Assembly (NCBI GenBank): GCA_958295645.1
Contig: OY282361.1
Span: 642,927-706,926 of the forward strand
Length of the DNA: 64,000 bases
Direction: 5' to 3'
From: Longimicrobiales bacterium
GTDB taxonomy: Bacteria > Gemmatimonadota > Gemmatimonadetes > Longimicrobiales > Gaopeijiaceae
Below the pieces are notes generated by a model. The model did no database searches, was not told the origin of the DNA, and was given only the letters and a program-made list of their open reading frames with translations. The first letter of the stretch is position 1; each line of letters opens with the position of its first letter. Shown here piece by piece: positions 1 to 64,000 of this stretch. A program made the position numbers and the translations under genes.

Positions 1-175
1 CTGCGAGCGGGTCGTGCCTCCGTGCGGCGCCTGCCGGCAGTTCCTGGCCGAGTTCGGGCCGGACCTCGAGGTCTTCGGCGTTGCGGTCTCGGAGACGAAG
101 CGCTGGTTGCTGCGCGAACTCCTCCCCGAGCCTTTCGAGTTCGCACCGCCCGGCGGCCCGGGAGACGGCCGGTGA
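1..175 (+). CDS. cdd: Cytidine deaminase, C-terminal part (5' end outside window)
   Basis: Only the last 57 codons are present, read from base 2 to a TGA at 173-175. The peptide carries PCGACRQ followed by LAEF, the second zinc-binding motif (PCxxC) of the small homotetrameric cytidine deaminases, and ends with a LLP-x-x-F segment typical of this family. The enzyme hydrolyses cytidine or deoxycytidine to uridine or deoxyuridine in pyrimidine salvage, in the cytoplasm. The first zinc ligand and the catalytic Glu (the HAE motif) lie upstream of the window. Its stop overlaps the GTG start of the next gene in a GTGA, which suggests cotranscription. Family assignment is confident; completeness cannot be judged. 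Confidence 0.85.
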   Translation, partial: CERVVPPCGACRQFLAEFGPDLEVFGVAVSETKRWLLRELLPEPFEFAPPGGPGDGR

Positions 176-1500
176 CGCTGCGCTCGGCCGTCGCCGCAAT
201 CGCAGTCGCAGTGGTCGCGAGCGCCTGCCAGGAGCAGCTCCCGACGTCGGCGCGCGACACGCTGATTCCGGCGGGAATCGTCGTCGAGGTCGTGCTGCCC
301 TTCGACGAGTTCGGATCCGACCTTCGCGTCTACGGCGGATTCGGGCGGACCTCGGAGCGGGGCGGGGGATTCGTCGCGCACGAGTTCGGCGCAGGCACGG
401 ATCCCGATGCGCCGGCTCGCCCGGGCCTTCAGGCGACGACCCTGATCGGGTTCGGCGGCTATCCCGCCTCCGCCTCCGTTCGCGACACGGCCGGAACGAC
501 CCGGACGGACTCCTCTCTCACCTTCCTTTCGGGCCGCATCTACGCCGCCTTCGACACCGTGGGCAGCGTCGCGCCCGGCCCGGTCGGGCTGGTCGTGCAC
601 GAGATCGCGGACCCCTGGGACAGGACGACCGCCACATGGGAGTTCGCCGTGGACACTGCGGGCGACCCCACCCCTTGGTCGGCGCCCGGCGGCGGATCGC
701 CCCAGGAGATCGGCCGCGCGACGTGGGACCGCGCGCAGGGGGATTCCGTCTTCGTTTCGGTGGACTCGGCGCTCGTCCACGCCTGGGCCGACACCGCCCG
801 CGACTTCCACGGAATCCGCCTGGAGGCCAGCACCCCGGGGACGCGGCTCGAGCTGCGCGGCCTGGGCCTGAGACTGCAGACGCGGCCCAGCCTCAACCCG
901 GACACGCTGCTCGACCTCGCCGTGTCCGCCCGCAGCAGCACCTTCATCTACGACCCGCCCGCTCCCCCGCCCGCACCCGGCGAGGCGCGCGTCGGCGGCG
1001 TCCCGGCCTGGCGAACGGTGCTGAACGTCGCGGAGCCCGCCGACCTGAACGGCCCTCCGTCTCTCTGCGCCGCGGTTCCGTGCCCCGTGCGCATCGAAGA
1101 CCGGCACGTTTCCTACGCGGGCTTGCAGCTCTTCTCGCGAGTCCCGGCCGCGGCCTACGCTCCCTCCGACACGCTGGCCATCGAGGTCCGCACCGTGCTG
1201 GCGCCGGCCTTCCTGCCCAAGTCCCCGCTGGGACCGTCCATCACCGGCCTGACCGGGGAACGGCTCGCCCCGGAGTGGTTCGCGCCGCCCGCGGGCGAAG
1301 TGGTCGAGATTCCGGTGACCGGGCTCGTGCGGGGCCTGCTGAACGAGGAGACTTCGGACGGCGCCCGCGCCTCCAGAGCCATCGCCCTCCTCTCGGTCCT
1401 CGAGCCCCTGTCGCTCGAATACGTCTCCTTCGAGAGCGAAGACCCGGCCCGCAGGCCCCGTCTGCGGTTGATCCTCAGCTTCTCCGAAGGCGGCGGATGA
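172..1500 (+). CDS. Predicted outer-membrane or secreted lipoprotein, unknown function
   Basis: 442 residues from the GTG at 172, which overlaps the cdd stop. The open frame extends further upstream, but there it only shadows cdd. The N-terminus is a lipoprotein signal: a hydrophobic Ala/Val stretch, then ASAC-Q with the lipidated Cys near residue 18. The rest is polar and rich in Ala, Gly, Pro, Asp and Thr, with a TATWEF-type patch in the middle that resembles beta-rich extracellular proteins of the DNRLRE kind; that similarity is weak. No catalytic motif is visible. The stop overlaps the ATG of the barrel protein that follows (ATGA), so the two envelope proteins are probably made together and may interact. 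No function is assigned. Confidence 0.75.
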   Translation: MTLRSAVAAIAVAVVASACQEQLPTSARDTLIPAGIVVEVVLPFDEFGSDLRVYGGFGRTSERGGGFVAHEFGAGTDPDAPARPGLQATTLIGFGGYPASASVRDTAGTTRTDSSLTFLSGRIYAAFDTVGSVAPGPVGLVVHEIADPWDRTTATWEFAVDTAGDPTPWSAPGGGSPQEIGRATWDRAQGDSVFVSVDSALVHAWADTARDFHGIRLEASTPGTRLELRGLGLRLQTRPSLNPDTLLDLAVSARSSTFIYDPPAPPPAPGEARVGGVPAWRTVLNVAEPADLNGPPSLCAAVPCPVRIEDRHVSYAGLQLFSRVPAAAYAPSDTLAIEVRTVLAPAFLPKSPLGPSITGLTGERLAPEWFAPPAGEVVEIPVTGLVRGLLNEETSDGARASRAIALLSVLEPLSLEYVSFESEDPARRPRLRLILSFSEGGG

Positions 1501-2720
1501 GCCCCGTGCGAAGCCTCCGCCGGCCGCGACGGCGCCTCTCCATGCGGGCGAGACTTCCCGCCTTCCTCGCCGGAGTCTTGCTGGCGGCGTCGGCCTTGCC
1601 GAACCAGACCTCGGCGCAGTCGCTCATGGGCGTCCGCGGCTTGGGCATCCTCGGCGGAGCGGCAGGCGGCCGGGCCTCGGCGGCGGGCAACCTCGGCATC
1701 GGCCTCGCGGGAGTGGAGATTTCGGCCACCGACCCGACCGCCGGCAGCGGCCTCGCCTTTCCCACGATCAGCGTGACGATGCAGCCCACCTGGGGCGAAT
1801 TCGAGTTGGGTCAGGAGCGGGGCGACGTCCGCGTCACCCGTTTTCCCCTGATCGGAATCGCGTTTCCGGTCGCCGCAGCCGGGGGCGTGTTCACGGCGGC
1901 TGTTTCGGGGCAGATGGACCAGCGGTGGGCCGGGGAAGTGCCCCGCGTCGTGGACATCGGAGCCGGCGTGCCGGTCTCCGATCGCTTCGAGGCCGACGGA
2001 GGGATATCCGTCCTGCGCGCGGGCTGGGTGCAGCGAATCGGCAGTTCGTTCGTCGCCGGGCTGTCGGCGGGCGCTTACCTGGGCCGCCTGGACCAGACCT
2101 TCGACCGCACGCTCGACTCCTTGGTGCTCGGCGGCGACGTGCGCAACTTCGTTCAGGAGGGCGCATGGAGGTACAGCGGCGCTGTCGTGACCGCCGGCGC
2201 CAGCGCCGCCCCGCACCGGCTGATTCACCTCGCGGCCACCGTGGAGTGGTCCAGCGACATCCGAGCCACGCCCGCCGACAGCGCCCGCGGCGAGCCCGGG
2301 ACCTATGCGATTCCGTTGCGAGTCTTGGCGGGCGCGACGGGCCGGCTGACCCCGCGCCTGGCGCTCAACGCCTCCGTCGCCTACCAGGACTGGTCGGGCG
2401 CCAAGGGCTTCGCCGCGGGGGCGACGACGGGCGCCAAGTACAGTTTCGGAGCTGGGCTGGAGATGCAGGTGGTTCGCGGCGCTCGCCGGAGCCTTCCGGT
2501 GCGCGCGGGATATCGGCGCCTGGCTCAGCCCTTCCGGTTCGAGTCCGCCGACCCGATGGAGACCGTCTGGTCGATCGGCGCCGGCCTCAACCTGCTGGAG
2601 AGCGAGGGCGTTCGCCGCGGCTGGCTGGACATCGGCCTCGAGCGCGGCAGCCGGTCGAGCGCGCCGCTGGTCGAGCGCTACTGGCGGATGACGGCTTCGC
2701 TCGGGATTTCCCAGTTCTGA
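1497..2720 (+). CDS. Predicted outer-membrane beta-barrel protein
   Basis: 407 residues from the ATG at 1497 (ATGA overlap with the lipoprotein). An in-frame ATG at 1542 is an alternative start and would remove an Arg-rich lead. A signal peptide follows (hydrophobic LAGVLLAASAL, cleavage near TSAQS). The mature part is a series of short amphipathic strands alternating with Gly/Asp turns, and the chain ends in LGISQF; a terminal aromatic Phe after alternating hydrophobics is the usual beta-signal for BAM-dependent assembly. The size fits FadL/PorV-like 12-14 strand barrels, but I recognise no specific family. It may be a transport or secretion-related barrel partnered by the upstream lipoprotein. 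Confidence 0.7.
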   Translation: MSPVRSLRRPRRRLSMRARLPAFLAGVLLAASALPNQTSAQSLMGVRGLGILGGAAGGRASAAGNLGIGLAGVEISATDPTAGSGLAFPTISVTMQPTWGEFELGQERGDVRVTRFPLIGIAFPVAAAGGVFTAAVSGQMDQRWAGEVPRVVDIGAGVPVSDRFEADGGISVLRAGWVQRIGSSFVAGLSAGAYLGRLDQTFDRTLDSLVLGGDVRNFVQEGAWRYSGAVVTAGASAAPHRLIHLAATVEWSSDIRATPADSARGEPGTYAIPLRVLAGATGRLTPRLALNASVAYQDWSGAKGFAAGATTGAKYSFGAGLEMQVVRGARRSLPVRAGYRRLAQPFRFESADPMETVWSIGAGLNLLESEGVRRGWLDIGLERGSRSSAPLVERYWRMTASLGISQF

Positions 2721-2734
2721 AGCAGGCGGCCCTG

Positions 2735-4150
2735 ATGCGCGTCCACTACAAGACGTTCGGCTGCAAGGCGAACCAGTACGACACCGAACGCATGCGCCAG
2801 GCCTTGGAGGAGGCGGGCGCCCGGCGCGGACAGGCGGCGCTGGACTCCGCGGAGTTGTGCGTCGTCAACACCTGCACGGTCACCAACCGCGCCGACGCCG
2901 ACGCGCGGCGTTTCGTTCGCCGGGTGGCTCGCCGCAACCCCCGCGCCGTCGTGGTCGTGGCCGGCTGCTCGGCGGCGTTGCGGGCGGACGAGTACTTGGA
3001 GATGGAGGAGGTGGCGGGCGTCGTCGGCGGACACGAGCCCGGCGACGTGCTGGCCGCTGCCCGGACCGCCCTCGCCGCCGCGGACGACAGCCTCCAGGAG
3101 ACGCAACCTCCGCAACCCCCCGGCATGGCCTCCCCGGCAGAGGCGAATCCGGCCACACCGCCGCCACCGCCCCGCCGCCGCTTGCTCCAGCTGGGCGCCC
3201 AGCTCCCCTTGGACCGCGAGAGCCTCGAGCCCGTGGCCGCGACCGTGTTGCGCCGCCGCGCCGGGGCCACGCGCGGCTGGCTGAAGGTGCAGGACGGCTG
3301 CGACCGCAAATGCGCCTTCTGCGCCACCCGCCTAGCGCGCGGACCCAGCCGCAGCCGGCCCCCGGAGGAAGTCGTCGCCGAAGCGCTGGCGCTGGCGCGG
3401 ACCCATCCCGAACTGGTCGTCACGGGCGTCCACATCGGCCACTACGGCCGCGACCTGTCCCCTCGGCAGTCGCTCACCGGCTTGGTGCGGCGCCTGCTGG
3501 ACGAGGCCCCGGAGACGCGCTTCCGCCTCGGCAGCATCGAGGCCACGGAGGTGGACGACGGCATGATCGCGCTCATGGCCGGTTCCGGCGGACGCCTGGC
3601 GCCGCATCTCCACATGCCTTTGCAGAGCGGGGCGGACCCCGTGCTGCGCCGGATGAGGCGCTGGCACACCCGCGAACGCTACCGCCGCCGCGTGCTCCGC
3701 ATCGCCGCCGAGACGGGACCCGTCGGCATGGGCGCGGACGTCATCACGGGCTTTCCCGGCGAGTCCGCCGCCGACCACGAGCAAACCCGCGCCCTGGTCG
3801 AGGAGCTCCCGTTCACCTATCTCCACGTGTTCCCCTATTCGCGGCGCGACGGCACGGCCGCGGCAGACCTTCCCGGTCGCGTGCCCGAGCGGATCGCGCA
3901 CGAACGCGGCGCCGAACTCCGAGAGATCGCGGCAGCCAAGGGCCGCGAGTACGCCCGAAGCCGTGGCGGCGCCGAGACGGAAGTGGTCGTGGAGGGACTG
4001 GGAGGCGCCGCGCTCACCGGCGACTACCTGCGCGTTGCCGTGGCCTCGCCGGAGCCGCCCGATCCCTCCGTCCTGCACCGCGGCCGCCTCACCCCCGACG
4101 GTTCCTCCGTCGTCGTCGACGCGACTGCCTTCCCCGGAGCGCCCTCGTGA
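2735..4150 (+). CDS. mtaB: tRNA (t6A37) C2-methylthiotransferase MtaB
   Basis: 471 residues. A radical-SAM methylthiotransferase that adds a methylthio group to t6A at position 37 of ANN-decoding tRNAs. The N-terminal MTTase domain shows the three cluster cysteines C10 (TFGCKANQYD), C47 (VVNTCTVTN) and C78 (AGCSA). The radical-SAM cysteines are C188, C192 and C195 (GCDRKCAFC). GCKANQYD and NTCTVTN point to MtaB rather than MiaB or RimO. A Pro-rich stretch at about residues 122-147 separates the MTTase and radical-SAM domains and looks like a flexible linker longer than usual. The C-terminal TRAM-like part is short. The GTG of miaB overlaps the stop, so two related enzymes are coupled. Confidence 0.9.
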   Translation: MRVHYKTFGCKANQYDTERMRQALEEAGARRGQAALDSAELCVVNTCTVTNRADADARRFVRRVARRNPRAVVVVAGCSAALRADEYLEMEEVAGVVGGHEPGDVLAAARTALAAADDSLQETQPPQPPGMASPAEANPATPPPPPRRRLLQLGAQLPLDRESLEPVAATVLRRRAGATRGWLKVQDGCDRKCAFCATRLARGPSRSRPPEEVVAEALALARTHPELVVTGVHIGHYGRDLSPRQSLTGLVRRLLDEAPETRFRLGSIEATEVDDGMIALMAGSGGRLAPHLHMPLQSGADPVLRRMRRWHTRERYRRRVLRIAAETGPVGMGADVITGFPGESAADHEQTRALVEELPFTYLHVFPYSRRDGTAAADLPGRVPERIAHERGAELREIAAAKGREYARSRGGAETEVVVEGLGGAALTGDYLRVAVASPEPPDPSVLHRGRLTPDGSSVVVDATAFPGAPS

Positions 4151-5583
4151 GCCCGGCGGCCCGCCTCTCCTCGTCTTCCGACCTGGGCTCGGCGGCCCCC
4201 GCCCCCGCGTCCTCCGGCCCGAGCGCTCCCGCTCCCGCCCCCGCCTCCCGGGGCCGGGCGTACGTCGAGACCTACGGATGCCAGATGAACGTCGCCGACG
4301 GCGAGCTCATGGAAGGCGTCCTCGAGGCGAGCGGCTACGAAATCGCCGCCTCGCCGGAGGCCGCGGACGTGATCCTGGTCAACACCTGCGCGATTCGCGA
4401 ACACGCCGAGCAGCGCGTGCTGGGGCGCGTAGGCCAGCTCGCCGCCGTCAAGCGCGAGCGCCCCGGGGTGGTCCTGGGCGTGACCGGATGCATGGCCCAA
4501 CGAATGGGCGACGACCTGCTGGACAAGGCGCCCCACGTCGACCTCGTTCTGGGCCCGGACGGCTATCGCGGCCTCGACGGCCTCCTTCGCCGCCTCCGCG
4601 CACCCAGCGGCCGCCCGCGCCGCTTGTCCGTGGTCGACCTGTCCCGCGAGGAGAACTACCGCGGCCTGGAGCAGCGCCGGCGTTCCTCGGTCTCGGCCTG
4701 GATCCCCATCCAACGCGGATGCGACCACCGCTGCACCTTCTGCATCGTGCCCTACGTTCGCGGCCCGGAGAAGAACCGCGATCCCGCCGACGTGCTGGCC
4801 GAAGTCCGCCAGCTGGCCGCCCAAGGCGTCACGGAGGCCACCTTTCTGGGCCAGACCGTCAACTCCTACGCGCACGACGGCTGGACGTTCGCCCGCCTGC
4901 TGCGCGAGGCCGCCCGGGTGCCGGGCATCCGCCGCCTGCGATTCACCTCGCCCCATCCCAACGACGTCTCGGAGGAGCTGGTGGACGCCATCGCCTCGGA
5001 GGATGCCGTCTGCGAACAGCTCCATCTGCCCGTCCAGTCGGGCAGCGACCGCACGCTCAAGCGCATGCTCCGGCGCTACACGGTGGACTCGTTCCTGGAG
5101 AAGGTGGAGATGGTACGGGCCGCCGTGCCCGGCATCGCGCTGTCCACGGACGTCATCGCGGCCTTCCCGGGCGAGACCGAGGAGGAATTCGAGGAGACGC
5201 TCGCCCTCCTTCGGCAGGTTCGCTTCGACGACGTCTTCACCTACCGGTACAGCCCTCGCGACGGCACTCCCGCCACGCGACTGCCACCCGCCCAGTTCGT
5301 TCCTCCGGCCGTCGCCCAAGACCGCCTCGAACGGCTCATCGTCCTCACCCGGCGGATTCAGTCCGAAGTCAACCGCAGCGAAGTGGGGCGCACCGAGGAG
5401 CTGTTGATCGAGCGCGTCGGCCGGCGCGGTGGCACCGTGCTGGGACGCACGCGCCGCTTCAAGGCGGCCGTCCTCCCCGGCTCCGAGGAGGACGTCGGCC
5501 GCTACCTCTCGGTCCGGCTGGCCAGCACCACCGGCGCCACCTTCGTCGCCGAGCGCCTGGCCCGCTCGGCGCAGGCCGCCTAA
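4147..5583 (+). CDS. miaB: tRNA (i6A37) C2-methylthiotransferase MiaB
   Basis: 478 residues from GTG at 4147 (GTGA overlap with mtaB). It converts N6-isopentenyladenosine at A37 to the 2-methylthio form, acting after MiaA, whose gene lies at 55076. Cluster cysteines are C45 (YGCQMN), C81 (NTCAIRE) and C115 (TGCMAQ). Radical-SAM cysteines are C192, C196 and C199 (GCDHRCTFC) followed by IVPYVRG. A TRAM domain fills about residues 405-478. The first 37 residues are an Ala/Pro/Ser-rich tail not needed for the fold, so a later start cannot be excluded, although the stop-start overlap favours this one. YGCQMN and the CIVPYVRGPEKNR region are diagnostic of MiaB. Confidence 0.93.
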   Translation: MSPAARLSSSSDLGSAAPAPASSGPSAPAPAPASRGRAYVETYGCQMNVADGELMEGVLEASGYEIAASPEAADVILVNTCAIREHAEQRVLGRVGQLAAVKRERPGVVLGVTGCMAQRMGDDLLDKAPHVDLVLGPDGYRGLDGLLRRLRAPSGRPRRLSVVDLSREENYRGLEQRRRSSVSAWIPIQRGCDHRCTFCIVPYVRGPEKNRDPADVLAEVRQLAAQGVTEATFLGQTVNSYAHDGWTFARLLREAARVPGIRRLRFTSPHPNDVSEELVDAIASEDAVCEQLHLPVQSGSDRTLKRMLRRYTVDSFLEKVEMVRAAVPGIALSTDVIAAFPGETEEEFEETLALLRQVRFDDVFTYRYSPRDGTPATRLPPAQFVPPAVAQDRLERLIVLTRRIQSEVNRSEVGRTEELLIERVGRRGGTVLGRTRRFKAAVLPGSEEDVGRYLSVRLASTTGATFVAERLARSAQAA

Positions 5584-5589
5584 GGGGCC

Positions 5590-6642
5590 GTGGCAGGCGC
5601 ACCGAACCGAGAGGCCGCCGGCCTGCGCGTGCCCTTCGTCGTCACGATCGACACGGAGGGCGACAACGAGTGGGCCAAGCCCAAGAACCCGACGGACCGG
5701 AACGCCGCCTGGCTGCCCCGCTTTCAGGAGTTGTGCGAGCGCTACCGGCTTCGGCCCACCTATCTCGTGGACCACACGATGGCGACCTCGCCGGCGTTTC
5801 AGGAGTTCGGGCGAGACGTCCTTGCCCGGCGCAAGGCCGAGATCGGCATGCACCTGCACGCCTGGAACTCGCCGCCGATCGTGCCTCTCACGGCTCGCGA
5901 CCACGAAATCCAACCCGTTCTGACCGCCTACCCCAGCGAGGTCATGCGGCAGAAGATCGTCTATCAGTCGGAGCTGCTGGAACAGACCTTCGAGACCCCT
6001 ATGCTGAGCCATAGGGCCGGCCGGTTCGGGTTCGACGAGCGCTATGCGGCGATCCTCGCCGAGCTGGGCTACTTGGTCGATTCCTCCGTCACCCCGCACG
6101 TGAACTGGGAGGCGCTGGCCCTGGCAACCCGTCGCCCGCACCAAGGCCAGTCTCCTGTTTTCGTGCCCGGCGGTCCGGACTTCTCGCGATGCCCGGAGGA
6201 GCCCTACTGGATCGATCCGGACGACCTCTGCAACCCCGCCGGCGGCTCTTCGCTGCTCGAGGTTCCGGTGACGATCAGGAATCGCTGGCCGGGATGGATT
6301 GACACGCCCAGGCCAAGCGGGCAGAGCGCCCGCGACCTGCCGAAACGCATCTTGAACCGCCTGTACCGGGCCCGCGTCTGGATCTATCCCCGCTCCACGG
6401 AGGAGAAAATGCTCCGATGGATCGTGCAGGAAGGACTGCGGCGGCAGGCCACGCACCTGATGTTCTTTCAGCATTCCTCGGAGTTCATGCCCGGGGGAAG
6501 CCCGTGGACGGTCGACGAGTCGGACATCGAGAGGCAGTACGAGAAGACGGAGGCGCTGTTCGAGATCGTGGCCGGCTCCTGCGAGGCCATGACGCTGGCG
6601 GAGTTCCATGCTCATTGGTCCCGGCGACGCCCGCCGGCCTAG
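5590..6642 (+). CDS. Polysaccharide deacetylase-family protein, WalW-like
   Basis: 350 residues from GTG at 5590, six bases after miaB. The fold signature is CE4-like: a first metal-site motif TIDTEGDNEW (residues 19-28), a HLHAW motif near residue 93, and SHRAGRFGF near residue 140, in the order seen in polysaccharide deacetylase relatives. The DTEGD and HLHxW forms resemble the WalW subgroup linked to cell-surface polysaccharide synthesis rather than classical chitin or peptidoglycan deacetylases. It has no signal peptide, so it probably acts in the cytoplasm. It lies directly before a carbamoyltransferase, which suggests that both tailor a glycan or a small molecule. The substrate is unknown. 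Confidence 0.75.
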   Translation: MAGAPNREAAGLRVPFVVTIDTEGDNEWAKPKNPTDRNAAWLPRFQELCERYRLRPTYLVDHTMATSPAFQEFGRDVLARRKAEIGMHLHAWNSPPIVPLTARDHEIQPVLTAYPSEVMRQKIVYQSELLEQTFETPMLSHRAGRFGFDERYAAILAELGYLVDSSVTPHVNWEALALATRRPHQGQSPVFVPGGPDFSRCPEEPYWIDPDDLCNPAGGSSLLEVPVTIRNRWPGWIDTPRPSGQSARDLPKRILNRLYRARVWIYPRSTEEKMLRWIVQEGLRRQATHLMFFQHSSEFMPGGSPWTVDESDIERQYEKTEALFEIVAGSCEAMTLAEFHAHWSRRRPPA

Positions 6643-6654
6643 AGAGGCGAAGCC

Positions 6655-8355
6655 ATGCGAGTCCTGGGCATATCCTCGCTGGACACCGACGCGACGGCGA
6701 GCCTGCACGTCGACGGCGGATGGCACGTCGCCGCCGAGGAAAGGTTCTCGCGCAAGAAGCTTCACGCGGGGTTCCCGAAGCTTGCCACGAGGCATGTGCT
6801 CGAGAGCGCCGGCTTGGCGCCCGAAGAGATCGACTGCGTAGCCTATCCGTTTCGGCCCTGGTGGCGCGAGACCGCGCACATTGCCGGCGGCTATCTGCGC
6901 GACGCGCCCCGCAACGTGTTCGAACCCTGGGGATCGGCGGCAAGGCACATGGGCTCCTACGCCAAGTGGTGCGCCATGGCCATCCGCAATCACCGGAAGT
7001 TCGATCGCGAGCTGCTGCGCGAACTTGCGGCGCTCGGCATTCGCGGCGGCCCGAGGCGCGTCGAGCATCACTTGGCGCACGCGGCGGGCGCGTATCTCAC
7101 GAGCGGATTCGAGGAAGCGCTGGCCGTCACGCTGGACTGGTACGGCAGCGGCCTGGCGGGCTCCGTGAGCGCCTGCACGCCAAGCGGCATCCGGCGCCTG
7201 AAGGCGTTCCGGTACCCTCACTCCATGGGGCTGATGTACGCCCAGGTCACGCGCGCCTTGGGCTTCACGGCGACGCGGCACGAGGGCAAGATCGTCGGAC
7301 TGGCGGCCTTCGGGTCCTCCGCCGTGGCTGGCGAGGAGGTCAGGCGGTGCTTCACGGTTCGAAACGGGGGCCTGCGATACCGGCGGGGCATGGACGAAGC
7401 CTTTGCGCGGGCCCTTGCGCGCCGACATTCGCGCGAAGACGTGGCCGCCGCGTACCAGCACGCGTTGGAGGCCGTCGTCTGCAAGGTGGCCGGGCACTGG
7501 ATCAAGGAAACTGGACTCCACAACATCGTGTTTTCCGGCGGGGTCGCGGCCAACGTGAAGCTCAGCCAAGCCATCGCGGCGTTGCACCCCGACGTCCGCA
7601 TCTTCATTCACCCGGCGATGGGCGACGGCGGCACCGGAGTCGGCGCAACCCTGTCGCTTCTGCTCGACGCAGGCTTGGCGGCCTCCTGCGAATGGGAGAC
7701 CTGCTTTCTCGGTCCCTCCTACGACGACCGGCAGATGGAAGCCGCGCTCATCGAGGCCGGACTTCGGCCCGAGCGTCCGAAGCGCTGGGCGGAAGCGGTG
7801 GCGAGCCTACTGGCCGACGGCAAGGTCGTGGCGAGGTTCGGCGGCCCCATGGAATACGGACCACGCGCGCTGGGAAACCGCTCCATACTCTGCGCCGCCA
7901 CGGATCCGTCGGTCAACGACTGGCTCAACCAGCGGCTGGGTCGCACCGAGTTCATGCCCTTCGCGCCCGCGACCCTCGGGGGCCGCCACACGTCCCGCTA
8001 CAAGGACGTCGAGCGCGTCGAGCTGCCGGCCCGGTTCATGACGATCACGGTCGAGTGCACCGATCTCATGAAGCGGGAAGCGCCCGCCGCAGTGCACGTG
8101 GACGGCACCGCGCGCCCGCAGATCGTCTGGGCCGAAGAGAACGCCGGCCTGCACGCGATCCTGGAGGCGTACCATCGCCGAACCGGCATCCCGACTCTGA
8201 TCAACACCTCGTTCAACATGCACGAGGAGCCGATCGTCTGCACCCCGCAGGACGCCCTCCGCGCCTTCGAGCGAGGCGACCTGGACGCCCTGTCCATGGG
8301 GCCGTTCTTGGTCGAGCGGCCCGGGCCCGGCCGCCGAGCGCGGGCGAACCCGTGA
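6655..8355 (+). CDS. Carbamoyltransferase, NodU/CmcH/TobZ family
   Basis: 566 residues, ATG with GAGAGGCG just upstream. The family transfers a carbamoyl group from carbamoyl phosphate, through an adenylate, to a hydroxyl of a sugar or metabolite. The N-terminal Kae1-like ASKHA domain shows HHLAHAAGAY (metal-binding His residues, about residues 137-146) and FSGGVAANVKL (about 293). The C-terminal YrdC-like domain has GPMEYGPRALGNRSIL (about 397) and LINTSFNMHEEPIVC. Length matches the family (550-600). It follows a WalW-like deacetylase by 12 bases and overlaps a small membrane gene at its stop. The acceptor cannot be read from sequence; surface polysaccharide and secondary metabolite are both possible. 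Confidence 0.85.
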   Translation: MRVLGISSLDTDATASLHVDGGWHVAAEERFSRKKLHAGFPKLATRHVLESAGLAPEEIDCVAYPFRPWWRETAHIAGGYLRDAPRNVFEPWGSAARHMGSYAKWCAMAIRNHRKFDRELLRELAALGIRGGPRRVEHHLAHAAGAYLTSGFEEALAVTLDWYGSGLAGSVSACTPSGIRRLKAFRYPHSMGLMYAQVTRALGFTATRHEGKIVGLAAFGSSAVAGEEVRRCFTVRNGGLRYRRGMDEAFARALARRHSREDVAAAYQHALEAVVCKVAGHWIKETGLHNIVFSGGVAANVKLSQAIAALHPDVRIFIHPAMGDGGTGVGATLSLLLDAGLAASCEWETCFLGPSYDDRQMEAALIEAGLRPERPKRWAEAVASLLADGKVVARFGGPMEYGPRALGNRSILCAATDPSVNDWLNQRLGRTEFMPFAPATLGGRHTSRYKDVERVELPARFMTITVECTDLMKREAPAAVHVDGTARPQIVWAEENAGLHAILEAYHRRTGIPTLINTSFNMHEEPIVCTPQDALRAFERGDLDALSMGPFLVERPGPGRRARANP

Positions 8356-8621
8356 GCCGCCTCCTGCGCCTGCTGGCCCTGGCGGCGGTCGTCGCGCTCG
8401 GCGTGGGCTTCGCGAAGGCCAACGCCGGACGGCGGGTCGTGGTGGACTTGGGGCTCTACACGTTCCACAGCGTCCCGGTGACCTTCGTGGCCTTCGGCGG
8501 CGCGGTGGCGGGCATGGGCGTGATGCTGGTGGCGGGCATCGCCTCCGATCTGAAGGTGCGGCGGCTGCTGCGGGCCTCGCAGGAACTCTCGGACGAAGAG
8601 GGAGGCCCGCGCTTGGAGTGA
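8352..8621 (+). CDS. Small two-helix membrane protein, LapA-like
   Basis: 89 residues from GTG at 8352 (GTGA overlap with the carbamoyltransferase). Two hydrophobic helices (about residues 5-24 and 42-65) flank a short beta segment (RRVVVDLGLYTF), and the charged tail LKVRRLLRASQEL could form a cytoplasmic helix. This layout matches LapA/DUF1049 proteins, which in some bacteria support lipopolysaccharide assembly. The stop overlaps the GTG of comEC. A small membrane partner of the carbamoyltransferase is an alternative, since such genes are sometimes found beside this family. Confidence 0.6.
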   Translation: MSRLLRLLALAAVVALGVGFAKANAGRRVVVDLGLYTFHSVPVTFVAFGGAVAGMGVMLVAGIASDLKVRRLLRASQELSDEEGGPRLE

Positions 8622-10870
8622 CGACGGCGCCCCCGGTGCTCTGGATCGCCGTGGGCTTCGCCGCGGGAGCGGCAGCCGGCACGGCCACCGGTTCCAGCGG
8701 AATCGTCCTCCTCCCCCTGTTGGCCGCGTTGCCCATTCTGCTATGGCGCGGCCCCAAGTCCCGCGCCATGGGTCTCCTGCTCGCGGCGGCGGCCGGACTG
8801 GCCTGGGCGGGATCCGCCCGGAGCGCCCAGGAACGCTGCACGGCCGAAATCGCCGACGGAACGCGGGCGGTCGCGTCGGGCTACTTCGTCCAGACGAGCG
8901 AGCGCGGCTCCAGCTTCCGCGCCGCGACCGGCCCCGGCAGCCAGTGCGGGGGCCTCGCCAGGGTCTACATGCGCGAGGGCGTCCCTCCGGAGGCGCGCTT
9001 CGTCGCCGTCGAGGGCCGCTGGCGCAGGACGGTGCGCCCGGACGGCTCCGAGTCTCTCTACCTGAGTGCCGTGTCGGTGCGGTCCGCGCTGGGCCGCGTG
9101 CCCCTGCACGTCCGTGCCAGGACGGCGGTTCGCCGGCGCGCGGCCGAGGCGGTTCGGCGGCGGCTGGGGGTGCAGGCCGGCGTCGCCTCCGCGCTGGTGC
9201 TGGCCGAGCGCGACGGAATCCCCCCGGACCTCCGCGACGCCTTCGCCCGGTCGGGCAGCGCCCACCTCCTCTCCATATCGGGATTCCACGTGGGCGTGAT
9301 CGCCGGCCTGCTGGGCATCCTGGCCACCGCGGCCGGCGCCACGCCCCGGGGCCGCGCGGCCTGGGTCGCGGTCGGCGTCTGGGTCTACGTCCTCCTCATC
9401 GGCGCCCCCACCTCGGCCATCCGCGCCGCCTGGATGGCGACCGCCTTCGTCCTGGGCCGGCTCCGCCGCGTGCCCGCCCGCGCCCTGGGCGCCCTCGGCT
9501 TCTCCATGCTGATGATCGTCCTGCTGACCCCTCTGGTCGCCGCCGGGGCGGGCTTCCAGCTCACCGTCGCGGGCACGGCCGGCATTCTCGTGACCGCCAA
9601 GTGGATCATCCGCCGCTGGCCTTCCCACCGAGGCCGCAACTGGATCGCCCCGCCCGTCGCCGCCGGCCTGGGCGCCTCCCTGTTCACCGCCCCCGTGCTC
9701 GCCTTCCACTTCGGCCAGATCCCCCTGCTGTCGCTCCCTTCGTCGATCCTCCTGACGCCCCTGGTCGCCGCCGCCGTCCCGGGCATCCTGCTCGCGATCC
9801 TGCTGGACGTCCTCCACCTGCCCGGAACCGCCTTCGCCGGAGCGGGGGCGGAGGGCCTGCTCCAAGCCGTCACGCAGGCCGCCCGAGCGCTGGGCGCCGT
9901 CCCCGGCGCGGTCTGGCTGGTCACACCCCAAGAGGCCGCCCTGCTCGCCGCGGGCGCCGCGCTTCCGTGGCTGGGCGGCTCCTTCTCCTGGCGGGTTCGC
10001 CCAGCGGCGCGGGTCGGGGCCGCCGCCCTGAGCGCCTGCGCCGTGCTCTGGCTGGGCCAAGCGGGCCTCTCTCTGGCCGGCCGGGGCCAAGTCGAGATCG
10101 TGGCGATCGACGTGGGGCAGGGCGACGCCATAGCCGTGCGCACCCCGGGCGGCCGCTGGCTCCTCGTGGACGCCGGTCCCCGCTTCGCCGACGCCGACGC
10201 CGGCCTCACCCGCGTCGTTCCCTACCTGCGCGCCCGGGGCGTCCGGCGGCTCGAGGCCGTGATCCTGACCCATCCCGACGAAGACCACGCCGGCGGCCTC
10301 GCCTCCGTGCTGGACAACATGCCCGTCTCGGTGGTCCTGGGTCCGGGCTTCGGAGGCGGACAGGCGGGCCACATGGCCGGCCTCCGCGAGGCCCGGGACG
10401 CCGGAACCCCCTGGCGGCGCGCGGCCGCCGGCGACCTCTGGACCATCGACGGCGTGTCCTTCCAAGTCCTCAGCCCCGATCTCGCGACCGACGAAGCCCG
10501 CCCCGCCCCCGACGCGCCCAACGACTGGTCCGTCGTCCTGCGCCTGTCCTACGGCGACTTCGACGCCCTGCTCATGGGAGACGCCGACGCCCGCATCGAG
10601 CAACGCCTTCTGGACACGGGCGAAGCCGAACTCCTCAAGGCGGGCCACCACGGCAGCCGCACCTCCACGTCGGAGCCCTTCCTGCGCGCCGTGCGCCCTT
10701 CCTACGCCCTGATCTCGGCCGGCGCGCGCAACCGCTACGGCCATCCCGATCCCGTCGTCCTGGCCCGCCTCGAGCGCATCGGCGCCCAAGTCTTCCGCAC
10801 CGACCTGCACGGCACCGTCTCCGTGACCGCCCGCGCCGACGGCTCGGTCAAAGTGCGCACCCGCCGCTGA
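8618..10870 (+). CDS. comEC: DNA internalization protein ComEC/Rec2
   Basis: 750 residues from GTG at 8618, overlapping the previous stop. N-terminal helices lead into an OB-like DUF4131 region, then the multi-spanning Competence domain (RDAFARSGSAHLLSISGFHVG near residue 205, the family hallmark), then a C-terminal metallo-beta-lactamase domain. In that domain I see VGQGDAIAVRTPGG, LTHPDEDHAGG (HxxxDH), LLMGDADARIEQ and LKAGHHGSRTST. ComEC forms the inner-membrane channel for single-stranded DNA in natural transformation; the lactamase domain is thought to degrade the non-transported strand. It is full length and appears intact. No other competence genes are in the window. Confidence 0.93.
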   Translation: MTTAPPVLWIAVGFAAGAAAGTATGSSGIVLLPLLAALPILLWRGPKSRAMGLLLAAAAGLAWAGSARSAQERCTAEIADGTRAVASGYFVQTSERGSSFRAATGPGSQCGGLARVYMREGVPPEARFVAVEGRWRRTVRPDGSESLYLSAVSVRSALGRVPLHVRARTAVRRRAAEAVRRRLGVQAGVASALVLAERDGIPPDLRDAFARSGSAHLLSISGFHVGVIAGLLGILATAAGATPRGRAAWVAVGVWVYVLLIGAPTSAIRAAWMATAFVLGRLRRVPARALGALGFSMLMIVLLTPLVAAGAGFQLTVAGTAGILVTAKWIIRRWPSHRGRNWIAPPVAAGLGASLFTAPVLAFHFGQIPLLSLPSSILLTPLVAAAVPGILLAILLDVLHLPGTAFAGAGAEGLLQAVTQAARALGAVPGAVWLVTPQEAALLAAGAALPWLGGSFSWRVRPAARVGAAALSACAVLWLGQAGLSLAGRGQVEIVAIDVGQGDAIAVRTPGGRWLLVDAGPRFADADAGLTRVVPYLRARGVRRLEAVILTHPDEDHAGGLASVLDNMPVSVVLGPGFGGGQAGHMAGLREARDAGTPWRRAAAGDLWTIDGVSFQVLSPDLATDEARPAPDAPNDWSVVLRLSYGDFDALLMGDADARIEQRLLDTGEAELLKAGHHGSRTSTSEPFLRAVRPSYALISAGARNRYGHPDPVVLARLERIGAQVFRTDLHGTVSVTARADGSVKVRTRR

Positions 10871-10888
10871 CCCTGGTTATTTTCAACC

Positions 10889-11908
10889 ATGCGCGCCAAA
10901 GTCGTGACCATCGACCGCCACATCATCGACCAGGAGCGGAAGCACCCGGGCGCCTCGGGTCGGTTCTCCGCGCTCCTCTACGACATCGCGCTGGCGGCGA
11001 AGCTCATCTCGCGCGAGGTCAACAAGGCGGGCCTCGTCGACGTCCTCGGCAAGACCGGCGCGACCAACGTGCAGGGCGAGGAAGTGCAGAAGCTGGACGA
11101 CTTCGCCCAGGAAGTCATCGTCAAGGCCATGGACCACGCGGGCCACCTGTGCTGCATGGTCTCCGAAGAGTGCGACGACATCATCCCCATCCCCGGAAAG
11201 TTCGAGACCGGCAACTACGTCCTGCTCTTCGACCCGCTCGACGGCTCCTCCAACATCGGCGTCAACGTCTCGATCGGCACCATCTTCTCGATTCACCACA
11301 AGGTGTCGCCCGGCCGCCACGGCACGCTGGAAGACTGCCTGCAGCCGGGCTCCAGGCAAGTGGCGGCAGGATACATCGTCTACGGCTCGTCCACGATGCT
11401 CGTCTACACGACCGGCAAGGACGGCGGCGCGCACGGCTTCACGCTCGATCCGTCCATCGGCGAGTTCCTCTTGAGCCATCCGAACATCCGCCTTCCCGAG
11501 CCGCCCGCCCGCATCTATTCGGTGAACGAGGCCTACTACCCGCGCTGGTCCCCGGGCCAGCAGCGGCTGGTGGACCACTTCCGCGGCATGAACGGGGAGA
11601 GCGGCGGAGGCTACAAGTCGCGCTACATTGGTTCGTTGGTCTCCGACTTCCATCGCACCCTGCTCGTGGGCGGCCTGTTCATGTACCCTCTGGAGAAGCG
11701 CGCCCCCGCGGGCAAGCTGAGGATCCTCTACGAGGCGGCCCCGCTGGCGCTGGTCTGCGAAGCGGCCGGCGGCCGGGCCTCCGACGGTGCGCGAGACGTC
11801 CTCGACATCGTCCCCAAGGGGCTTCACGACCGCACTCCGCTCTTCCTGGGCTCCCGGCATCTGGTGGACTTGGCCGAGCAGTACTTGCGGGAAGGATCAG
11901 AATCATGA
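10889..11908 (+). CDS. fbp: Fructose-1,6-bisphosphatase, class I
   Basis: 339 residues, ATG, 18 bases after comEC. It hydrolyses fructose-1,6-bisphosphate to fructose-6-phosphate in gluconeogenesis. Class I marks: CCMVSEECDD for the first metal loop, LLFDPLDGSSNI (metal ligands Asp, Asp, Asp) near residue 111, and the C-terminal LRILYEAAPLALVCEAAGG motif that shapes the sugar-phosphate site. Length is normal (330-340). It is separated from the next gene by a less GC-rich spacer and ends the first plus-strand block. No terminator hairpin is obvious after it. Confidence 0.95.
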   Translation: MRAKVVTIDRHIIDQERKHPGASGRFSALLYDIALAAKLISREVNKAGLVDVLGKTGATNVQGEEVQKLDDFAQEVIVKAMDHAGHLCCMVSEECDDIIPIPGKFETGNYVLLFDPLDGSSNIGVNVSIGTIFSIHHKVSPGRHGTLEDCLQPGSRQVAAGYIVYGSSTMLVYTTGKDGGAHGFTLDPSIGEFLLSHPNIRLPEPPARIYSVNEAYYPRWSPGQQRLVDHFRGMNGESGGGYKSRYIGSLVSDFHRTLLVGGLFMYPLEKRAPAGKLRILYEAAPLALVCEAAGGRASDGARDVLDIVPKGLHDRTPLFLGSRHLVDLAEQYLREGSES

Positions 11909-12132
11909 CCCCGAGTTCGGCATGAAATTGCGACTGATTTAAGGTTTTCTGACGCTCACGGCCACGGAGAGGGGATTCCCATGTCCTTTGTTTGCAAACA
12001 TTTAGCTCCAAACGCCGACGTGGCGCCGATTTTGCCAATGACATGTAGAATCAACAGTTGTCCTGCCCGTCGGCGACTGTCCGGCGGAAAACGGGCGACG
12101 AACTCCATCCAACAGGGAGAATGGAGAGAAGC
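11909..12132 (+). promoter_or_regulatory. AT-richer leader of the repeat lipoprotein, with a 12-bp palindrome
   Basis: This 224-base spacer is visibly less GC-rich than its surroundings, which fits a promoter region. It holds a perfect 12-base palindrome TGTTTGCAAACA at 11989-12000, a possible operator. A TAGAAT hexamer at 12046 could be a -10 element, but I find no good -35 at the right distance. Purine-rich GGAGAGAA at 12123-12130 lies four to five bases before the chosen ATG at 12133. A 51-codon frame from ATG 11981 ends in a TGA that overlaps that ATG; its A/T-ending codons make it an unlikely gene. Confidence 0.4.
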
Positions 12133-15100
12133 ATGAGCAGACAGAAGCTGATGGCGGCTGCGGCGTTGTTGTTGGCGCCCTTGGCGGCGTGCGACGAAGG
12201 CACGCCTCCTCCGCCGACGGGCGCGATCGAGGGGCAGGTGTCGATCGAGGGCCAGGGAGTGGACGGCGTGACGGTGACGTTGAGCGACGGGAAGTCGGCG
12301 ACGACGGCCGGCGGCGGGTCGTACCGTTTTGCGGGAGTGGAAGGCGGGACGTACACGGTGACGATCAGCGGGTATCCGTCGGACGCGAGCTTCGATGCGA
12401 CGTCGGCGTCGGCGGTGATCGCGACGGCGGACCAGGTGGTGAGGCTGAACTTCGCGGGCTCGTACATTCGAACGGCGAGCGTTCTGGGCGCGGTGACGGT
12501 GGAGGGCGCGGGCCAGGCGAACGTGAAGGTGACGTTGTCGGGGATGTCGAGCGCCACGGCGACGACGAGCGCCGACGGGGCGTACGCGTTCACGGGACTT
12601 CGCGCGGGGACGTACACGGTGGAGATTTCGGAGTTCGACGCGGGCTCGTACGGGTTTTCGAACACGAGCCAGAGCGCGACGGTGGGCGTGGGCGCGTCGG
12701 CGAGCGTGAACTTCGATGGGACGCACATCCGGACGGCGCGCGTTCTCGGCACGGTGACGGTGGAGGGCGAGGGACTCGGCGGGGTGTTGGTGAGCCTGTC
12801 GGGGGTTTCGGAGGCGACGGCGACGACGGACGACGCGGGGTCGTACGCGTTCACGAACCTGCAGGCGGGTACGTACGCAGTGGCGATTTCGGGGTTCGAC
12901 GCTTCGCAGTACGGGTTTGACGCGGCGACGCTCAACGCGACGGTGGGCGTGGGCGAGACGGCGAATCTGAACTTTATGGGGACGGCGTTGCGGACGGCGG
13001 GCATTACGGGCATGGTGACGGTGGAGGGCGAGGGGCTCGGCGGGGTGACGGTGAACCTGTCGGGGACTTCGGAGGCGACGGCGACGACGGACAACACGGG
13101 GTCGTACGCGTTCGATTCGTTGGCTGCGGGTTCGTACGTGCTGGCGATTTCGGCGTTCGACGCGGACTCGTACGACTTCAACGTGCAGGCGAAGAGCGCG
13201 ACGGTGGCCGCGGGCGGTACGGCGAGCGTGGACTTCACGGGTTCGCACATCCGGACGGCGGACATTAGCGGCAAGGTGATGGTGGAGGGCGAGGGACTCG
13301 GCGGGGTGGTGGTGAGCCTGTCGGGGGCTTCGGAGGCGACGGCGACGACGGACGACGCAGGGTCGTACGCGTTCCCGGACCTGCGGGCGGGTTCGTACAC
13401 GGTGGAGATTGCGTTCGACGCTTCGCAGTACGATTTCGACGTGGTGACGCTCAACGCGACGGTGGCCGTGGGCGGGTCGGCGACGAATCTGAACTTCACG
13501 GGTTCGCACATCCGGACGGCGGGCATTAGCGGCACGGTGGCGGTGGACGGCCAACTACTCGGCGGGGTGGTGGTGAGCCTGTCGGGGGTTTCGGAGGCGA
13601 AGGAGACGACGAACGCAGCGGGGTCGTACGCGTTCACGGGTCTGCAGGCGGGTTCGTACACGGTGGAGATTTCGGAGTTCGGCGCGGGCTTGTACGAGTT
13701 TTCGGACACGAGCAAGAGCGCGACGGTGGCCGTGGGCGAGTCGGAGACCGTGAACTTCACGGGTTCGCACATCCGGACGGCGGGCATTAGCGGCAAGGTG
13801 ATGGTGGGGGACGAGGGAATCTCCGGGGTGGTGGTGAGCCTGTCGGGGGTTTCGGAGGCGGAGGACACGACGGACGCAACGGGGTCGTACGCGTTCACGG
13901 ATCTGCAGGCGGGTTCGTACGTGCTGGAGATTTCGGAGTTCGACGAGACCCTGTACGAGTTCGATGTGGTGGCGACCAGCGCGAAGGTGGCCGTGGGCGA
14001 GTCGGAGAACGTGAACTTCACGGGTTCGCACATCCGGACGGCGAGCATTAGCGGCACGGTGGCGGTGGAGGGCGGAGGAATCGGCGGGGTGGTGGTGAGC
14101 CTGTCGGGGGTTTCGGAGGCGAAGGCCACGACGGACGCAGCGGGGTCGTACGCGTTCACGGGTCTGCAGGCGGGTTCGTACACGGTGGAGATTTCGGAGT
14201 TCGACGCGGACTTGTACGAGTTTTCGGACACGAGCAAGAGCGCGACGGTGGCCGTGGGCGCCTCGGAGAACGTGAACTTCACGGGTTCGCACATCCGGAC
14301 GGCGGGCATTAGCGGCAAGGTGATGGTGGGGGAGATGGGAATCGAGGATGTAGTGGTGAAACTGTCGGGGGTTTCGGAGGCGGAGGACACGACGGACGCA
14401 ACGGGATCGTACGCGTTCACGGGTCTGCAGGCGGGTTCGTACACGGTGGAGATTTCGGAGTTCGACGCGGGCTTGTACCAGTTCGCCGCGACGACGCTCA
14501 ACGCGACGGTGGCCGTGGGCGGCACGGCGAGCGTGGACTTCCCGGGGACGGCGTTGCGGGCGGCGGGCTTCTCGGGCCGCTTGTTCGTGGACGAGATACA
14601 GAAGAACAACGAGCTTGACCTGGGCGAGGCGTTGCTGGAGGTGGCCGGCGTGCCGGTGGTGCTGGTGGGTCCCACGGTGATCGACTCGGACACGACGCGG
14701 ACGAACGCGCAGGGGATGTACACGTTCGATGAGTTGACTGCGGGGAGCTACCGCTTGACGGTGCTCCATGACCATGAGGACGCGGCGGATCTGCCTTCGT
14801 GGGTGGGCTACGGCGGCGCCCCGGACGGCTACTTGATGGAGGTGACGTCGCCGGGTATGCAGACGGTGAACTTCCCGTTCGACATCACGATGCAGACGGT
14901 GAAGATGAAGGCGATGTACGGGGCCGAGGAGCAGAATGGCGATCCTGCGGTGGGCGTGCGGGTGAACCTGCACGCGACATCGGGCGCGGCGACGGCCGGC
15001 GGCACCGGCGCGCTGGGCTCGAAGCTGACGGACGAGGAGGGCAACGTGACGTTCACGTTCGAGCGCACCAAGGACACGGGTCCGGGCGGCGGGTTGGTGT

Positions 15101-17211
15101 ACGCCCGTGCGACGGCGGTGAACGGCACGGAGCTGATCAGCGACGGGACGATGCCGGTGGAGTACCAGCCGACGACGCACGAGGTGACGCTGGCGGCTCC
15201 GTTCCGGGTGTTGAGCACGCGTGCGGTGCTGGAGTTCGCGGTTGAGAACTTGAGCAACGACGGAGAGAGCGGCGGCGACGCGATGCCGGGCTGGACGGCG
15301 TACGTGTGGCACGACGCCATGGACGCCGACACTCTGGCGCCGGCGATAGACACGCTGCCGTCGGGAGCGACGGACGGCATGGTGAAGATGACGTACGACG
15401 GCATGAAGCCGGGCGACACCCGCCACATCCGGCTGGCGGGCCCGCCGGAGGTTTCGGCGGAGAGCCAGCCCAACTCGGTGACGAAGGGCGAGAGCTTCAA
15501 GCTGACGGCGACGAAGGGCAAGGACGGCGGCCTGAGGACCAAGGCTCTGGACAAGGTGAGTACGACGACCGAGACGCCGTTCCTGACGTACACGCACGAC
15601 GGGCTGTCGGTTCCGGCGACGAAGATGGACGTGGGCACGATGGCGGTGACGTTCACCACCCAGACGCTGACGGTCGGCGTCCACCACGAGCGCGACAACA
15701 TCGCGGGCTTCACCAACGTCGCCCCCGGCGACGTCCGGCCCACGGACGATGATCTTGGTGCCGCGAGGGCGGACGCCACGCTTCAACTGTCCATGCGGGA
15801 CAGCCGCACCGGCTACCCGGTGCCTCTCGATGACGGAGACGGCGGAGAAACGAACATGCCCAAGAAGCCGGCCTATGGAACGGGCTTGGCCACGTGGACA
15901 AAGCTGGATTCGGACATCAACCTCATCGTGGAGGCTGAGTTCGAGAACAACTTGAAGGGCGTCACCCCGGACCGGCTGAACGTGTTCGACTTGACGACCG
16001 AGGGCACGGAAACCAAGGGGTCCTTCGGCTCCGACGGCGGGCTCGTGCCGGTCGTCATGTTCTGTCCGCAGACGGTGACGGACGGGCCGGCGTACAGCGA
16101 CGACTGCTCCACGTTCGGGTACAAGTTCCAGAGTGGGGAGATCAATCTGAGGGCCCATTCGAGGACCTATCCGTCCGGCGACAGCGTGGTCGCCACCGGG
16201 GTTAAGATCAAGGCCGTGAGGATCGAAGGCGTGGGCGCCACTTCTCCGACCGACGAAACGACGAACGACGACGGCGAGGCTGGTTTCGAGAATCTCGTGG
16301 ACGGCACGTACGTGGTGACGCTCTCGCCCGACACGAAGGGGCTATGGGGATTCGGCACTCGCTCTCCAGACACAGTGACCATCCTGGGAGGCGCGGACGC
16401 CGCGGAACACAACCTAGGCCAAAGCCTCGCCGACACGTTGACGGCTTACGCCATTCACCAGAAGACGATGATTCAGGGCACGGTGGTGAACGACCGCGAC
16501 GGCGGCGGGGCGGGCAACGATGTCGTCGACGACGGGGAGACGGAGGAGGGAATCCTGTTGAGGCTGGTACGGGGGACTCGGACGATTGTTGCGACGACGA
16601 CCACGAACGCGGACGGCGAGTACGATTTCGAGGACGTGGCCGAGGGAACGTACCAAGTCCACGGCCCGACTGGGTCCAACTACGTTCTCTGCGCGGCGAC
16701 GGCGAAGCAGAATACTTGCAGCACGACAACGGCGGCGAAGTCGGCTTCGATAACGACTACGGCGGAGGACACGGTGGCCGAACGGCACGACGTGTTGCCT
16801 GTGTGGAACTACTTCGCCTACGGCATCGACAGCGAACGCGCGGAGAGCTACGACTTCGTGGTGGTGTTCACGGACGGCCGCATGGAAGGCCATGTCGAGC
16901 GCGTCGACAACACCGAGACGCCGCCGGTTACGACGGACTTCGAAGGCGTCACGGTGGATGCGTTCCTGTGCGAGACGTGGAGCAGCGGCTGCACCGAGTT
17001 CGTCAGAAGTGGCTTGCCGGACGAGTCGGTGCAGACCGACGAGGACGGAGAATGGTCGATGACTGGCTTGAGGGAGGGGATCTACCGGATCACGGTGGAT
17101 GTTCCGCAGGGCGAGACCGCGACTCCGGCCATGATCGAGACCACCGGCGGGCAGATATTGATGGGCAAAAACGCGCGGACGCGGAGTCTCGACTTCAGCA
17201 TCGCGAATTAG
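12133..17211 (+). CDS. Giant lipoprotein with nine tandem beta-sandwich (CarboxypepD_reg/CnaB-like) repeats
   Basis: 1,692 residues from ATG 12133, chosen because the signal peptide MSRQKLMAAAALLLAPLAAC starts there; the lipobox LAAC lipidates Cys20. Residues about 31-811 are nine repeats of about 87 residues, each carrying a motif of the form GxVxVEGxGxxGVxVxLSG, then TTDAAGSYAFTGLQAGSYTVEIS and a closing NFTGSHIRTA linker. This is the pattern of carboxypeptidase regulatory-like or Cna-B/SpaA sandwiches. Residues 812-1692 are irregular and include further sandwich-like units (TNAQGMYTFDELTAGSY, TNADGEYDFEDVAEGTY, TDEDGEWSMTGLREGIY). Codons end mostly in G (GCG, ACG, TCG, GTG), unlike fbp and comEC, which prefer C. 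No catalytic motif. Likely a surface stalk or adhesin; that role is inferred. Confidence 0.85.
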   Translation: MSRQKLMAAAALLLAPLAACDEGTPPPPTGAIEGQVSIEGQGVDGVTVTLSDGKSATTAGGGSYRFAGVEGGTYTVTISGYPSDASFDATSASAVIATADQVVRLNFAGSYIRTASVLGAVTVEGAGQANVKVTLSGMSSATATTSADGAYAFTGLRAGTYTVEISEFDAGSYGFSNTSQSATVGVGASASVNFDGTHIRTARVLGTVTVEGEGLGGVLVSLSGVSEATATTDDAGSYAFTNLQAGTYAVAISGFDASQYGFDAATLNATVGVGETANLNFMGTALRTAGITGMVTVEGEGLGGVTVNLSGTSEATATTDNTGSYAFDSLAAGSYVLAISAFDADSYDFNVQAKSATVAAGGTASVDFTGSHIRTADISGKVMVEGEGLGGVVVSLSGASEATATTDDAGSYAFPDLRAGSYTVEIAFDASQYDFDVVTLNATVAVGGSATNLNFTGSHIRTAGISGTVAVDGQLLGGVVVSLSGVSEAKETTNAAGSYAFTGLQAGSYTVEISEFGAGLYEFSDTSKSATVAVGESETVNFTGSHIRTAGISGKVMVGDEGISGVVVSLSGVSEAEDTTDATGSYAFTDLQAGSYVLEISEFDETLYEFDVVATSAKVAVGESENVNFTGSHIRTASISGTVAVEGGGIGGVVVSLSGVSEAKATTDAAGSYAFTGLQAGSYTVEISEFDADLYEFSDTSKSATVAVGASENVNFTGSHIRTAGISGKVMVGEMGIEDVVVKLSGVSEAEDTTDATGSYAFTGLQAGSYTVEISEFDAGLYQFAATTLNATVAVGGTASVDFPGTALRAAGFSGRLFVDEIQKNNELDLGEALLEVAGVPVVLVGPTVIDSDTTRTNAQGMYTFDELTAGSYRLTVLHDHEDAADLPSWVGYGGAPDGYLMEVTSPGMQTVNFPFDITMQTVKMKAMYGAEEQNGDPAVGVRVNLHATSGAATAGGTGALGSKLTDEEGNVTFTFERTKDTGPGGGLVYARATAVNGTELISDGTMPVEYQPTTHEVTLAAPFRVLSTRAVLEFAVENLSNDGESGGDAMPGWTAYVWHDAMDADTLAPAIDTLPSGATDGMVKMTYDGMKPGDTRHIRLAGPPEVSAESQPNSVTKGESFKLTATKGKDGGLRTKALDKVSTTTETPFLTYTHDGLSVPATKMDVGTMAVTFTTQTLTVGVHHERDNIAGFTNVAPGDVRPTDDDLGAARADATLQLSMRDSRTGYPVPLDDGDGGETNMPKKPAYGTGLATWTKLDSDINLIVEAEFENNLKGVTPDRLNVFDLTTEGTETKGSFGSDGGLVPVVMFCPQTVTDGPAYSDDCSTFGYKFQSGEINLRAHSRTYPSGDSVVATGVKIKAVRIEGVGATSPTDETTNDDGEAGFENLVDGTYVVTLSPDTKGLWGFGTRSPDTVTILGGADAAEHNLGQSLADTLTAYAIHQKTMIQGTVVNDRDGGGAGNDVVDDGETEEGILLRLVRGTRTIVATTTTNADGEYDFEDVAEGTYQVHGPTGSNYVLCAATAKQNTCSTTTAAKSASITTTAEDTVAERHDVLPVWNYFAYGIDSERAESYDFVVVFTDGRMEGHVERVDNTETPPVTTDFEGVTVDAFLCETWSSGCTEFVRSGLPDESVQTDEDGEWSMTGLREGIYRITVDVPQGETATPAMIETTGGQILMGKNARTRSLDFSIAN
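12223..14565 (+). repeat. Nine tandem in-frame repeats, eight exactly 261 bp
   Basis: Unit starts are 12223 (255 bp), 12478, 12739, 13000, 13261, 13522, 13783, 14044 and 14305, the last ending at 14565. Units 2-9 are each exactly 261 bp (87 codons). Units 6-9 are nearly identical over long stretches and unit 1 is the most diverged, as expected for an array that grew by recent duplication toward its 3' end. Unit 5 has lost one codon and gained another yet keeps 261 bp. Such an array can change copy number by recombination and may be miscounted in short-read assemblies. Confidence 0.9.
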
Positions 17212-17276
17212 TAGCATGACGGCCGCCGGCAGGTCCTCGTAGTCGCGAGGGCCTGCCGAAGGCCGGAGCAGCAAGG

Positions 17277-17317
17277 CTCGCCCCCGTCCGGTTCGCGCCG
17301 GACGGGGGCGAGTTTTT
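17277..17317 (+). terminator. Strong intrinsic terminator of the repeat lipoprotein
   Basis: A perfect 15-bp stem (CTCGCCCCCGTCCGG, 17277-17291, with its complement at 17298-17312) and a six-base TTCGCG loop, followed directly by five T at 17313-17317. It stops plus-strand transcription between convergent genes; its T-run overlaps the TAA of purF. A second, weaker hairpin (GGCAGGTCCTCG with CGAGGGCCTGCC) precedes it at about 17228-17259. There is no T-run for minus-strand transcripts. Confidence 0.9.
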
Positions 17318-18745
17318 ACGTGCGCCTGGAGTCGCCTGTTGCGTCTCGGTCCAAGAGAGGCGCGGGATAAGCGCCGGAGAAGCAGGCGTCGCAGAAAGGC
17401 GCGCCATCGGCGACGGACTGGGTCATGCCGTCGAGCGACAGGTAGCCGAGAGAATCGACGCCCAGTTCGGCGGCCGTACCGGCGACGGACAGGCGCGAGC
17501 CTATGAGTTCTTCGCGCGAGGGCATGTCGATCCCGTAGAAGCAAGGGAATCGCACGGGGGGGCTGGCGATGCGCAAATGGACCTCTCGGGCGCCTGCGTT
17601 CTGGATGAACTTGACCAGGCTGCGCGAAGTCGTGCCGCGCACCAGCGAGTCGTCCACGACCACCACGCGTTGTCCGGCCAGCACCTCGCGAACCGGGTTG
17701 TACTTGATGCGGGCGCCGAAGTCGCGGTCGGCCTGGGAGGCGCGGATGAAGGTGCGCCCTACGTAGTGATTGCGCAGCAGACCGAGTTCGTACGGGATCT
17801 TGCTTTGCTCGCTGAAACCGAGCCCGGCGGAGTTGGCGCTGTCGGGGACGCTGATCACGCAATCCGCATCGACCGGGTGCTCGCGAGCGAGCTGGCGGCC
17901 GAACGCCCGCCTGGCCCGGTCCACGCCCATGCCCCAGATGCGCGAATCCGGCCGCGCGAAGTAGACCAGCTCGAAGATGCACGGAGCCGGGGTCGTCGGA
18001 TGCAGGCCGGGCAGGCTGGCCGCCTTGCCGCCCTCGACTCGCAGCAGCTCGCCCGCCTTCACGTCGCGAACGAACTCGGCGCCCACGATGTCCAAGGCGC
18101 AGGTCTCGCTCGCGAGCACGTGTCCTTGCCCGAGCTTGCCCAGCACGAGGGGGCGGAAGCCTCTCGGATCGCGCACCGCGAACATGGCGTCGCCCACCGT
18201 GACGACCAGCGAGTAGGCGCCTTCCAAGAAGCTCAGCGCGTCGCGGATCTGGGCTTCGACAGACGTGTGCCGGGAACGGGCGATCAGGTGAACGATCACC
18301 TCGGAATCCGACGAACTCTGAAAGATGGCGCCCTCGGCGACCAACTGCTTCTTCAGCGTCTGCGCGTTCGTGAGATTGCCGTTGTGAGCGATCGCCAAGT
18401 CTCCCTCGGCGTAGCGGACCACGATCGGCTGCGCGTTCGCCCGCTGTCCGTCTCCCGCGGTCGAATACCGCACGTGTCCAAGAGCGGTGCGGCCCTCGAG
18501 GGAGGAAATGCGCTTCGCGCCGAAGACGTCCGAGACGAGGCCGAGGTCCTTGTGGAGACTCGCGCAGCCGTCGTGCACGGCGCAGATGCCCGCGGCTTCC
18601 TGGCCACGGTGCTGAAGCGCATAGAGGCCGAGGAAGATGAGTTCGGCGGCGCCGTCGATGCCGCTGATGCCGACGATGCCGCATTCCTCGCGCGGCCGGT
18701 CGTCCAGTTCGCGGACCGGAACGTCGCAGGTGCGGCGCACAGAGG

Positions 18746-18749
<4 letters not shown>
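17316..18749 (-). CDS. purF: Amidophosphoribosyltransferase PurF
   Basis: 477 residues. First committed enzyme of purine synthesis: glutamine plus PRPP gives 5-phosphoribosylamine. The N-terminal glutaminase nucleophile is Cys23 (REECGIVGI), so a 22-residue propeptide must be removed, as in Bacillus-type PurF. Further cysteines at [17 protein letters not shown] and the FCDACF pair match the four ligands of the structural 4Fe-4S cluster of that subtype. The PRPP loop is [14 protein letters not shown]. The start ATG overlaps the purQL stop (ATGA), so translation is probably coupled. Oxygen-sensitive regulation is known for the iron-sulfur subtype. Confidence 0.96.
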
Positions 18750-21844
<3,095 letters not shown>

Positions 21845-21905
21845 GGCGTTTCCCCCGTGCGTTCGTCCGGCCCGTCGCTTGTCGTGAAACGCGGTGGCTC
21901 GGCGT

Positions 21906-22172
21906 TCACGGCGCCTCTTCGGGGCCGCAGGCGCGTATCTCGAAGTCCTCGGTGACGGGGTTGGCGAGAAGCTTGCGGCACATGTCGCGCGCCTGGTCCT
22001 GCGCGGCTTCCTCGGACGGAGCGCGCACGTCCAGGAAAATCGCCTTGCCGGAGCGGACCTCCTCGACCGAATCGTAGCCGAGCGCCGCGAGAGCGTGCTG
22101 GATCGCCTTGCCCTGCGGGTCGAGCAGTCCCGGTCTGGGGGCGATGACGATCTCCATTCTGAATCGGTTCAA
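21906..22172 (-). CDS. purS: FGAM synthase subunit PurS
   Basis: 88 residues. PurS is the small dimeric adaptor that joins PurQ and small-type PurL and helps channel ammonia. Seen: [18 protein letters not shown] and the closing [15 protein letters not shown], both hallmarks. I use TTG 22172, which has AGGAA about nine bases upstream and gives a full first beta strand ([12 protein letters not shown]); the ATG at 22157 would cut that strand and has no Shine-Dalgarno. It lies 61 bases before purQL. Its survival as a separate gene shows that the fused PurQ-PurL still needs the PurS type of complex. Confidence 0.92.
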
Positions 22173-22184
22173 CGTCTGCGTTTC

Positions 22185-23120
22185 CTATGGGTCGTGGCTT
22201 GGCCCGCGAGAGGTCTTGCGCCGGCCCGGCGACAGGTCTCCGTAGTCGACTTCTCGGGGCTCGTCGAGGGAATCGCCTGGATCGTCCATCAGAGGGTCGC
22301 GTTCCGGCAGGCGCTCCAAGAGTCCCATGAAGACCGAGCGCAGGAGTCCCCAAGAAGTGTACGCCACGGCGGCCGGATAGAACACGTGTCGCGGCACGGC
22401 CAACGCCAGCAACGCGCCGGCCGCCACGAGTCCCGCGGTTGCGCGTCCTCTGCCGGTGCGCAGATCGAAGCGGGGCACCATCGCGTACGGAACGTGGCTC
22501 AGCATCAGCACCGAGAGCAGCACCATCGTGATGGCTACGATTTCGGGCCAGGGCAGGGTCCCGAGCTGCTCTTGGAAGAAGGCGGTCTGCGTGAACGGAT
22601 AGTGGGTGCAAAGGACGATGGCCGCCGTCGGCGACGGCAGCCCGTGATACTGCCGCTTGGCCTCGCCGCCCTGCTCGACCGTGAAGCGGGCCAAGCGTCC
22701 GATCACCGCCGCCAGATAGACGAAGCCGATCACCCAGCCCCAGTCCGATTCGCTGAAGTGCAGCTGGATCATCACCACCGCGGGCGCGACGCCGAAGGAG
22801 ACCGCGTCGGTGAGCGAATCGAGTTGCGCGCCGAAAGCCGAGCCGGTTCGCGTGAACCTCGCGACTCTTCCGTCGAGCATGTCGAGCGTCGCGGCGACCA
22901 CGACGAACCAGGCCGCCAGCGCGAAGTCGCCCCGGATCGCTGCGACCAGCGCGTAGAGGCCGAAGAAGAGGTTGCCGAGCGTGAACGCCGAGGGGAGGAT
23001 GACGACGCCTCTTCGGAGGGTGCGGCGCGCCGGGCCCGGTGCTTGAGAGAGGCCCAGCCGGGGGCCGTCGCGGCGAGCCTCGTTGCCGAGGTGGCCGTTC
23101 GAGCGTGGGGGAGGCGTCAC
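22185..23120 (-). CDS. pssA: CDP-diacylglycerol--serine O-phosphatidyltransferase
   Basis: 311 residues from GTG 23120 (GTGA overlap with psd). An integral membrane enzyme that joins CDP-diacylglycerol and serine to make phosphatidylserine, the substrate of the neighbouring decarboxylase. The CDP-alcohol phosphotransferase motif DG-x2-AR-x8-G-x3-D-x3-D is complete (DGRVARFTRTGSAFGAQLD followed by SLTD). Several hydrophobic helices surround it. The first 35 residues are polar and Arg-rich, and the C-terminal 45 residues are charged, so the ends extend beyond the core. Gene pair psd-pssA gives phosphatidylethanolamine. Confidence 0.93.
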   Translation of the reverse strand: MTPPPRSNGHLGNEARRDGPRLGLSQAPGPARRTLRRGVVILPSAFTLGNLFFGLYALVAAIRGDFALAAWFVVVAATLDMLDGRVARFTRTGSAFGAQLDSLTDAVSFGVAPAVVMIQLHFSESDWGWVIGFVYLAAVIGRLARFTVEQGGEAKRQYHGLPSPTAAIVLCTHYPFTQTAFFQEQLGTLPWPEIVAITMVLLSVLMLSHVPYAMVPRFDLRTGRGRATAGLVAAGALLALAVPRHVFYPAAVAYTSWGLLRSVFMGLLERLPERDPLMDDPGDSLDEPREVDYGDLSPGRRKTSRGPSHDP

Positions 23121-23860
23121 GGGGCCGACTCCGGCGGGAGCGCTCCGGGCTGGTTGTCCGGCCCTGCGCCGCTGGACGTGGGGTCTGGCTTCGCCGCAGG
23201 GGGCCGGACTTGCGCGACCGGGGTCTCTCCTCCCTTCAAACGATCGCCGGGCCGGACGCCGACCTGCCATTCCGGCGGCACCAGCAGGTCCACGCGCGAG
23301 CCGAAGCGGATCAGCCCGATGCGTTCGCCCTTGGCGAGTTCTGCGCCCTCGCGGGGGTAGGTGACGATCCGGCGGGCCGCCAGGCCGGCGACTTGCCGCA
23401 CGACGACTGGCCCGGACGGGGTCGCCATGCCCAGGGAGGCCCGTTCGTTGCGACTGCCGGCGTCCTCGCGCCATGCGGCCAAGTGTCGTCCTCCCTTGTA
23501 CTCGTACGAGGTCACCTGCGCGGCCAGCGGCGCTCGCTGCACGTGCACGTCCAGAAGGCCGAGGAAGATCGTGATGCGGGTCGCGGGGCCGTCCATGAAC
23601 GTTGTGCGCACCGAATGGTCCACGCTCGTGACCTTGCCGTCCGCGGGCGAGACCACCACCTCCGCGTCTTCGGGAATCCGCCTCTCGGGATCGCGGAAAA
23701 AGTACGCCATGAAGACCGCCGCCGCCCCCGTCGCGCAGGGTACGGCCAGCCTGGCGCCCCATCCGCCGGCGCCGGCCCAGGCGATGCCGCCGACCGTCGC
23801 CGCCATCGCCGCCAGCACGAACGGGAGACCCTCGCACGCCATGGGAACTCTCCGGGTCAC
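23117..23860 (-). CDS. psd: Phosphatidylserine decarboxylase proenzyme, short type
   Basis: 247 residues from GTG 23860, overlapping the purC stop; the ATG at 23842 is an alternative. It decarboxylates phosphatidylserine to phosphatidylethanolamine using a pyruvoyl group made by self-cleavage. The cleavage site is visible as LIRFGSRVDLLVP (between Gly and Ser), and the region SPADGKVTSV and LGLLDVHVQRAP carry the Asp and His residues important in this family. A hydrophobic N-terminus anchors it to the inner membrane. The C-terminus has a Pro-rich tail of about 30 residues beyond the small subunit. Confidence 0.93.
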   Translation of the reverse strand: MTRRVPMACEGLPFVLAAMAATVGGIAWAGAGGWGARLAVPCATGAAAVFMAYFFRDPERRIPEDAEVVVSPADGKVTSVDHSVRTTFMDGPATRITIFLGLLDVHVQRAPLAAQVTSYEYKGGRHLAAWREDAGSRNERASLGMATPSGPVVVRQVAGLAARRIVTYPREGAELAKGERIGLIRFGSRVDLLVPPEWQVGVRPGDRLKGGETPVAQVRPPAAKPDPTSSGAGPDNQPGALPPESAP

Positions 23861-24783
23861 GCTGCCAGCTCCGGCGGCTCGAAGTCGCGCAGGTGCGACC
23901 CCGTGAGTTGGCGAAAGAGCTCGCGGTAGCGTGCGGAGGCGGCTTCGGTCACGGCGGGAGGGAGCGGGGGCGGAGGGGCGCGGCGGTTCCATCCCGGGAC
24001 GGCGTCGAGATAGTCGCGGATCGGCTGCTTGTCCAGGGAGGACTGTCCGCGTCCTGGGGCGTAGCTTCGGGCGGGCCAGAAGCGGGAGGAGTCCGGGGTG
24101 AGCGCTTCGTCGATCAGGAGGACGGCGCCGCCGGAGGCGCTCCCGAACTCGAACTTGGTGTCGGCGAGGAGGATGCCGCGTTCGTCGGCCGCGGCGTGGG
24201 CGCGGGCGAAGAGGGCGAGCGAGCGGCGGCGCACTTCCGCGGCCAGGTCGGCGCCGAGCAAGGCCGCGGCGCGTCCGAACGTGATGTTCTCGTCGTGCCC
24301 CTCCTGCGCCTTGGTGGCCGGCGAGAACACCGGGGGATCGAGGGCGGCGCTCTCGACCAAGCCCGCCGGGAGGGGTTCGCCCGCCAGTGTCCCCGACTCG
24401 CGGTACTCCTGCCAGGCCGAACCGGCCAAGTGGCCGCGCACGACGCATTCGACCGGCGCGGGACGGGTGCGGCGGACCAAGCTCGTCCGCCCCTCCCACT
24501 GGTCCGTGCACCGGGCCAGGGCGGGGACGGCCCGGCAGATGTCCTCCGTGCGCGTGGAGAGGAGATGGTGCGGCGTGCCGGACAAGTGCGTGGCCAGCCA
24601 CCAGGCGGTGATCTGGGTCAGGACGCGGCCCTTGTCCGGGACGCCCTCCGCCATGACGACGTCGAAGGCGCTCACGCGGTCGGTGGCGACCAGCAGCAGC
24701 CGGTCTCCGGAGGCGCGGTAGACGTCGCGCACCTTCCCCCGGTGCAGCAACGGAAGCGGCAGATCGCTCTGGAGGAGAGGCAT
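23857..24783 (-). CDS. purC: SAICAR synthetase PurC
   Basis: 308 residues from ATG 24783. It condenses CAIR with aspartate, using ATP, in purine synthesis. Seen: LLHRGKVRDVYRASGDRLLLVATDRVSAFDVVM (nucleotide-binding N-lobe; shown here as adjoining motifs LLHRGKVRDVY and VATDRVSAFDVVM), VVRGHLAGSAWQEY, DTKFEFG, and SLDKQPIRDYL. The length and the C-terminal extension fit the longer yeast-like subtype rather than the 235-residue Bacillus type. Its TGA overlaps the psd start. It lies 23 bases after purB. Confidence 0.95.
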   Translation of the reverse strand: MPLLQSDLPLPLLHRGKVRDVYRASGDRLLLVATDRVSAFDVVMAEGVPDKGRVLTQITAWWLATHLSGTPHHLLSTRTEDICRAVPALARCTDQWEGRTSLVRRTRPAPVECVVRGHLAGSAWQEYRESGTLAGEPLPAGLVESAALDPPVFSPATKAQEGHDENITFGRAAALLGADLAAEVRRRSLALFARAHAAADERGILLADTKFEFGSASGGAVLLIDEALTPDSSRFWPARSYAPGRGQSSLDKQPIRDYLDAVPGWNRRAPPPPLPPAVTEAASARYRELFRQLTGSHLRDFEPPELAA

Positions 24784-24806
24784 TCCGGGCTCGAGGCGCT
24801 TCGGTC

Positions 24807-26345
24807 TCAGACGCGCACGTCTTCGCCAGGATCGCCGCCGCCGCGGTCCTGCGTCGCCCCGCTGGGCCAGAGCGCGGAGGCCGCCTGCTCTTCGGCGCGG
24901 GCCTCCCGAGCGCGCAGGAGGGCAGGGCGCACGTGCTCGGCCAGGAACTCGTCCACCTGCTCCGGCGCCCGCCCGACGAGCCGCCCGGGCTCCGCCAGCC
25001 GCCGCATCTCCTCCGCGCTCGTCCCCAAGGCTTCGTCCGCCGCGATGCGCTCCACCAGGCCGGGGTCTTCGCCTTCGGTCGCCCGGCGGGCCGCCTCCAA
25101 GGCGTGGACCCGAATGCGCTCGTGCAGGTCCTGGCGGTCGCCGCCCAAGGCCGACGCCTCCATGAGCACGGACTCCAGAGCCATGAACGGGAGATGGGCG
25201 GCCAAGTTCGAGGCGACGACGCGCGTATTGATCCGGAGCCCGCCGGCAACGTTCGCCGCCAGCAGTAGGACCGCGTCCGTGGCCATGTAGGCGTCGGGCA
25301 CCGCCAAGCGCTTGTTGGCGGAGTCGTCGAGCGTGCGCTCCAGCCACTGGGTCGCGGCCGTGTGGGCGGGGTCGGCGGCCAGGACGGCCACGTGGCGCGC
25401 GAGGGCGCAGATCCGCTCCGAGCGCATGGGGTTGCGCTTGTAGGGCATCGCCGAGGATCCCACTTGTTCCGTCTCGAAGGGCTCCTCCACCTCGCGCAGG
25501 TGGGCCAGCAGGCGGATGTCGTGGGCCATCTTGGAGGTGGAGGCGGCCACGCCCGCCAAGCAGGACAGCATCGCGTAGTCCACCTTTCGCGGGTAGGTCT
25601 GGCCCGACACCGGATATGCGGAGTCGAAGCCGAGCCGGCGGCAGACGGCGGCCTCCAGTTGCGCGACCTTGCCGTGGTCGCCGCCGCAGAGCTGGAGGAA
25701 GGAGGCCTGGGTCCCGGTGGTGCCGCGCAGTCCCCGCAGCCGCAGCGACCGCATTCTGTGGCCGATGTCCTCCAGGTCCAACAGGAGGTCCTGCATCCAG
25801 AGCGAGGCGCGCTTGCCGACGGTCGTGGGCTGGGCGGGCTGAAAGTGCGTGTACGCGAGGGTCGCGGTGGCGCGGTGTTCCTCGGCGACGCGGGCGAGGG
25901 CCTCGACGGCGGCCGCGGTGCGGTCGCGAACCAGGGCCATGGCGGCGCGGTGCTGGACGATGTCGGTGTTGTCGGCGACGAAGGCGCTGGTGGCGCCCAA
26001 GTGGAGGAAGGGCCGGGCGGAGGGGGCGGCCTCGCCGAAGACGTGCACGTGGGCCATGACGTCGTGCCGAAAGCGCTGCTCGTACTTCGCGGCGGCGGCG
26101 AGATCGATGTCGTCCAGGGCCGCCCGCATCTCGGCGAGGGCGGAGGCGGGAATGTTCAGCCCGGCCTCCCGCTGGGCCTCGGCCAGAGCGAGCCACAGCC
26201 GCCTCCAGGTGCCGAAGCGAAACGAAGGCGCGAAGATGCGCTCCATTTCGCGGGAGGCGTAGCGGGCGGCCAGCGGATGCCGGTAGCGGTGGTCCGCCGC
26301 CGGGCCGGCCGCCCTCTTCTCCGGCGACGTGGCGTCTACGTCCAC
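24807..26345 (-). CDS. purB: Adenylosuccinate lyase, eukaryote-like subtype
   Basis: 512 residues from GTG 26345. The first ATG (26246) would remove the conserved YRHPLAARYASREM segment that aligns with the N-terminus of animal ADSL, so the upstream GTG, which overlaps the htrA stop by ten bases, is preferred. It catalyses two fumarate-releasing steps (SAICAR to AICAR, adenylosuccinate to AMP). Seen: RHDVMAHVHVFGE, THFQPAQPTTVGKR, the signature loop GSSAMPYKRNPMRSERICAL, and QWLERTLDDSANKR. These blocks match human ADSL more closely than the shorter Bacillus PurB. Confidence 0.94.
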   Translation of the reverse strand: MDVDATSPEKRAAGPAADHRYRHPLAARYASREMERIFAPSFRFGTWRRLWLALAEAQREAGLNIPASALAEMRAALDDIDLAAAAKYEQRFRHDVMAHVHVFGEAAPSARPFLHLGATSAFVADNTDIVQHRAAMALVRDRTAAAVEALARVAEEHRATATLAYTHFQPAQPTTVGKRASLWMQDLLLDLEDIGHRMRSLRLRGLRGTTGTQASFLQLCGGDHGKVAQLEAAVCRRLGFDSAYPVSGQTYPRKVDYAMLSCLAGVAASTSKMAHDIRLLAHLREVEEPFETEQVGSSAMPYKRNPMRSERICALARHVAVLAADPAHTAATQWLERTLDDSANKRLAVPDAYMATDAVLLLAANVAGGLRINTRVVASNLAAHLPFMALESVLMEASALGGDRQDLHERIRVHALEAARRATEGEDPGLVERIAADEALGTSAEEMRRLAEPGRLVGRAPEQVDEFLAEHVRPALLRAREARAEEQAASALWPSGATQDRGGGDPGEDVRV

Positions 26346-27817
26346 TCGAGTTGTCCCGTTCGGATCGTGCGGCCTCCTCGTTCGAACACCAGCACGAAGG
26401 GGCGTCCCCGCTGCTGCGTTCGGCGGAGGTGCCGGGCCGCCTCGTCCGCCGTGCGGAGCCGCTGGTTGTTGACGGCCAGGATCACGTCCCCCGGCGACAG
26501 CCCCGTCACCCGCGACAGCGCCTCCGAGATCTTCACGACCAGCGCCCCGGAGAGCGATCCCAAGCGTCTTTCCGCCCGTATGGCGTCGGTCACCGTCACC
26601 ACTTCCAAGTCGCGCACGATCTCGATCCTGGCCGCCGTGGACGAAGGCACGTCCGCCGCGCGGATCCAGACGGAGTCCGGCCCCTCGAGGACGAGCAGCG
26701 TCCGGTCGCCCGCCCTCATGTCCAACATGCCGGCGGCGAAGTCGAGGGGCGTGATCATCCGCCGGCCCGCCGCCTGCACCAAGCGCGAGCCCGCCCGGAT
26801 TCCCGCGGCCGCGGCCGGCGAGCCCGGAATCACCCGCGCGACCCTCACGCCGCGGGAACGCCCGAACTCGTCCGCCTCCACCGCGTCCACCTCCAGCCCG
26901 GTCCAGGCGCGCCGAACCGCCCCGTGCCGGACGATGTCTCCGGCGACCCGTAGCGCGCGGTCGATGGGAATCGCGAATCCGAGCCCCTCGCTGCCGCCGG
27001 AGCGCGACAGGATCGACGTGTTGACGCCGACCACCTCGCCCAGCGCGTTGACCAGGGGCCCGCCCGAATTGCCCGGATTGATGGAGGCGTCCGTCTGGAT
27101 CATGCCGAGGTAGACGCCCTCCTCGCCGCTGGAGACGATGTGGCGGCCCACCGCGCTCACGACGCCCGCCGTCACCGAAGGCTCGGGGTTGGAGAGCAGG
27201 CCGCCGAACGGATTGCCGATGGCGACCGTCCATTCGCCGATCAGCAGCCCCTCGGCGGTGCCCAGCGGCGCCACCGGGAGACTGCGGGCCCCGTCCAAGG
27301 CCAGCACGGCGACATCGGTCCTGGGGTCGGAGCCCACGAGGCGCGCGGGGAAGTCTCGGCCGTCGGGCAGGGTCACGAGGACTTGGGTGGCGTTCTCGAC
27401 GACGTGGTGGTTGGTCAGGACCGTCCCGTCCGCGTCCACCACGAAGCCGGAGCCGAGCCCGCGCGTCTCGCGAAACGGCAGGAAGTAGTCCTCGAAGAAG
27501 CTGAGGCGGCGCACCCGTTCGCGGCGTAGCGCCGACACGGTGGCCACAGCGGGCGCGACCCTGCGAGCGGCTCGCACGATTGCGGTGGTGCGAGTCTCGG
27601 CGGCAGTCGCCGACATGGAGGAGGACTGGGCGGCGGCGGGCGACGGCCCCATTGCGAGGGCTCCGAGCGTCAGGGCGGCTGCGGCCAAGGCGGCGAGGCG
27701 GGTTGCGCGGCCGTTCCTGGCGGGTTCGGAGGCGGTGCTCGGGGCCGGGCTCTCGGTGGCGCCGGCGGGAGTGGCCTGCCCCTGGGCAGACCGATGCAGA
27801 CGGCGTACGTCTTTCAC
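26336..27817 (-). CDS. HtrA/DegP-like periplasmic serine protease with two PDZ-like domains
   Basis: 493 residues from GTG 27817 (GTGA overlap with truA). A hydrophobic signal or anchor sits late, at residues 40-63, after an unusually long 39-residue lead. The trypsin-like domain has His138 (LTNHHVV), Asp168 (DPRTDVAVL) and Ser251 (NPGNSGGPL). Two PDZ-like regions follow: about 310-385 (VARVIPGSPAAAAGIRAGS) and 395-490 (RVTGLSPGDVILAVNNQRL). It is expected to degrade or refold damaged envelope proteins. The N-terminal QGQATPAGATESPA repeats the tail of TruA, so the lead may derive from a local duplication. Confidence 0.9.
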   Translation of the reverse strand: MKDVRRLHRSAQGQATPAGATESPAPSTASEPARNGRATRLAALAAAALTLGALAMGPSPAAAQSSSMSATAAETRTTAIVRAARRVAPAVATVSALRRERVRRLSFFEDYFLPFRETRGLGSGFVVDADGTVLTNHHVVENATQVLVTLPDGRDFPARLVGSDPRTDVAVLALDGARSLPVAPLGTAEGLLIGEWTVAIGNPFGGLLSNPEPSVTAGVVSAVGRHIVSSGEEGVYLGMIQTDASINPGNSGGPLVNALGEVVGVNTSILSRSGGSEGLGFAIPIDRALRVAGDIVRHGAVRRAWTGLEVDAVEADEFGRSRGVRVARVIPGSPAAAAGIRAGSRLVQAAGRRMITPLDFAAGMLDMRAGDRTLLVLEGPDSVWIRAADVPSSTAARIEIVRDLEVVTVTDAIRAERRLGSLSGALVVKISEALSRVTGLSPGDVILAVNNQRLRTADEAARHLRRTQQRGRPFVLVFERGGRTIRTGQLEWT

Positions 27818-27859
27818 GCCGGGCTCCCAATGGCGCCGGCGGGAGTGGCCGGCCCCTGG
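27745..27859 (-). repeat. 41-bp direct repeat across the truA/htrA junction
   Basis: Bases 27745-27785 and 27819-27859 match at 37 of 41 positions with an offset of 74 bp. The upstream copy (in minus-strand order) encodes the TruA tail QGPATPAGAIGSPA. The other encodes QGQATPAGATESPA near the HtrA start, in the frame of that gene. The offset of 74 (not a multiple of three) places the two copies in the two different frames used by the overlapping genes. Confidence 0.85.
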
Positions 27860-28632
27860 TCTTCTCTGCGCATGTCGTCGGCGTAGTTCACTCGGGCGAG
27901 AAAAAGGCCGCTCGGCGGAGCGGGGCGCGAGGTGCGGAGGCCCGGTTCGGCGTTCAGCAGGCGGGCCATGTCGGAGACCGGCCGGGCGCCCCGGCCGATG
28001 TCCACCATCGTGCCGACCAAGTATCGCACCATCCGGTGCAGAAACCGGTTGGCCGTGATGTCGAAGATCGCGCCCATCCCGTTCCATTCGCGCCAGCCGG
28101 CCTGTTCCACCCGGCAACGGTAGCCGCGGTGGGGCTGCCCCGCCTTGGCGAAGGCGCGAAAGTCGTGAGCTCCGGTCAGGGACTCCGCGGCCAGCGCGGC
28201 CAAGTCGCGGTCGAACGGCCGGTCGAGCGGCCAGCACCATTGGCGCCGAAACGGCGAGGCGGCCTGCGGCGCGGTTCCGACGCGATAGGCGTACGTGCGC
28301 GACACCGCCTCGTAGCGCGGGTGGAACTCGCCTGGCACGGCCTCGACGCGCTCGATCCAGATGGCGCCGGGCAGGAGCGCGTTGAGCGACTTCGCCAGCG
28401 CGCCCGCGCTCCAGGACGGCGGCATGTCCACGACGGCCACCTGTCCGCAGGCGTGCACGCCCGCGTCGGTGCGCCCCGCTCCCAGAACGACCCGGCGCCC
28501 GGCGGCCAAGCGCTTGGCCGCACGCTCGATCTCTCCTTGAACCGTGGGCCCGCCGGGCTGGACTTGCCAGCCGTGAAGAGCGGAGCCGTCGTAGTGAACC
28601 GTCAGCTTGAAGCGCGTGTCTGGGTCGCTCAT
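27814..28632 (-). CDS. truA: tRNA pseudouridine(38-40) synthase TruA
   Basis: 272 residues from ATG 28632. It isomerises uridines 38-40 in the anticodon arm of many tRNAs. The catalytic Asp56 sits in GAGRTDAGVHA. Other marks are YDGSALHGWQ at the N-terminus, FLHRMVRYLVGTMVDIGRG in the C-terminal half and the closing PPSGLFLARVNY. A further tail of about 20 residues ends in ATPAGAIGSPA. It is the first gene of the long minus-strand string that runs to purF. Confidence 0.94.
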   Translation of the reverse strand: MSDPDTRFKLTVHYDGSALHGWQVQPGGPTVQGEIERAAKRLAAGRRVVLGAGRTDAGVHACGQVAVVDMPPSWSAGALAKSLNALLPGAIWIERVEAVPGEFHPRYEAVSRTYAYRVGTAPQAASPFRRQWCWPLDRPFDRDLAALAAESLTGAHDFRAFAKAGQPHRGYRCRVEQAGWREWNGMGAIFDITANRFLHRMVRYLVGTMVDIGRGARPVSDMARLLNAEPGLRTSRPAPPSGLFLARVNYADDMRREDQGPATPAGAIGSPA

Positions 28633-28915
28633 GGCTTCGTCTGCGCGGTCTCGGGCGGCTGGTGGCCTCGGCCCGGGTCGGCGATCTTGGCGCGGCCCGC
28701 GAACGTCTGCGAACGTCCTAATCTGTCGAATCTCCGCCCGCCGGGCGAACGGGGGCGCCCGTCGCCGACGAACGCGTGGGTTTCCGGTTTGCGCCGGTCG
28801 CCGGGCGAACGGAGGCGACTCCGCCGGGCCGAGCTTGTCGGGGAACCCTGCGGAGAGGATATTCGACCCTCCCGCCGGAGCGCATCCCGCTTCCCACTCC
28901 AGGGCCACGTCCAGC
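28633..28915. other. Divergent spacer between truA and trpD
   Basis: 283 bases between divergently transcribed genes, so promoters for both directions are expected. A GCGAACGTC direct repeat lies at about 28698-28716, next to a less GC-rich stretch (CCTAATCTGTCGAATCT). Two copies of CGCCGGGCGAACGG occur at about 28738 and 28798. I can name no certain -35/-10 pair. Confidence 0.3.
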
Positions 28916-29977
28916 ATGTCCGCAGCGTCTTCCGAACTCGGCGGCCTGATTGCGAAGGCGGCCTCCGGGCAGGATCTGTCCGCCGCCGAGGCCAGGGCCG
29001 CCTTCCGGTGCATGATGGCGGGCGAGGCCTCGCCGGTGCGCATCGCGGCGCTGCTGGCCGCCCTGCAGGCGAAGGGGACGGTCGCGGCGGAGGTGGTCGG
29101 CGGGGTGGAGGCGCTCGCCGAAGTCATGGTGCGCGTGCCAGCTCGCCGACCCGGCGAGCTGGTGGACACCTGCGGCACGGGCGGCGGGCGGGTCTCGACG
29201 TTCAACGTGTCCACGGCGGCGGCGCTGGTCGCGGCGGCGGGCGGCGTAAGGGTGGCCAAGCACGGCAACCGCTCCTTCACGTCGCAGTGCGGCAGCGCCG
29301 ACGTGCTGGAGGCCCTCGGAGTGGCCGTCGAGATCTCGCCCGCCCGCATGGCGGCGGCTCTGTCGGCGACCGGCATCACGTTCATGTTCGCGCCGCGGCT
29401 GCACCCGGCGATGCGTCACGCGGTCCAGGTTCGGCGCGAGCTGGGCTTCCACACGATCATGAACCTGCTGGGCCCGTTGGCCAATCCCGCCGGCGCCCAG
29501 CGGCAGGTCGTGGGCGTGGCCGACCCCGCCCACTTGGAACTGGTGGCCGGCAGCCTGGCCGAACTCGGCCGCCGCAGGGCTCTGGTGGTGCACGGGGCGC
29601 CGGGAATGGACGAGGTGAGCCCCTGCGGACCGACCATGGTCGCGGAAGTGGACAGGGGACGGGTGTCCCGCTACGTCGTGGAGCCCAGCGAGATGGGCGT
29701 GGCCCCGGCGCCGGAATGCGAACTCGCCGGCGGACCGCCCAGCCGGAACGCGGTCATCGTGCGGGCGGTGCTGGACGGGTCGGAACGCGGCGCCCCCCGC
29801 TCGGCGGCGCTGGTCAACGCCGCCGCGGCGTTTCTTGTGGCCGGCGAGGTGGACAGCCTGCGCGAAGGGGCGGAGCGGGCAGGCCAAGCCATCGACTCCG
29901 GAGCTGCCGAAGCCAAGCTGGCCGCCCTCGCATCCGCCGTGCGGCCAAGCGAAACGCCGCCGGCCGCCGCGGGATAG
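28916..29977 (+). CDS. trpD: Anthranilate phosphoribosyltransferase TrpD
   Basis: 353 residues from ATG 28916. It attaches phosphoribose from PRPP to anthranilate in tryptophan synthesis. Seen: VDTCGTGGGRVSTFNVSTAA (PRPP-binding Gly-rich loop), KHGNRSFTSQCGSADVLEALG, FAPRLHPAMRHAVQVRRELG and NLLGPLANPAGAQRQVVGV, in the family order. Length is normal. It stands apart from trpCF-trpB-trpA because lexA and a possible small gene lie inverted between them. No trpE or trpG is present in the window. Confidence 0.95.
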   Translation: MSAASSELGGLIAKAASGQDLSAAEARAAFRCMMAGEASPVRIAALLAALQAKGTVAAEVVGGVEALAEVMVRVPARRPGELVDTCGTGGGRVSTFNVSTAAALVAAAGGVRVAKHGNRSFTSQCGSADVLEALGVAVEISPARMAAALSATGITFMFAPRLHPAMRHAVQVRRELGFHTIMNLLGPLANPAGAQRQVVGVADPAHLELVAGSLAELGRRRALVVHGAPGMDEVSPCGPTMVAEVDRGRVSRYVVEPSEMGVAPAPECELAGGPPSRNAVIVRAVLDGSERGAPRSAALVNAAAAFLVAGEVDSLREGAERAGQAIDSGAAEAKLAALASAVRPSETPPAAAG

Positions 29978-29987
29978 CCGACAGCCG

Positions 29988-30164
29988 TTAGTGAACCGTG
30001 TCCGGGGACGCGCTGTCGGCGCGAAAGTCTCCCGGTTCCGGCCGCTTGGCCGCCGGGGAATCGTCAGGCGCAGGCGCGGACGACTGCGCTCCCGCCGACT
30101 GCCGTGTCACCACCACTTTAGTGGCGTCGCGCGTCACCCGTCCCACCGCGAACATCATCTTCAT
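29988..30164 (-). CDS. Possible small protein (58 aa) downstream of lexA
   Basis: An ATG at 30164 is preceded at six to seven bases by a clear GGAGG, and 58 codons follow to a TAA at 29988. The peptide begins MKMMFAVGRVTRDATKVVV and then becomes Ala/Pro/Asp-rich. Third codon positions are mostly G or C, as in the neighbouring genes. It sits 79 bases after the lexA stop on the same strand, and the spacer contains an A/T-rich GTATAAGTATGA patch that might be a -10. I recognise no family. It may be cotranscribed with lexA; a chance frame remains possible. Confidence 0.4.
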   Translation of the reverse strand: MKMMFAVGRVTRDATKVVVTRQSAGAQSSAPAPDDSPAAKRPEPGDFRADSASPDTVH

Positions 30165-30243
30165 ATTATGCCTCCGGTCGTGCGTGCTCGTTCCTCGTCA
30201 TACTTATACTCCGGACGAGCCGCAAAAGTTCCGCTTCGCATTT

Positions 30244-30849
30244 TCAGTACGTCCTGATCAGCCCCACGACCAGTCCCTGGATCCTCACGTTGGCAGCCGG
30301 CTCGAAGATCGGCTTCATGCGGGGATTGGCAGGCTGGAGCCGCACTCGGCCGCCCGGTTCGCGATAGAGCCTCTTGACCGTGGCCGAGTCGCCGCCGACC
30401 AGCGCGACGACGACCTTGCCGTTCGGCGCCGTCTTGCACGCCTTGACCACGATGTAGTCGCCGTCGCGGATCTGCTCGTCGATCATGGACTCGCCGGAGA
30501 CGCGCAGGACGTAGTGGTTGCGCTGGCCGCGGATCATCCCCGGCGGCACGGGCAGGGTCTCCTGGGTCTGGACGGCTTCGATGGGCTCGCCCGCGGCCAC
30601 CGTCCCCAAGAGCGGCAGCGGGATCGCCGGATCGCGGTCGTCCAGCGGGAACTCCACCGACCGGCTCTCCCTGTATCTTCTACGAATGTATCCCTTGCGC
30701 TCGAGGTTGGAGAGGTGCTCGTGGACCGTGGCCAGCGACGTGTAGCCGAATTCCTCGCGGATTTCGTGGAAGCTCGGCGCGAAGCCGCTGCGGGCGATGA
30801 AGTCGCGCAGGTAGTCCAGGATTTCCTTTTGCCGCTTCGTGAGTGCCAT
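30244..30849 (-). CDS. lexA: LexA repressor
   Basis: 201 residues from ATG 30849. The N-terminal winged helix-turn-helix (MALTKRQKEILDYLRDFI, then SFHEIREEFGYTSLATVHEHL) binds SOS operators. The C-terminal S24 peptidase domain has the self-cleavage site VAA-GEP between Ala86 and Gly87, Ser121 (VSGESM) and Lys159 (SATVKR). RecA filaments trigger cleavage and release the DNA-damage genes. All key residues are present. I see no classical Bacillus or Escherichia SOS box upstream, but the spacer to trpCF has spaced CCGAA repeats that may be the local operator. Confidence 0.96.
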   Translation of the reverse strand: MALTKRQKEILDYLRDFIARSGFAPSFHEIREEFGYTSLATVHEHLSNLERKGYIRRRYRESRSVEFPLDDRDPAIPLPLLGTVAAGEPIEAVQTQETLPVPPGMIRGQRNHYVLRVSGESMIDEQIRDGDYIVVKACKTAPNGKVVVALVGGDSATVKRLYREPGGRVRLQPANPRMKPIFEPAANVRIQGLVVGLIRTY

Positions 30850-30969
30850 GACTTTCCACTCGAGTGAAGGTGAGGGGGACTTTGGGGAGGCCGCGCCGGG
30901 GCCGCTCCTCCGTCCGAACGACGCCCGAAATGAACGTAACCGAAAATAAACCGAATCGCAACTGGGCGG
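30850..30969. promoter_or_regulatory. lexA/trpCF divergent spacer with four spaced CCGAA repeats
   Basis: CCGAA begins at 30914, 30925, 30940 and 30951, so there are two pairs with an 11-base step and 15 bases between them. A step of one helical turn is typical of direct-repeat operators. The right-hand pair encloses the A/T-rich AAAATAAA, where a promoter could lie. The repeats could serve LexA itself or a tryptophan regulator; no known consensus is matched. Confidence 0.4.
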
Positions 30970-32463
30970 ATGGCTGACGGCATCTTGGACCGAATCGCCG
31001 CGTCGAAGGCGGAAGAGATATCGACGTTGCGGGCGAGGCGAAAGGACTTGGCTCGCGCGGCCCGGGACATGCCTCCCCCCCGTCCCGTCCTGGAGGGCCT
31101 GCGCGGCCGCCGGCAGCTGGGAGTCTTCGCCGAGGTCAAGCGCAGATCGCCGGGCGCGGGCGACATCGACCCGCAGCTGGAGCCCGCGGAACTGGCCTGC
31201 GCCTACGAGGCCGGCGGGGCGACGGCGGTCAGCGTGCTCACGGACGGTCCGTGGTTCGGGGGCTCCCTGGCCGATCTCGGCGCGGTGGCGCGGGCGGTCG
31301 GCATCCCCGTCCTGCGCAAGGACTTCGTGCTGGACCCGGTGCAGCTCGCCGAGGCGCGCGCGGCCGGCGCCGACATGGTGCTCCTGATCGCCCGCCTTCT
31401 GGACGGGCCGCTGCTGGCCGACCTGGAGGCCGAAGCTCGCGAAATGGGCATGACCGCCCTGGTGGAAGTCCACGACGAACGGGAGCTGGCCGCCGCGCTG
31501 GAGGCGGAGGCGGCGCTCGTGGGCGTCAACAACCGCGACCTGCGGACCTTCGCGACCGACTTGGCGGTGACGGAGCGGCTGGCCCGCCATGTGCCGCCGA
31601 ACGTCGTGCTGGTGTCCGAGAGCGGCATCGCGGAGGCGAAGGACGCGCGGCGAGTGGCGGAGGCGGGCGCCGACGCGGTGCTGGTGGGCGAGGCGCTGGT
31701 GCGGAGCGGGGACCCTCGCGCTGGGGTGGCGGCGTTGGCGGCGGTGGAGCGGAGAGGGCGGGGGCGTGTGTGGGCGCGCTGGAAGCGGGGGCGAGGCGTC
31801 GGCGTCAAGATTTGCGGCGTGACGGAGGCGGCGGGCGCACGGGCGGCGGAGACGGCGGGGGCGAGCTTCATGGGGGTGATTCTGTCGCCGGGGTATGGGC
31901 GGAGCGTGCCGGTGGAACGGGCGCGGGGGCTCTACGGGCTCTTCTCGGGGGTGCGCGTCGGCGTCTTCGTCGATGCTGGGCCGGGGCGGGTGTCCCGGGC
32001 GGCGGAGGAGCTGGCCTTGGACGTGGTCCAGCTGCACGGCGGCGAATCCCCGGAGACGGCCGCCCGGATCGCGGACGCGGGGCCTTGGGCCGTCTGGAAG
32101 TCCTTTTCCGTGAAGCCGGGCCGGTCGCTGTCCCGCTTGGCCCGGGAGGTCGAGGCTTACCGGGGCGTGCTCGACGGGGTGCTGGCCGACGCCTGGCATG
32201 ACGGGGCGCCCGGCGGGACCGGACGCTCGTTCGCCTGGGCCGGAGTGGGGGATGCGGTGCGGGAGTGCGCGGGGGAGGCGTTGTTCGTCGTCGCGGGAGG
32301 GCTCGGGCCCGAGAACGTGGCCGCGGCCGTCGGCGCCCTGGGCCCCGACGTCGTGGACGCCAGCTCCGGCGTGGAGTCGGCCGTCGGCGTGAAGGACGCT
32401 GCGAAGGCGTTTGCGTTCGTGGAGGCGGCTCGGCGCGCTTCGGCCGCCGGACGGCGGAATTGA
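30970..32463 (+). CDS. trpCF: Fused indole-3-glycerol phosphate synthase / phosphoribosylanthranilate isomerase
   Basis: 497 residues. Residues 1-258 are Trp[15 protein letters not shown] (catalytic Lys), [26 protein letters not shown] and [12 protein letters not shown]. Residues about 275-497 are Trp[13 protein letters not shown] (catalytic Cys), [21 protein letters not shown] and DASSGVES. Together they catalyse two successive tryptophan steps, isomerisation of phosphoribosylanthranilate and ring closure to indoleglycerol phosphate. The TrpC-TrpF order is the one known from Escherichia. A short Arg-rich linker (about 259-273) joins the two barrels. The stop overlaps a TTG of trpB. Confidence 0.95.
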
Positions 32464-32465
32464 CG

Positions 32466-33665
32466 GTGGCGGGCGGCGAACGCGGGGAGCCCGGTCGGTT
32501 CGGCGGCTACGGAGGCCGCTACGTCCCCGAGACCCTGGTCCCGGCGTTGGACGAACTTTCCGTGGCGTACGCGGCGGCCTCCGCCGACCCGGAGTTCGCC
32601 TCCGGCTTGGACGCGCTGGCGGCGAAGTACGTGGGCCGTCCCACGCCTCTGTACCGGGCTCGTCGCCTGGAAGCCGCCTGCGGCGTGGCGCCCGTCCATC
32701 TCAAACGCGAAGACCTCAACCACACCGGCGCGCACAAGATCAACAACACGCTCGGCCAGGCGATGCTGGCGCTGCGGATGGGCAAGCCCAGGATCATCGC
32801 CGAGACAGGCGCGGGCCAGCACGGAGTGGCGACGGCCACGGCCTGCGCCCTGTTCGACCTGGACTGCGTCGTGTACATGGGCGTGGAGGACATCGAGCGG
32901 CAGTCCCTCAACGTCCACCGCATGGGACTTCTGGGCGCCGAGGTGCGGCCGGTGGCCTCCGGCGCGGGGACGCTCAAGGACGCCACCAACGAGGCGCTCC
33001 GCGATTGGGTCGCGAACGTGGGCAACACGCACTACGTCATCGGTTCGGTCGTGGGGCCGCATCCATTTCCCAGGATCGTGCGCGACTTCCAGGCGGTGAT
33101 CGGACGCGAGGCGCGGCGGCAGTTCCTCGAGGCGGAGGGTCGCCTTCCGGTAGCGGTGGTGGCCTGCGTAGGCGGCGGCTCCAACGCCATGGGGATGTTC
33201 CACGCCTTCGTGGACGACGAGGGCGTCGATCTGATCGGCGTGGAGGCGGCGGGGCACGGGGTCGGCACCGGGAAGTCCTCCGCCTCGCTGGCCGAGGGCC
33301 GCCCCGGGGTTCTGCACGGCTCGCTGAGCTATCTGCTTCAGGACGACGACGGCCAAGTCCGTCCCGCGCATTCGGCGGCCGCGGGCCTGGACTACCCGGG
33401 GGTCGGCCCCGAGCACGCCCATTTGAAGGACTCGGGGCGGGCGCGCTACGTGAGCGTCGGCGACGCCGAGGCGCAGGAGGCGTTCCGGCTCCTGGCCCGC
33501 TTGGAGGGGATCGTTCCTGCGCTGGAGTCGGCGCACGCCCTGGCCTGGGTGCAGGAGGCGGGCAGGCGCGGGTCGCTCGAGGGCCCGGTGGCGGTGTGCC
33601 TGAGCGGACGCGGGGACAAGGACGTGGGGCGGGGGGACGGAGGGCGCGGCTGGCGTGGCGATTGA
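32466..33665 (+). CDS. trpB: Tryptophan synthase beta chain
   Basis: 399 residues from GTG 32466; TTG 32460, which overlaps the trpCF stop as TTGA, is the alternative. It condenses indole and serine to tryptophan with PLP. Seen: [28 protein letters not shown] with the PLP lysine, [13 protein letters not shown], and GGGSNAMG for the phosphate of PLP. Length and motifs match TrpB1, the partner of TrpA. The C-terminus ends in an Arg/Gly/Asp-rich tail past SGRGDKD. The trpA start lies inside its last eleven bases. Confidence 0.95.
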
Positions 33666-34476
33666 CGAGCGCCGCGCGGGTGGAGGGGGACGCCTTCCGG
33701 GTGCGATTGGGAGGCGGTTCGCGACGCTGGCCGCGGCTGGTCGGCCGGGTTTCGTCCCCTACGTGACGGCGGGGTTCCCTTCGCTCGCCCACACGGCCGA
33801 ACTCCTGGCCGGATTGGCCGAGGCCGGGGCCGACGTGATCGAGCTGGGCGTTCCGTTCAGCGATCCCGTGGCGGACGGGCCGACGATCCAGCGCTCCTGC
33901 CAGCGCGCGCTGGAGGCGGGCACGACGCTCGACGGCGTGCTGGACGCGCTGGCCCGCTTCCGGAGCCGTAGCGACGTCCCCGTCGTCGTGTTCTCCTACC
34001 TGAATCCGTTGCACAGCCGGGGAATCGGGACGTTCCTGCGCGAAGCCGCCGACGCGGGCGCCGACGGCCTGCTGGTCACCGACTTGCCCGTGGGCGCCGA
34101 TCCCGCCCTGGAGGCGCAACTTGTCCAGTCCCCGCTCGACTCGGTTCGCTTGGCCGCTCCCACCACGCCCCCCGGCCGGCTCGCCGAGATCGCGCGGGCG
34201 TCCCAGGGCTTCCTCTACTACGTCGCGCGAACCGGCGTGACGGGCGCGCGGGCCGAACTCCGCAACGAGCTGGCCGAGGAGCTGAGCGCGGTCCGAGCCC
34301 TGTCGCCCCGTCCGGTCGCGGCCGGCTTCGGCATCTCGTCGCCTGCGCAGGCCCGAGTGGTCGGCGCCGTCGCGGACGCGGCCGTCGTGGGCAGCGCTCT
34401 GGTGGACCGCTTGGAAGAAGCCGGCGTGGAGAGCGCGGTGGAGCTGGCCCGGGCCCTGCGACGGGCGCTGGACTAG
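33655..34476 (+). CDS. trpA: Tryptophan synthase alpha chain
   Basis: 273 residues from GTG 33655, overlapping trpB by eleven bases. It cleaves indoleglycerol phosphate to indole and glyceraldehyde-3-phosphate and channels indole to TrpB. Seen: [29 protein letters not shown] with the catalytic Glu and Asp, [19 protein letters not shown] and [12 protein letters not shown]. Length is normal. It closes the trpCF-trpB-trpA string and is convergent with rqcH across 56 bases. Confidence 0.95.
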
Positions 34477-34532
34477 CGTTCTGGGCACGGCCCTCCCGGT
34501 CGCGGATGTACCGGGCTTTGCGGCGCGCTGGC

Positions 34533-36215
34533 CTAGCCGTTGGGCGGCGCGGGCGTCTGGTCGCGCTGCGAAGGCGGCTCTCGATCGCAGGCCAGCCGAT
34601 CGGTCAGACTGGGATCGGGCGTCGCGAACACGGTTTCCACCCGTGCGGGCGCGACGCCGCCGGGCGCCGAGCCCCGGGGCTTGCGGACCCACTTGCGGCG
34701 CGTCCAGTCCACCGGCACTTGGCTGGATCCGCGGGCCCGAGAATGGTTGGCGGCCAAGACGGCGGCTTGGTTCAGGTCGGCGGCGGGCGGGCGCTCGGGA
34801 TGGTTCCAGCGGAGAACGACGTGGGCGCCGGCCGAATGGCGGGCGTGGAGCCAGATGTCGTTGGGGCGCGAACGCCGGAACGTGAGTTCGTCGTTGCGGC
34901 GCGGGCCGCGGCCCACGCGGATTTCCAACCCGCCGGAGCTGCGGTAGGTGCGGTAGGGAAGGGCGGCGGCGGTCGGGCCGGGGCGCGCACGAGCGACCGC
35001 CTTCTCCAGGGCCGCGACCTCTTCAAGGGCGAGCCCGGCTTCCAAGCGCCGCTGCCGCATTGCTTCGATGCGGGCCAGCTCCTCTTGGGTGGCGGCTAGG
35101 ACGCGGGCCAGTCCGGGGGCTGCGCGTTCCAGACGCGCGGCGCGGCGAAAGAGCCTGTTGGCGTGATCCTGGGGCCGAAGCTCCGGATCGAGCCGCAGGG
35201 TGCGGCGCCCGCCGTCGAACTCGGGCAGCGAAATCTCCGTCGCATCGCGCGGAATCTCGTGGAGGGACGACAGGATCAGGGTTGCGTCCTGGCGCAGGCG
35301 GTCGGCCCCGGCGGCGTTCTCCAGCGCCTCGCGTAGCCGCTTGGCCTTGCGCGACAGCCGGCCGGCTTCGGCCTCGATCAGTTGGGCGGCGCGGCCGCTC
35401 TGAGCGCCGTCGAGGCCCGCCGCCGCCGTGCGCATGGCCTCCAGGAGCGTCGACGCGGCAGTGGCGGCCACTCCCGAGACGGGCCAGGGATAGGGCTGCG
35501 GCCCCTCCGCGAGATGCAGGACTTGGGGCGCGACCTCTTCCATGCGGACCATCGAGACCCACCGCGCGAAGCCCTTCTCCGGCGTCGAGGCCCCGAGCAG
35601 ATGCGCCGCGTTGAGGCCGGAGGCGTAGGCCGCGCCGGACAACAGGTTGCGCTTGGCGCCGCCCGGGTCGCCACTCGTGGCCATCTCCGTCCAAGCGCGC
35701 AAGTCGATCCGCTCCGGCCCGCCGCAGTCCGCCTGCTCCGCCTGCCGTCCCTCCGCTGGCTCCGCCCGCCGTCCCCCCTCCGGGGCCGCCCACTTGCCCC
35801 CGATCCTCTGCGAAGGCGCCTTGGTCGCCACCAGCCGCTTTCGGACGACCAACGACGGCCCTTCCGCCAGGAGCACGTTCCACCGATTCGCCGAGAAGTC
35901 CACGACCAGCGCCGGATCCGGCCTGCTTCCACGCACCCGGCGCAGCCTCGCCAGCACCATCCGTTCGTCGGCCACCGCTTCGGCGCCCACGAACACGGCT
36001 GCCAACGCCTCGGCCTTGATCACGGGCTCCTGAGCCTGTTCCACGATCACGAAACCGCGTCCCGGCCACAGATCGATCGTCACCAGGCACTCGCGAAAGT
36101 AGGCGACGGCTTGCCGAGACTCGCGCCGCAGCCACAACGCGCGAAGACGCGACCCGGCCAGCCGCTCCGAGAGTTCGCCAGCGACGGCGCGCGCAAGGCA
36201 TGCGTCCCAGATCAT
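34533..36215 (-). CDS. rqcH: Ribosome quality-control factor RqcH (NFACT family)
   Basis: 560 residues from ATG 36215, chosen because MIWDACLARAVAGEL fits the NFACT-N start and GGAG lies about nine bases upstream; the frame stays open further but only through repetitive spacer. The N-terminal domain has the D-R-type binding surface, the middle is a long charged coiled coil (about residues 285-430), and the C-terminal NFACT-R domain shows NDIWLHARHSAGAHVVLR, AAVLAANHSRAR, VPVDWTRRKWVRKPRGSAPG. RqcH binds obstructed 50S subunits and adds alanine tails to stalled chains. The N-terminal half is more divergent than usual (a His/Pro-poor, Glu/Gln/Ala-rich insert near residues 140-165). Confidence 0.88.
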   Translation of the reverse strand: MIWDACLARAVAGELSERLAGSRLRALWLRRESRQAVAYFRECLVTIDLWPGRGFVIVEQAQEPVIKAEALAAVFVGAEAVADERMVLARLRRVRGSRPDPALVVDFSANRWNVLLAEGPSLVVRKRLVATKAPSQRIGGKWAAPEGGRRAEPAEGRQAEQADCGGPERIDLRAWTEMATSGDPGGAKRNLLSGAAYASGLNAAHLLGASTPEKGFARWVSMVRMEEVAPQVLHLAEGPQPYPWPVSGVAATAASTLLEAMRTAAAGLDGAQSGRAAQLIEAEAGRLSRKAKRLREALENAAGADRLRQDATLILSSLHEIPRDATEISLPEFDGGRRTLRLDPELRPQDHANRLFRRAARLERAAPGLARVLAATQEELARIEAMRQRRLEAGLALEEVAALEKAVARARPGPTAAALPYRTYRSSGGLEIRVGRGPRRNDELTFRRSRPNDIWLHARHSAGAHVVLRWNHPERPPAADLNQAAVLAANHSRARGSSQVPVDWTRRKWVRKPRGSAPGGVAPARVETVFATPDPSLTDRLACDREPPSQRDQTPAPPNG

Positions 36216-36737
36216 CAGCGTCTCCGGCTTTGGCCCGGCCGCGGTTCGCACGGGTCCGCGGCGACCCGCACGGCCCGGCGGCATCCCGTCTTGCCCCACG
36301 GCGCACGGCTCGGCAGCAAACCCGCACGGTCCCGCAACAACCCGCATAATCCCGCAACAATCCGCATAGCCCCGCAACAACCCGCGCGGCTCGGCGGCAA
36401 ACCCGCACGGCCCCGCGGCAACCCGTGCCGGCCCGCCACGAGCCGGTGTTACCCTTGTCGGCGAGGTCTCGAATCGTCCCCAAGGTAGCGAAACCGGCCC
36501 TTCCCCCCGAAGCGTCCGCCCCTCAAGCGTTGCGTCCAGCCTCCACCACCCCCAGGACCAGCGAGTCCCAGAACCCGCACAAGAATCCCCCCCGCCGCCG
36601 CCCATAGCACGCGTGCGGCCCAACCCAACGCCGATCCCGCGATCGCAACCGCCAACCCTCTCCACCCCCTCGTCGCCGCCGCCGCGGAGGGCGAGCTCCC
36701 CGCCTGGGCCGCGGCTACCCCGGCGCGCCGCCGCCAC
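36216..36737. other. 522-base spacer with a tandem-repeat array and the coding-like lead of the HD gene
   Basis: The left part, up to 36441, holds the 20-bp repeats described separately and serves as the leader of rqcH. From about 36480 to 36600 the plus strand is C-rich and shows nothing I can identify. From about 36609 to 36737 the reading frame of the next gene is coding-like (HPLVAAAAEGELPAW, then ARRRH) but has no ATG, GTG or TTG. Frame-1 GTG 36613 opens a Pro/Ser-rich shadow frame. Confidence 0.5.
36265..36441. repeat. 20-bp tandem-repeat array upstream of rqcH
   Basis: Clear units are 36301-36320, 36321-36340, 36341-36360, 36361-36380, 36381-36401 (21 bp), 36402-36421 and 36422-36441, with a more diverged unit at 36265-36284. 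Consensus is CCCGCANNNNCCCGCAACAA, itself built of two 10-base halves each beginning CCCGCA. Units 36321, 36341 and 36361 share an identical second half. There are no unique spacers, so this is not CRISPR. Function unknown; it lies in the 5' leader of rqcH. Confidence 0.75.
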
Positions 36738-37226
36738 ATGGCCCGGGTCGCCGACGTGCTCGACCGCTGGGCCGCCGACTTCGGCTTCTCGGAGCGCCGA
36801 ACGATCGCTTGGCGGGCCGCCGGTCACCTCCACGACGCCCTTCGCGACGCCCCGCCGCCCGAGCTGGCGATGCGCTTTCCGCGGACCGCCTCGCTGCCCG
36901 GACGCGCCCGCCACGGCCCCGCGGCGGCGATCCTGCTCCGCAGAGAAGGCCTGGACGATGCCGAGCTGCTCCGCGCAGTCCGCTGGCACACCCTTGGGTC
37001 GCGCAAGTTCGGACTCCTCGGCAAGGCGCTCTACGCGGCGGACTTCTTGGAGCCGGGCCGTCCCGCCCGGAGCCGCTGGCGGGCCGAATTGCGCGCTCGA
37101 GTGCCCGCCGAGATCGACCTCGTGCTCGCGGAGATAGCCGCCAGTCGAATCGATTACCTTTTGCGTGCGGGGCGTCCCTTGCAGCCGCGAACCATCAGGT
37201 TCTGGAATTCCCTCGTCGCCGGGTAG
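36738..37226 (+). CDS. HD-domain phosphohydrolase, YqeK-like
   Basis: 162 residues from ATG 36738, but the true N-terminus is probably longer. Seen: HLHDAL (HD motif), ARHGPAAAILLRREG, AVRWHTLGSRKFGLLGKALYAADFLEPGR, given here as the blocks VRWHTLGSRKFG and LYAADFLEPGR. This matches YqeK, a diadenosine tetraphosphate hydrolase of the HD superfamily that yields two ADP. The family needs a His before the first helix; it is encoded just before ATG 36738 (RRRH-M), in an open frame that reads sensibly back to about 36650. No ordinary start codon exists in that frame after the TAG at 36486. A non-AUG start or a sequence error is possible. Confidence 0.7.
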   Translation: MARVADVLDRWAADFGFSERRTIAWRAAGHLHDALRDAPPPELAMRFPRTASLPGRARHGPAAAILLRREGLDDAELLRAVRWHTLGSRKFGLLGKALYAADFLEPGRPARSRWRAELRARVPAEIDLVLAEIAASRIDYLLRAGRPLQPRTIRFWNSLVAG

Positions 37227-37231
37227 AGTCG

Positions 37232-37711
37232 ATGCGCGGTTCAGTCAAGAAGGGGTTGCTGGCGCTCGCCGGGGGCGCCGCCGTCGCGCTGGTGGCATCG
37301 GCTCTGGTGCAGTGGATTCCCGGCGGCAAGACCGAGGGGCCCGCGCCTTCTCCGGGGCGCGTGACGGTGGACGTGCGCAACGCGGGAGGCGTCGAGGGGA
37401 TGGGGCGCGCCGCCACCGACCGGCTCCGAACCGCCGGCTTCGACGTGGTGGACTTCGGCAACGCCTCCGCCTTCGATCAGGATTCCTCCGTGGTGATCGA
37501 CAGGGTGGGGAACCTGCGGACGGCCTCGGCGGTCGCGAACGTGCTGGGCATCGGCCGCGTCGCGAGCGAGCCGAACCCGAAACTGTTCGTGGACGTCACC
37601 GTAAGGCTTGGGGCGGACTGGCGCGCGCCGGAACCGGAACCCGTGGAGGAGCCCGAGTCCGATCCCGGCGGCCTGCTGAACTGGTTGCGCGGCCTCGTGA
37701 GCGCTAGGTGA
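37232..37711 (+). CDS. Membrane-anchored LytR C-terminal-domain protein
   Basis: 159 residues, ATG five bases after the HD gene. One N-terminal transmembrane helix (about residues 8-28), then a Pro/Gly linker, then a LytR_C domain at about 43-125: VTVDVRNAGGVEGMGRAATDRLRTAGFDVV split as VDVRNAGGVEGMGRAAT and LRTAGFDVVDFGNA, followed by IDRVGNLRTASAVANVLG and a closing strand KLFVDVTVRLG. The domain is found at the end of LytR-CpsA-Psr wall-glycopolymer ligases and alone in proteins of unknown role. Acidic Pro/Glu tail. In many bacteria it sits near yqeK and rsfS; here lepB follows. Confidence 0.75.
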   Translation: MRGSVKKGLLALAGGAAVALVASALVQWIPGGKTEGPAPSPGRVTVDVRNAGGVEGMGRAATDRLRTAGFDVVDFGNASAFDQDSSVVIDRVGNLRTASAVANVLGIGRVASEPNPKLFVDVTVRLGADWRAPEPEPVEEPESDPGGLLNWLRGLVSAR

Positions 37712-37772
37712 CCGGCCGAGGAGCGGCGGGGACGGCAGGGGGTGCCGCCCGCCCCCGGAAGAGCAGGTGACC

Positions 37773-38558
37773 ATGCCCAAGAAGAACGTGGGCGCGGCGG
37801 GCCGAACGGAGGGCCAGGGCGGGACGGCGAAGCGGGACTCTGCGACCGGCGGCGGCGGCAAGCAGGCGCAGGCGCCCAGAGCCCGGAAATCGCTGCTTTC
37901 GTTGATGAGCTTGGTCGTGCAGATCATCGTCCTCGTGCTCGTCATTCGGACTTTCCTGGTGGCGACGTTCGTCATCACCTCCGGTTCCATGGAGGGCACG
38001 TTGCTGGAGGGCGACTTTCTCGTCGTCAACAGGGCCGCCATCGGCTCGCGAGTCCCGTTCACGGACGTGCGCATTCCCGGATACTCGCAGCCGCGCCGCG
38101 GCGACATTCTGGTCTTCGACCCCATTCACGAAGACGACGTGACCGTCGTCAAGCGGCTGGTCGGCATGCCCGGCGACACCCTCGAGATGCGCGGCCGCGC
38201 ACTGTACGTGAACGGGGTCGCCCAGGACGAGCCCTACGTCGTCAAGTCCGCCCCGTCGGCCGACGCCCACGACCCGAGCATGATGTGGCAGCTCGGCCAC
38301 CTCGTCGGAGGGCCGCGCCAGGACTACCGGCCCACGCGCGATCACTGGGGACCCGTCGCGGTGCCCGAAGGCCGCTACTTCATGTTGGGAGACAACAGGG
38401 ACGCGAGCCTGGACTCCCGCTTCTGGGGATTCCTGGATCGCGGGCGCTTCGAAGGCCGCGCCATGATCATCTACTACTCGTACAACCGAGAGTCGTTCAG
38501 GCCCTTCCCCTGGATCAGGGAGATACGGGCAAGCCGGATCGGGAATCTGATTCGCTGA
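37773..38558 (+). CDS. lepB: Signal peptidase I
   Basis: 261 residues from ATG 37773, with GGAAGAG ten bases upstream; GTG 37767 is an alternative. A basic Gly/Lys-rich cytoplasmic lead of 40 residues precedes one transmembrane helix (about 43-62). Box B carries the catalytic Ser in TSGSMEGTL, box D the general-base Lys in DVTVVKRLVGMPGD, and box E is LGDNRDASLDSRFWG. The enzyme removes signal peptides of Sec and Tat substrates at the outer face of the inner membrane. Its last 44 bases overlap the end of rlmN on the other strand. Confidence 0.95.
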   Translation: MPKKNVGAAGRTEGQGGTAKRDSATGGGGKQAQAPRARKSLLSLMSLVVQIIVLVLVIRTFLVATFVITSGSMEGTLLEGDFLVVNRAAIGSRVPFTDVRIPGYSQPRRGDILVFDPIHEDDVTVVKRLVGMPGDTLEMRGRALYVNGVAQDEPYVVKSAPSADAHDPSMMWQLGHLVGGPRQDYRPTRDHWGPVAVPEGRYFMLGDNRDASLDSRFWGFLDRGRFEGRAMIIYYSYNRESFRPFPWIREIRASRIGNLIR

Positions 38559-39627
38559 CCCGCCGGGCAGGGCGACTTTGCGCGGCCGCCCGCAACTGCC
38601 CGCAAGCGGCGTCGATGTCCCGCCCCCGCGGCTCGCGCACGGCCGCCGCGACCCCGGCCGCCCGCAAGGCGTCCAAGAACGCCCGCACCCGCGCCGGACG
38701 GCTGGGCCGCCAGTCCACGTAGGGGATGGGGTTGAAGGGGATGAGGTTGACGAAGGCCTCGGCCCTGAGCGCCAGCCGGGCCAGGTCGCCGACCAGCGAA
38801 CGGCCGTCGTTGACGTCGCGGATCATGGTGTACTCGAACGTCGTGCGACGGCCTCCCTTGCGCCGAAAGGCGTCCAGAGCCTCCATCAGCTCGCCGAGCG
38901 GGTAGCGCCTCTCCAGGGGCACGAGCTCGGCCCGCAGGCTGGAGACGGGCGCGTGCAGGGAGACCGCCAAGCGGAACTGCTCCTCGCGCTCCGCCAACGC
39001 CAAGATCCCCGGGACCACGCCCACGGTCGAGACGGTGACGCGCCGCGCGCCGACCCCGTATCCCGCGTTCAGAATCGTCAGCGCGGGGAAGACGGCGCGG
39101 CGGTTGGCCAGCGGTTCGCCCATCCCCATGAACACGACGTTCGTGATCGGACCCGCGCCGCGTGCGCGCGCCCACCTCGCCGCCGCCCGGTACTGCCCCG
39201 CGATCTCGCCGGCCGAGAGCTGGCGGCCGAAGCCGGACCAGCCCGTTGCGCAGAACCGGCAACCCAAGGCGCAGCCCGCCTGCGAAGAAATGCACAGCGT
39301 GAGCCTGCGGCCCGCCGGGATCAGGACGCTCTCCACCACTTCGCCGTCCTCGAGGCGCCACAGGTGCTTCACGCTGCCGTCCGCCGACTCCGCGACCTTG
39401 GCCTCGGCCGGCTCGGCGAGCCGAAACGCGCCTCCCAGGGCCGTCCGCTCGAGCGCGGGCAGATTGGTCATCCCGCCGACCGCCGAGACTTCGCCCGCGA
39501 ACACCCAGTCGGCGACTTGACGGGCGCGGTAGCCGGGCTGCCCCCGGGCGCGGAAGTGCTCCTTCAGCTGCCGTCCGAGTTCGGCGGGCGCCATGCCCAG
39601 CAGGTCGGGGCGGTCGAGGGATTCCAT
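38515..39627 (-). CDS. rlmN: 23S rRNA A2503 / tRNA A37 C2-methyltransferase RlmN
   Basis: 370 residues from ATG 39627. A radical-SAM enzyme that methylates C2 of A2503 in 23S rRNA and A37 in some tRNAs. Cluster cysteines are in CALGCRFCATG; the methyl-carrying Cys is in the DIDAACGQL block near residue 345, and FMGMGEPLAN, VSTVGVVPGI, LAVSLHAP and FEYTMIRDVND are all present. These separate RlmN from Cfr. The C-terminal tail (about 20 residues) runs antisense to the end of lepB. Confidence 0.95.
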   Translation of the reverse strand: MESLDRPDLLGMAPAELGRQLKEHFRARGQPGYRARQVADWVFAGEVSAVGGMTNLPALERTALGGAFRLAEPAEAKVAESADGSVKHLWRLEDGEVVESVLIPAGRRLTLCISSQAGCALGCRFCATGWSGFGRQLSAGEIAGQYRAAARWARARGAGPITNVVFMGMGEPLANRRAVFPALTILNAGYGVGARRVTVSTVGVVPGILALAEREEQFRLAVSLHAPVSSLRAELVPLERRYPLGELMEALDAFRRKGGRRTTFEYTMIRDVNDGRSLVGDLARLALRAEAFVNLIPFNPIPYVDWRPSRPARVRAFLDALRAAGVAAAVREPRGRDIDAACGQLRAAAQSRPARRVSESDSRSGLPVSP

Positions 39628-39827
39628 GGAGCGCTGTCTTTCCCAGGTCCGAAGGGGGGCCGCTTGAAGGCGGCGTTGCCGGTACCTTAAGCTTATCGTC
39701 GGCCAGCCTCCGGCGCCGCCCGCGCCCGCGGGCGGGGAATCTATCGAGCGCGTCCGGCCCGCTGGCGGCGACGAGGGCCGCTCGCGCCCGTGGGCGGGAA
39801 ACCACCTCGGCGGGAGAGGAGCATCAC
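39628..39827. other. Divergent spacer between rlmN and aspS
   Basis: 200 bases. A short A/T-rich island TACCTTAAGCTTATC at about 39683-39697 is the only likely promoter core, and could serve either direction. GGGAGAGGAG at 39812-39821 is the ribosome-binding site of aspS and decides its TTG start. Nothing else is recognised. Confidence 0.4.
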
Positions 39828-41621
39828 TTGAATTCGGTCGCAGAGAGCCGCACGGCCATGCGTTCGTGCGGGGCGGGCTTGGTCGGCTTGGAGCAAGCCG
39901 GGACCGAGTTGCAGATCGCCGGATGGGTGCACCGCCGCCGGGACTTGGGCGGTCTCGTCTTTCTGGACCTGCGGGACCGCTCGGGCGTTCTCCAGGCTTC
40001 GGTGGGGCCCGGCTGGTCCGCGGAGGAGGCCGTGGCCGCGGCCCGCGAGCTGCGCGCCGAGGACGTCGTCCATGTCCGCGGCACGGTCGAGCCGCGCCCC
40101 GAGGCGGCCCGCAACCCGGAAATGGCCACCGGCGACGTCGAAGTCAGAGTGTCCGAGCTGCGCTTGCTCAACCGGGCGCGCACCCCCGCGATTCCTGTGC
40201 GCCGCGCCCCCGGCGAAGAGCTGCCCTCCGAGGACCTGCGGCTCCGCCATCGCGTCTTGGATCTGCGCCGTCCCGAGCTTCAGACCGCCCTCGCGCTGCG
40301 CCACCGCATGTTGCTCGCGACGCGCAACTACTTCGACTCCCAGGACTTCCTGGAGATCGAGACGCCGGCGCTCACCAAGCCGACCCCGGAGGGCGCCCGC
40401 GACTTTCTGGTGCCGAGCCGCGTTCACCCCGGCGAGTTCTTCGCGTTGCCCCAGAGCCCGCAGTTGTACAAGCAGCTGCTGATGGCGGCCGGCTTCGACC
40501 GCTACATGCAGATCGCCCGATGCTTTCGCGACGAAGACCTCCGGGCGGATCGCCAGCCCGAGTTCACCCAGATCGACGTCGAGGCGTCCTTCGTCGGCCC
40601 CGAAGACGTCTACCGCTGGTGCGAGGGACTGATGGCGGCCCTGGCGCCCGTCGTGGGCGTCGAGGCCGAGGTTCCGTTCCCGCGTCTCTCGTACGACGAG
40701 GCGATGGAGCGCTTCGGCAGCGACCGCCCCGACCTGCGCTACGACTTGGAGGTGCGCGACCTGACGGCGGCGCTCGGCGGTCTGGAAGCGCCCGTGCTGC
40801 GCTCGGCGACGGGGGCGGGCGGGCGCATTCGCGGACTGCTGGTCGAAGGGGGCGCCTCGCTGTCGCGCAAGCAGATCGGCGGCGTGGAGGCGGCGGCCAA
40901 GGCGGCGGGCGCGCCGGGCTTGCTCTGGGCGAAGATGGGGGAGGGCGGGGCGACGGGGCCGCTGGGCCGGTTCCTTGAAGAGGGGACGGCGGAGCGCTTG
41001 GGCATGGCGGTGGGGGACTTGCTGCTGGTTGCGGCGGGGGCCGACCTGACGACTTCGCCGGCATTGGCGGCGGCCCGGGCCGCCGTGGCGGAGGCGGCCG
41101 GCCTGCGGCGCCGGACCGCGCACGCTTGGTTGTGGGTGACCGGCTTCCCCGTCTTCGAAGAGGCCGGCGGCGGTGCGCTCGCGGCGGCCCACCACCCGTT
41201 CGTGCGGCCGGCCGCCGCCGACCTTCCGTTGCTGGACTCGGACCCGCTGGCCGTGCGCGGCTTGGCCTACGATCTGGTGTACAACGGCGCCGAGCTGGGG
41301 TCGGGCAGCATGAGGAACCACGACGCCGACCTGCAGGCGCGCATCTTGGAGATGCTGGGCCTGGGCCGCGACGAGATCGAGGCCAAGTTCGGCTTCCTCC
41401 TTCGCGCCCTGAGGTCCGGCGCGCCTCCGCACGGCGGGGTCGCGCTCGGCGCCGACAGAATGGCGGCCTGCTTCTCCGGGGCCTCCAGCCTGCGCGACGT
41501 GGTGGCCTTCCCCAAGACGACGGCCGCGAGGGCGCTCTTCGAGTCTGCGCCGGCACCGGTCGCGAGCGACGATCTGGCCGAACTCGGACTCCGGCTGGCG
41601 GCGGACCCGGGGCGCGAGTGA
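39828..41621 (+). CDS. aspS: Aspartyl-tRNA synthetase
   Basis: 597 residues from TTG 39828, supported by GGGAGAGGAG six bases upstream and by the full N-terminal OB domain. Class II motifs: motif 2 in CFRDEDLRADRQPEFTQID and motif 3 in GVALGADRM; LPQSPQLYKQ and LRLRHRVLDLRRP are also typical. The bacterial GAD insertion lies between (about residues 285-430). In the anticodon domain the sequence reads RRRDLGG, with Leu40 where non-discriminating enzymes usually have His; this favours an enzyme specific for tRNA-Asp. The stop overlaps phoH. Confidence 0.95.
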   Translation: MNSVAESRTAMRSCGAGLVGLEQAGTELQIAGWVHRRRDLGGLVFLDLRDRSGVLQASVGPGWSAEEAVAAARELRAEDVVHVRGTVEPRPEAARNPEMATGDVEVRVSELRLLNRARTPAIPVRRAPGEELPSEDLRLRHRVLDLRRPELQTALALRHRMLLATRNYFDSQDFLEIETPALTKPTPEGARDFLVPSRVHPGEFFALPQSPQLYKQLLMAAGFDRYMQIARCFRDEDLRADRQPEFTQIDVEASFVGPEDVYRWCEGLMAALAPVVGVEAEVPFPRLSYDEAMERFGSDRPDLRYDLEVRDLTAALGGLEAPVLRSATGAGGRIRGLLVEGGASLSRKQIGGVEAAAKAAGAPGLLWAKMGEGGATGPLGRFLEEGTAERLGMAVGDLLLVAAGADLTTSPALAAARAAVAEAAGLRRRTAHAWLWVTGFPVFEEAGGGALAAAHHPFVRPAAADLPLLDSDPLAVRGLAYDLVYNGAELGSGSMRNHDADLQARILEMLGLGRDEIEAKFGFLLRALRSGAPPHGGVALGADRMAACFSGASSLRDVVAFPKTTAARALFESAPAPVASDDLAELGLRLAADPGRE

Positions 41622-42700
41622 CCACGGGAGCCGCATCCGGCGAAGGCCGGTTCCTTCGGAGGCCGGCGGTCGGCGGCCTTCCCCGGTCGCGAGCGAGCAA
41701 CCAGGCGCCGGGAGAGCACCGGATCGACGCGGCGGGGGCCGACCATCTCCTGCTCGCGGGCGTCGCGGACTGCAATTTGCGCGAGCTGGCCTCGCTCTTC
41801 GGCGTGCAGGTCGTGCTGCGCGGCGACGGGTTGCTGCTGGCGGGTCCGCCGGGGCCGGTGGCCGGCGCCGCGCGCGTGGCGGCGCACATGATCGAGCTCG
41901 CGCGCCTGGGCAAGCCGTTCGGGACGCCCGACGTGGCCCGCTTCGCCTCCGCGCTGGCCGACGATGCGGGACCCGCCGCCCAAGAGGACGACGAGCGGCT
42001 CCGAATCGCGGTGCCGGGCGCCGGGCGCGTGGTCGTCCCCCGCTCGGACGGGCAGCGAGCCTACCTGCAGGCGATGGAGGAGTCGGACGTGGTCGTGGGA
42101 ATCGGCCCGGCCGGCACCGGCAAGACCTACCTGGCGGTGGCGCGAGCGGTGAGCGACCTGTTCCGCAAGCGGGTGCGGCGCATCGTCCTGGCGCGCCCGG
42201 CCGTCGAGGCGGGCGAGAACCTCGGCTTCCTCCCCGGCGACCTGCAGGAAAAGGTGGACCCGTATCTGCGGCCCCTCTACGACGCGCTGGAAGACATGAT
42301 GCCCCCGGCCCGCATCCGCCGCGGCATCGCCGACCGCGCAATCGAGATCGCCCCGCTGGCCTACATGCGCGGACGGACGCTTTCGGGCGCCTTCGTCATC
42401 CTCGACGAGGCGCAGAACGCCACGGCCGCCCAGATGAAGATGTTCCTGACGCGCCTGGGCGCCGATTCGCGCGTCGTCATCACCGGCGACAAGACGCAGA
42501 TCGACCTCCCGCCGGCCCAGACGTCGGGCTTGGTGCAGATCGAGGACGTCTTGGGAGGCGTCCAGGGAATCGAATTCGTCTACATGGACGCAGGCGACGT
42601 GGCCCGGCACCGCTTGGTGGCCGAGATCGTCAAGGCGTACGAAGCCGCGGGCCAGCGCGAGGCCGTCGCGGCGCCCCTCCCGCCGGCCGACCCCGAATGA
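41618..42700 (+). CDS. phoH: PhoH-like ATPase (YbeZ)
   Basis: 360 residues from GTG 41618 (GTGA overlap with aspS). After a variable 30-residue lead comes a KH-like segment (RELASLFGVQVVLRGDGLLLAG), then the PhoH domain with Walker A GIGPAGTGKTYLAVA (about residue 166) and Walker B FVILDEAQNATAAQMKMFLTR, then VVITGDKTQIDLP. It is an RNA-associated ATPase or helicase that works with the endoribonuclease YbeY, whose gene follows pgpH. The phoH-pgpH-ybeY order is widely conserved. Confidence 0.93.
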   Translation: MTTGAASGEGRFLRRPAVGGLPRSRASNQAPGEHRIDAAGADHLLLAGVADCNLRELASLFGVQVVLRGDGLLLAGPPGPVAGAARVAAHMIELARLGKPFGTPDVARFASALADDAGPAAQEDDERLRIAVPGAGRVVVPRSDGQRAYLQAMEESDVVVGIGPAGTGKTYLAVARAVSDLFRKRVRRIVLARPAVEAGENLGFLPGDLQEKVDPYLRPLYDALEDMMPPARIRRGIADRAIEIAPLAYMRGRTLSGAFVILDEAQNATAAQMKMFLTRLGADSRVVITGDKTQIDLPPAQTSGLVQIEDVLGGVQGIEFVYMDAGDVARHRLVAEIVKAYEAAGQREAVAAPLPPADPE

Positions 42701-44889
42701 GCATCGGCCTCTCGGGGGCGCCGCAACGGCGGTGGCCGGACGCCGTGGTGCGCCACGGCGCTCGTGCGCTCGTGCTCGTCGGACTGGGCGGCGGGGTTGC
42801 CGCCTTGTTCCTTCCGGAGGCGGGCGTGGTGGTGGGACGATACCAGGAGGGCAGGGCGGCCGAGCGGGACTTCCTCGCGCAGATCCCGTTCTCGGTGCCC
42901 AAGGACCCGGTCGCCCTGACGGCGGAGCGCGATGCGGCCGCGGCCGCCGTGATCCCGACGTTCGTGTTCCGCGAGGATGCGGCCGACTCGGCCTTGGCCG
43001 CGCTGGCCAAGTTCTTCGCGGCCGTCGACTCGGCGGCGGCGGCCGCGGGGACGGCGGGCGCCGGAGCCGTGCTGGCTCGCGCGGGGATCGGCCAGGCGAC
43101 CGCCTCGCAGGTGGAGCTCGTGGCGTCGCAGCCGGCCTCGAGGCGGCTCCACGGTTTGGCCGCGCCCGCCTTTCGGTCGCTGCTTCCCCGCGGCGTGACG
43201 GCGCCGGGCGCCCTCTCAGGCTTCTCCGACGACTCCGTGCGGCTCGTGCGCAACGGCTCCGCTTCGCTGGTCTCCCGGGCTTCCGTCCTGTCGGGCCGCG
43301 AATTCTACGATCGCGCTCTCGCCGCCCGCCCGCCCGGCGACGAGACCGACCTCCTGCGCATGATCCTGGCGCGGCACCTCGTGCCCAGCTTGGCGCCGGA
43401 CCGTGTCCGCATCGAACGCGAGCAGGCCGCGGCGCGCGAGGCGGTTCCGTCTCTGCTGGCCGAGGTCGTGGAGGGCGAGGCCATCGTGAGGGCGCATCAG
43501 CGCATCGGCCCCGCCGAGCAGCGGCGGCTGGCCGCCTATCGCGCCGCCCTGCAAGCGGCGGGGGTCGGCTCCGGCCGCTCGCGCCTCCCCGGGTTGCTCG
43601 GCGGCACGATCCTGAACACGATGCTCCTCGGCGCCTTCGGGCTGCTCATGCTGTTCTACCGCCCCGAGGTCTACCATTCGTTTCGTGCGCTGGCGACCGT
43701 GGCCGGCATCTTCGCCGTCTACTTCCTGGCGGCGTTCCTGGTCGAGAGGCAGGGGTTGCCGGCGGCGGCGCTCCCGATCGTCTTCGTGGCCATATCGCTG
43801 GCGATCCTGTGGGACGGCCGAATGGCCGCCTTGGCCGTCTTCGTGCTTGCCTCCCTCACCATCCTCCAGCCGCCCTTCGCCGAGGCGCACGTCTTCGCGA
43901 CGGTCGCGGTGGGCGGAGCCGCGGCCTCGCTGGCGGTCAGGGCGTTTCGCAGGCTTTCCCAGACTTGGCTGTACATCGCCTTGATCTCCGTGGCCTACGC
44001 GACGGCCGTCCTCGGCCTGCACCTGCGCGGCGCCGAATTCGAATGGGCGCCGTACCTCGCCGGGGCGCTCGGCAGCGCGGTCGTCGGCGCCATCCTGTCC
44101 ATCGGCTTCCTGCCCGTCTTGGAGTGGCTGACGGGGATCACCACGGAGTCGACCTTGATCGGCTGGGCCGATACGAACCGGCCCATCATGCGTCGGCTCG
44201 CGGAGGAAGCCCCCGGCACGTTCGCGCACACGATGCAGGTGGCGGCCCTGGCCGAGGCGGGCGCGGGCGCCGTCGGAGCGCGAGCGTTGCTGTGCCGCGC
44301 AGGGGCCTACTATCACGATGTCGGCAAGCTGGGTCGTCCGGAGTACTTCATCGAGAACCAACAGGGCGAGAATCCCCACGACGCGCTGCCCCCCGAGGAA
44401 TCGGCCGCAATCGTGCGCGACCATGTCGTGGAGGGCCTCAAGATGGCCCGGCGCCACCGCGTTCCCAAGGTGATCTCGCAGTTCATCGCCGAGCACCACG
44501 GCGACCAGACGATCGGCTCGTTCCTCCGGCAAGCGCGCGCCGAGGCGGAATCGGAGGGAAGAGATCCCCCGGAGTCCGCGGCGTTTCGCTATCCGGGCCC
44601 CCGCCCCCAGAGCCGGGAGACGGCGGTCGCGATGCTGGCCGACGCCGCCGAGTCGGCCGTCCGCGCGATGGAGAAGCCCACCGAAGAACGCATCGCGGAG
44701 CTGGTGGAGCGCATCGTCGCCGACAGGCTGGAGCGCGGCCAGCTGGACGACTCCGGCCTGACCCTGCGCGACATCGCGACCCTCAAGAAGCGCTTCGTCG
44801 CGGTTCTGCGAGGCGTCCACCACCGCCGAATCGGCTACGCGGAGACGCGGCGGCTCACCGAGGCTCCGCCCGCAGGACGACCCGCTTGA
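42697..44889 (+). CDS. pgpH: Seven-helix HD-domain phosphodiesterase, PgpH-like
   Basis: 730 residues, ATG overlapping the phoH stop. One N-terminal helix (about 24-42), a large extracytoplasmic domain (about 45-300), seven helices (about 305-480) and a C-terminal HD domain with GTFAHTMQV (about 508), YYHDVGKLGRP (about 539), PHDALPPEESA and IAEHHGDQTIGSFL. In Firmicutes PgpH hydrolyses the second messenger c-di-AMP; the same substrate is likely but not proven here. All HD metal ligands seem intact. No diadenylate cyclase gene is in the window. Confidence 0.9.
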   Translation: MSIGLSGAPQRRWPDAVVRHGARALVLVGLGGGVAALFLPEAGVVVGRYQEGRAAERDFLAQIPFSVPKDPVALTAERDAAAAAVIPTFVFREDAADSALAALAKFFAAVDSAAAAAGTAGAGAVLARAGIGQATASQVELVASQPASRRLHGLAAPAFRSLLPRGVTAPGALSGFSDDSVRLVRNGSASLVSRASVLSGREFYDRALAARPPGDETDLLRMILARHLVPSLAPDRVRIEREQAAAREAVPSLLAEVVEGEAIVRAHQRIGPAEQRRLAAYRAALQAAGVGSGRSRLPGLLGGTILNTMLLGAFGLLMLFYRPEVYHSFRALATVAGIFAVYFLAAFLVERQGLPAAALPIVFVAISLAILWDGRMAALAVFVLASLTILQPPFAEAHVFATVAVGGAAASLAVRAFRRLSQTWLYIALISVAYATAVLGLHLRGAEFEWAPYLAGALGSAVVGAILSIGFLPVLEWLTGITTESTLIGWADTNRPIMRRLAEEAPGTFAHTMQVAALAEAGAGAVGARALLCRAGAYYHDVGKLGRPEYFIENQQGENPHDALPPEESAAIVRDHVVEGLKMARRHRVPKVISQFIAEHHGDQTIGSFLRQARAEAESEGRDPPESAAFRYPGPRPQSRETAVAMLADAAESAVRAMEKPTEERIAELVERIVADRLERGQLDDSGLTLRDIATLKKRFVAVLRGVHHRRIGYAETRRLTEAPPAGRPA

Positions 44890-45362
44890 TCACCGTCCAC
44901 GTCAACGTCGACGTCCCCTGCGACGTGCCCTGCGATCTCGTGCGGACGGTCCTCTGCGGTGCCCTGGCACGGGAGGGCGTCGAGAACGCCGAGCTGTCCG
45001 TCACGTTTCTGAGCGACGCCCGCATGACCCGAATGCACGCCCGGCACCTCGGACGGCCTCACGCCGCGGACGTGATCTCCTTCGCCCTTCACGAGCCCGG
45101 CGAGGCTCCGCTGGGCGACGTCTACGTCGGCGCGGATCAAGCGTTGCGCCAAGCCGCGGAGGCCGGCGTGGACGGAGCGGAGGAGATGGCGCGCTTGGCG
45201 TTGCACGGGACCCTGCACGTGCTGGGCTACGATCATCCTTCCGGGCCCGAGCGCACGGCGAGCGAGATGTTCCGCATCCAGGAAGAGGTGATGGCCGCGG
45301 CCGTTCGCGGCGCCGCGAACGGCCGGCCCGACGAACCCCTTCGCGGGAGACGAAGCCCGTGA
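44886..45362 (+). CDS. ybeY: Endoribonuclease YbeY
   Basis: 158 residues from TTG 44886 (TTGA overlap with pgpH). The zinc motif HGTLHVLGYDH (H-x3-H-x5-H) is intact near residue 110, and VTFLSDARMTRMHARHLG, ADVISFALHEP and LGDVYVG fill the usual order. YbeY acts in 16S rRNA 3'-end maturation and 70S ribosome quality control. The N-terminal strand follows at once from the TTG, so no later start is needed. Its stop overlaps the mgtE start region. Confidence 0.94.
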   Translation: MITVHVNVDVPCDVPCDLVRTVLCGALAREGVENAELSVTFLSDARMTRMHARHLGRPHAADVISFALHEPGEAPLGDVYVGADQALRQAAEAGVDGAEEMARLALHGTLHVLGYDHPSGPERTASEMFRIQEEVMAAAVRGAANGRPDEPLRGRRSP

Positions 45363-46720
45363 TGTCCGGCGTGGCGCCCGGCCGCTCCGCCCAGCCCGAA
45401 GCCGCCGAGTTGCTTGCCCTGGCCGAGACCGGCGACTTCGAACGTCTCGCCGCGCTGGCCGGGGACCTGCACCCCTCCGACATCGCCGACTTGGTGGCGT
45501 CGGTGCCGGACGACGGCCGTCTTCGCATCCTCCAGGCGCTCCCGACCGAAGTGGCCTCGGAGACGCTGGCCGAGATGGAGGAGGACGAGGATCGCGCGCA
45601 GCTGCTGGTGGCGCTCGACTCGGCGAGGGGCGCGGAGCTCGTCCGGGAGCTGGCCGACGACGACGCCGCCGACCTGGTGGGCGAGCTGGAACCCGCCGAC
45701 CGCGACCGCCTCTTGGCCGCGTTGCCCAGCGAGGAGGCGGAGGAGATCCGCGACCTGCTCCGCTTCGGCGAGGAGACCGCGGGCGGCCTGATGACGACCG
45801 CGCTGGTCTCGGTCCCCGCCGAGTCCACCGCCGGAGAGGCCATCGGCGAGGTGCGCCGCCGGGGCCGCGAAGTGGACGACTTCTACACCGTCTTCGTGGT
45901 CGACGAAACGGGGCGGCTCAAGGGCACGGTGCCGCTCGACGACCTGATTCTGGCCGACCCGGCCGACCCCGTCGCCTCCCTCGCGGAGCCGCTGGGCGCC
46001 ACCGTCCACCCCGACACCGACCAGGAGGAGGTCGGGCGCTTCATGGGCCGCTACAACTTGGTCGCCGTCCCGGTGGTCGACGCCTCGGGCGTGCTCCTGG
46101 GTCGCATCACCTTCGACGACGTGGTGGACGTGATGGAGGAGGAGACGACGGAGGACATCCTGAAGCTGGCCGGCCTGCCGGACGACGAAGAGCTCAAGTC
46201 CGGATGGCGCGAGGCGGTGCGGACGCGGCTGCCCTGGCTGGTGCTCAACTTGGCGACCGCGACCTTGGCCGCGTCGGTCGTCCTCCGCTACAAGGACGTC
46301 GTCGAGGGATTCGTGTTCCTGGCCTTCCTGATGCCCGTCGTCGCCGCGCTGGGCGGCAATACCGGCACGCAGGCGCTGGCCGTCACGATCCGCCGAATCG
46401 CCGTGGGCGAGGACCTGCGTCCGCGCCCCTGGGGAGTCGTGGGCAAGGAGGTTCTCGTCGGCCTGCTGAACGGGCTGATCCTGGGGCTCTGCTTCGCCCT
46501 GTTCGCCTATTTCCTGGACGGCGATCCGCGCATGGGCGTCGTGGTGCTGCTGGCGATGTGGACGAACATCGTCGTGGCGGGCTTCGCCGGGGCGATGATT
46601 CCGACCGTGTTGCACCGCCTGGGCGTGGATCCGGCCGTGGCCTCGTCCGTCTTCGTGCAGACGCTGACCGACTTGGTGGGCTTCGCGATGGTCCTGAGCC
46701 TCGCCGCGGCGCTGCTGTGA
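45362..46720 (+). CDS. mgtE: Magnesium transporter MgtE
   Basis: 452 residues from ATG 45362, sharing its A with the ybeY TGA; GTG 45359 one codon earlier is equally possible. Domain order is standard: acidic helical N domain (residues 15-135), two CBS domains (about 138-262, with GGLMTTALVSVP and YNLVAVPVVD), a plug helix, then five transmembrane helices (about 285-450) containing FLMPVVAALGGNTGTQALAVTIR, given as blocks PVVAALGGNTGTQ and ALAVTIRRIAVGE. Magnesium binding to the cytoplasmic domains closes the channel when internal levels are high. Confidence 0.93.
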   Translation: MSGVAPGRSAQPEAAELLALAETGDFERLAALAGDLHPSDIADLVASVPDDGRLRILQALPTEVASETLAEMEEDEDRAQLLVALDSARGAELVRELADDDAADLVGELEPADRDRLLAALPSEEAEEIRDLLRFGEETAGGLMTTALVSVPAESTAGEAIGEVRRRGREVDDFYTVFVVDETGRLKGTVPLDDLILADPADPVASLAEPLGATVHPDTDQEEVGRFMGRYNLVAVPVVDASGVLLGRITFDDVVDVMEEETTEDILKLAGLPDDEELKSGWREAVRTRLPWLVLNLATATLAASVVLRYKDVVEGFVFLAFLMPVVAALGGNTGTQALAVTIRRIAVGEDLRPRPWGVVGKEVLVGLLNGLILGLCFALFAYFLDGDPRMGVVVLLAMWTNIVVAGFAGAMIPTVLHRLGVDPAVASSVFVQTLTDLVGFAMVLSLAAALL

Positions 46721-46760
46721 GGGCGCGCGCCCTGCCGAGCGAGTTCGGGCCGTCGGCTTC

Positions 46761-47885
46761 GTGAGCCGCGCTGTCTCGATGGACCGGCTCGCGGAAGAGT
46801 TCCGGGCGGGCAGGCGGCCGGCCCTCGCGCGCGCCATTTCGATGGCCGAACTGGCCCGGCCCGAGGTCGGCGATCTGCTGGGACGCCTCCTTCCGGCGCC
46901 TCGCCGAGCACGCCGGTTCGGGCTGACCGGGCCTCCCGGGGCGGGGAAGTCGAGCTTGGCGGCGGGCGTGGCCGCGCTGTTGCGGGAGCGCGGCGAGGAC
47001 GTGGCGATCATCGCGGTGGACCCCACGTCGCCGTTCTCGGGCGGTGCGTTGCTGGGCGACCGCATTCGCATGAACGACCTGAGCACGGATCCGGGCGTCT
47101 TCATCCGATCGATGGCGACCCGGGGCTCGTTGGGCGGTTTGGCGGCGGCCACCCGCGACGCGCTCGATCTGCTGGACGCCTTCGGCTTCGACAACGTCCT
47201 GGTGGAGACGGTCGGCGTGGGCCAAACGGAGCTGGAGGTGGCCGCCGCGGCCGACACGGTGGCAGTCGTGCTGGTGCCCGAGTCCGGCGACGGCGTGCAG
47301 ACCATGAAGGCCGGCCTCATGGAGATCGCCGACCTGTTCGTGGTGAACAAGGCCGATCGTCCCGGCGCGGGCCGCTTGTCCCGCGACATCCGGCAGGCGT
47401 TGGACCTCAGGCGGGGAACGGCCCTCGCCGGCGCATCCGGCCACCATGGCGTCGGCTTCTCCCGCTCCGACCCGCCCGGCCATGGCGCCGCCCGCGACGA
47501 CGGCCAAGCTCGCCGTCCGCCCCACGCCGCCGCTCACGAAGACGGCGGAGCGGGGGAATGGGAGACGCCCGTCCTCGGGACCTCGGCAGGACGGGGCGAG
47601 GGCCTCGCCGAGTTGCTGGAGGGACTGCTGGCGCACCGCCGCCACCTCGAAGAAAGCGGGGAGATCGTGGACCGCCGCCAAGCTCGCGCCCGCCTGCATG
47701 TTCGCGATTTGGTCGCGGCCCGGTTGCTCGAGCGCGCCGACCGCTTCCAGGCCTCCTCGGAAGACCTGTCGCACTGGGTCCCGGAGGTGGCGGCGGGCCG
47801 CGAGAGCGTCCACAGAGTGGCGGAGTTGCTGGCGAACGCGATATTGAAGAAGGCGGACACGCCTCGACGCGAAGCCCGGCGCTAG
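46761..47885 (+). CDS. meaB: Methylmalonyl-CoA mutase-associated GTPase MeaB
   Basis: 374 residues from GTG 46761; ATG 46779 is an alternative. A G3E-family P-loop GTPase that guards methylmalonyl-CoA mutase and gates adenosylcobalamin transfer. Seen: GLTGPPGAGKSSLAAG (Walker A), AVDPTSPFSGGALLGDRIRM, DNVLVETVGVGQTE (Walker B) and FVVNKADRPGA (guanine specificity). Between about residues 221 and 265 the family core is interrupted by a His/Gly/Arg/Asp-rich low-complexity stretch (GHHGVG, then PPHAAAHEDGG). The mutase gene follows after 16 bases, which confirms the pairing. Confidence 0.93.
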   Translation: MSRAVSMDRLAEEFRAGRRPALARAISMAELARPEVGDLLGRLLPAPRRARRFGLTGPPGAGKSSLAAGVAALLRERGEDVAIIAVDPTSPFSGGALLGDRIRMNDLSTDPGVFIRSMATRGSLGGLAAATRDALDLLDAFGFDNVLVETVGVGQTELEVAAAADTVAVVLVPESGDGVQTMKAGLMEIADLFVVNKADRPGAGRLSRDIRQALDLRRGTALAGASGHHGVGFSRSDPPGHGAARDDGQARRPPHAAAHEDGGAGEWETPVLGTSAGRGEGLAELLEGLLAHRRHLEESGEIVDRRQARARLHVRDLVAARLLERADRFQASSEDLSHWVPEVAAGRESVHRVAELLANAILKKADTPRREARR

Positions 47886-47901
47886 AAAAGGAGCCCGCCG
47901 C

Positions 47902-49602
<1,701 letters not shown>

Positions 49603-49621
49603 GGAGAAGGCCGGGCGCGCG

Positions 49622-49650
49622 TTGACACCCGGCCAGTCCCCGGCGAAACT
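49622..49650 (+). promoter_or_regulatory. Candidate sigma-70-type promoter of the secDF operon
   Basis: A perfect -35 hexamer TTGACA at 49622-49627 is followed, after 17 bases, by GAAACT at 49645-49650, a weak -10. It lies in the only sizeable gap (156 bases) before a string of nine tightly packed plus-strand genes, secD to coaX. The perfect -35 is notable in a GC-rich spacer; the poor -10 keeps this uncertain. Confidence 0.4.
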
Positions 49651-49758
49651 TCAGGGCTGGCGTCTTCAAGCGGCGTCCAGCGGCGACGCCGCTCCCGAGG
49701 GGCGGCGAGCGGTGGCTGGACAATCGCAATCTCCTCTACCGGGAGTGTTTCAGGCAAC

Positions 49759-51420
49759 ATGTTCAAGTCGTTTCGCGGGCGCGTTATCGTCGTCGTGGCC
49801 GCCCTCGCCGTGGCCGGCTATTCGCTGTGGCAGAGGGGCGTCAAGCAGGGACTCGATCTCCAGGGCGGCATGCATCTGGTGTTGGAGATCGACGACCCGG
49901 AGGGCCTCATGACCGACGAGCGCCGAGCCGACGCGATCGACCGCGCCGAGCGCATCCTCCGCACGCGCATCGACCAGTTCGGCGTCGAGGAGCCGCTGAT
50001 TCAGAAGATCGGCCGAGACCGGCTGATCGTGGAGCTCGCGGGCATCGACGACGAGACGCGCGCCAAGGAGATCATCAACCAGCAGGCCTTCCTGGAGTGG
50101 AAACTGGTCCTGGCGACCACGGAGGTGCACGACGACCTGGAGCGGCTGGACCGCGCCGTCGTGGCGGCCCTGGGCGAAGAGGGCCTCAGGGAAATGGGCC
50201 GGGCCGTGGAGGCTTCGCCCGATCCGACCGGCTCCATCGGCGACCTGCTGTTCGGCCGGGCGGACTCCGACTCCGCCGACTCCGCCGCCGCCGAATCGTC
50301 CGTCTCCGACTCCGCCGCGGCGTCCCCCGCCGAAGAGACCGAAGCCGCCGAGGACTCGGCCGGCTTGAACTTCCGTCCCTTCACCGGGCTGCTGAACCAA
50401 GGCGGCACGGGCAACTACCTGGTGGACGCGCAGGACGTCGAGACCGCCGCCGAGTTCATGACCCTCGAGGAGTTCCAGCGCGCGCTTCCCCGCAACGTCT
50501 CCCTGCAGTGGGGCTGGGAGGACTCGATCGGGATCGGGGGACGGTTCTACCGCGAGCTGTACGTGCTCGAGGACGAGGCCTTCCTCACCGGCGACCAGCT
50601 CGAAGACGCCTCGGCGACCCGGGACCCGCAGACCAACTTGGCCCAGGTGCTGTTCGAGCTGAACCGCCGCGGCGGCCGCGACTTCCAGCGCCTCACGAGC
50701 GCCCACATCGGCGACCCGATCGCCATCGTGCTGGACGGCGAGGTCGTGAGCGCGCCCGTGGTGCGCGACCGGATCGGGGCGAACGGCTCCATCGACCTGG
50801 GCACCGCCGACATGTCCGAGGCCGTGGACCTCGCGCTGGTGCTGCGGGCGGGCGCGTTGCCGGCCCCGCTCCAGATCATGGAGGAGCGAACCGTGGGTCC
50901 GTCGCTGGGCCAGGATTCGATCGACAAGGGCCGGGTGGCGGGCATCGTGGGCGTGATCGCGGTCCTGACGATCATGATCCTGTACTACCGAGTCGCGGGA
51001 ATGCTCGCGATTGTGGCGCTGGGCGCGTACCTCGTGCTCGTCATGGGGGGACTGTCGGCCGTCGACGCGACGCTGACCCTGCCTGGCATCGCGGGACTCA
51101 TCCTCTCCATCGGGATGGCGGTGGACGCGAACGTGCTCATCTTCGAGCGAATACGCGAGGAGCTCGAGGGCGGCCGCGCGGTTCGGGCCGCGGTGGAGGA
51201 AGGATTCGGCAACGCCGTCTCGGCGATCGTGGACGCCAACATCACGACGCTCATCACGGGCGTGATCCTGTTCCAGTTCGGGACCGGCGCCGTGCGCGGC
51301 TTCGCGGTCACCCTCTGCATCGGCATCGTCGCCTCCTTCTTCTCGGCCCTCTACGTGACGCGCACGCTCTTCCTGCTGTATCTGTCCGGCAAGCGCGCCC
51401 CGCAGCGCGTGAGCATCTAG
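49759..51420 (+). CDS. secD: Protein translocase subunit SecD
   Basis: 553 residues. One N-terminal helix (about 8-25), DLQGGMHLVLEID, the extracytoplasmic P1 domain, then five helices (about 388-540) with the SecD signatures GPSLGQDSIDKG, GMAVDANVLIFERIREEL and FGTGAVRGFAVTLCIG. SecDF uses the proton gradient to help release exported proteins from SecYEG. Residues about 168-205 are a Ser/Asp/Ala/Glu-rich low-complexity insert (DSDSADSAAAESSVSDS) in P1 that is not part of the usual fold. secF follows after 13 bases. Confidence 0.95.
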   Translation: MFKSFRGRVIVVVAALAVAGYSLWQRGVKQGLDLQGGMHLVLEIDDPEGLMTDERRADAIDRAERILRTRIDQFGVEEPLIQKIGRDRLIVELAGIDDETRAKEIINQQAFLEWKLVLATTEVHDDLERLDRAVVAALGEEGLREMGRAVEASPDPTGSIGDLLFGRADSDSADSAAAESSVSDSAAASPAEETEAAEDSAGLNFRPFTGLLNQGGTGNYLVDAQDVETAAEFMTLEEFQRALPRNVSLQWGWEDSIGIGGRFYRELYVLEDEAFLTGDQLEDASATRDPQTNLAQVLFELNRRGGRDFQRLTSAHIGDPIAIVLDGEVVSAPVVRDRIGANGSIDLGTADMSEAVDLALVLRAGALPAPLQIMEERTVGPSLGQDSIDKGRVAGIVGVIAVLTIMILYYRVAGMLAIVALGAYLVLVMGGLSAVDATLTLPGIAGLILSIGMAVDANVLIFERIREELEGGRAVRAAVEEGFGNAVSAIVDANITTLITGVILFQFGTGAVRGFAVTLCIGIVASFFSALYVTRTLFLLYLSGKRAPQRVSI

Positions 51421-51433
51421 GGAGCCCCGGTCC

Positions 51434-52396
51434 ATGTGGCTCTTTCACGAGGCGAAGTACCAGTTCATCGCCAAGCGCCGGGTTGCGTTCTGGGCCTCGG
51501 CCGCCTTTCTGGTCCTGGGCATCGCCGCCATGGGCTGGAATGCGGCCTCGACCGGCAAGCTGCTGAACTACGGCGTGGACTTCACGGGCGGCACGCTGGT
51601 CCAGGTCCGCTTCGACGTGCCCGCGACCGACAACGACCTGCGCCAAGCCCTGGGCGGCGCCGAGGCTCCCCCGATCACGCGCTTCGGCGCCGACAACGAG
51701 TTCGTGATTCGCGCTCCGGTGCAGGAGGGATCGAGCATCGACGAGACGGCGGCCGGGATCGCGGCCCAGATCGGCGGAACCTACGGCGCAGACGACTTCG
51801 AGATCGTGCGCCGCGAGCTGGTCGGGCCCAAGATCGGAGCCGAGCTGCAGCAGAAGGCGGTCTTGGCCATCCTGTTCTCGTTGGTTCTCACGCTGATCTA
51901 CATCGCGATCCGCTTCGAGTTCCGCTTCGGCGTGGCCTCCGTCGTCGCCACCGCGCACGACATGCTCGCCACGCTCGGGTTCCTGGCCATATTCCGCGTC
52001 GAGATATCGTTGCCGACGGTGGCCGCCATACTCACGATCCTGGGGTACTCGCTCAACGACACCATCGTCGTCTTCGACCGCATCCGCGAGAACCTCAACA
52101 AGAAGGGCGGACGCAGGCAGGATCCGCAGGGCTTGGTCAACCGCTCCATCAACGAGACGTTGCCCCGCACAGTGCTGACGTCGGGCACCACGCTGGCCGT
52201 GCTGATGTCGTTGCTGGTGTTGGGCGGGGTGGTCAACCGCGACTTCGCCACGGTGCTGATCCTGGGCGTGCTGATCGGCACGTATTCGTCCATCTTCATC
52301 GCCTCGCCCGCGCTCCTGGAGATTCAGAGGAGGTACGGCACGGCCGCCGACGCGGAGGACAAGAAACGCCAGCGCCGGACGGCCGCGACGGTGTGA
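51434..52396 (+). CDS. secF: Protein translocase subunit SecF
   Basis: 320 residues. Six transmembrane helices with a periplasmic segment after the first. Seen: YGVDFTGGTLVQVRFD, GPKIGAELQQKA, GYSLNDTIVVFDRIREN and NRSINETLPRTVLTSGTTL. It forms the SecDF complex with the preceding gene. The C-terminal tail is basic (KKRQRRTAA). Its TGA overlaps the tatD GTG. Confidence 0.95.
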   Translation: MWLFHEAKYQFIAKRRVAFWASAAFLVLGIAAMGWNAASTGKLLNYGVDFTGGTLVQVRFDVPATDNDLRQALGGAEAPPITRFGADNEFVIRAPVQEGSSIDETAAGIAAQIGGTYGADDFEIVRRELVGPKIGAELQQKAVLAILFSLVLTLIYIAIRFEFRFGVASVVATAHDMLATLGFLAIFRVEISLPTVAAILTILGYSLNDTIVVFDRIRENLNKKGGRRQDPQGLVNRSINETLPRTVLTSGTTLAVLMSLLVLGGVVNRDFATVLILGVLIGTYSSIFIASPALLEIQRRYGTAADAEDKKRQRRTAATV

Positions 52397-53217
52397 GGTT
52401 CACCGACTCTCACTGCCACCTCACCGACGAAGCCTTCGCGCCCGACTTGGCCGCCGTGCTCGCTCGGGCCCGGGCCGCCGGCACGACGCGCATCGTGACC
52501 GTGGCCTCCAGCGGCTCCGATTCCCGCGCCGCGGCCGCTCTCGCAGAGTCCCGCGAGGGGATGTGGTGCTCGGCGGGCGTCCATCCTCATGCCGCCGCGG
52601 CCGCCGACCCCGGCTTGGCCGTTGTGCGGGACTCGGCGGCGCGCCCGAAGTGCGTGGCGATCGGCGAGACGGGGTTGGACTATCATTATGACAACGCTCC
52701 TCGCGACAAGCAACGACGCAACTTCGCCGCGCACGCCCAGTTGGCGGCCGAGTTGGAACTGCCGCTGATCGTGCATTCGAGGGAGGCGGAGGCCGACACG
52801 GCGGCGCTGGTCAGGGAGGGCGGGGAGGAGGTGCGGGGGGTGATTCACTGCTTCACGGGGTCCGCCGAGCTGATGGCGGAGGCGCTCCGGGCCGGATGGC
52901 TCGTCTCCTTCACGGGCCTGGCCAGCTTCAAGAGCTTCGACGCCGACTTGGTGCGCGACGTGCCCGCGGACCGGTACATGATCGAGACCGACGCTCCCTA
53001 CCTAGCCCCCGTCCCCAAGCGCGGACGGCGCAACGAGCCGGCCTTCGCACGCCATGTCGCCGAAGCGGTCTCGCGCATCCGCGAGGAGCCGCTCGAGCAG
53101 GTCGCCCGCGAGACCTGGGCCAACGCGTCGCGTTTCTTCGGGCTGGTGGACGGCTTGGCGCTGGACGACGGGCCGGCCGCGCCGCCCCCTCGGCCCGCCG
53201 AATCCCTCTCCGCATGA
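52393..53217 (+). CDS. tatD: TatD-family metal-dependent DNase
   Basis: 274 residues from GTG 52393 (GTGA overlap). Metal-binding motifs of the TIM-barrel: FTDSHCHLTD (HxH), AIGETGLDYHYD (Glu), PLIVHSREAEADT (His), GVIHCFTGS (His) and MIETDAPYLAP (Asp). TatD proteins are 3'-5' exonucleases or nucleases with roles in DNA repair, despite the name. Sequence is complete except for a Pro/Ala-rich tail. The stop overlaps mutL. Confidence 0.93.
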   Translation: MRFTDSHCHLTDEAFAPDLAAVLARARAAGTTRIVTVASSGSDSRAAAALAESREGMWCSAGVHPHAAAAADPGLAVVRDSAARPKCVAIGETGLDYHYDNAPRDKQRRNFAAHAQLAAELELPLIVHSREAEADTAALVREGGEEVRGVIHCFTGSAELMAEALRAGWLVSFTGLASFKSFDADLVRDVPADRYMIETDAPYLAPVPKRGRRNEPAFARHVAEAVSRIREEPLEQVARETWANASRFFGLVDGLALDDGPAAPPPRPAESLSA

Positions 53218-55079
53218 CGAGGCGCCGCGGGCCCCGGCCACGGGTCAAGGTGCTGCCGGACCACGTGGCGAACCAGATCGCGGCGGGCGAGGTGGTCGAG
53301 CGTCCGGCGTCGGCCGTCAAGGAGCTGGTCGAGAACGCCGTGGACGCCCGCGCGGAGACGGTTCGGATCGTGCTGGAGGGCGGCGGCAAGACGCGGATCA
53401 CGGTGGCCGACGACGGCTGGGGGATGACCCGCGACGACGTGCTGGCCAGCCTCGACCGCCACGCCACGAGCAAGATTCGCCACGCGGAGGACCTTCACGA
53501 GATCCGGACCCTGGGCTTCCGGGGCGAGGCGCTGCCGTCGATCGCCGCCGTCTCGCGCATGGTGATGGAGTCGGCGGTCGCGGAAGAGGACGCGGGCGTC
53601 CGGGTGCGCGTGCTCGCGGGCAAGATACAGGGCATCGAAGAGACCGCGCGGCGGCCGGGGACCACCGTGGACGTGCGCAACCTGTTCCTGAACACGCCGG
53701 TGCGGGCTCGCTTCCTCAAGAAGCCGAGCGCGGAAGCACGGGTCGTCTCCGAGGTGGTCCACACGCTGGCCTTGGCCAACTTGGGCGTGCGCTTCGTCCT
53801 GGAGTCCGGAGGCCGCCGGGCGCTGGACTTGGCCGCCGGGCGCGACTTGGCCGGGCGGATCGGCGAGATCTGGAAGGACGCCGGGGAGGCCGGGCTGATT
53901 TCGCTCGCCGGAGAGCGCGGCGACCTTCGCCTCGCGGGGGCGATCCAGCGGCCCGATCTGGCCCGCAGCGGATTTCGGCGCCGGCAGCTCTTCGTCAATG
54001 GGCGTCCGTTTCGCGATGCGGCCCTGGTTGCGGCCGCCGACCGCGGCTACCGGACGACCGTGCCCGAGGGGGCCCGGCCTTGGCAGTTCCTGTTCCTCGA
54101 CCTCCCGCCCGGCCTGGTGGACGTCAACGTGCATCCGGGCAAGGCCGAGGTGCGCTTCCGGGACCGCGCGGCCGTGGAGAGCTTCGTGGAAGAGGTCGTG
54201 CGGGAGACGCTGCAGCGCGCGGACTCGGCCGCCGCCTTCGGGCGCCCCGACCCTCCCGGGATCGTCCGGGAAGGCGTCTCGGGCAGGTTCGGCGGGGCGG
54301 CGGGCGGGGGCGCGTCCAGCGCGGTCGACGGCCCGCCGGGCGGCCGCGCCTCCGAGGAGGAAGGCGGCGAGGCCGGAGACGGCGAGAGCCCGGCGGCGGG
54401 GGAGGGCGGGCCCGCGGGCGGCAGCCAGATGATCCTTTTTCCGCCGAGGCAGGACGGCGAGGAGTCCGCCGGCGCGCCCGAGGACGTGTACCTTCCGCAG
54501 GCGCCGAGACCGTCGCTGCTCCAAATCCACAACAGCTTCATCCTGGCGGAGACGCGCGAAGGCATGATCTTCGTGGACCAGCACGCCGCGCACGAACGCA
54601 TTCTCTACGAGCGAACCGTGGCGGGCTTCGCAAGCAGCGAGGGCGAAGGCCAGCGCCTGCTGTTCCCGTTCACGATCCGGCTCACGCGCCAGGAGCTCGA
54701 GGCGATCCAGTCGGTGTCGGGCCTGCTGGCCGGCCTCGGATTCGAGTTGGAGCCGTTCGGGCCGGACGCGCTTCTGGTGCAGTCCGTGCCCAATCCGCAT
54801 CGCTATTTCGACGCCGAGCGCTGCATTCGCGAGATGGTCCACGAATTGGCGCACGGCTCCGATCTCATGCGGGTCGCCCGGAACCAGAACGACCGCGTCG
54901 CCATGAGCTTCGCCTGCAAGGGCGCGATCAAGGCGGGCCAGAAGCTGGAGCCGGAGGAAATGCAGGAACTCTTCGACCAGCTGTTCGCCACCGAGCTCCC
55001 CTATCACGACGTGCACGGGCGGCCGACCGTCGTGCGGCTCGGCATCGGCGAACTGCAGCGCAAGTTCGGGCGCACGTGA
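53214..55079 (+). CDS. mutL: DNA mismatch repair protein MutL, endonuclease type
   Basis: 621 residues, ATG overlapping the tatD stop. N-terminal GHKL ATPase: IAAGEVVERPASAVKELVENAVDA given as blocks AGEVVERPAS and ELVENAVDA, DDGWGM, RHATSKI and LGFRGEALPSI. A disordered Gly/Ala/Glu-rich linker covers about 350-430. The C-terminal domain has the nicking-endonuclease motif DQHAAHERILYE (DQHAx2Ex4E, about residue 454) and ACKGAIKAGQKL and HDVHGRPTVV. So strand discrimination is probably through MutL nicking rather than MutH. I see no mutS in the window. Confidence 0.95.
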   Translation: MTRRRGPRPRVKVLPDHVANQIAAGEVVERPASAVKELVENAVDARAETVRIVLEGGGKTRITVADDGWGMTRDDVLASLDRHATSKIRHAEDLHEIRTLGFRGEALPSIAAVSRMVMESAVAEEDAGVRVRVLAGKIQGIEETARRPGTTVDVRNLFLNTPVRARFLKKPSAEARVVSEVVHTLALANLGVRFVLESGGRRALDLAAGRDLAGRIGEIWKDAGEAGLISLAGERGDLRLAGAIQRPDLARSGFRRRQLFVNGRPFRDAALVAAADRGYRTTVPEGARPWQFLFLDLPPGLVDVNVHPGKAEVRFRDRAAVESFVEEVVRETLQRADSAAAFGRPDPPGIVREGVSGRFGGAAGGGASSAVDGPPGGRASEEEGGEAGDGESPAAGEGGPAGGSQMILFPPRQDGEESAGAPEDVYLPQAPRPSLLQIHNSFILAETREGMIFVDQHAAHERILYERTVAGFASSEGEGQRLLFPFTIRLTRQELEAIQSVSGLLAGLGFELEPFGPDALLVQSVPNPHRYFDAERCIREMVHELAHGSDLMRVARNQNDRVAMSFACKGAIKAGQKLEPEEMQELFDQLFATELPYHDVHGRPTVVRLGIGELQRKFGRT

Positions 55080-56107
55080 ACCGGGCCTCCGCGGGCGTGC
55101 AGGCGCGCACCGGCCGGCCGTCTTCGCCGCAGCGCACGGCCTCTCGTCCGCGGGCCGCTGCCGCCGCTCCCAGCTTCCTGGCCATCGCCGGCCCGACCGC
55201 CGTGGGCAAGACGGCCCTCGCCCTGGCCGCGGCTCGCGAACTCGGCGGCGAGATCGTCTCGATGGACTCGCGCCAAGCCTACCGGGGCATGGACGTCGGC
55301 ACGGCCAAGCCGACTCCCGGGGAGCGGGCGCTCGTCGCGCACCACGGGCTCGACGTTCGGGACCCCGGCGAGCGCTACGGGGCCGGGCAGTTCGGGCGGG
55401 ACGCGAGAGGCTGGATCGCCGACGTTCGGAGCCGGGGCCAGGTTGCGGTGCTGGCCGGCGGCACGGGACTCTTCCTGCGCGCGCTCACGCATCCGGTCTT
55501 CGAGGAGCCGGCGTCGGCGCGGCGCGGCCGCGGCCGCTTGGAGTCGGTGCTGGGACGGATGCCCTCTGCCGAACTTGCGCGCTGGACAAGGGCGCTCGAC
55601 CGCGAGCGGGCGGAGCTGGCGGTCGCCGGGGGCCGGCAGCGGATGCTCCGAACGGTCGCGGTAGCGCTGCTCACGGGCCGCCCGCTGTCGTGGTGGCACC
55701 GCAATGGTCCGCCCTCCGCTGAACCGCTCCGCGCCTGCGTCTGCCTGGTGGAAGCGCCGTCCACCGTGCTCCGCCGCCGCATCGACGACCGCGTCCTCGC
55801 AATGGTCGAGCAGGGCTTCGCCGAGGAGGTCGCGGGCCTCCTGCAGGCGGGGCGCCGGCCTTCCGACCCGGGCATGAGCGCGCTGGGCTACCGCGAGATG
55901 GCCGACCACGTGGAAGGCCGCATCGCGCTGGACGAGGCGGTCGCGCGCATCCAGCAGGCCACTTGGCGCTACGCCCGCCGCCAGCGCACGTGGTTTCGCC
56001 ACCAGCTGGGCGAGGGCCCGCACCTAGTCGTCGACGGCACGGCGCCGCTGCCCCTCCAGCTCGAAGCGGTCGCGGAGGCTTGGCGCAGCCGGGCCGGACG
56101 CGCATGA
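55076..56107 (+). CDS. miaA: tRNA dimethylallyltransferase MiaA
   Basis: 343 residues from GTG 55076 (GTGA overlap with mutL). It adds an isopentenyl group to A37 of tRNAs reading U-starting codons; MiaB (4147) then adds methylthio. Seen: AIAGPTAVGKTALALA (P-loop), DSRQAYRGMDVGTAKPTPGE, VLAGGTGLFLRAL, and the RRQRTWFRHQL block near the C-terminus. The first 33 residues are a basic, Arg/Ala-rich lead. The mutL-miaA pairing is common in bacteria. Confidence 0.95.
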   Translation: MNRASAGVQARTGRPSSPQRTASRPRAAAAAPSFLAIAGPTAVGKTALALAAARELGGEIVSMDSRQAYRGMDVGTAKPTPGERALVAHHGLDVRDPGERYGAGQFGRDARGWIADVRSRGQVAVLAGGTGLFLRALTHPVFEEPASARRGRGRLESVLGRMPSAELARWTRALDRERAELAVAGGRQRMLRTVAVALLTGRPLSWWHRNGPPSAEPLRACVCLVEAPSTVLRRRIDDRVLAMVEQGFAEEVAGLLQAGRRPSDPGMSALGYREMADHVEGRIALDEAVARIQQATWRYARRQRTWFRHQLGEGPHLVVDGTAPLPLQLEAVAEAWRSRAGRA

Positions 56108-57237
56108 AGATCGGCATCACCTGCTACCCCACCTACGGCGGCTCGGGCGCGGTGGCCACCGAGCTGGGCATCGGCCTGGCGGCGCAGGGCCACCAAGTCC
56201 ACTTCATCTCCTACGCGCAGCCCTTCCGGCTCTCCGGCTTCCACGAGCGCGTGTACTTCCATGAAGTGGAAATGGACAGCTATCCGTTGTTCGAGCATCC
56301 TCCGTACACGCTCGCTTTGGCCGCCGCCATTCACGACACCGCGCTGCGCGAGCAGCTCGACGTCGTCCACGTCCACTACGCCATCCCCCACGCCACCTCC
56401 GCCTGGATCGCCTGCGAGATGCTGGAGGGCCGGAGCGGTCCGCCGCTCGTCACCACCCTTCACGGCACCGACGTGACCTTGGTGGGACAGCACCCCTCGC
56501 TGCACGCCATCACCCGCTTCTCCATCCTGCGCTCCCAGCGCATCACGGCGGTTTCGCGCTACCTGAAGGAGGCCACCGTGCGCGACTTCGGAGTGCCGGG
56601 CGAGCGCATCCAAGTCGTCCCCAACTTCGTGGACACGGACCGGTACCGCCGGGACCGCGGGCCGAGCCGCCGCGGCGTCTTCGCGCCTGGAGACGAGAAG
56701 GTCGTCTCGCACATCTCCAACTTCCGTCCGCTCAAGCGCGTCTCGGACGTGATCGACATCTTCGCGGGCGTCCGGCGGCGCGTTGCGGCTCGGCTGGTGA
56801 TGGTGGGCGACGGCCCCGACCGTCCGCGCGCCGAAGAACGCGCCCGTGCCTTGGGGATCGGCGGCGACGTGGTGTTCCTGGGCAAGCACGTGGCCGTGGA
56901 AGAGATATTGGCCTCCACCGACCTGTTCCTGATGGCCAGCGAGAGCGAGTCGTTCGGGCTGGCCGCGCTCGAGGCCATGGCCTGCGGCGCGCCGGTCGTC
57001 GCGTACAGAGCGGGGGGCGTGCCCGAGGTCGTGGCCGACGGCGAAACGGGCGTCCTGGTTCCGGTCGGCGCCGTGGACGAAGCGGCCGAGGCCGGCGTCG
57101 CGATTCTGGGCGACGCGGCGCTGTGGGGGCGCATGAGCGGCGCGGGACGGCTCGTCGCCGAGAACTTCGCGGTGCGCAGAGTGCTTCCGATGTACGAGGC
57201 GTGCTACGAATCGGTGATGCGGACGCCGGGGTCGTGA
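56104..57237 (+). CDS. bshA: N-acetyl-alpha-D-glucosaminyl L-malate synthase BshA
   Basis: 377 residues, ATG overlapping the miaA stop. A GT-B glycosyltransferase (GT4) that joins UDP-GlcNAc and L-malate, the first step of bacillithiol synthesis. Seen: MKIGITCYPTYGGSGAVATELG, shortened here to CYPTYGGSGAVATELG, HVHYAIPHATSA, TTLHGTDVTLVG, ISNFRPLKRV, and the donor-site block SESESFGLAALEAMACGAPVVA, shortened to SESESFGLAALEAMACG. This combination separates BshA from general GT4 enzymes. bshB and bshC are not in the window. Confidence 0.9.
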   Translation: MKIGITCYPTYGGSGAVATELGIGLAAQGHQVHFISYAQPFRLSGFHERVYFHEVEMDSYPLFEHPPYTLALAAAIHDTALREQLDVVHVHYAIPHATSAWIACEMLEGRSGPPLVTTLHGTDVTLVGQHPSLHAITRFSILRSQRITAVSRYLKEATVRDFGVPGERIQVVPNFVDTDRYRRDRGPSRRGVFAPGDEKVVSHISNFRPLKRVSDVIDIFAGVRRRVAARLVMVGDGPDRPRAEERARALGIGGDVVFLGKHVAVEEILASTDLFLMASESESFGLAALEAMACGAPVVAYRAGGVPEVVADGETGVLVPVGAVDEAAEAGVAILGDAALWGRMSGAGRLVAENFAVRRVLPMYEACYESVMRTPGS

Positions 57238-58025
57238 CATGGTGGGAGGGCGCGGCGCTGGGCTTGGTTCAGGGACTGACGGAGTTCCTGCCGGTGTCGA
57301 GTTCGGGCCACTTGGTGATCGGACAGGCGCTGCTGGGCGTCGATCCGGCGGGCGTGGGCTTCGAGGTGTCGTTGCATCTGGCGACGCTGGCCTCGGTGGT
57401 CGTCGCCTACCGCCGGCGCATCGGCGCGCTCCTCTTGGGCCTGGCGCGCCGCGAACCCGCGCATCTCCGCTACGGAGGACTGCTGGTTCTGGCGTCGGTC
57501 CCCGCGGGCGTGGCGGGGGTGGGATTCGGCGGCTTCTTCGCGCGTCTGTTCGAAGCGGAGGCGGTGACGGGAGCGGCGCTCGTCGTCACGGGCTTCGTGC
57601 TGTGGACGTCCAGGTGGGCGTGGCGGGGGCAGGAGGGCGGGCGCCCTGGGTGGCGCGCGGCGGTGGGGATGGGCCTCGCGCAGGCGGCGGCCATCGTGCC
57701 CGGCGTCTCGCGCTCCGGGACGACCGTGGTGGCGGGGTTGTGGGGCGGGGTGGCGCCGGCCGAGGCGGCGGCCTTCTCGTTTCTGATGTACATGCCGGCA
57801 GCGGCCGGGGCGGCCTTGCTGGAGTTGCCCGCCATGGTCTCCGCGCCGCCCGGCCAGAGTGCGGGCGCTTGGCCGCTGGCGGTGGGCGGGGCGGCGGCCT
57901 GCCTGTCGGGCGTCTTCGCCATACGGCTGTTCGGCACGCTTCTCGAACGCGGATCCCTGCACCGGTTCGCGCCGTACTTGTGGACCGCCGGGATCGCATT
58001 CCTGGCCTACGCGACGCTCGCTTGA
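57234..58025 (+). CDS. uppP: Undecaprenyl-diphosphatase UppP (BacA)
   Basis: 263 residues from GTG 57234, overlapping the bshA stop. A polytopic inner-membrane phosphatase that recycles undecaprenyl diphosphate for wall and glycan synthesis. Motif 1 is LTEFLPVSSSGHLV with the catalytic Glu and Ser, motif 2 PGVSRSGTT with the key Arg. About eight helices. Its stop overlaps the birA TTG (TTGA). Bacitracin resistance is a known effect of the family. Confidence 0.94.
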   Translation: MTWWEGAALGLVQGLTEFLPVSSSGHLVIGQALLGVDPAGVGFEVSLHLATLASVVVAYRRRIGALLLGLARREPAHLRYGGLLVLASVPAGVAGVGFGGFFARLFEAEAVTGAALVVTGFVLWTSRWAWRGQEGGRPGWRAAVGMGLAQAAAIVPGVSRSGTTVVAGLWGGVAPAEAAAFSFLMYMPAAAGAALLELPAMVSAPPGQSAGAWPLAVGGAAACLSGVFAIRLFGTLLERGSLHRFAPYLWTAGIAFLAYATLA

Positions 58026-58903
58026 GCGGTCTCGCGCACCAAGCGCCCGGCTCCGCTCCTGGCCTTCTTGCGCAGTGGGGCGGACTCTCGGCGGCCCAGT
58101 GGGCAGGCCGCTTCGGCCTCGCCACGGTGGAGCTTCACGCCCGGGTCGGCTCCACCAACGACCGCGCCCGCGCCCTGGTGCGGGAAGGGCGGCCGTTGCC
58201 CGCGCTCGTCGTGGCCTGCCGCCAATCCGGCGGGAGAGGGCGTCGCGGACGGCGATGGGAATCGGACAGCCCCCTCGGCCTGTGGTTCACGGTGGCTCTG
58301 GCCGGCCGCCGGCACGGCCCGAGCGACCCGGTGTCGCTCCGCGCGGGGCTGGCGGCCGCTCTGGCGGTGGAGTCGGTGGCGCCGGGGCTGGCGATCCGAA
58401 TCAAGTGGCCCAACGATCTCATGGCCGGGGCACGCAAGCTGGGCGGCGTTCTCTGCGAGCGCGCCGGGAAGGCCGTCGTCGCCGGCATCGGCCTCAACCT
58501 CGGGCACCGCCCGGCCGACCTGCCCGAGGCCATCTTCGCGCGAGCCACCTCGGTGCGCATCGAGACCGGGCGGCCGGTGCGGCGAGGACCCGTCCTCCAA
58601 GCCGTCCTCCGACGGCTCGAAGTCCTCCAGCGGCCCGCTCCCGTCATTCCGCCCCCCGAACTCGCCCAACTCGAGGCCCGCTCCTTCCTGGCCGGCCGGC
58701 GGCTGTCGGTGAGCGGCCTCGTCCGCACCTCTTCCGGCGCCAAGCGCAAAGTCGAAGCGTTGCCGGCGCTGGCCGGTTCCCTCCGTCCGGGCGGGGAACT
58801 GGAAGTCCGCGCCGAAGACGGCGAGACTCTGCACTTGGTCGCGGGAACCGTGGAGTCCACCTCGCCGGCCCCCGGCCCGGCGCCCGAAGGAGACCGCCTG
58901 TGA
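58022..58903 (+). CDS. birA: Biotin--[acetyl-CoA carboxylase] ligase
   Basis: 293 residues from TTG 58022 (TTGA overlap). It makes biotinyl-AMP and biotinylates the carboxylase carrier. Seen: [27 protein letters not shown] (adenylate loop), [17 protein letters not shown] and IGLNLGH. There is no N-terminal winged helix, so unlike E. coli BirA it should not act as a biotin-operon repressor. A C-terminal SH3-like domain (about 222-285) is present. coaX follows, a common pairing. Confidence 0.93.
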
Positions 58904-59685
58904 GCCGCCAGCTCGTCGCCGACGTGGGCAATACCGAGACCGTCGTAGGCCTGCTCGATCTCGACGGCGGCGAAGTGCTGGACCACTGGCGCATCAGCAC
59001 GCTGTCCGCTCGCAGCTCCGCCGAGTACCGCGTCCTGCTCTCGGCGCTCCTGGATTCCGGTCCGCACGAGGCGGAGCCGATGCGCAGAGGCGTCGTCGCC
59101 TCGGTCGTGCCCTCCGCCACGCCCGCGCTGCGCCGGGCCATGTCGGAGCTCGTCGAGGGAGACGTGTTCGTGGTGACGGCCGCCTCCGGCCTGCCGATCC
59201 GGCTCGACGTCGACGAGCCGCTGACCGTGGGCGCGGACCGCATCGTCAACACGCTGGCCGCCAAGGTTCGCTTCGGCCGCGACACGATCGCCGTGGACTT
59301 GGGCACCGCCACGACCTTCGACTGCATCACGGCCGAGGGCGTGTTTTGCGGCGGCGTCATCGCGCCGGGCCCGAGCGCCGGCCTGCAATGGCTCACGCGC
59401 AACGCCGCCAAGCTCCCCACGGTCGAGCTGGCTCCGCCGGACGCCGTGATCGGCAGGCGCACGGAGACGTGCATGCAGAGCGGCGTGTTCCATTCCGCCG
59501 TGGACGCCGTGGACGGCATCGTGGCCCGGATCAAGGCGAGTTGGGCGGCGGTGGACCCACTGGTGGTCGCGACCGGCGGATTCGCCAGCGTAATCGGCCC
59601 CTTCGCGCGTTCGGTGGATCGGATCGAGCCGTTCTTGACGTTGCAGGGCTTGGGAATCGCGGGGGCGCACCTGGACTGCACTTGA
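58900..59685 (+). CDS. coaX: Type III pantothenate kinase
   Basis: 261 residues from GTG 58900 (GTGA overlap with birA). First step of CoA synthesis. ASKHA-fold motifs: [12 protein letters not shown] (phosphate loop), [24 protein letters not shown] and ATGGFASVI. Type III kinases need a monovalent cation and escape CoA feedback. Length is normal. It ends the run of nine genes from secD; the groESL control region follows. Confidence 0.94.
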
Positions 59686-59717
59686 CGCCGCGGCGCGTTG
59701 TGCACAACTTTCGGCTC

Positions 59718-59746
59718 GTTGGCACTCGCCTTCTTCGAGTGCCAAC
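59718..59746. promoter_or_regulatory. CIRCE operator (HrcA binding site) of groESL
   Basis: An inverted repeat TTGGCACTC-N9-GAGTGCCAA at 59719-59745, extended by one more pair to 10-base arms. The consensus is TTAGCACTC-N9-GAGTGCTAA, so one symmetric change per arm (A to G, T to C) with the exact nine-base spacer. It lies 65 bases before groES. HrcA represses groESL here until heat or misfolding titrates GroEL. TTGACG at 59682 with CAACTT 17 bases later is a weak promoter candidate just upstream. Confidence 0.92.
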
Positions 59747-59810
59747 AACAAGCGAGTGGCGGCCGCGGCCGCCCGAACCCGAATCACGCTGTTCCAAACA
59801 GGAGGAGTGC

Positions 59811-60113
59811 ATGTCTGCCGCAGACAAGATCCAGCCGTTGGCGGATCGCGTGGTGGTACGAGCTCTCGAAGAGGGCGAGCAGATGAGGGGTGGCCTGTAC
59901 ATCCCCGACACCGCGAAGGAGAAGCCCCAGGAGGGCGAAGTCGTCGCGGTGGGTCCCGGCAAGCTGTCCGACGCCGGCGACCGGGTTCCCATGGAAGTCG
60001 CCGCCGGGAACAAAGTCCTTTACGGCAAGTACAGCGGCACGGAGGTCACGGTCGACGGAGACCAGTACCTGATTCTCCGCGAATCCGACATCCTTGCCGT
60101 CGTCAACGACTGA
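59811..60113 (+). CDS. groES: Co-chaperonin GroES
   Basis: 100 residues, ATG with AGGAGGAG four bases upstream, a near-ideal ribosome-binding site. Seen: [20 protein letters not shown] (start of the beta barrel), the mobile-loop region [25 protein letters not shown] and [12 protein letters not shown]. It caps GroEL and helps fold proteins in the cytoplasm. It is under CIRCE control with groEL, 28 bases downstream. Confidence 0.97.
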
Positions 60114-60141
60114 TCACGCACCTCCAGGAGAAGCAAGAGAC

Positions 60142-61773
<1,632 letters not shown>

Positions 61774-61782
61774 GAACCGGAG

Positions 61783-61828
61783 CCGGGCCGGGCGGCCCTC
61801 TTTCGCGAGGGGGCCGCCCGCCCGGTTT
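61783..61828 (+). terminator. Terminator-like hairpin after groEL
   Basis: The arms CCGGGC-C-GGGCGGCCC (61783-61798) and GGGCCGCCCGCCCGG (61811-61825) pair over 15 bp with one bulged C and a 12-base loop. Only three T follow (61826-61828), so termination may be partial or Rho-assisted. Confidence 0.65.
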
Positions 61829-62202
61829 CGTGCTCTTCAAGGCGGGGTTCGGGCGCGAATGCGGCGCTCCGGACCCCGTTCTTGTTGTGGCGGGCTTGCT
61901 CTTGCGGCGGGCCTTCTTCTTGCGGCCCGGAACCCCTTCCCAATCGCGGCGCCAAGGGCGGCTCCCCCGCGGAGCGCTCGGTAGGGCCGACGGCCTGTCC
62001 TCGGAAGCAGTCCCGTTTGGCCATGTAGGCGCCCCGAGATACTTGGCATTGTTCCTTCGCCGGACAACCAACTCCGGCCTGTCGCGTGTCGCGGCCCCTG
62101 AGGCCGTCGCCGCCGCCTGCGGACGAGACTCGGGTAGCGCGGGACTGGCGACAGACCATTACCTTTGGGCGGGAGCGACCCGCGGGAACGGAAAGAGCAC
62201 CC
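61829..62202. other. 374-base spacer with no supported gene
   Basis: Between the groEL hairpin and the heptad-repeat gene. Open frames exist on both strands, but none shows a family motif or a ribosome-binding site. One minus-strand frame contains a basic patch GRKKKARRKSKPATTRTG, which I regard as chance. The last 20 bases hold GGAACGGAAAGAG, the likely ribosome-binding site of the next gene. Confidence 0.5.
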
Positions 62203-62820
62203 ATGGATTTCGAAAACTGGCTCGGGACCCTGACCACCGTCGCGATCATGTGCGGGGCCATGTTTACATTGGGGCGCTGGCTTCGAGCGCAGACGAACGA
62301 CCAGATCAGCGCCTTCAAGGAGTCCGTCGATCGCCAGTTCGCCGTCGTGGACCAGCGGTTCGCCACGGTCGACCAGCGGTTTGCCGAGATGAGAGACTAC
62401 GTGGACCAGCGGTTTGCTGCGGTCGACCGACGATTCGTCGCGATCGACCAGCGGTTTGTTGCGATCGACCAGCGGTTTGTCGAGGCGAAGGAGTCGTCCG
62501 ACCGCCAGTTTGCCATCGTGGACCAGCGGTTTGCCGCGATCGATCAACGGTTTGCCGCGATCGATCAACGGTTTGTCGCGGTCGACCGGCGGTTCGAGGA
62601 CTTGCATGACTTGGTGGAGCGTCGGTCTCGGGAGAACAAGGAGGATCACGCGGCCGTCCTGCGTAGCGTCAAGGAGTCCGCGCAGCTGGTGGTGGGATTC
62701 ATGAACCGGCGGTTCGAGGACGCGGGCAAACGGATGGACGAGATGAGCAAGCGCATCGACGACCTGCGGTCGCACGTCGATGCCGGCGGCCGAGCCGTTC
62801 TGCGGCGCGAGCACGCCTAG
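62203..62820 (+). CDS. Membrane-anchored coiled-coil protein of 7-residue repeats
   Basis: 205 residues from ATG 62203 (GGAAAGAG about seven bases upstream). One helix near the N-terminus (about residues 7-26), then a long coiled coil of almost perfect heptads of the type VDQRFAA / IDQRFVA between residues 40 and 132, broken once by a KESSDRQ segment, and a Glu/Arg/Lys-rich helical tail. The regular 21-base DNA repeat shows growth by slippage. Similar heptad proteins occur in many bacteria without a known role; scaffold or membrane-spacer functions are plausible. It stands alone between groEL and the cyanophycinase-like gene. Confidence 0.75.
   Translation: MDFENWLGTLTTVAIMCGAMFTLGRWLRAQTNDQISAFKESVDRQFAVVDQRFATVDQRFAEMRDYVDQRFAAVDRRFVAIDQRFVAIDQRFVEAKESSDRQFAIVDQRFAAIDQRFAAIDQRFVAVDRRFEDLHDLVERRSRENKEDHAAVLRSVKESAQLVVGFMNRRFEDAGKRMDEMSKRIDDLRSHVDAGGRAVLRREHA
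62326..62606 (+). repeat. 21-bp repeats coding heptads
   Basis: Repeating units of the form ATCGACCAGCGGTTTGNNGCG encode (V/I)DQRF(A/V)A. At least ten copies can be seen, in two blocks (62326-62480 and 62506-62606) separated by GAGGCGAAGGAGTCGTC. Neighbouring units, for example those beginning near 62536 and 62557, are identical, which points to recent slippage or unequal recombination. Confidence 0.8.
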
Positions 62821-62835
62821 TCGGCCGTCCGCGCC

Positions 62836-63729
62836 ATGTGCATGCCCTCTAGACTCGTCTTGGCCGCCGGGATCGTCGCCGCCCTGGCGTTGCCCGCCGC
62901 CGCTCAGCAGGTCGGCCCCGCGAACGGCAGTCTCGTCGTCGCCGGGGGCGCGCTTCGCGATCCGGCCGTCTTCGCCCGGTTCGTCGAGTTGGCGGGCGGC
63001 CCCTCGGCGCCCATCGTGGTGATCCCGACGGCAGGGGGGGCGGACGACTACGACGAGTACTTTCGCGGTCGGCGGGCCTTCGAGAGGGCGGGGGCGCGCC
63101 AGGTCGTCGTGCTCCACACCTACGACCCGGCGGTGGCCGACACCGAGGCGTTCGTGGAGCCGTTGCGAAAGGCGCGGGGCGTGTGGTTCACCGGCGGACG
63201 GCAGTGGCGGCTGGCCGACGCCTATCTGAACACCAGGGTCCACGACGCTCTCCGGGACGTGCTGGAGCGCGGCGGAGTCGTCGGCGGCTCGTCGGCGGGG
63301 GCGTCGATCCAAGGCTCGTACTTGGTCAGAGGCGACACGCGCACCAACACGGTCATGATGGGGGACCACGAGGTTGGCCTCGGGTTTCTGAAGGGCGTGG
63401 CGATAGACCAACATCTGCTTCGCCGCAACCGTCACTTCGACTTGGTCGAGGTGATCCGCGCGAAGCCGGAGCTTCTGGGCATCGGACTCGACGAGAACAC
63501 CGCGATCGTGGTGCAGGGCGACCGTTTCGAGGTCGTCGGGCAGAGCTACGCGGTCATCTACGACGCCCAGGCCACGCTCGACACCGGCGGCCTCTTCTAC
63601 TTCCTGGCTCCCGGCGACCGGTACGACATGGCCGCCCGCGAGGCGTTCCGCCCCAGCCGCGGCGAAGAGCCGCTGGGCCGCGTCACCGGCAAGCCTTGGC
63701 CACCCGGCCCGCCGCCTCCCCACCGCTGA
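62836..63729 (+). CDS. Secreted cyanophycinase-like peptidase (S51 family)
   Basis: 297 residues from ATG 62836 (ATG 62842 is an alternative). A signal peptide (VLAAGIVAALALPAAAQQ) directs export. The S51 fold is supported by SLVVAGGALRDP, VVIPTAGG, GVWFTGGRQWRL, the nucleophile elbow GGSSAGASIQG with the catalytic Ser, and AIDQHLLRRNR, then GIGLDENTAIVV. Cyanophycinases cut the Asp-Arg polymer cyanophycin; exported members may act on isoaspartyl or other peptides instead. No cyanophycin synthetase is in the window. A Pro-rich C-terminal tail follows the core. Confidence 0.85.
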   Translation: MCMPSRLVLAAGIVAALALPAAAQQVGPANGSLVVAGGALRDPAVFARFVELAGGPSAPIVVIPTAGGADDYDEYFRGRRAFERAGARQVVVLHTYDPAVADTEAFVEPLRKARGVWFTGGRQWRLADAYLNTRVHDALRDVLERGGVVGGSSAGASIQGSYLVRGDTRTNTVMMGDHEVGLGFLKGVAIDQHLLRRNRHFDLVEVIRAKPELLGIGLDENTAIVVQGDRFEVVGQSYAVIYDAQATLDTGGLFYFLAPGDRYDMAAREAFRPSRGEEPLGRVTGKPWPPGPPPPHR

Positions 63730-63731
63730 CC

Positions 63732-64000
63732 ATGCAGGCCCGTCCGCACGGACGCTCGCACGGCCCGCAGCAACCGGGCCCGGACGGCCCCGCCGAAGCG
63801 GACGGCCTCCAGCCCATTCACGTCGCCCTGCCCGACGGGCGCGAGATCCGCCTGCCCGCGGGCGCCACCGGCGCCGACCTGGCCGCGCACATCGGCCCGG
63901 GTCTCGCCAAGGCCGCTCTGGCCGCGGTCGTCGACGGCGAGACCGTCGACTTGGGCCGCGTCCTCCTGCACGGCGCCTCGGTTCGCCTCCTCACCGACCG
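63732..64000 (+). CDS. thrS: Threonyl-tRNA synthetase, N-terminal part (continues outside window)
   Basis: Open frame from ATG 63732 to the window end, 89 codons, two bases after the previous stop. After a 28-residue His/Pro/Gly-rich lead comes a TGS domain: IHVALPDGREIRLPAGATGADLA (blocks VALPDGREIRLPAG and ATGADLAAHIG), IGPGLAKAALAAVVDGE, VDLGRVLL and VRLLTD. GPGLAKA followed by VxGExVDL is typical of ThrRS rather than RelA or Obg TGS domains. The editing, catalytic and anticodon domains lie beyond the window. Confidence 0.8.
   Translation, partial: MQARPHGRSHGPQQPGPDGPAEADGLQPIHVALPDGREIRLPAGATGADLAAHIGPGLAKAALAAVVDGETVDLGRVLLHGASVRLLTD

Follow-up and report, generated by a model that had tools for sequence, protein, structure and literature searches.

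The window analysed here is a stretch of 64,000 nucleotides from a Longimicrobiales bacterium (Gemmatimonadota), in which an open reading frame on the forward strand (12133–17211) encodes a protein of 1692 residues. Translation shows that it starts with a lipoprotein signal, MSRQKLMAAAALLLAPLAAC-DEGTPPPP, composed of a signal peptide at residues 1–19 (MSRQKLMAAAALLLAPLAA; 12133–12189) with the lipobox LAAC at Cys20, which is kept in nearly all orthologs, and of the lipidated Cys20 with an acidic and proline linker, CDEGTPPPPT (12190–12219). The gene is preceded by genes for a carbamoyltransferase, ComEC and the class I fructose-1,6-bisphosphatase fbp (10889–11908, forward strand; Pfam FBPase), and followed on the opposite strand by the amidophosphoribosyltransferase gene purF (17316–18731; glutamine amidotransferase domains) and by a frame joining PurQ and PurL. 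Synteny makes fbp and purF the upstream and downstream anchors of the locus; fbp is no functional partner of the repeat lipoprotein, and the neighbouring genes in the window suggest no operon partner. We found no tRNA or Rfam family within the window, and hence nothing pointing to a tRNA integration site or a riboswitch. In the frame at 18746–21844 (reverse strand) a PurQ-like glutamine amidotransferase comes first, followed by PurL domains; relatives align to it only from residue 286, so this fusion may be special to the window genome.

The linker is followed by an array of repeats (12220–14559) of 84 and then eight times 87 residues. Unit 1 (12220–12471) measures 252 or 255 bp depending on the chosen start, unit 2 (12472–12732) and every later unit exactly 261 bp, and units 3–9 (12733–14559) start at 12733, 12994, 13255, 13516, 13777, 14038 and 14299. 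A search for direct repeats retrieved nine copies in an exact 261-bp register, and TRF gave a score far above chance (2294; period 261, 8.0 copies, 80% matches). Unit 5 keeps its 87 residues only because a one-residue deletion is compensated by an insertion. Identity at the DNA level is 53–58% between unit 1 and the others, 68–79% between unit 2 and units 3–9, and 74–94% among units 3–9, with the highest value for units 6 and 8. A sequence-only reading of this DNA had described a lipid-anchored protein of this length with one repeat of 255 bp and eight of 261 bp, the late ones being the most alike, and all of this is borne out. A second giant lipoprotein, with a 1609-residue open frame, lies on the reverse strand of G000 (C1, about 121843–126669; L242:844–5670). 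It carries about nine near-identical invasin/Big_1-like repeats of about 310 bp, whose mutual similarity looks higher than that of the units in the gene at 12133–17211, and a C-terminal metalloprotease-like motif (HEVGHVLGVGTLW).

A structural model of units 6–9 with the first head domain reached a pLDDT of 88.6 and a pTM of 0.48, which makes the predicted fold of the domains confident and their arrangement not. The top Foldseek ranks were the TIE protein of B. anthracis, pilins and SdrD, and the other matches were pilins and adhesins. When a single unit was aligned with VIA-align, it matched the SdrD B domain (Z 12.5, 1.5 Å, 86 residues) and the transthyretin-like domain of carboxypeptidase D (Z 11.1). 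The units are thus predicted to be CnaB/transthyretin-like (prealbumin-like) beta sandwiches, in line with the sandwich repeats proposed from the sequence. At the sequence level, the nine units have no invariant Lys or Glu column of the kind expected for the isopeptide triad (Lys, Asn/Asp, Glu), and a Lys is common to at most three of the nine in any column.

The part of the protein beyond the array had been said to match nothing known and perhaps to be the working head; the first of these is not right, and a distinct head of a new kind is not supported. Pfam finds 12 CarboxypepD_reg and 13 SdrD_B stretches in the whole protein, with matches above cut-off. When 13 heads of the family were scanned, SdrD_B was found in 11, SpaA in 10 and CarboxypepD_reg in nine, while one or two had fn3 or cadherin-like domains. 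The head opens with an SdrD_B-like domain with a DEIQKNNELDLGE loop (14560–14847; PF13620/PF17210), followed by a beta-rich, family-conserved middle (14848–16173) with a weak Big_1 match at head residues 124–172 and a low-confidence model. Further on lie a weak unit-like sandwich domain (16174–16422; 17 bits with the unit HMM), an SdrD_B domain at residues 1451–1538 that is the best Pfam stretch (16483–16746), and a weak, family-conserved CnaB/CarboxypepD_reg-like domain at the C-terminus (16987–17208; unit HMM 4 bits, residues 1619–1666; CarboxypepD_reg below cut-off). In a structure prediction of the head, the first domain is modelled with a pLDDT of about 80, but the mean over the head is 48.6 and most of it lacks a confident fold. 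Pfam scans of the whole protein and of the 13 heads revealed neither an enzyme family nor a known adhesive domain. Where it can be read, the head therefore consists of further SdrD_B/SpaA/CarboxypepD_reg sandwich domains; it is not enzyme-like, and relatives in the family have it too.

Strong matches to the protein were present in 21 of 58 genomes searched from the family and order of the window genome, itself included. Throughout one Gemmatimonadota family, the ortholog is placed between fbp and purF or immediately follows fbp. The number of units at this locus differs between species from 2 to 12, at odds with the identical number in all relatives that would have spoken against a length-variable array. 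Most genera have two units (g7, g8, g10, g11, g14, g18, g19, g21, g22, g33 and g56), g29 and g57 have three, g26 has four and the window genome nine, while different species of g25 have 4, 5, 6, 7, 9 and 12. Many short-read contigs end within or near the array, which makes some of these counts minimum values; the assemblies of G024, G025 and G089 consist of one or two contigs. The sample comprises one genome per species, and the differences are those between species. In g4, g23, g24, g30 and some other genera, no array is present and purF sits next to fbp or almost so. In four further species of g25 (L113, L115, L118 and L124), the homolog has three units and is encoded on the opposite strand, some 1.2 kb beyond fbp, and G011 (g12) carries at least six paralogs of the lipoprotein away from the fbp locus (L033–L038). 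A literature search on this lipoprotein family retrieved nothing specific to it.

The larger arrays are concentrated in one part of the family. In the fbp tree, g1, g25 and g26 form a single clade (SH-aLRT 97), and the clade of the window genome, its sister genus and g25 carries 3 to 12 units; G096 (g5), with six, lies outside it. Judging by isolate prefixes, the relatives presumably come from sponge metagenomes and from soda-lake and marine sediment bins. Many genomes of the expanded clade are from sponges. Palauibacterales are a salt-related order whose sponge genomes fall in a single genus, Palauibacter (PMC10469786), which is probably our g25. Sponge-associated MAGs are reported to be enriched in adhesion proteins as a general trend (PMC8163846), which is background and not evidence for this gene. 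We considered a sponge-specific cause of the expansion and rejected it: the expansion is essentially that of one clade, so its correlation with sponges has almost no independent replicates, and G096 is outside.

In a tree of units across genera, all first units form one group, second units group by position, and units 3–9 of the window genome group among themselves. The tree rests on a short alignment and many of its forks are weak; its grouping indicates that units 1 and 2 are ancestral, unit 1 being orthologous in all relatives and unit 2 a positional ortholog, and that the other seven most likely arose by amplification in the lineage of the window genome, after its split from g25 and g26. 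The array had been proposed to grow from its 3' side. This is right in that the amplified copies lie 3' of the two ancestral units, but simple 3' extension does not account for the pattern. Mean DNA identity is highest between units two positions apart (85.2%), ahead of neighbours (81.6%) and of units three apart (79.8%); the closest pairs include 6/8 and 3/5, and units 7 and 9 are sisters in the tree. Such a two-unit rhythm is consistent with duplication of 522-bp blocks. Moreover, best-match windows show unit 9 to be a mosaic of units 7, 6/8 and 3. The PHI statistic (0.427, against 0.493 ± 0.015) was lower than in any of 2000 permutations. In most relatives the units share only about 30–60% of their amino acids, so recombination there must be old. 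In G080 the 5' end of the gene is duplicated in tandem (382 bp, 93% identical), and a truncated copy with the signal and unit 1 stands just before the start of the full gene (L120:1206–2564); as this genome is a MAG, it could be an assembly effect.

Where the protein resides depends on how the residues after Cys20 are read. Nearly all orthologs have an acidic residue at position +2 or +3. In the same lineage, this is the case for 15 of 16 SusD-family lipoproteins and for none of eight BamD-like ones, which face the periplasm (Fisher exact test, p = 1.2e-5), a comparison that may reflect motifs specific to SusD. The Asp or Glu at these positions in the SusD-family lipoproteins (loci L202–L241) may itself be a signal by which Gemmatimonadota export lipoproteins to the surface. 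In E. coli, Asp at +2 keeps lipoproteins in the inner membrane, and the sorting inference could therefore be reversed in Gemmatimonadota. In Bacteroidota, tests have shown an acidic motif after the Cys to act as a signal for export to the surface (PMC5080379), and SusCD systems have been reported in Gemmatimonadota (PMC10469786). With an acidic start like that of the SusD family, display at the cell surface is the more likely reading. Along the protein, identity drops from the anchored to the free end in eight of nine species pairs (rho −0.68 to −0.90), the pair G004/G097 showing no gradient.

The strongest competing explanation, which we nevertheless regard as unlikely, is a structural lipoprotein of the periplasm or inner membrane, with Asp21 as a Lol-avoidance signal and the chain of domains as a periplasmic scaffold or spacer. 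The sequence CDEG after the lipobox would be a retention signal by the E. coli rule, and the acidic residue is almost universal in the family; yet the comparison with SusD-family and BamD-like proteins points the other way, the fast-evolving far end suggests contact with the outside, and a chain of some 15 sandwich domains, at about 4 nm apiece, would by our own estimate be far longer than a periplasm of 20–30 nm. We give only a small chance to a surface lipoprotein that binds nutrients or glycans for TonB/SusCD-type uptake, its sandwiches being binding modules and not a stalk. Such systems do contain CarboxypepD_reg and fn3_3-like sandwiches, and CarboxypepD_reg proteins are numerous in the genome, with several encoded by frames about 1000 residues long; polysaccharide utilization loci (PULs) are also present in the order (PMC10469786). 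However, no SusC, SusD or CAZyme gene was found adjacent to the gene, whose neighbours are ComEC, fbp, purF and purQL, and no carbohydrate-binding module stands out in family scans of the protein and the heads.

The units evolve at very different rates. Among orthologs, omega is 0.15 for unit 1 and for unit 2, 0.30 for the head and 0.35–0.45 for the arrays of three relatives. The new units of the window genome have the highest omega observed in the family: with F3X4 codon frequencies, units 3–9 give 1.1–1.2, indistinguishable from 1, and the likelihood profile allows about 0.65–2.1 and excludes 0.4 (lnL −1050.3 against −1042.4), values that recombination between units biases. Positive selection on the late units, considered because dN exceeds dS between them by NG86, is not shown, as the signal is gone once codon frequencies are modelled. 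Units 3–9 diverge near neutrality (omega about 1.1). It is quite improbable that the amplified units merely drift with no selected function beyond folding, as an omega of this size would allow, because all units keep reading frame, length and core residues, rates differ strongly between sites (+G4 gains about 21 lnL), arrays of 3–12 units are maintained across the whole clade, and omega is well below 1 in the arrays of relatives. Divergence of neighbouring repeats protects multidomain proteins from misfolding (PMC4660218), and this is a possible reason why new units diverge.

Finding 2 to 12 repeated domains at the same chromosomal place most likely means a surface stalk of evolving length, and we consider it probable that the protein is a lipid-anchored, outward-facing, Periscope-like fibrillar stalk, with unequal recombination as the process by which its length evolves. 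The lipid on Cys20 would hold the protein, which seems to consist almost wholly of small beta sandwiches, in the outer membrane, with the two ancestral sandwich units as the base of a stalk lengthened in the window lineage by the seven amplified ones. At the free, fast-evolving end, SdrD_B/CnaB-type domains would be strung in a chain, and it is most likely there that other cells, host matrix or ligands are contacted; this exposed part may serve attachment or shielding. More tentatively, an acidic signal after the Cys, similar to that of Bacteroidota, may sort lipoproteins to the surface in this Gemmatimonadota family. One of them, at a fixed chromosomal place, may then have gone from a short two-unit form to a stalk of 3–12 units in the largely animal-associated clade, its fresh units being permitted or driven to diverge near neutrality, with length and surface changing in step.

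The stalks of variable length described so far are mainly wall-anchored proteins, from bacteria that are cultured and in many cases pathogenic; the group to which this bacterium belongs is mostly uncultured and partly sponge-dwelling. With a lipid-anchored stalk at a single conserved locus, one can read how the array grew: ancestral units can be told from new ones, and the pace at which the new ones diverge can be followed. The acidic residues after the Cys also provide a testable signal for the surface sorting of lipoproteins in a phylum of which few members have been cultured.

Several known systems resemble parts of this protein. The SdrD_B, SpaA and CarboxypepD_reg models and the B-domain structures of SdrD and UafA match its units and head, a likeness shared with Gram-positive pilins. 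Membership in the SdrC/SdrD MSCRAMM adhesins, which have A domains and an LPXTG anchor, was rejected (54.9 bits against an NCBIfam cut-off of 2500). So was membership in the family of the anammox S-layer glycoprotein Kustd1514 (NF052345): eight stretches match, and one C-terminal part of the model holds the best of them, but the score is 71.2 bits against a cut-off of 1400, and a lipobox is present here. The transthyretin-like domains of NOMO and carboxypeptidase D share the sandwich fold (phmmer hits NOMO2 at 2e-10), but these are eukaryotic proteins of the secretory pathway and the likeness is one of fold only. With fibrillar adhesins (PMC8286594) the protein shares tandem stalk domains; it is not filed among them because the definition asks for at least one known adhesive domain and the Pfam scans found none, and those are wall-anchored, whereas this is a Gram-negative lipoprotein with no invariant isopeptide residues. 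The closest parallel is with the Periscope Proteins (SasG, Rib and Sgo_0707), in which the number of tandem globular domains in the stalk varies, a variation attributed to recombination between similar repeats (PMC8201768). Those proteins are presented at the surface by a C-terminal wall anchor, instead of the N-terminal lipid found here, and end in a functional domain, whereas Pfam finds no known functional or ligand-binding domain at this free end. Their units are nearly identical, and the tandem globular array described here also has high DNA identity, lower than in the classic cases. Their length varies within species and that of the lipoprotein is known to vary between species only, so we do not file it as a member. 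The likeness lies in the long stalk with a variable number of tandem globular domains; here its length would change as in Periscope Proteins, with the 261-bp units undergoing gene conversion and unequal recombination among themselves.
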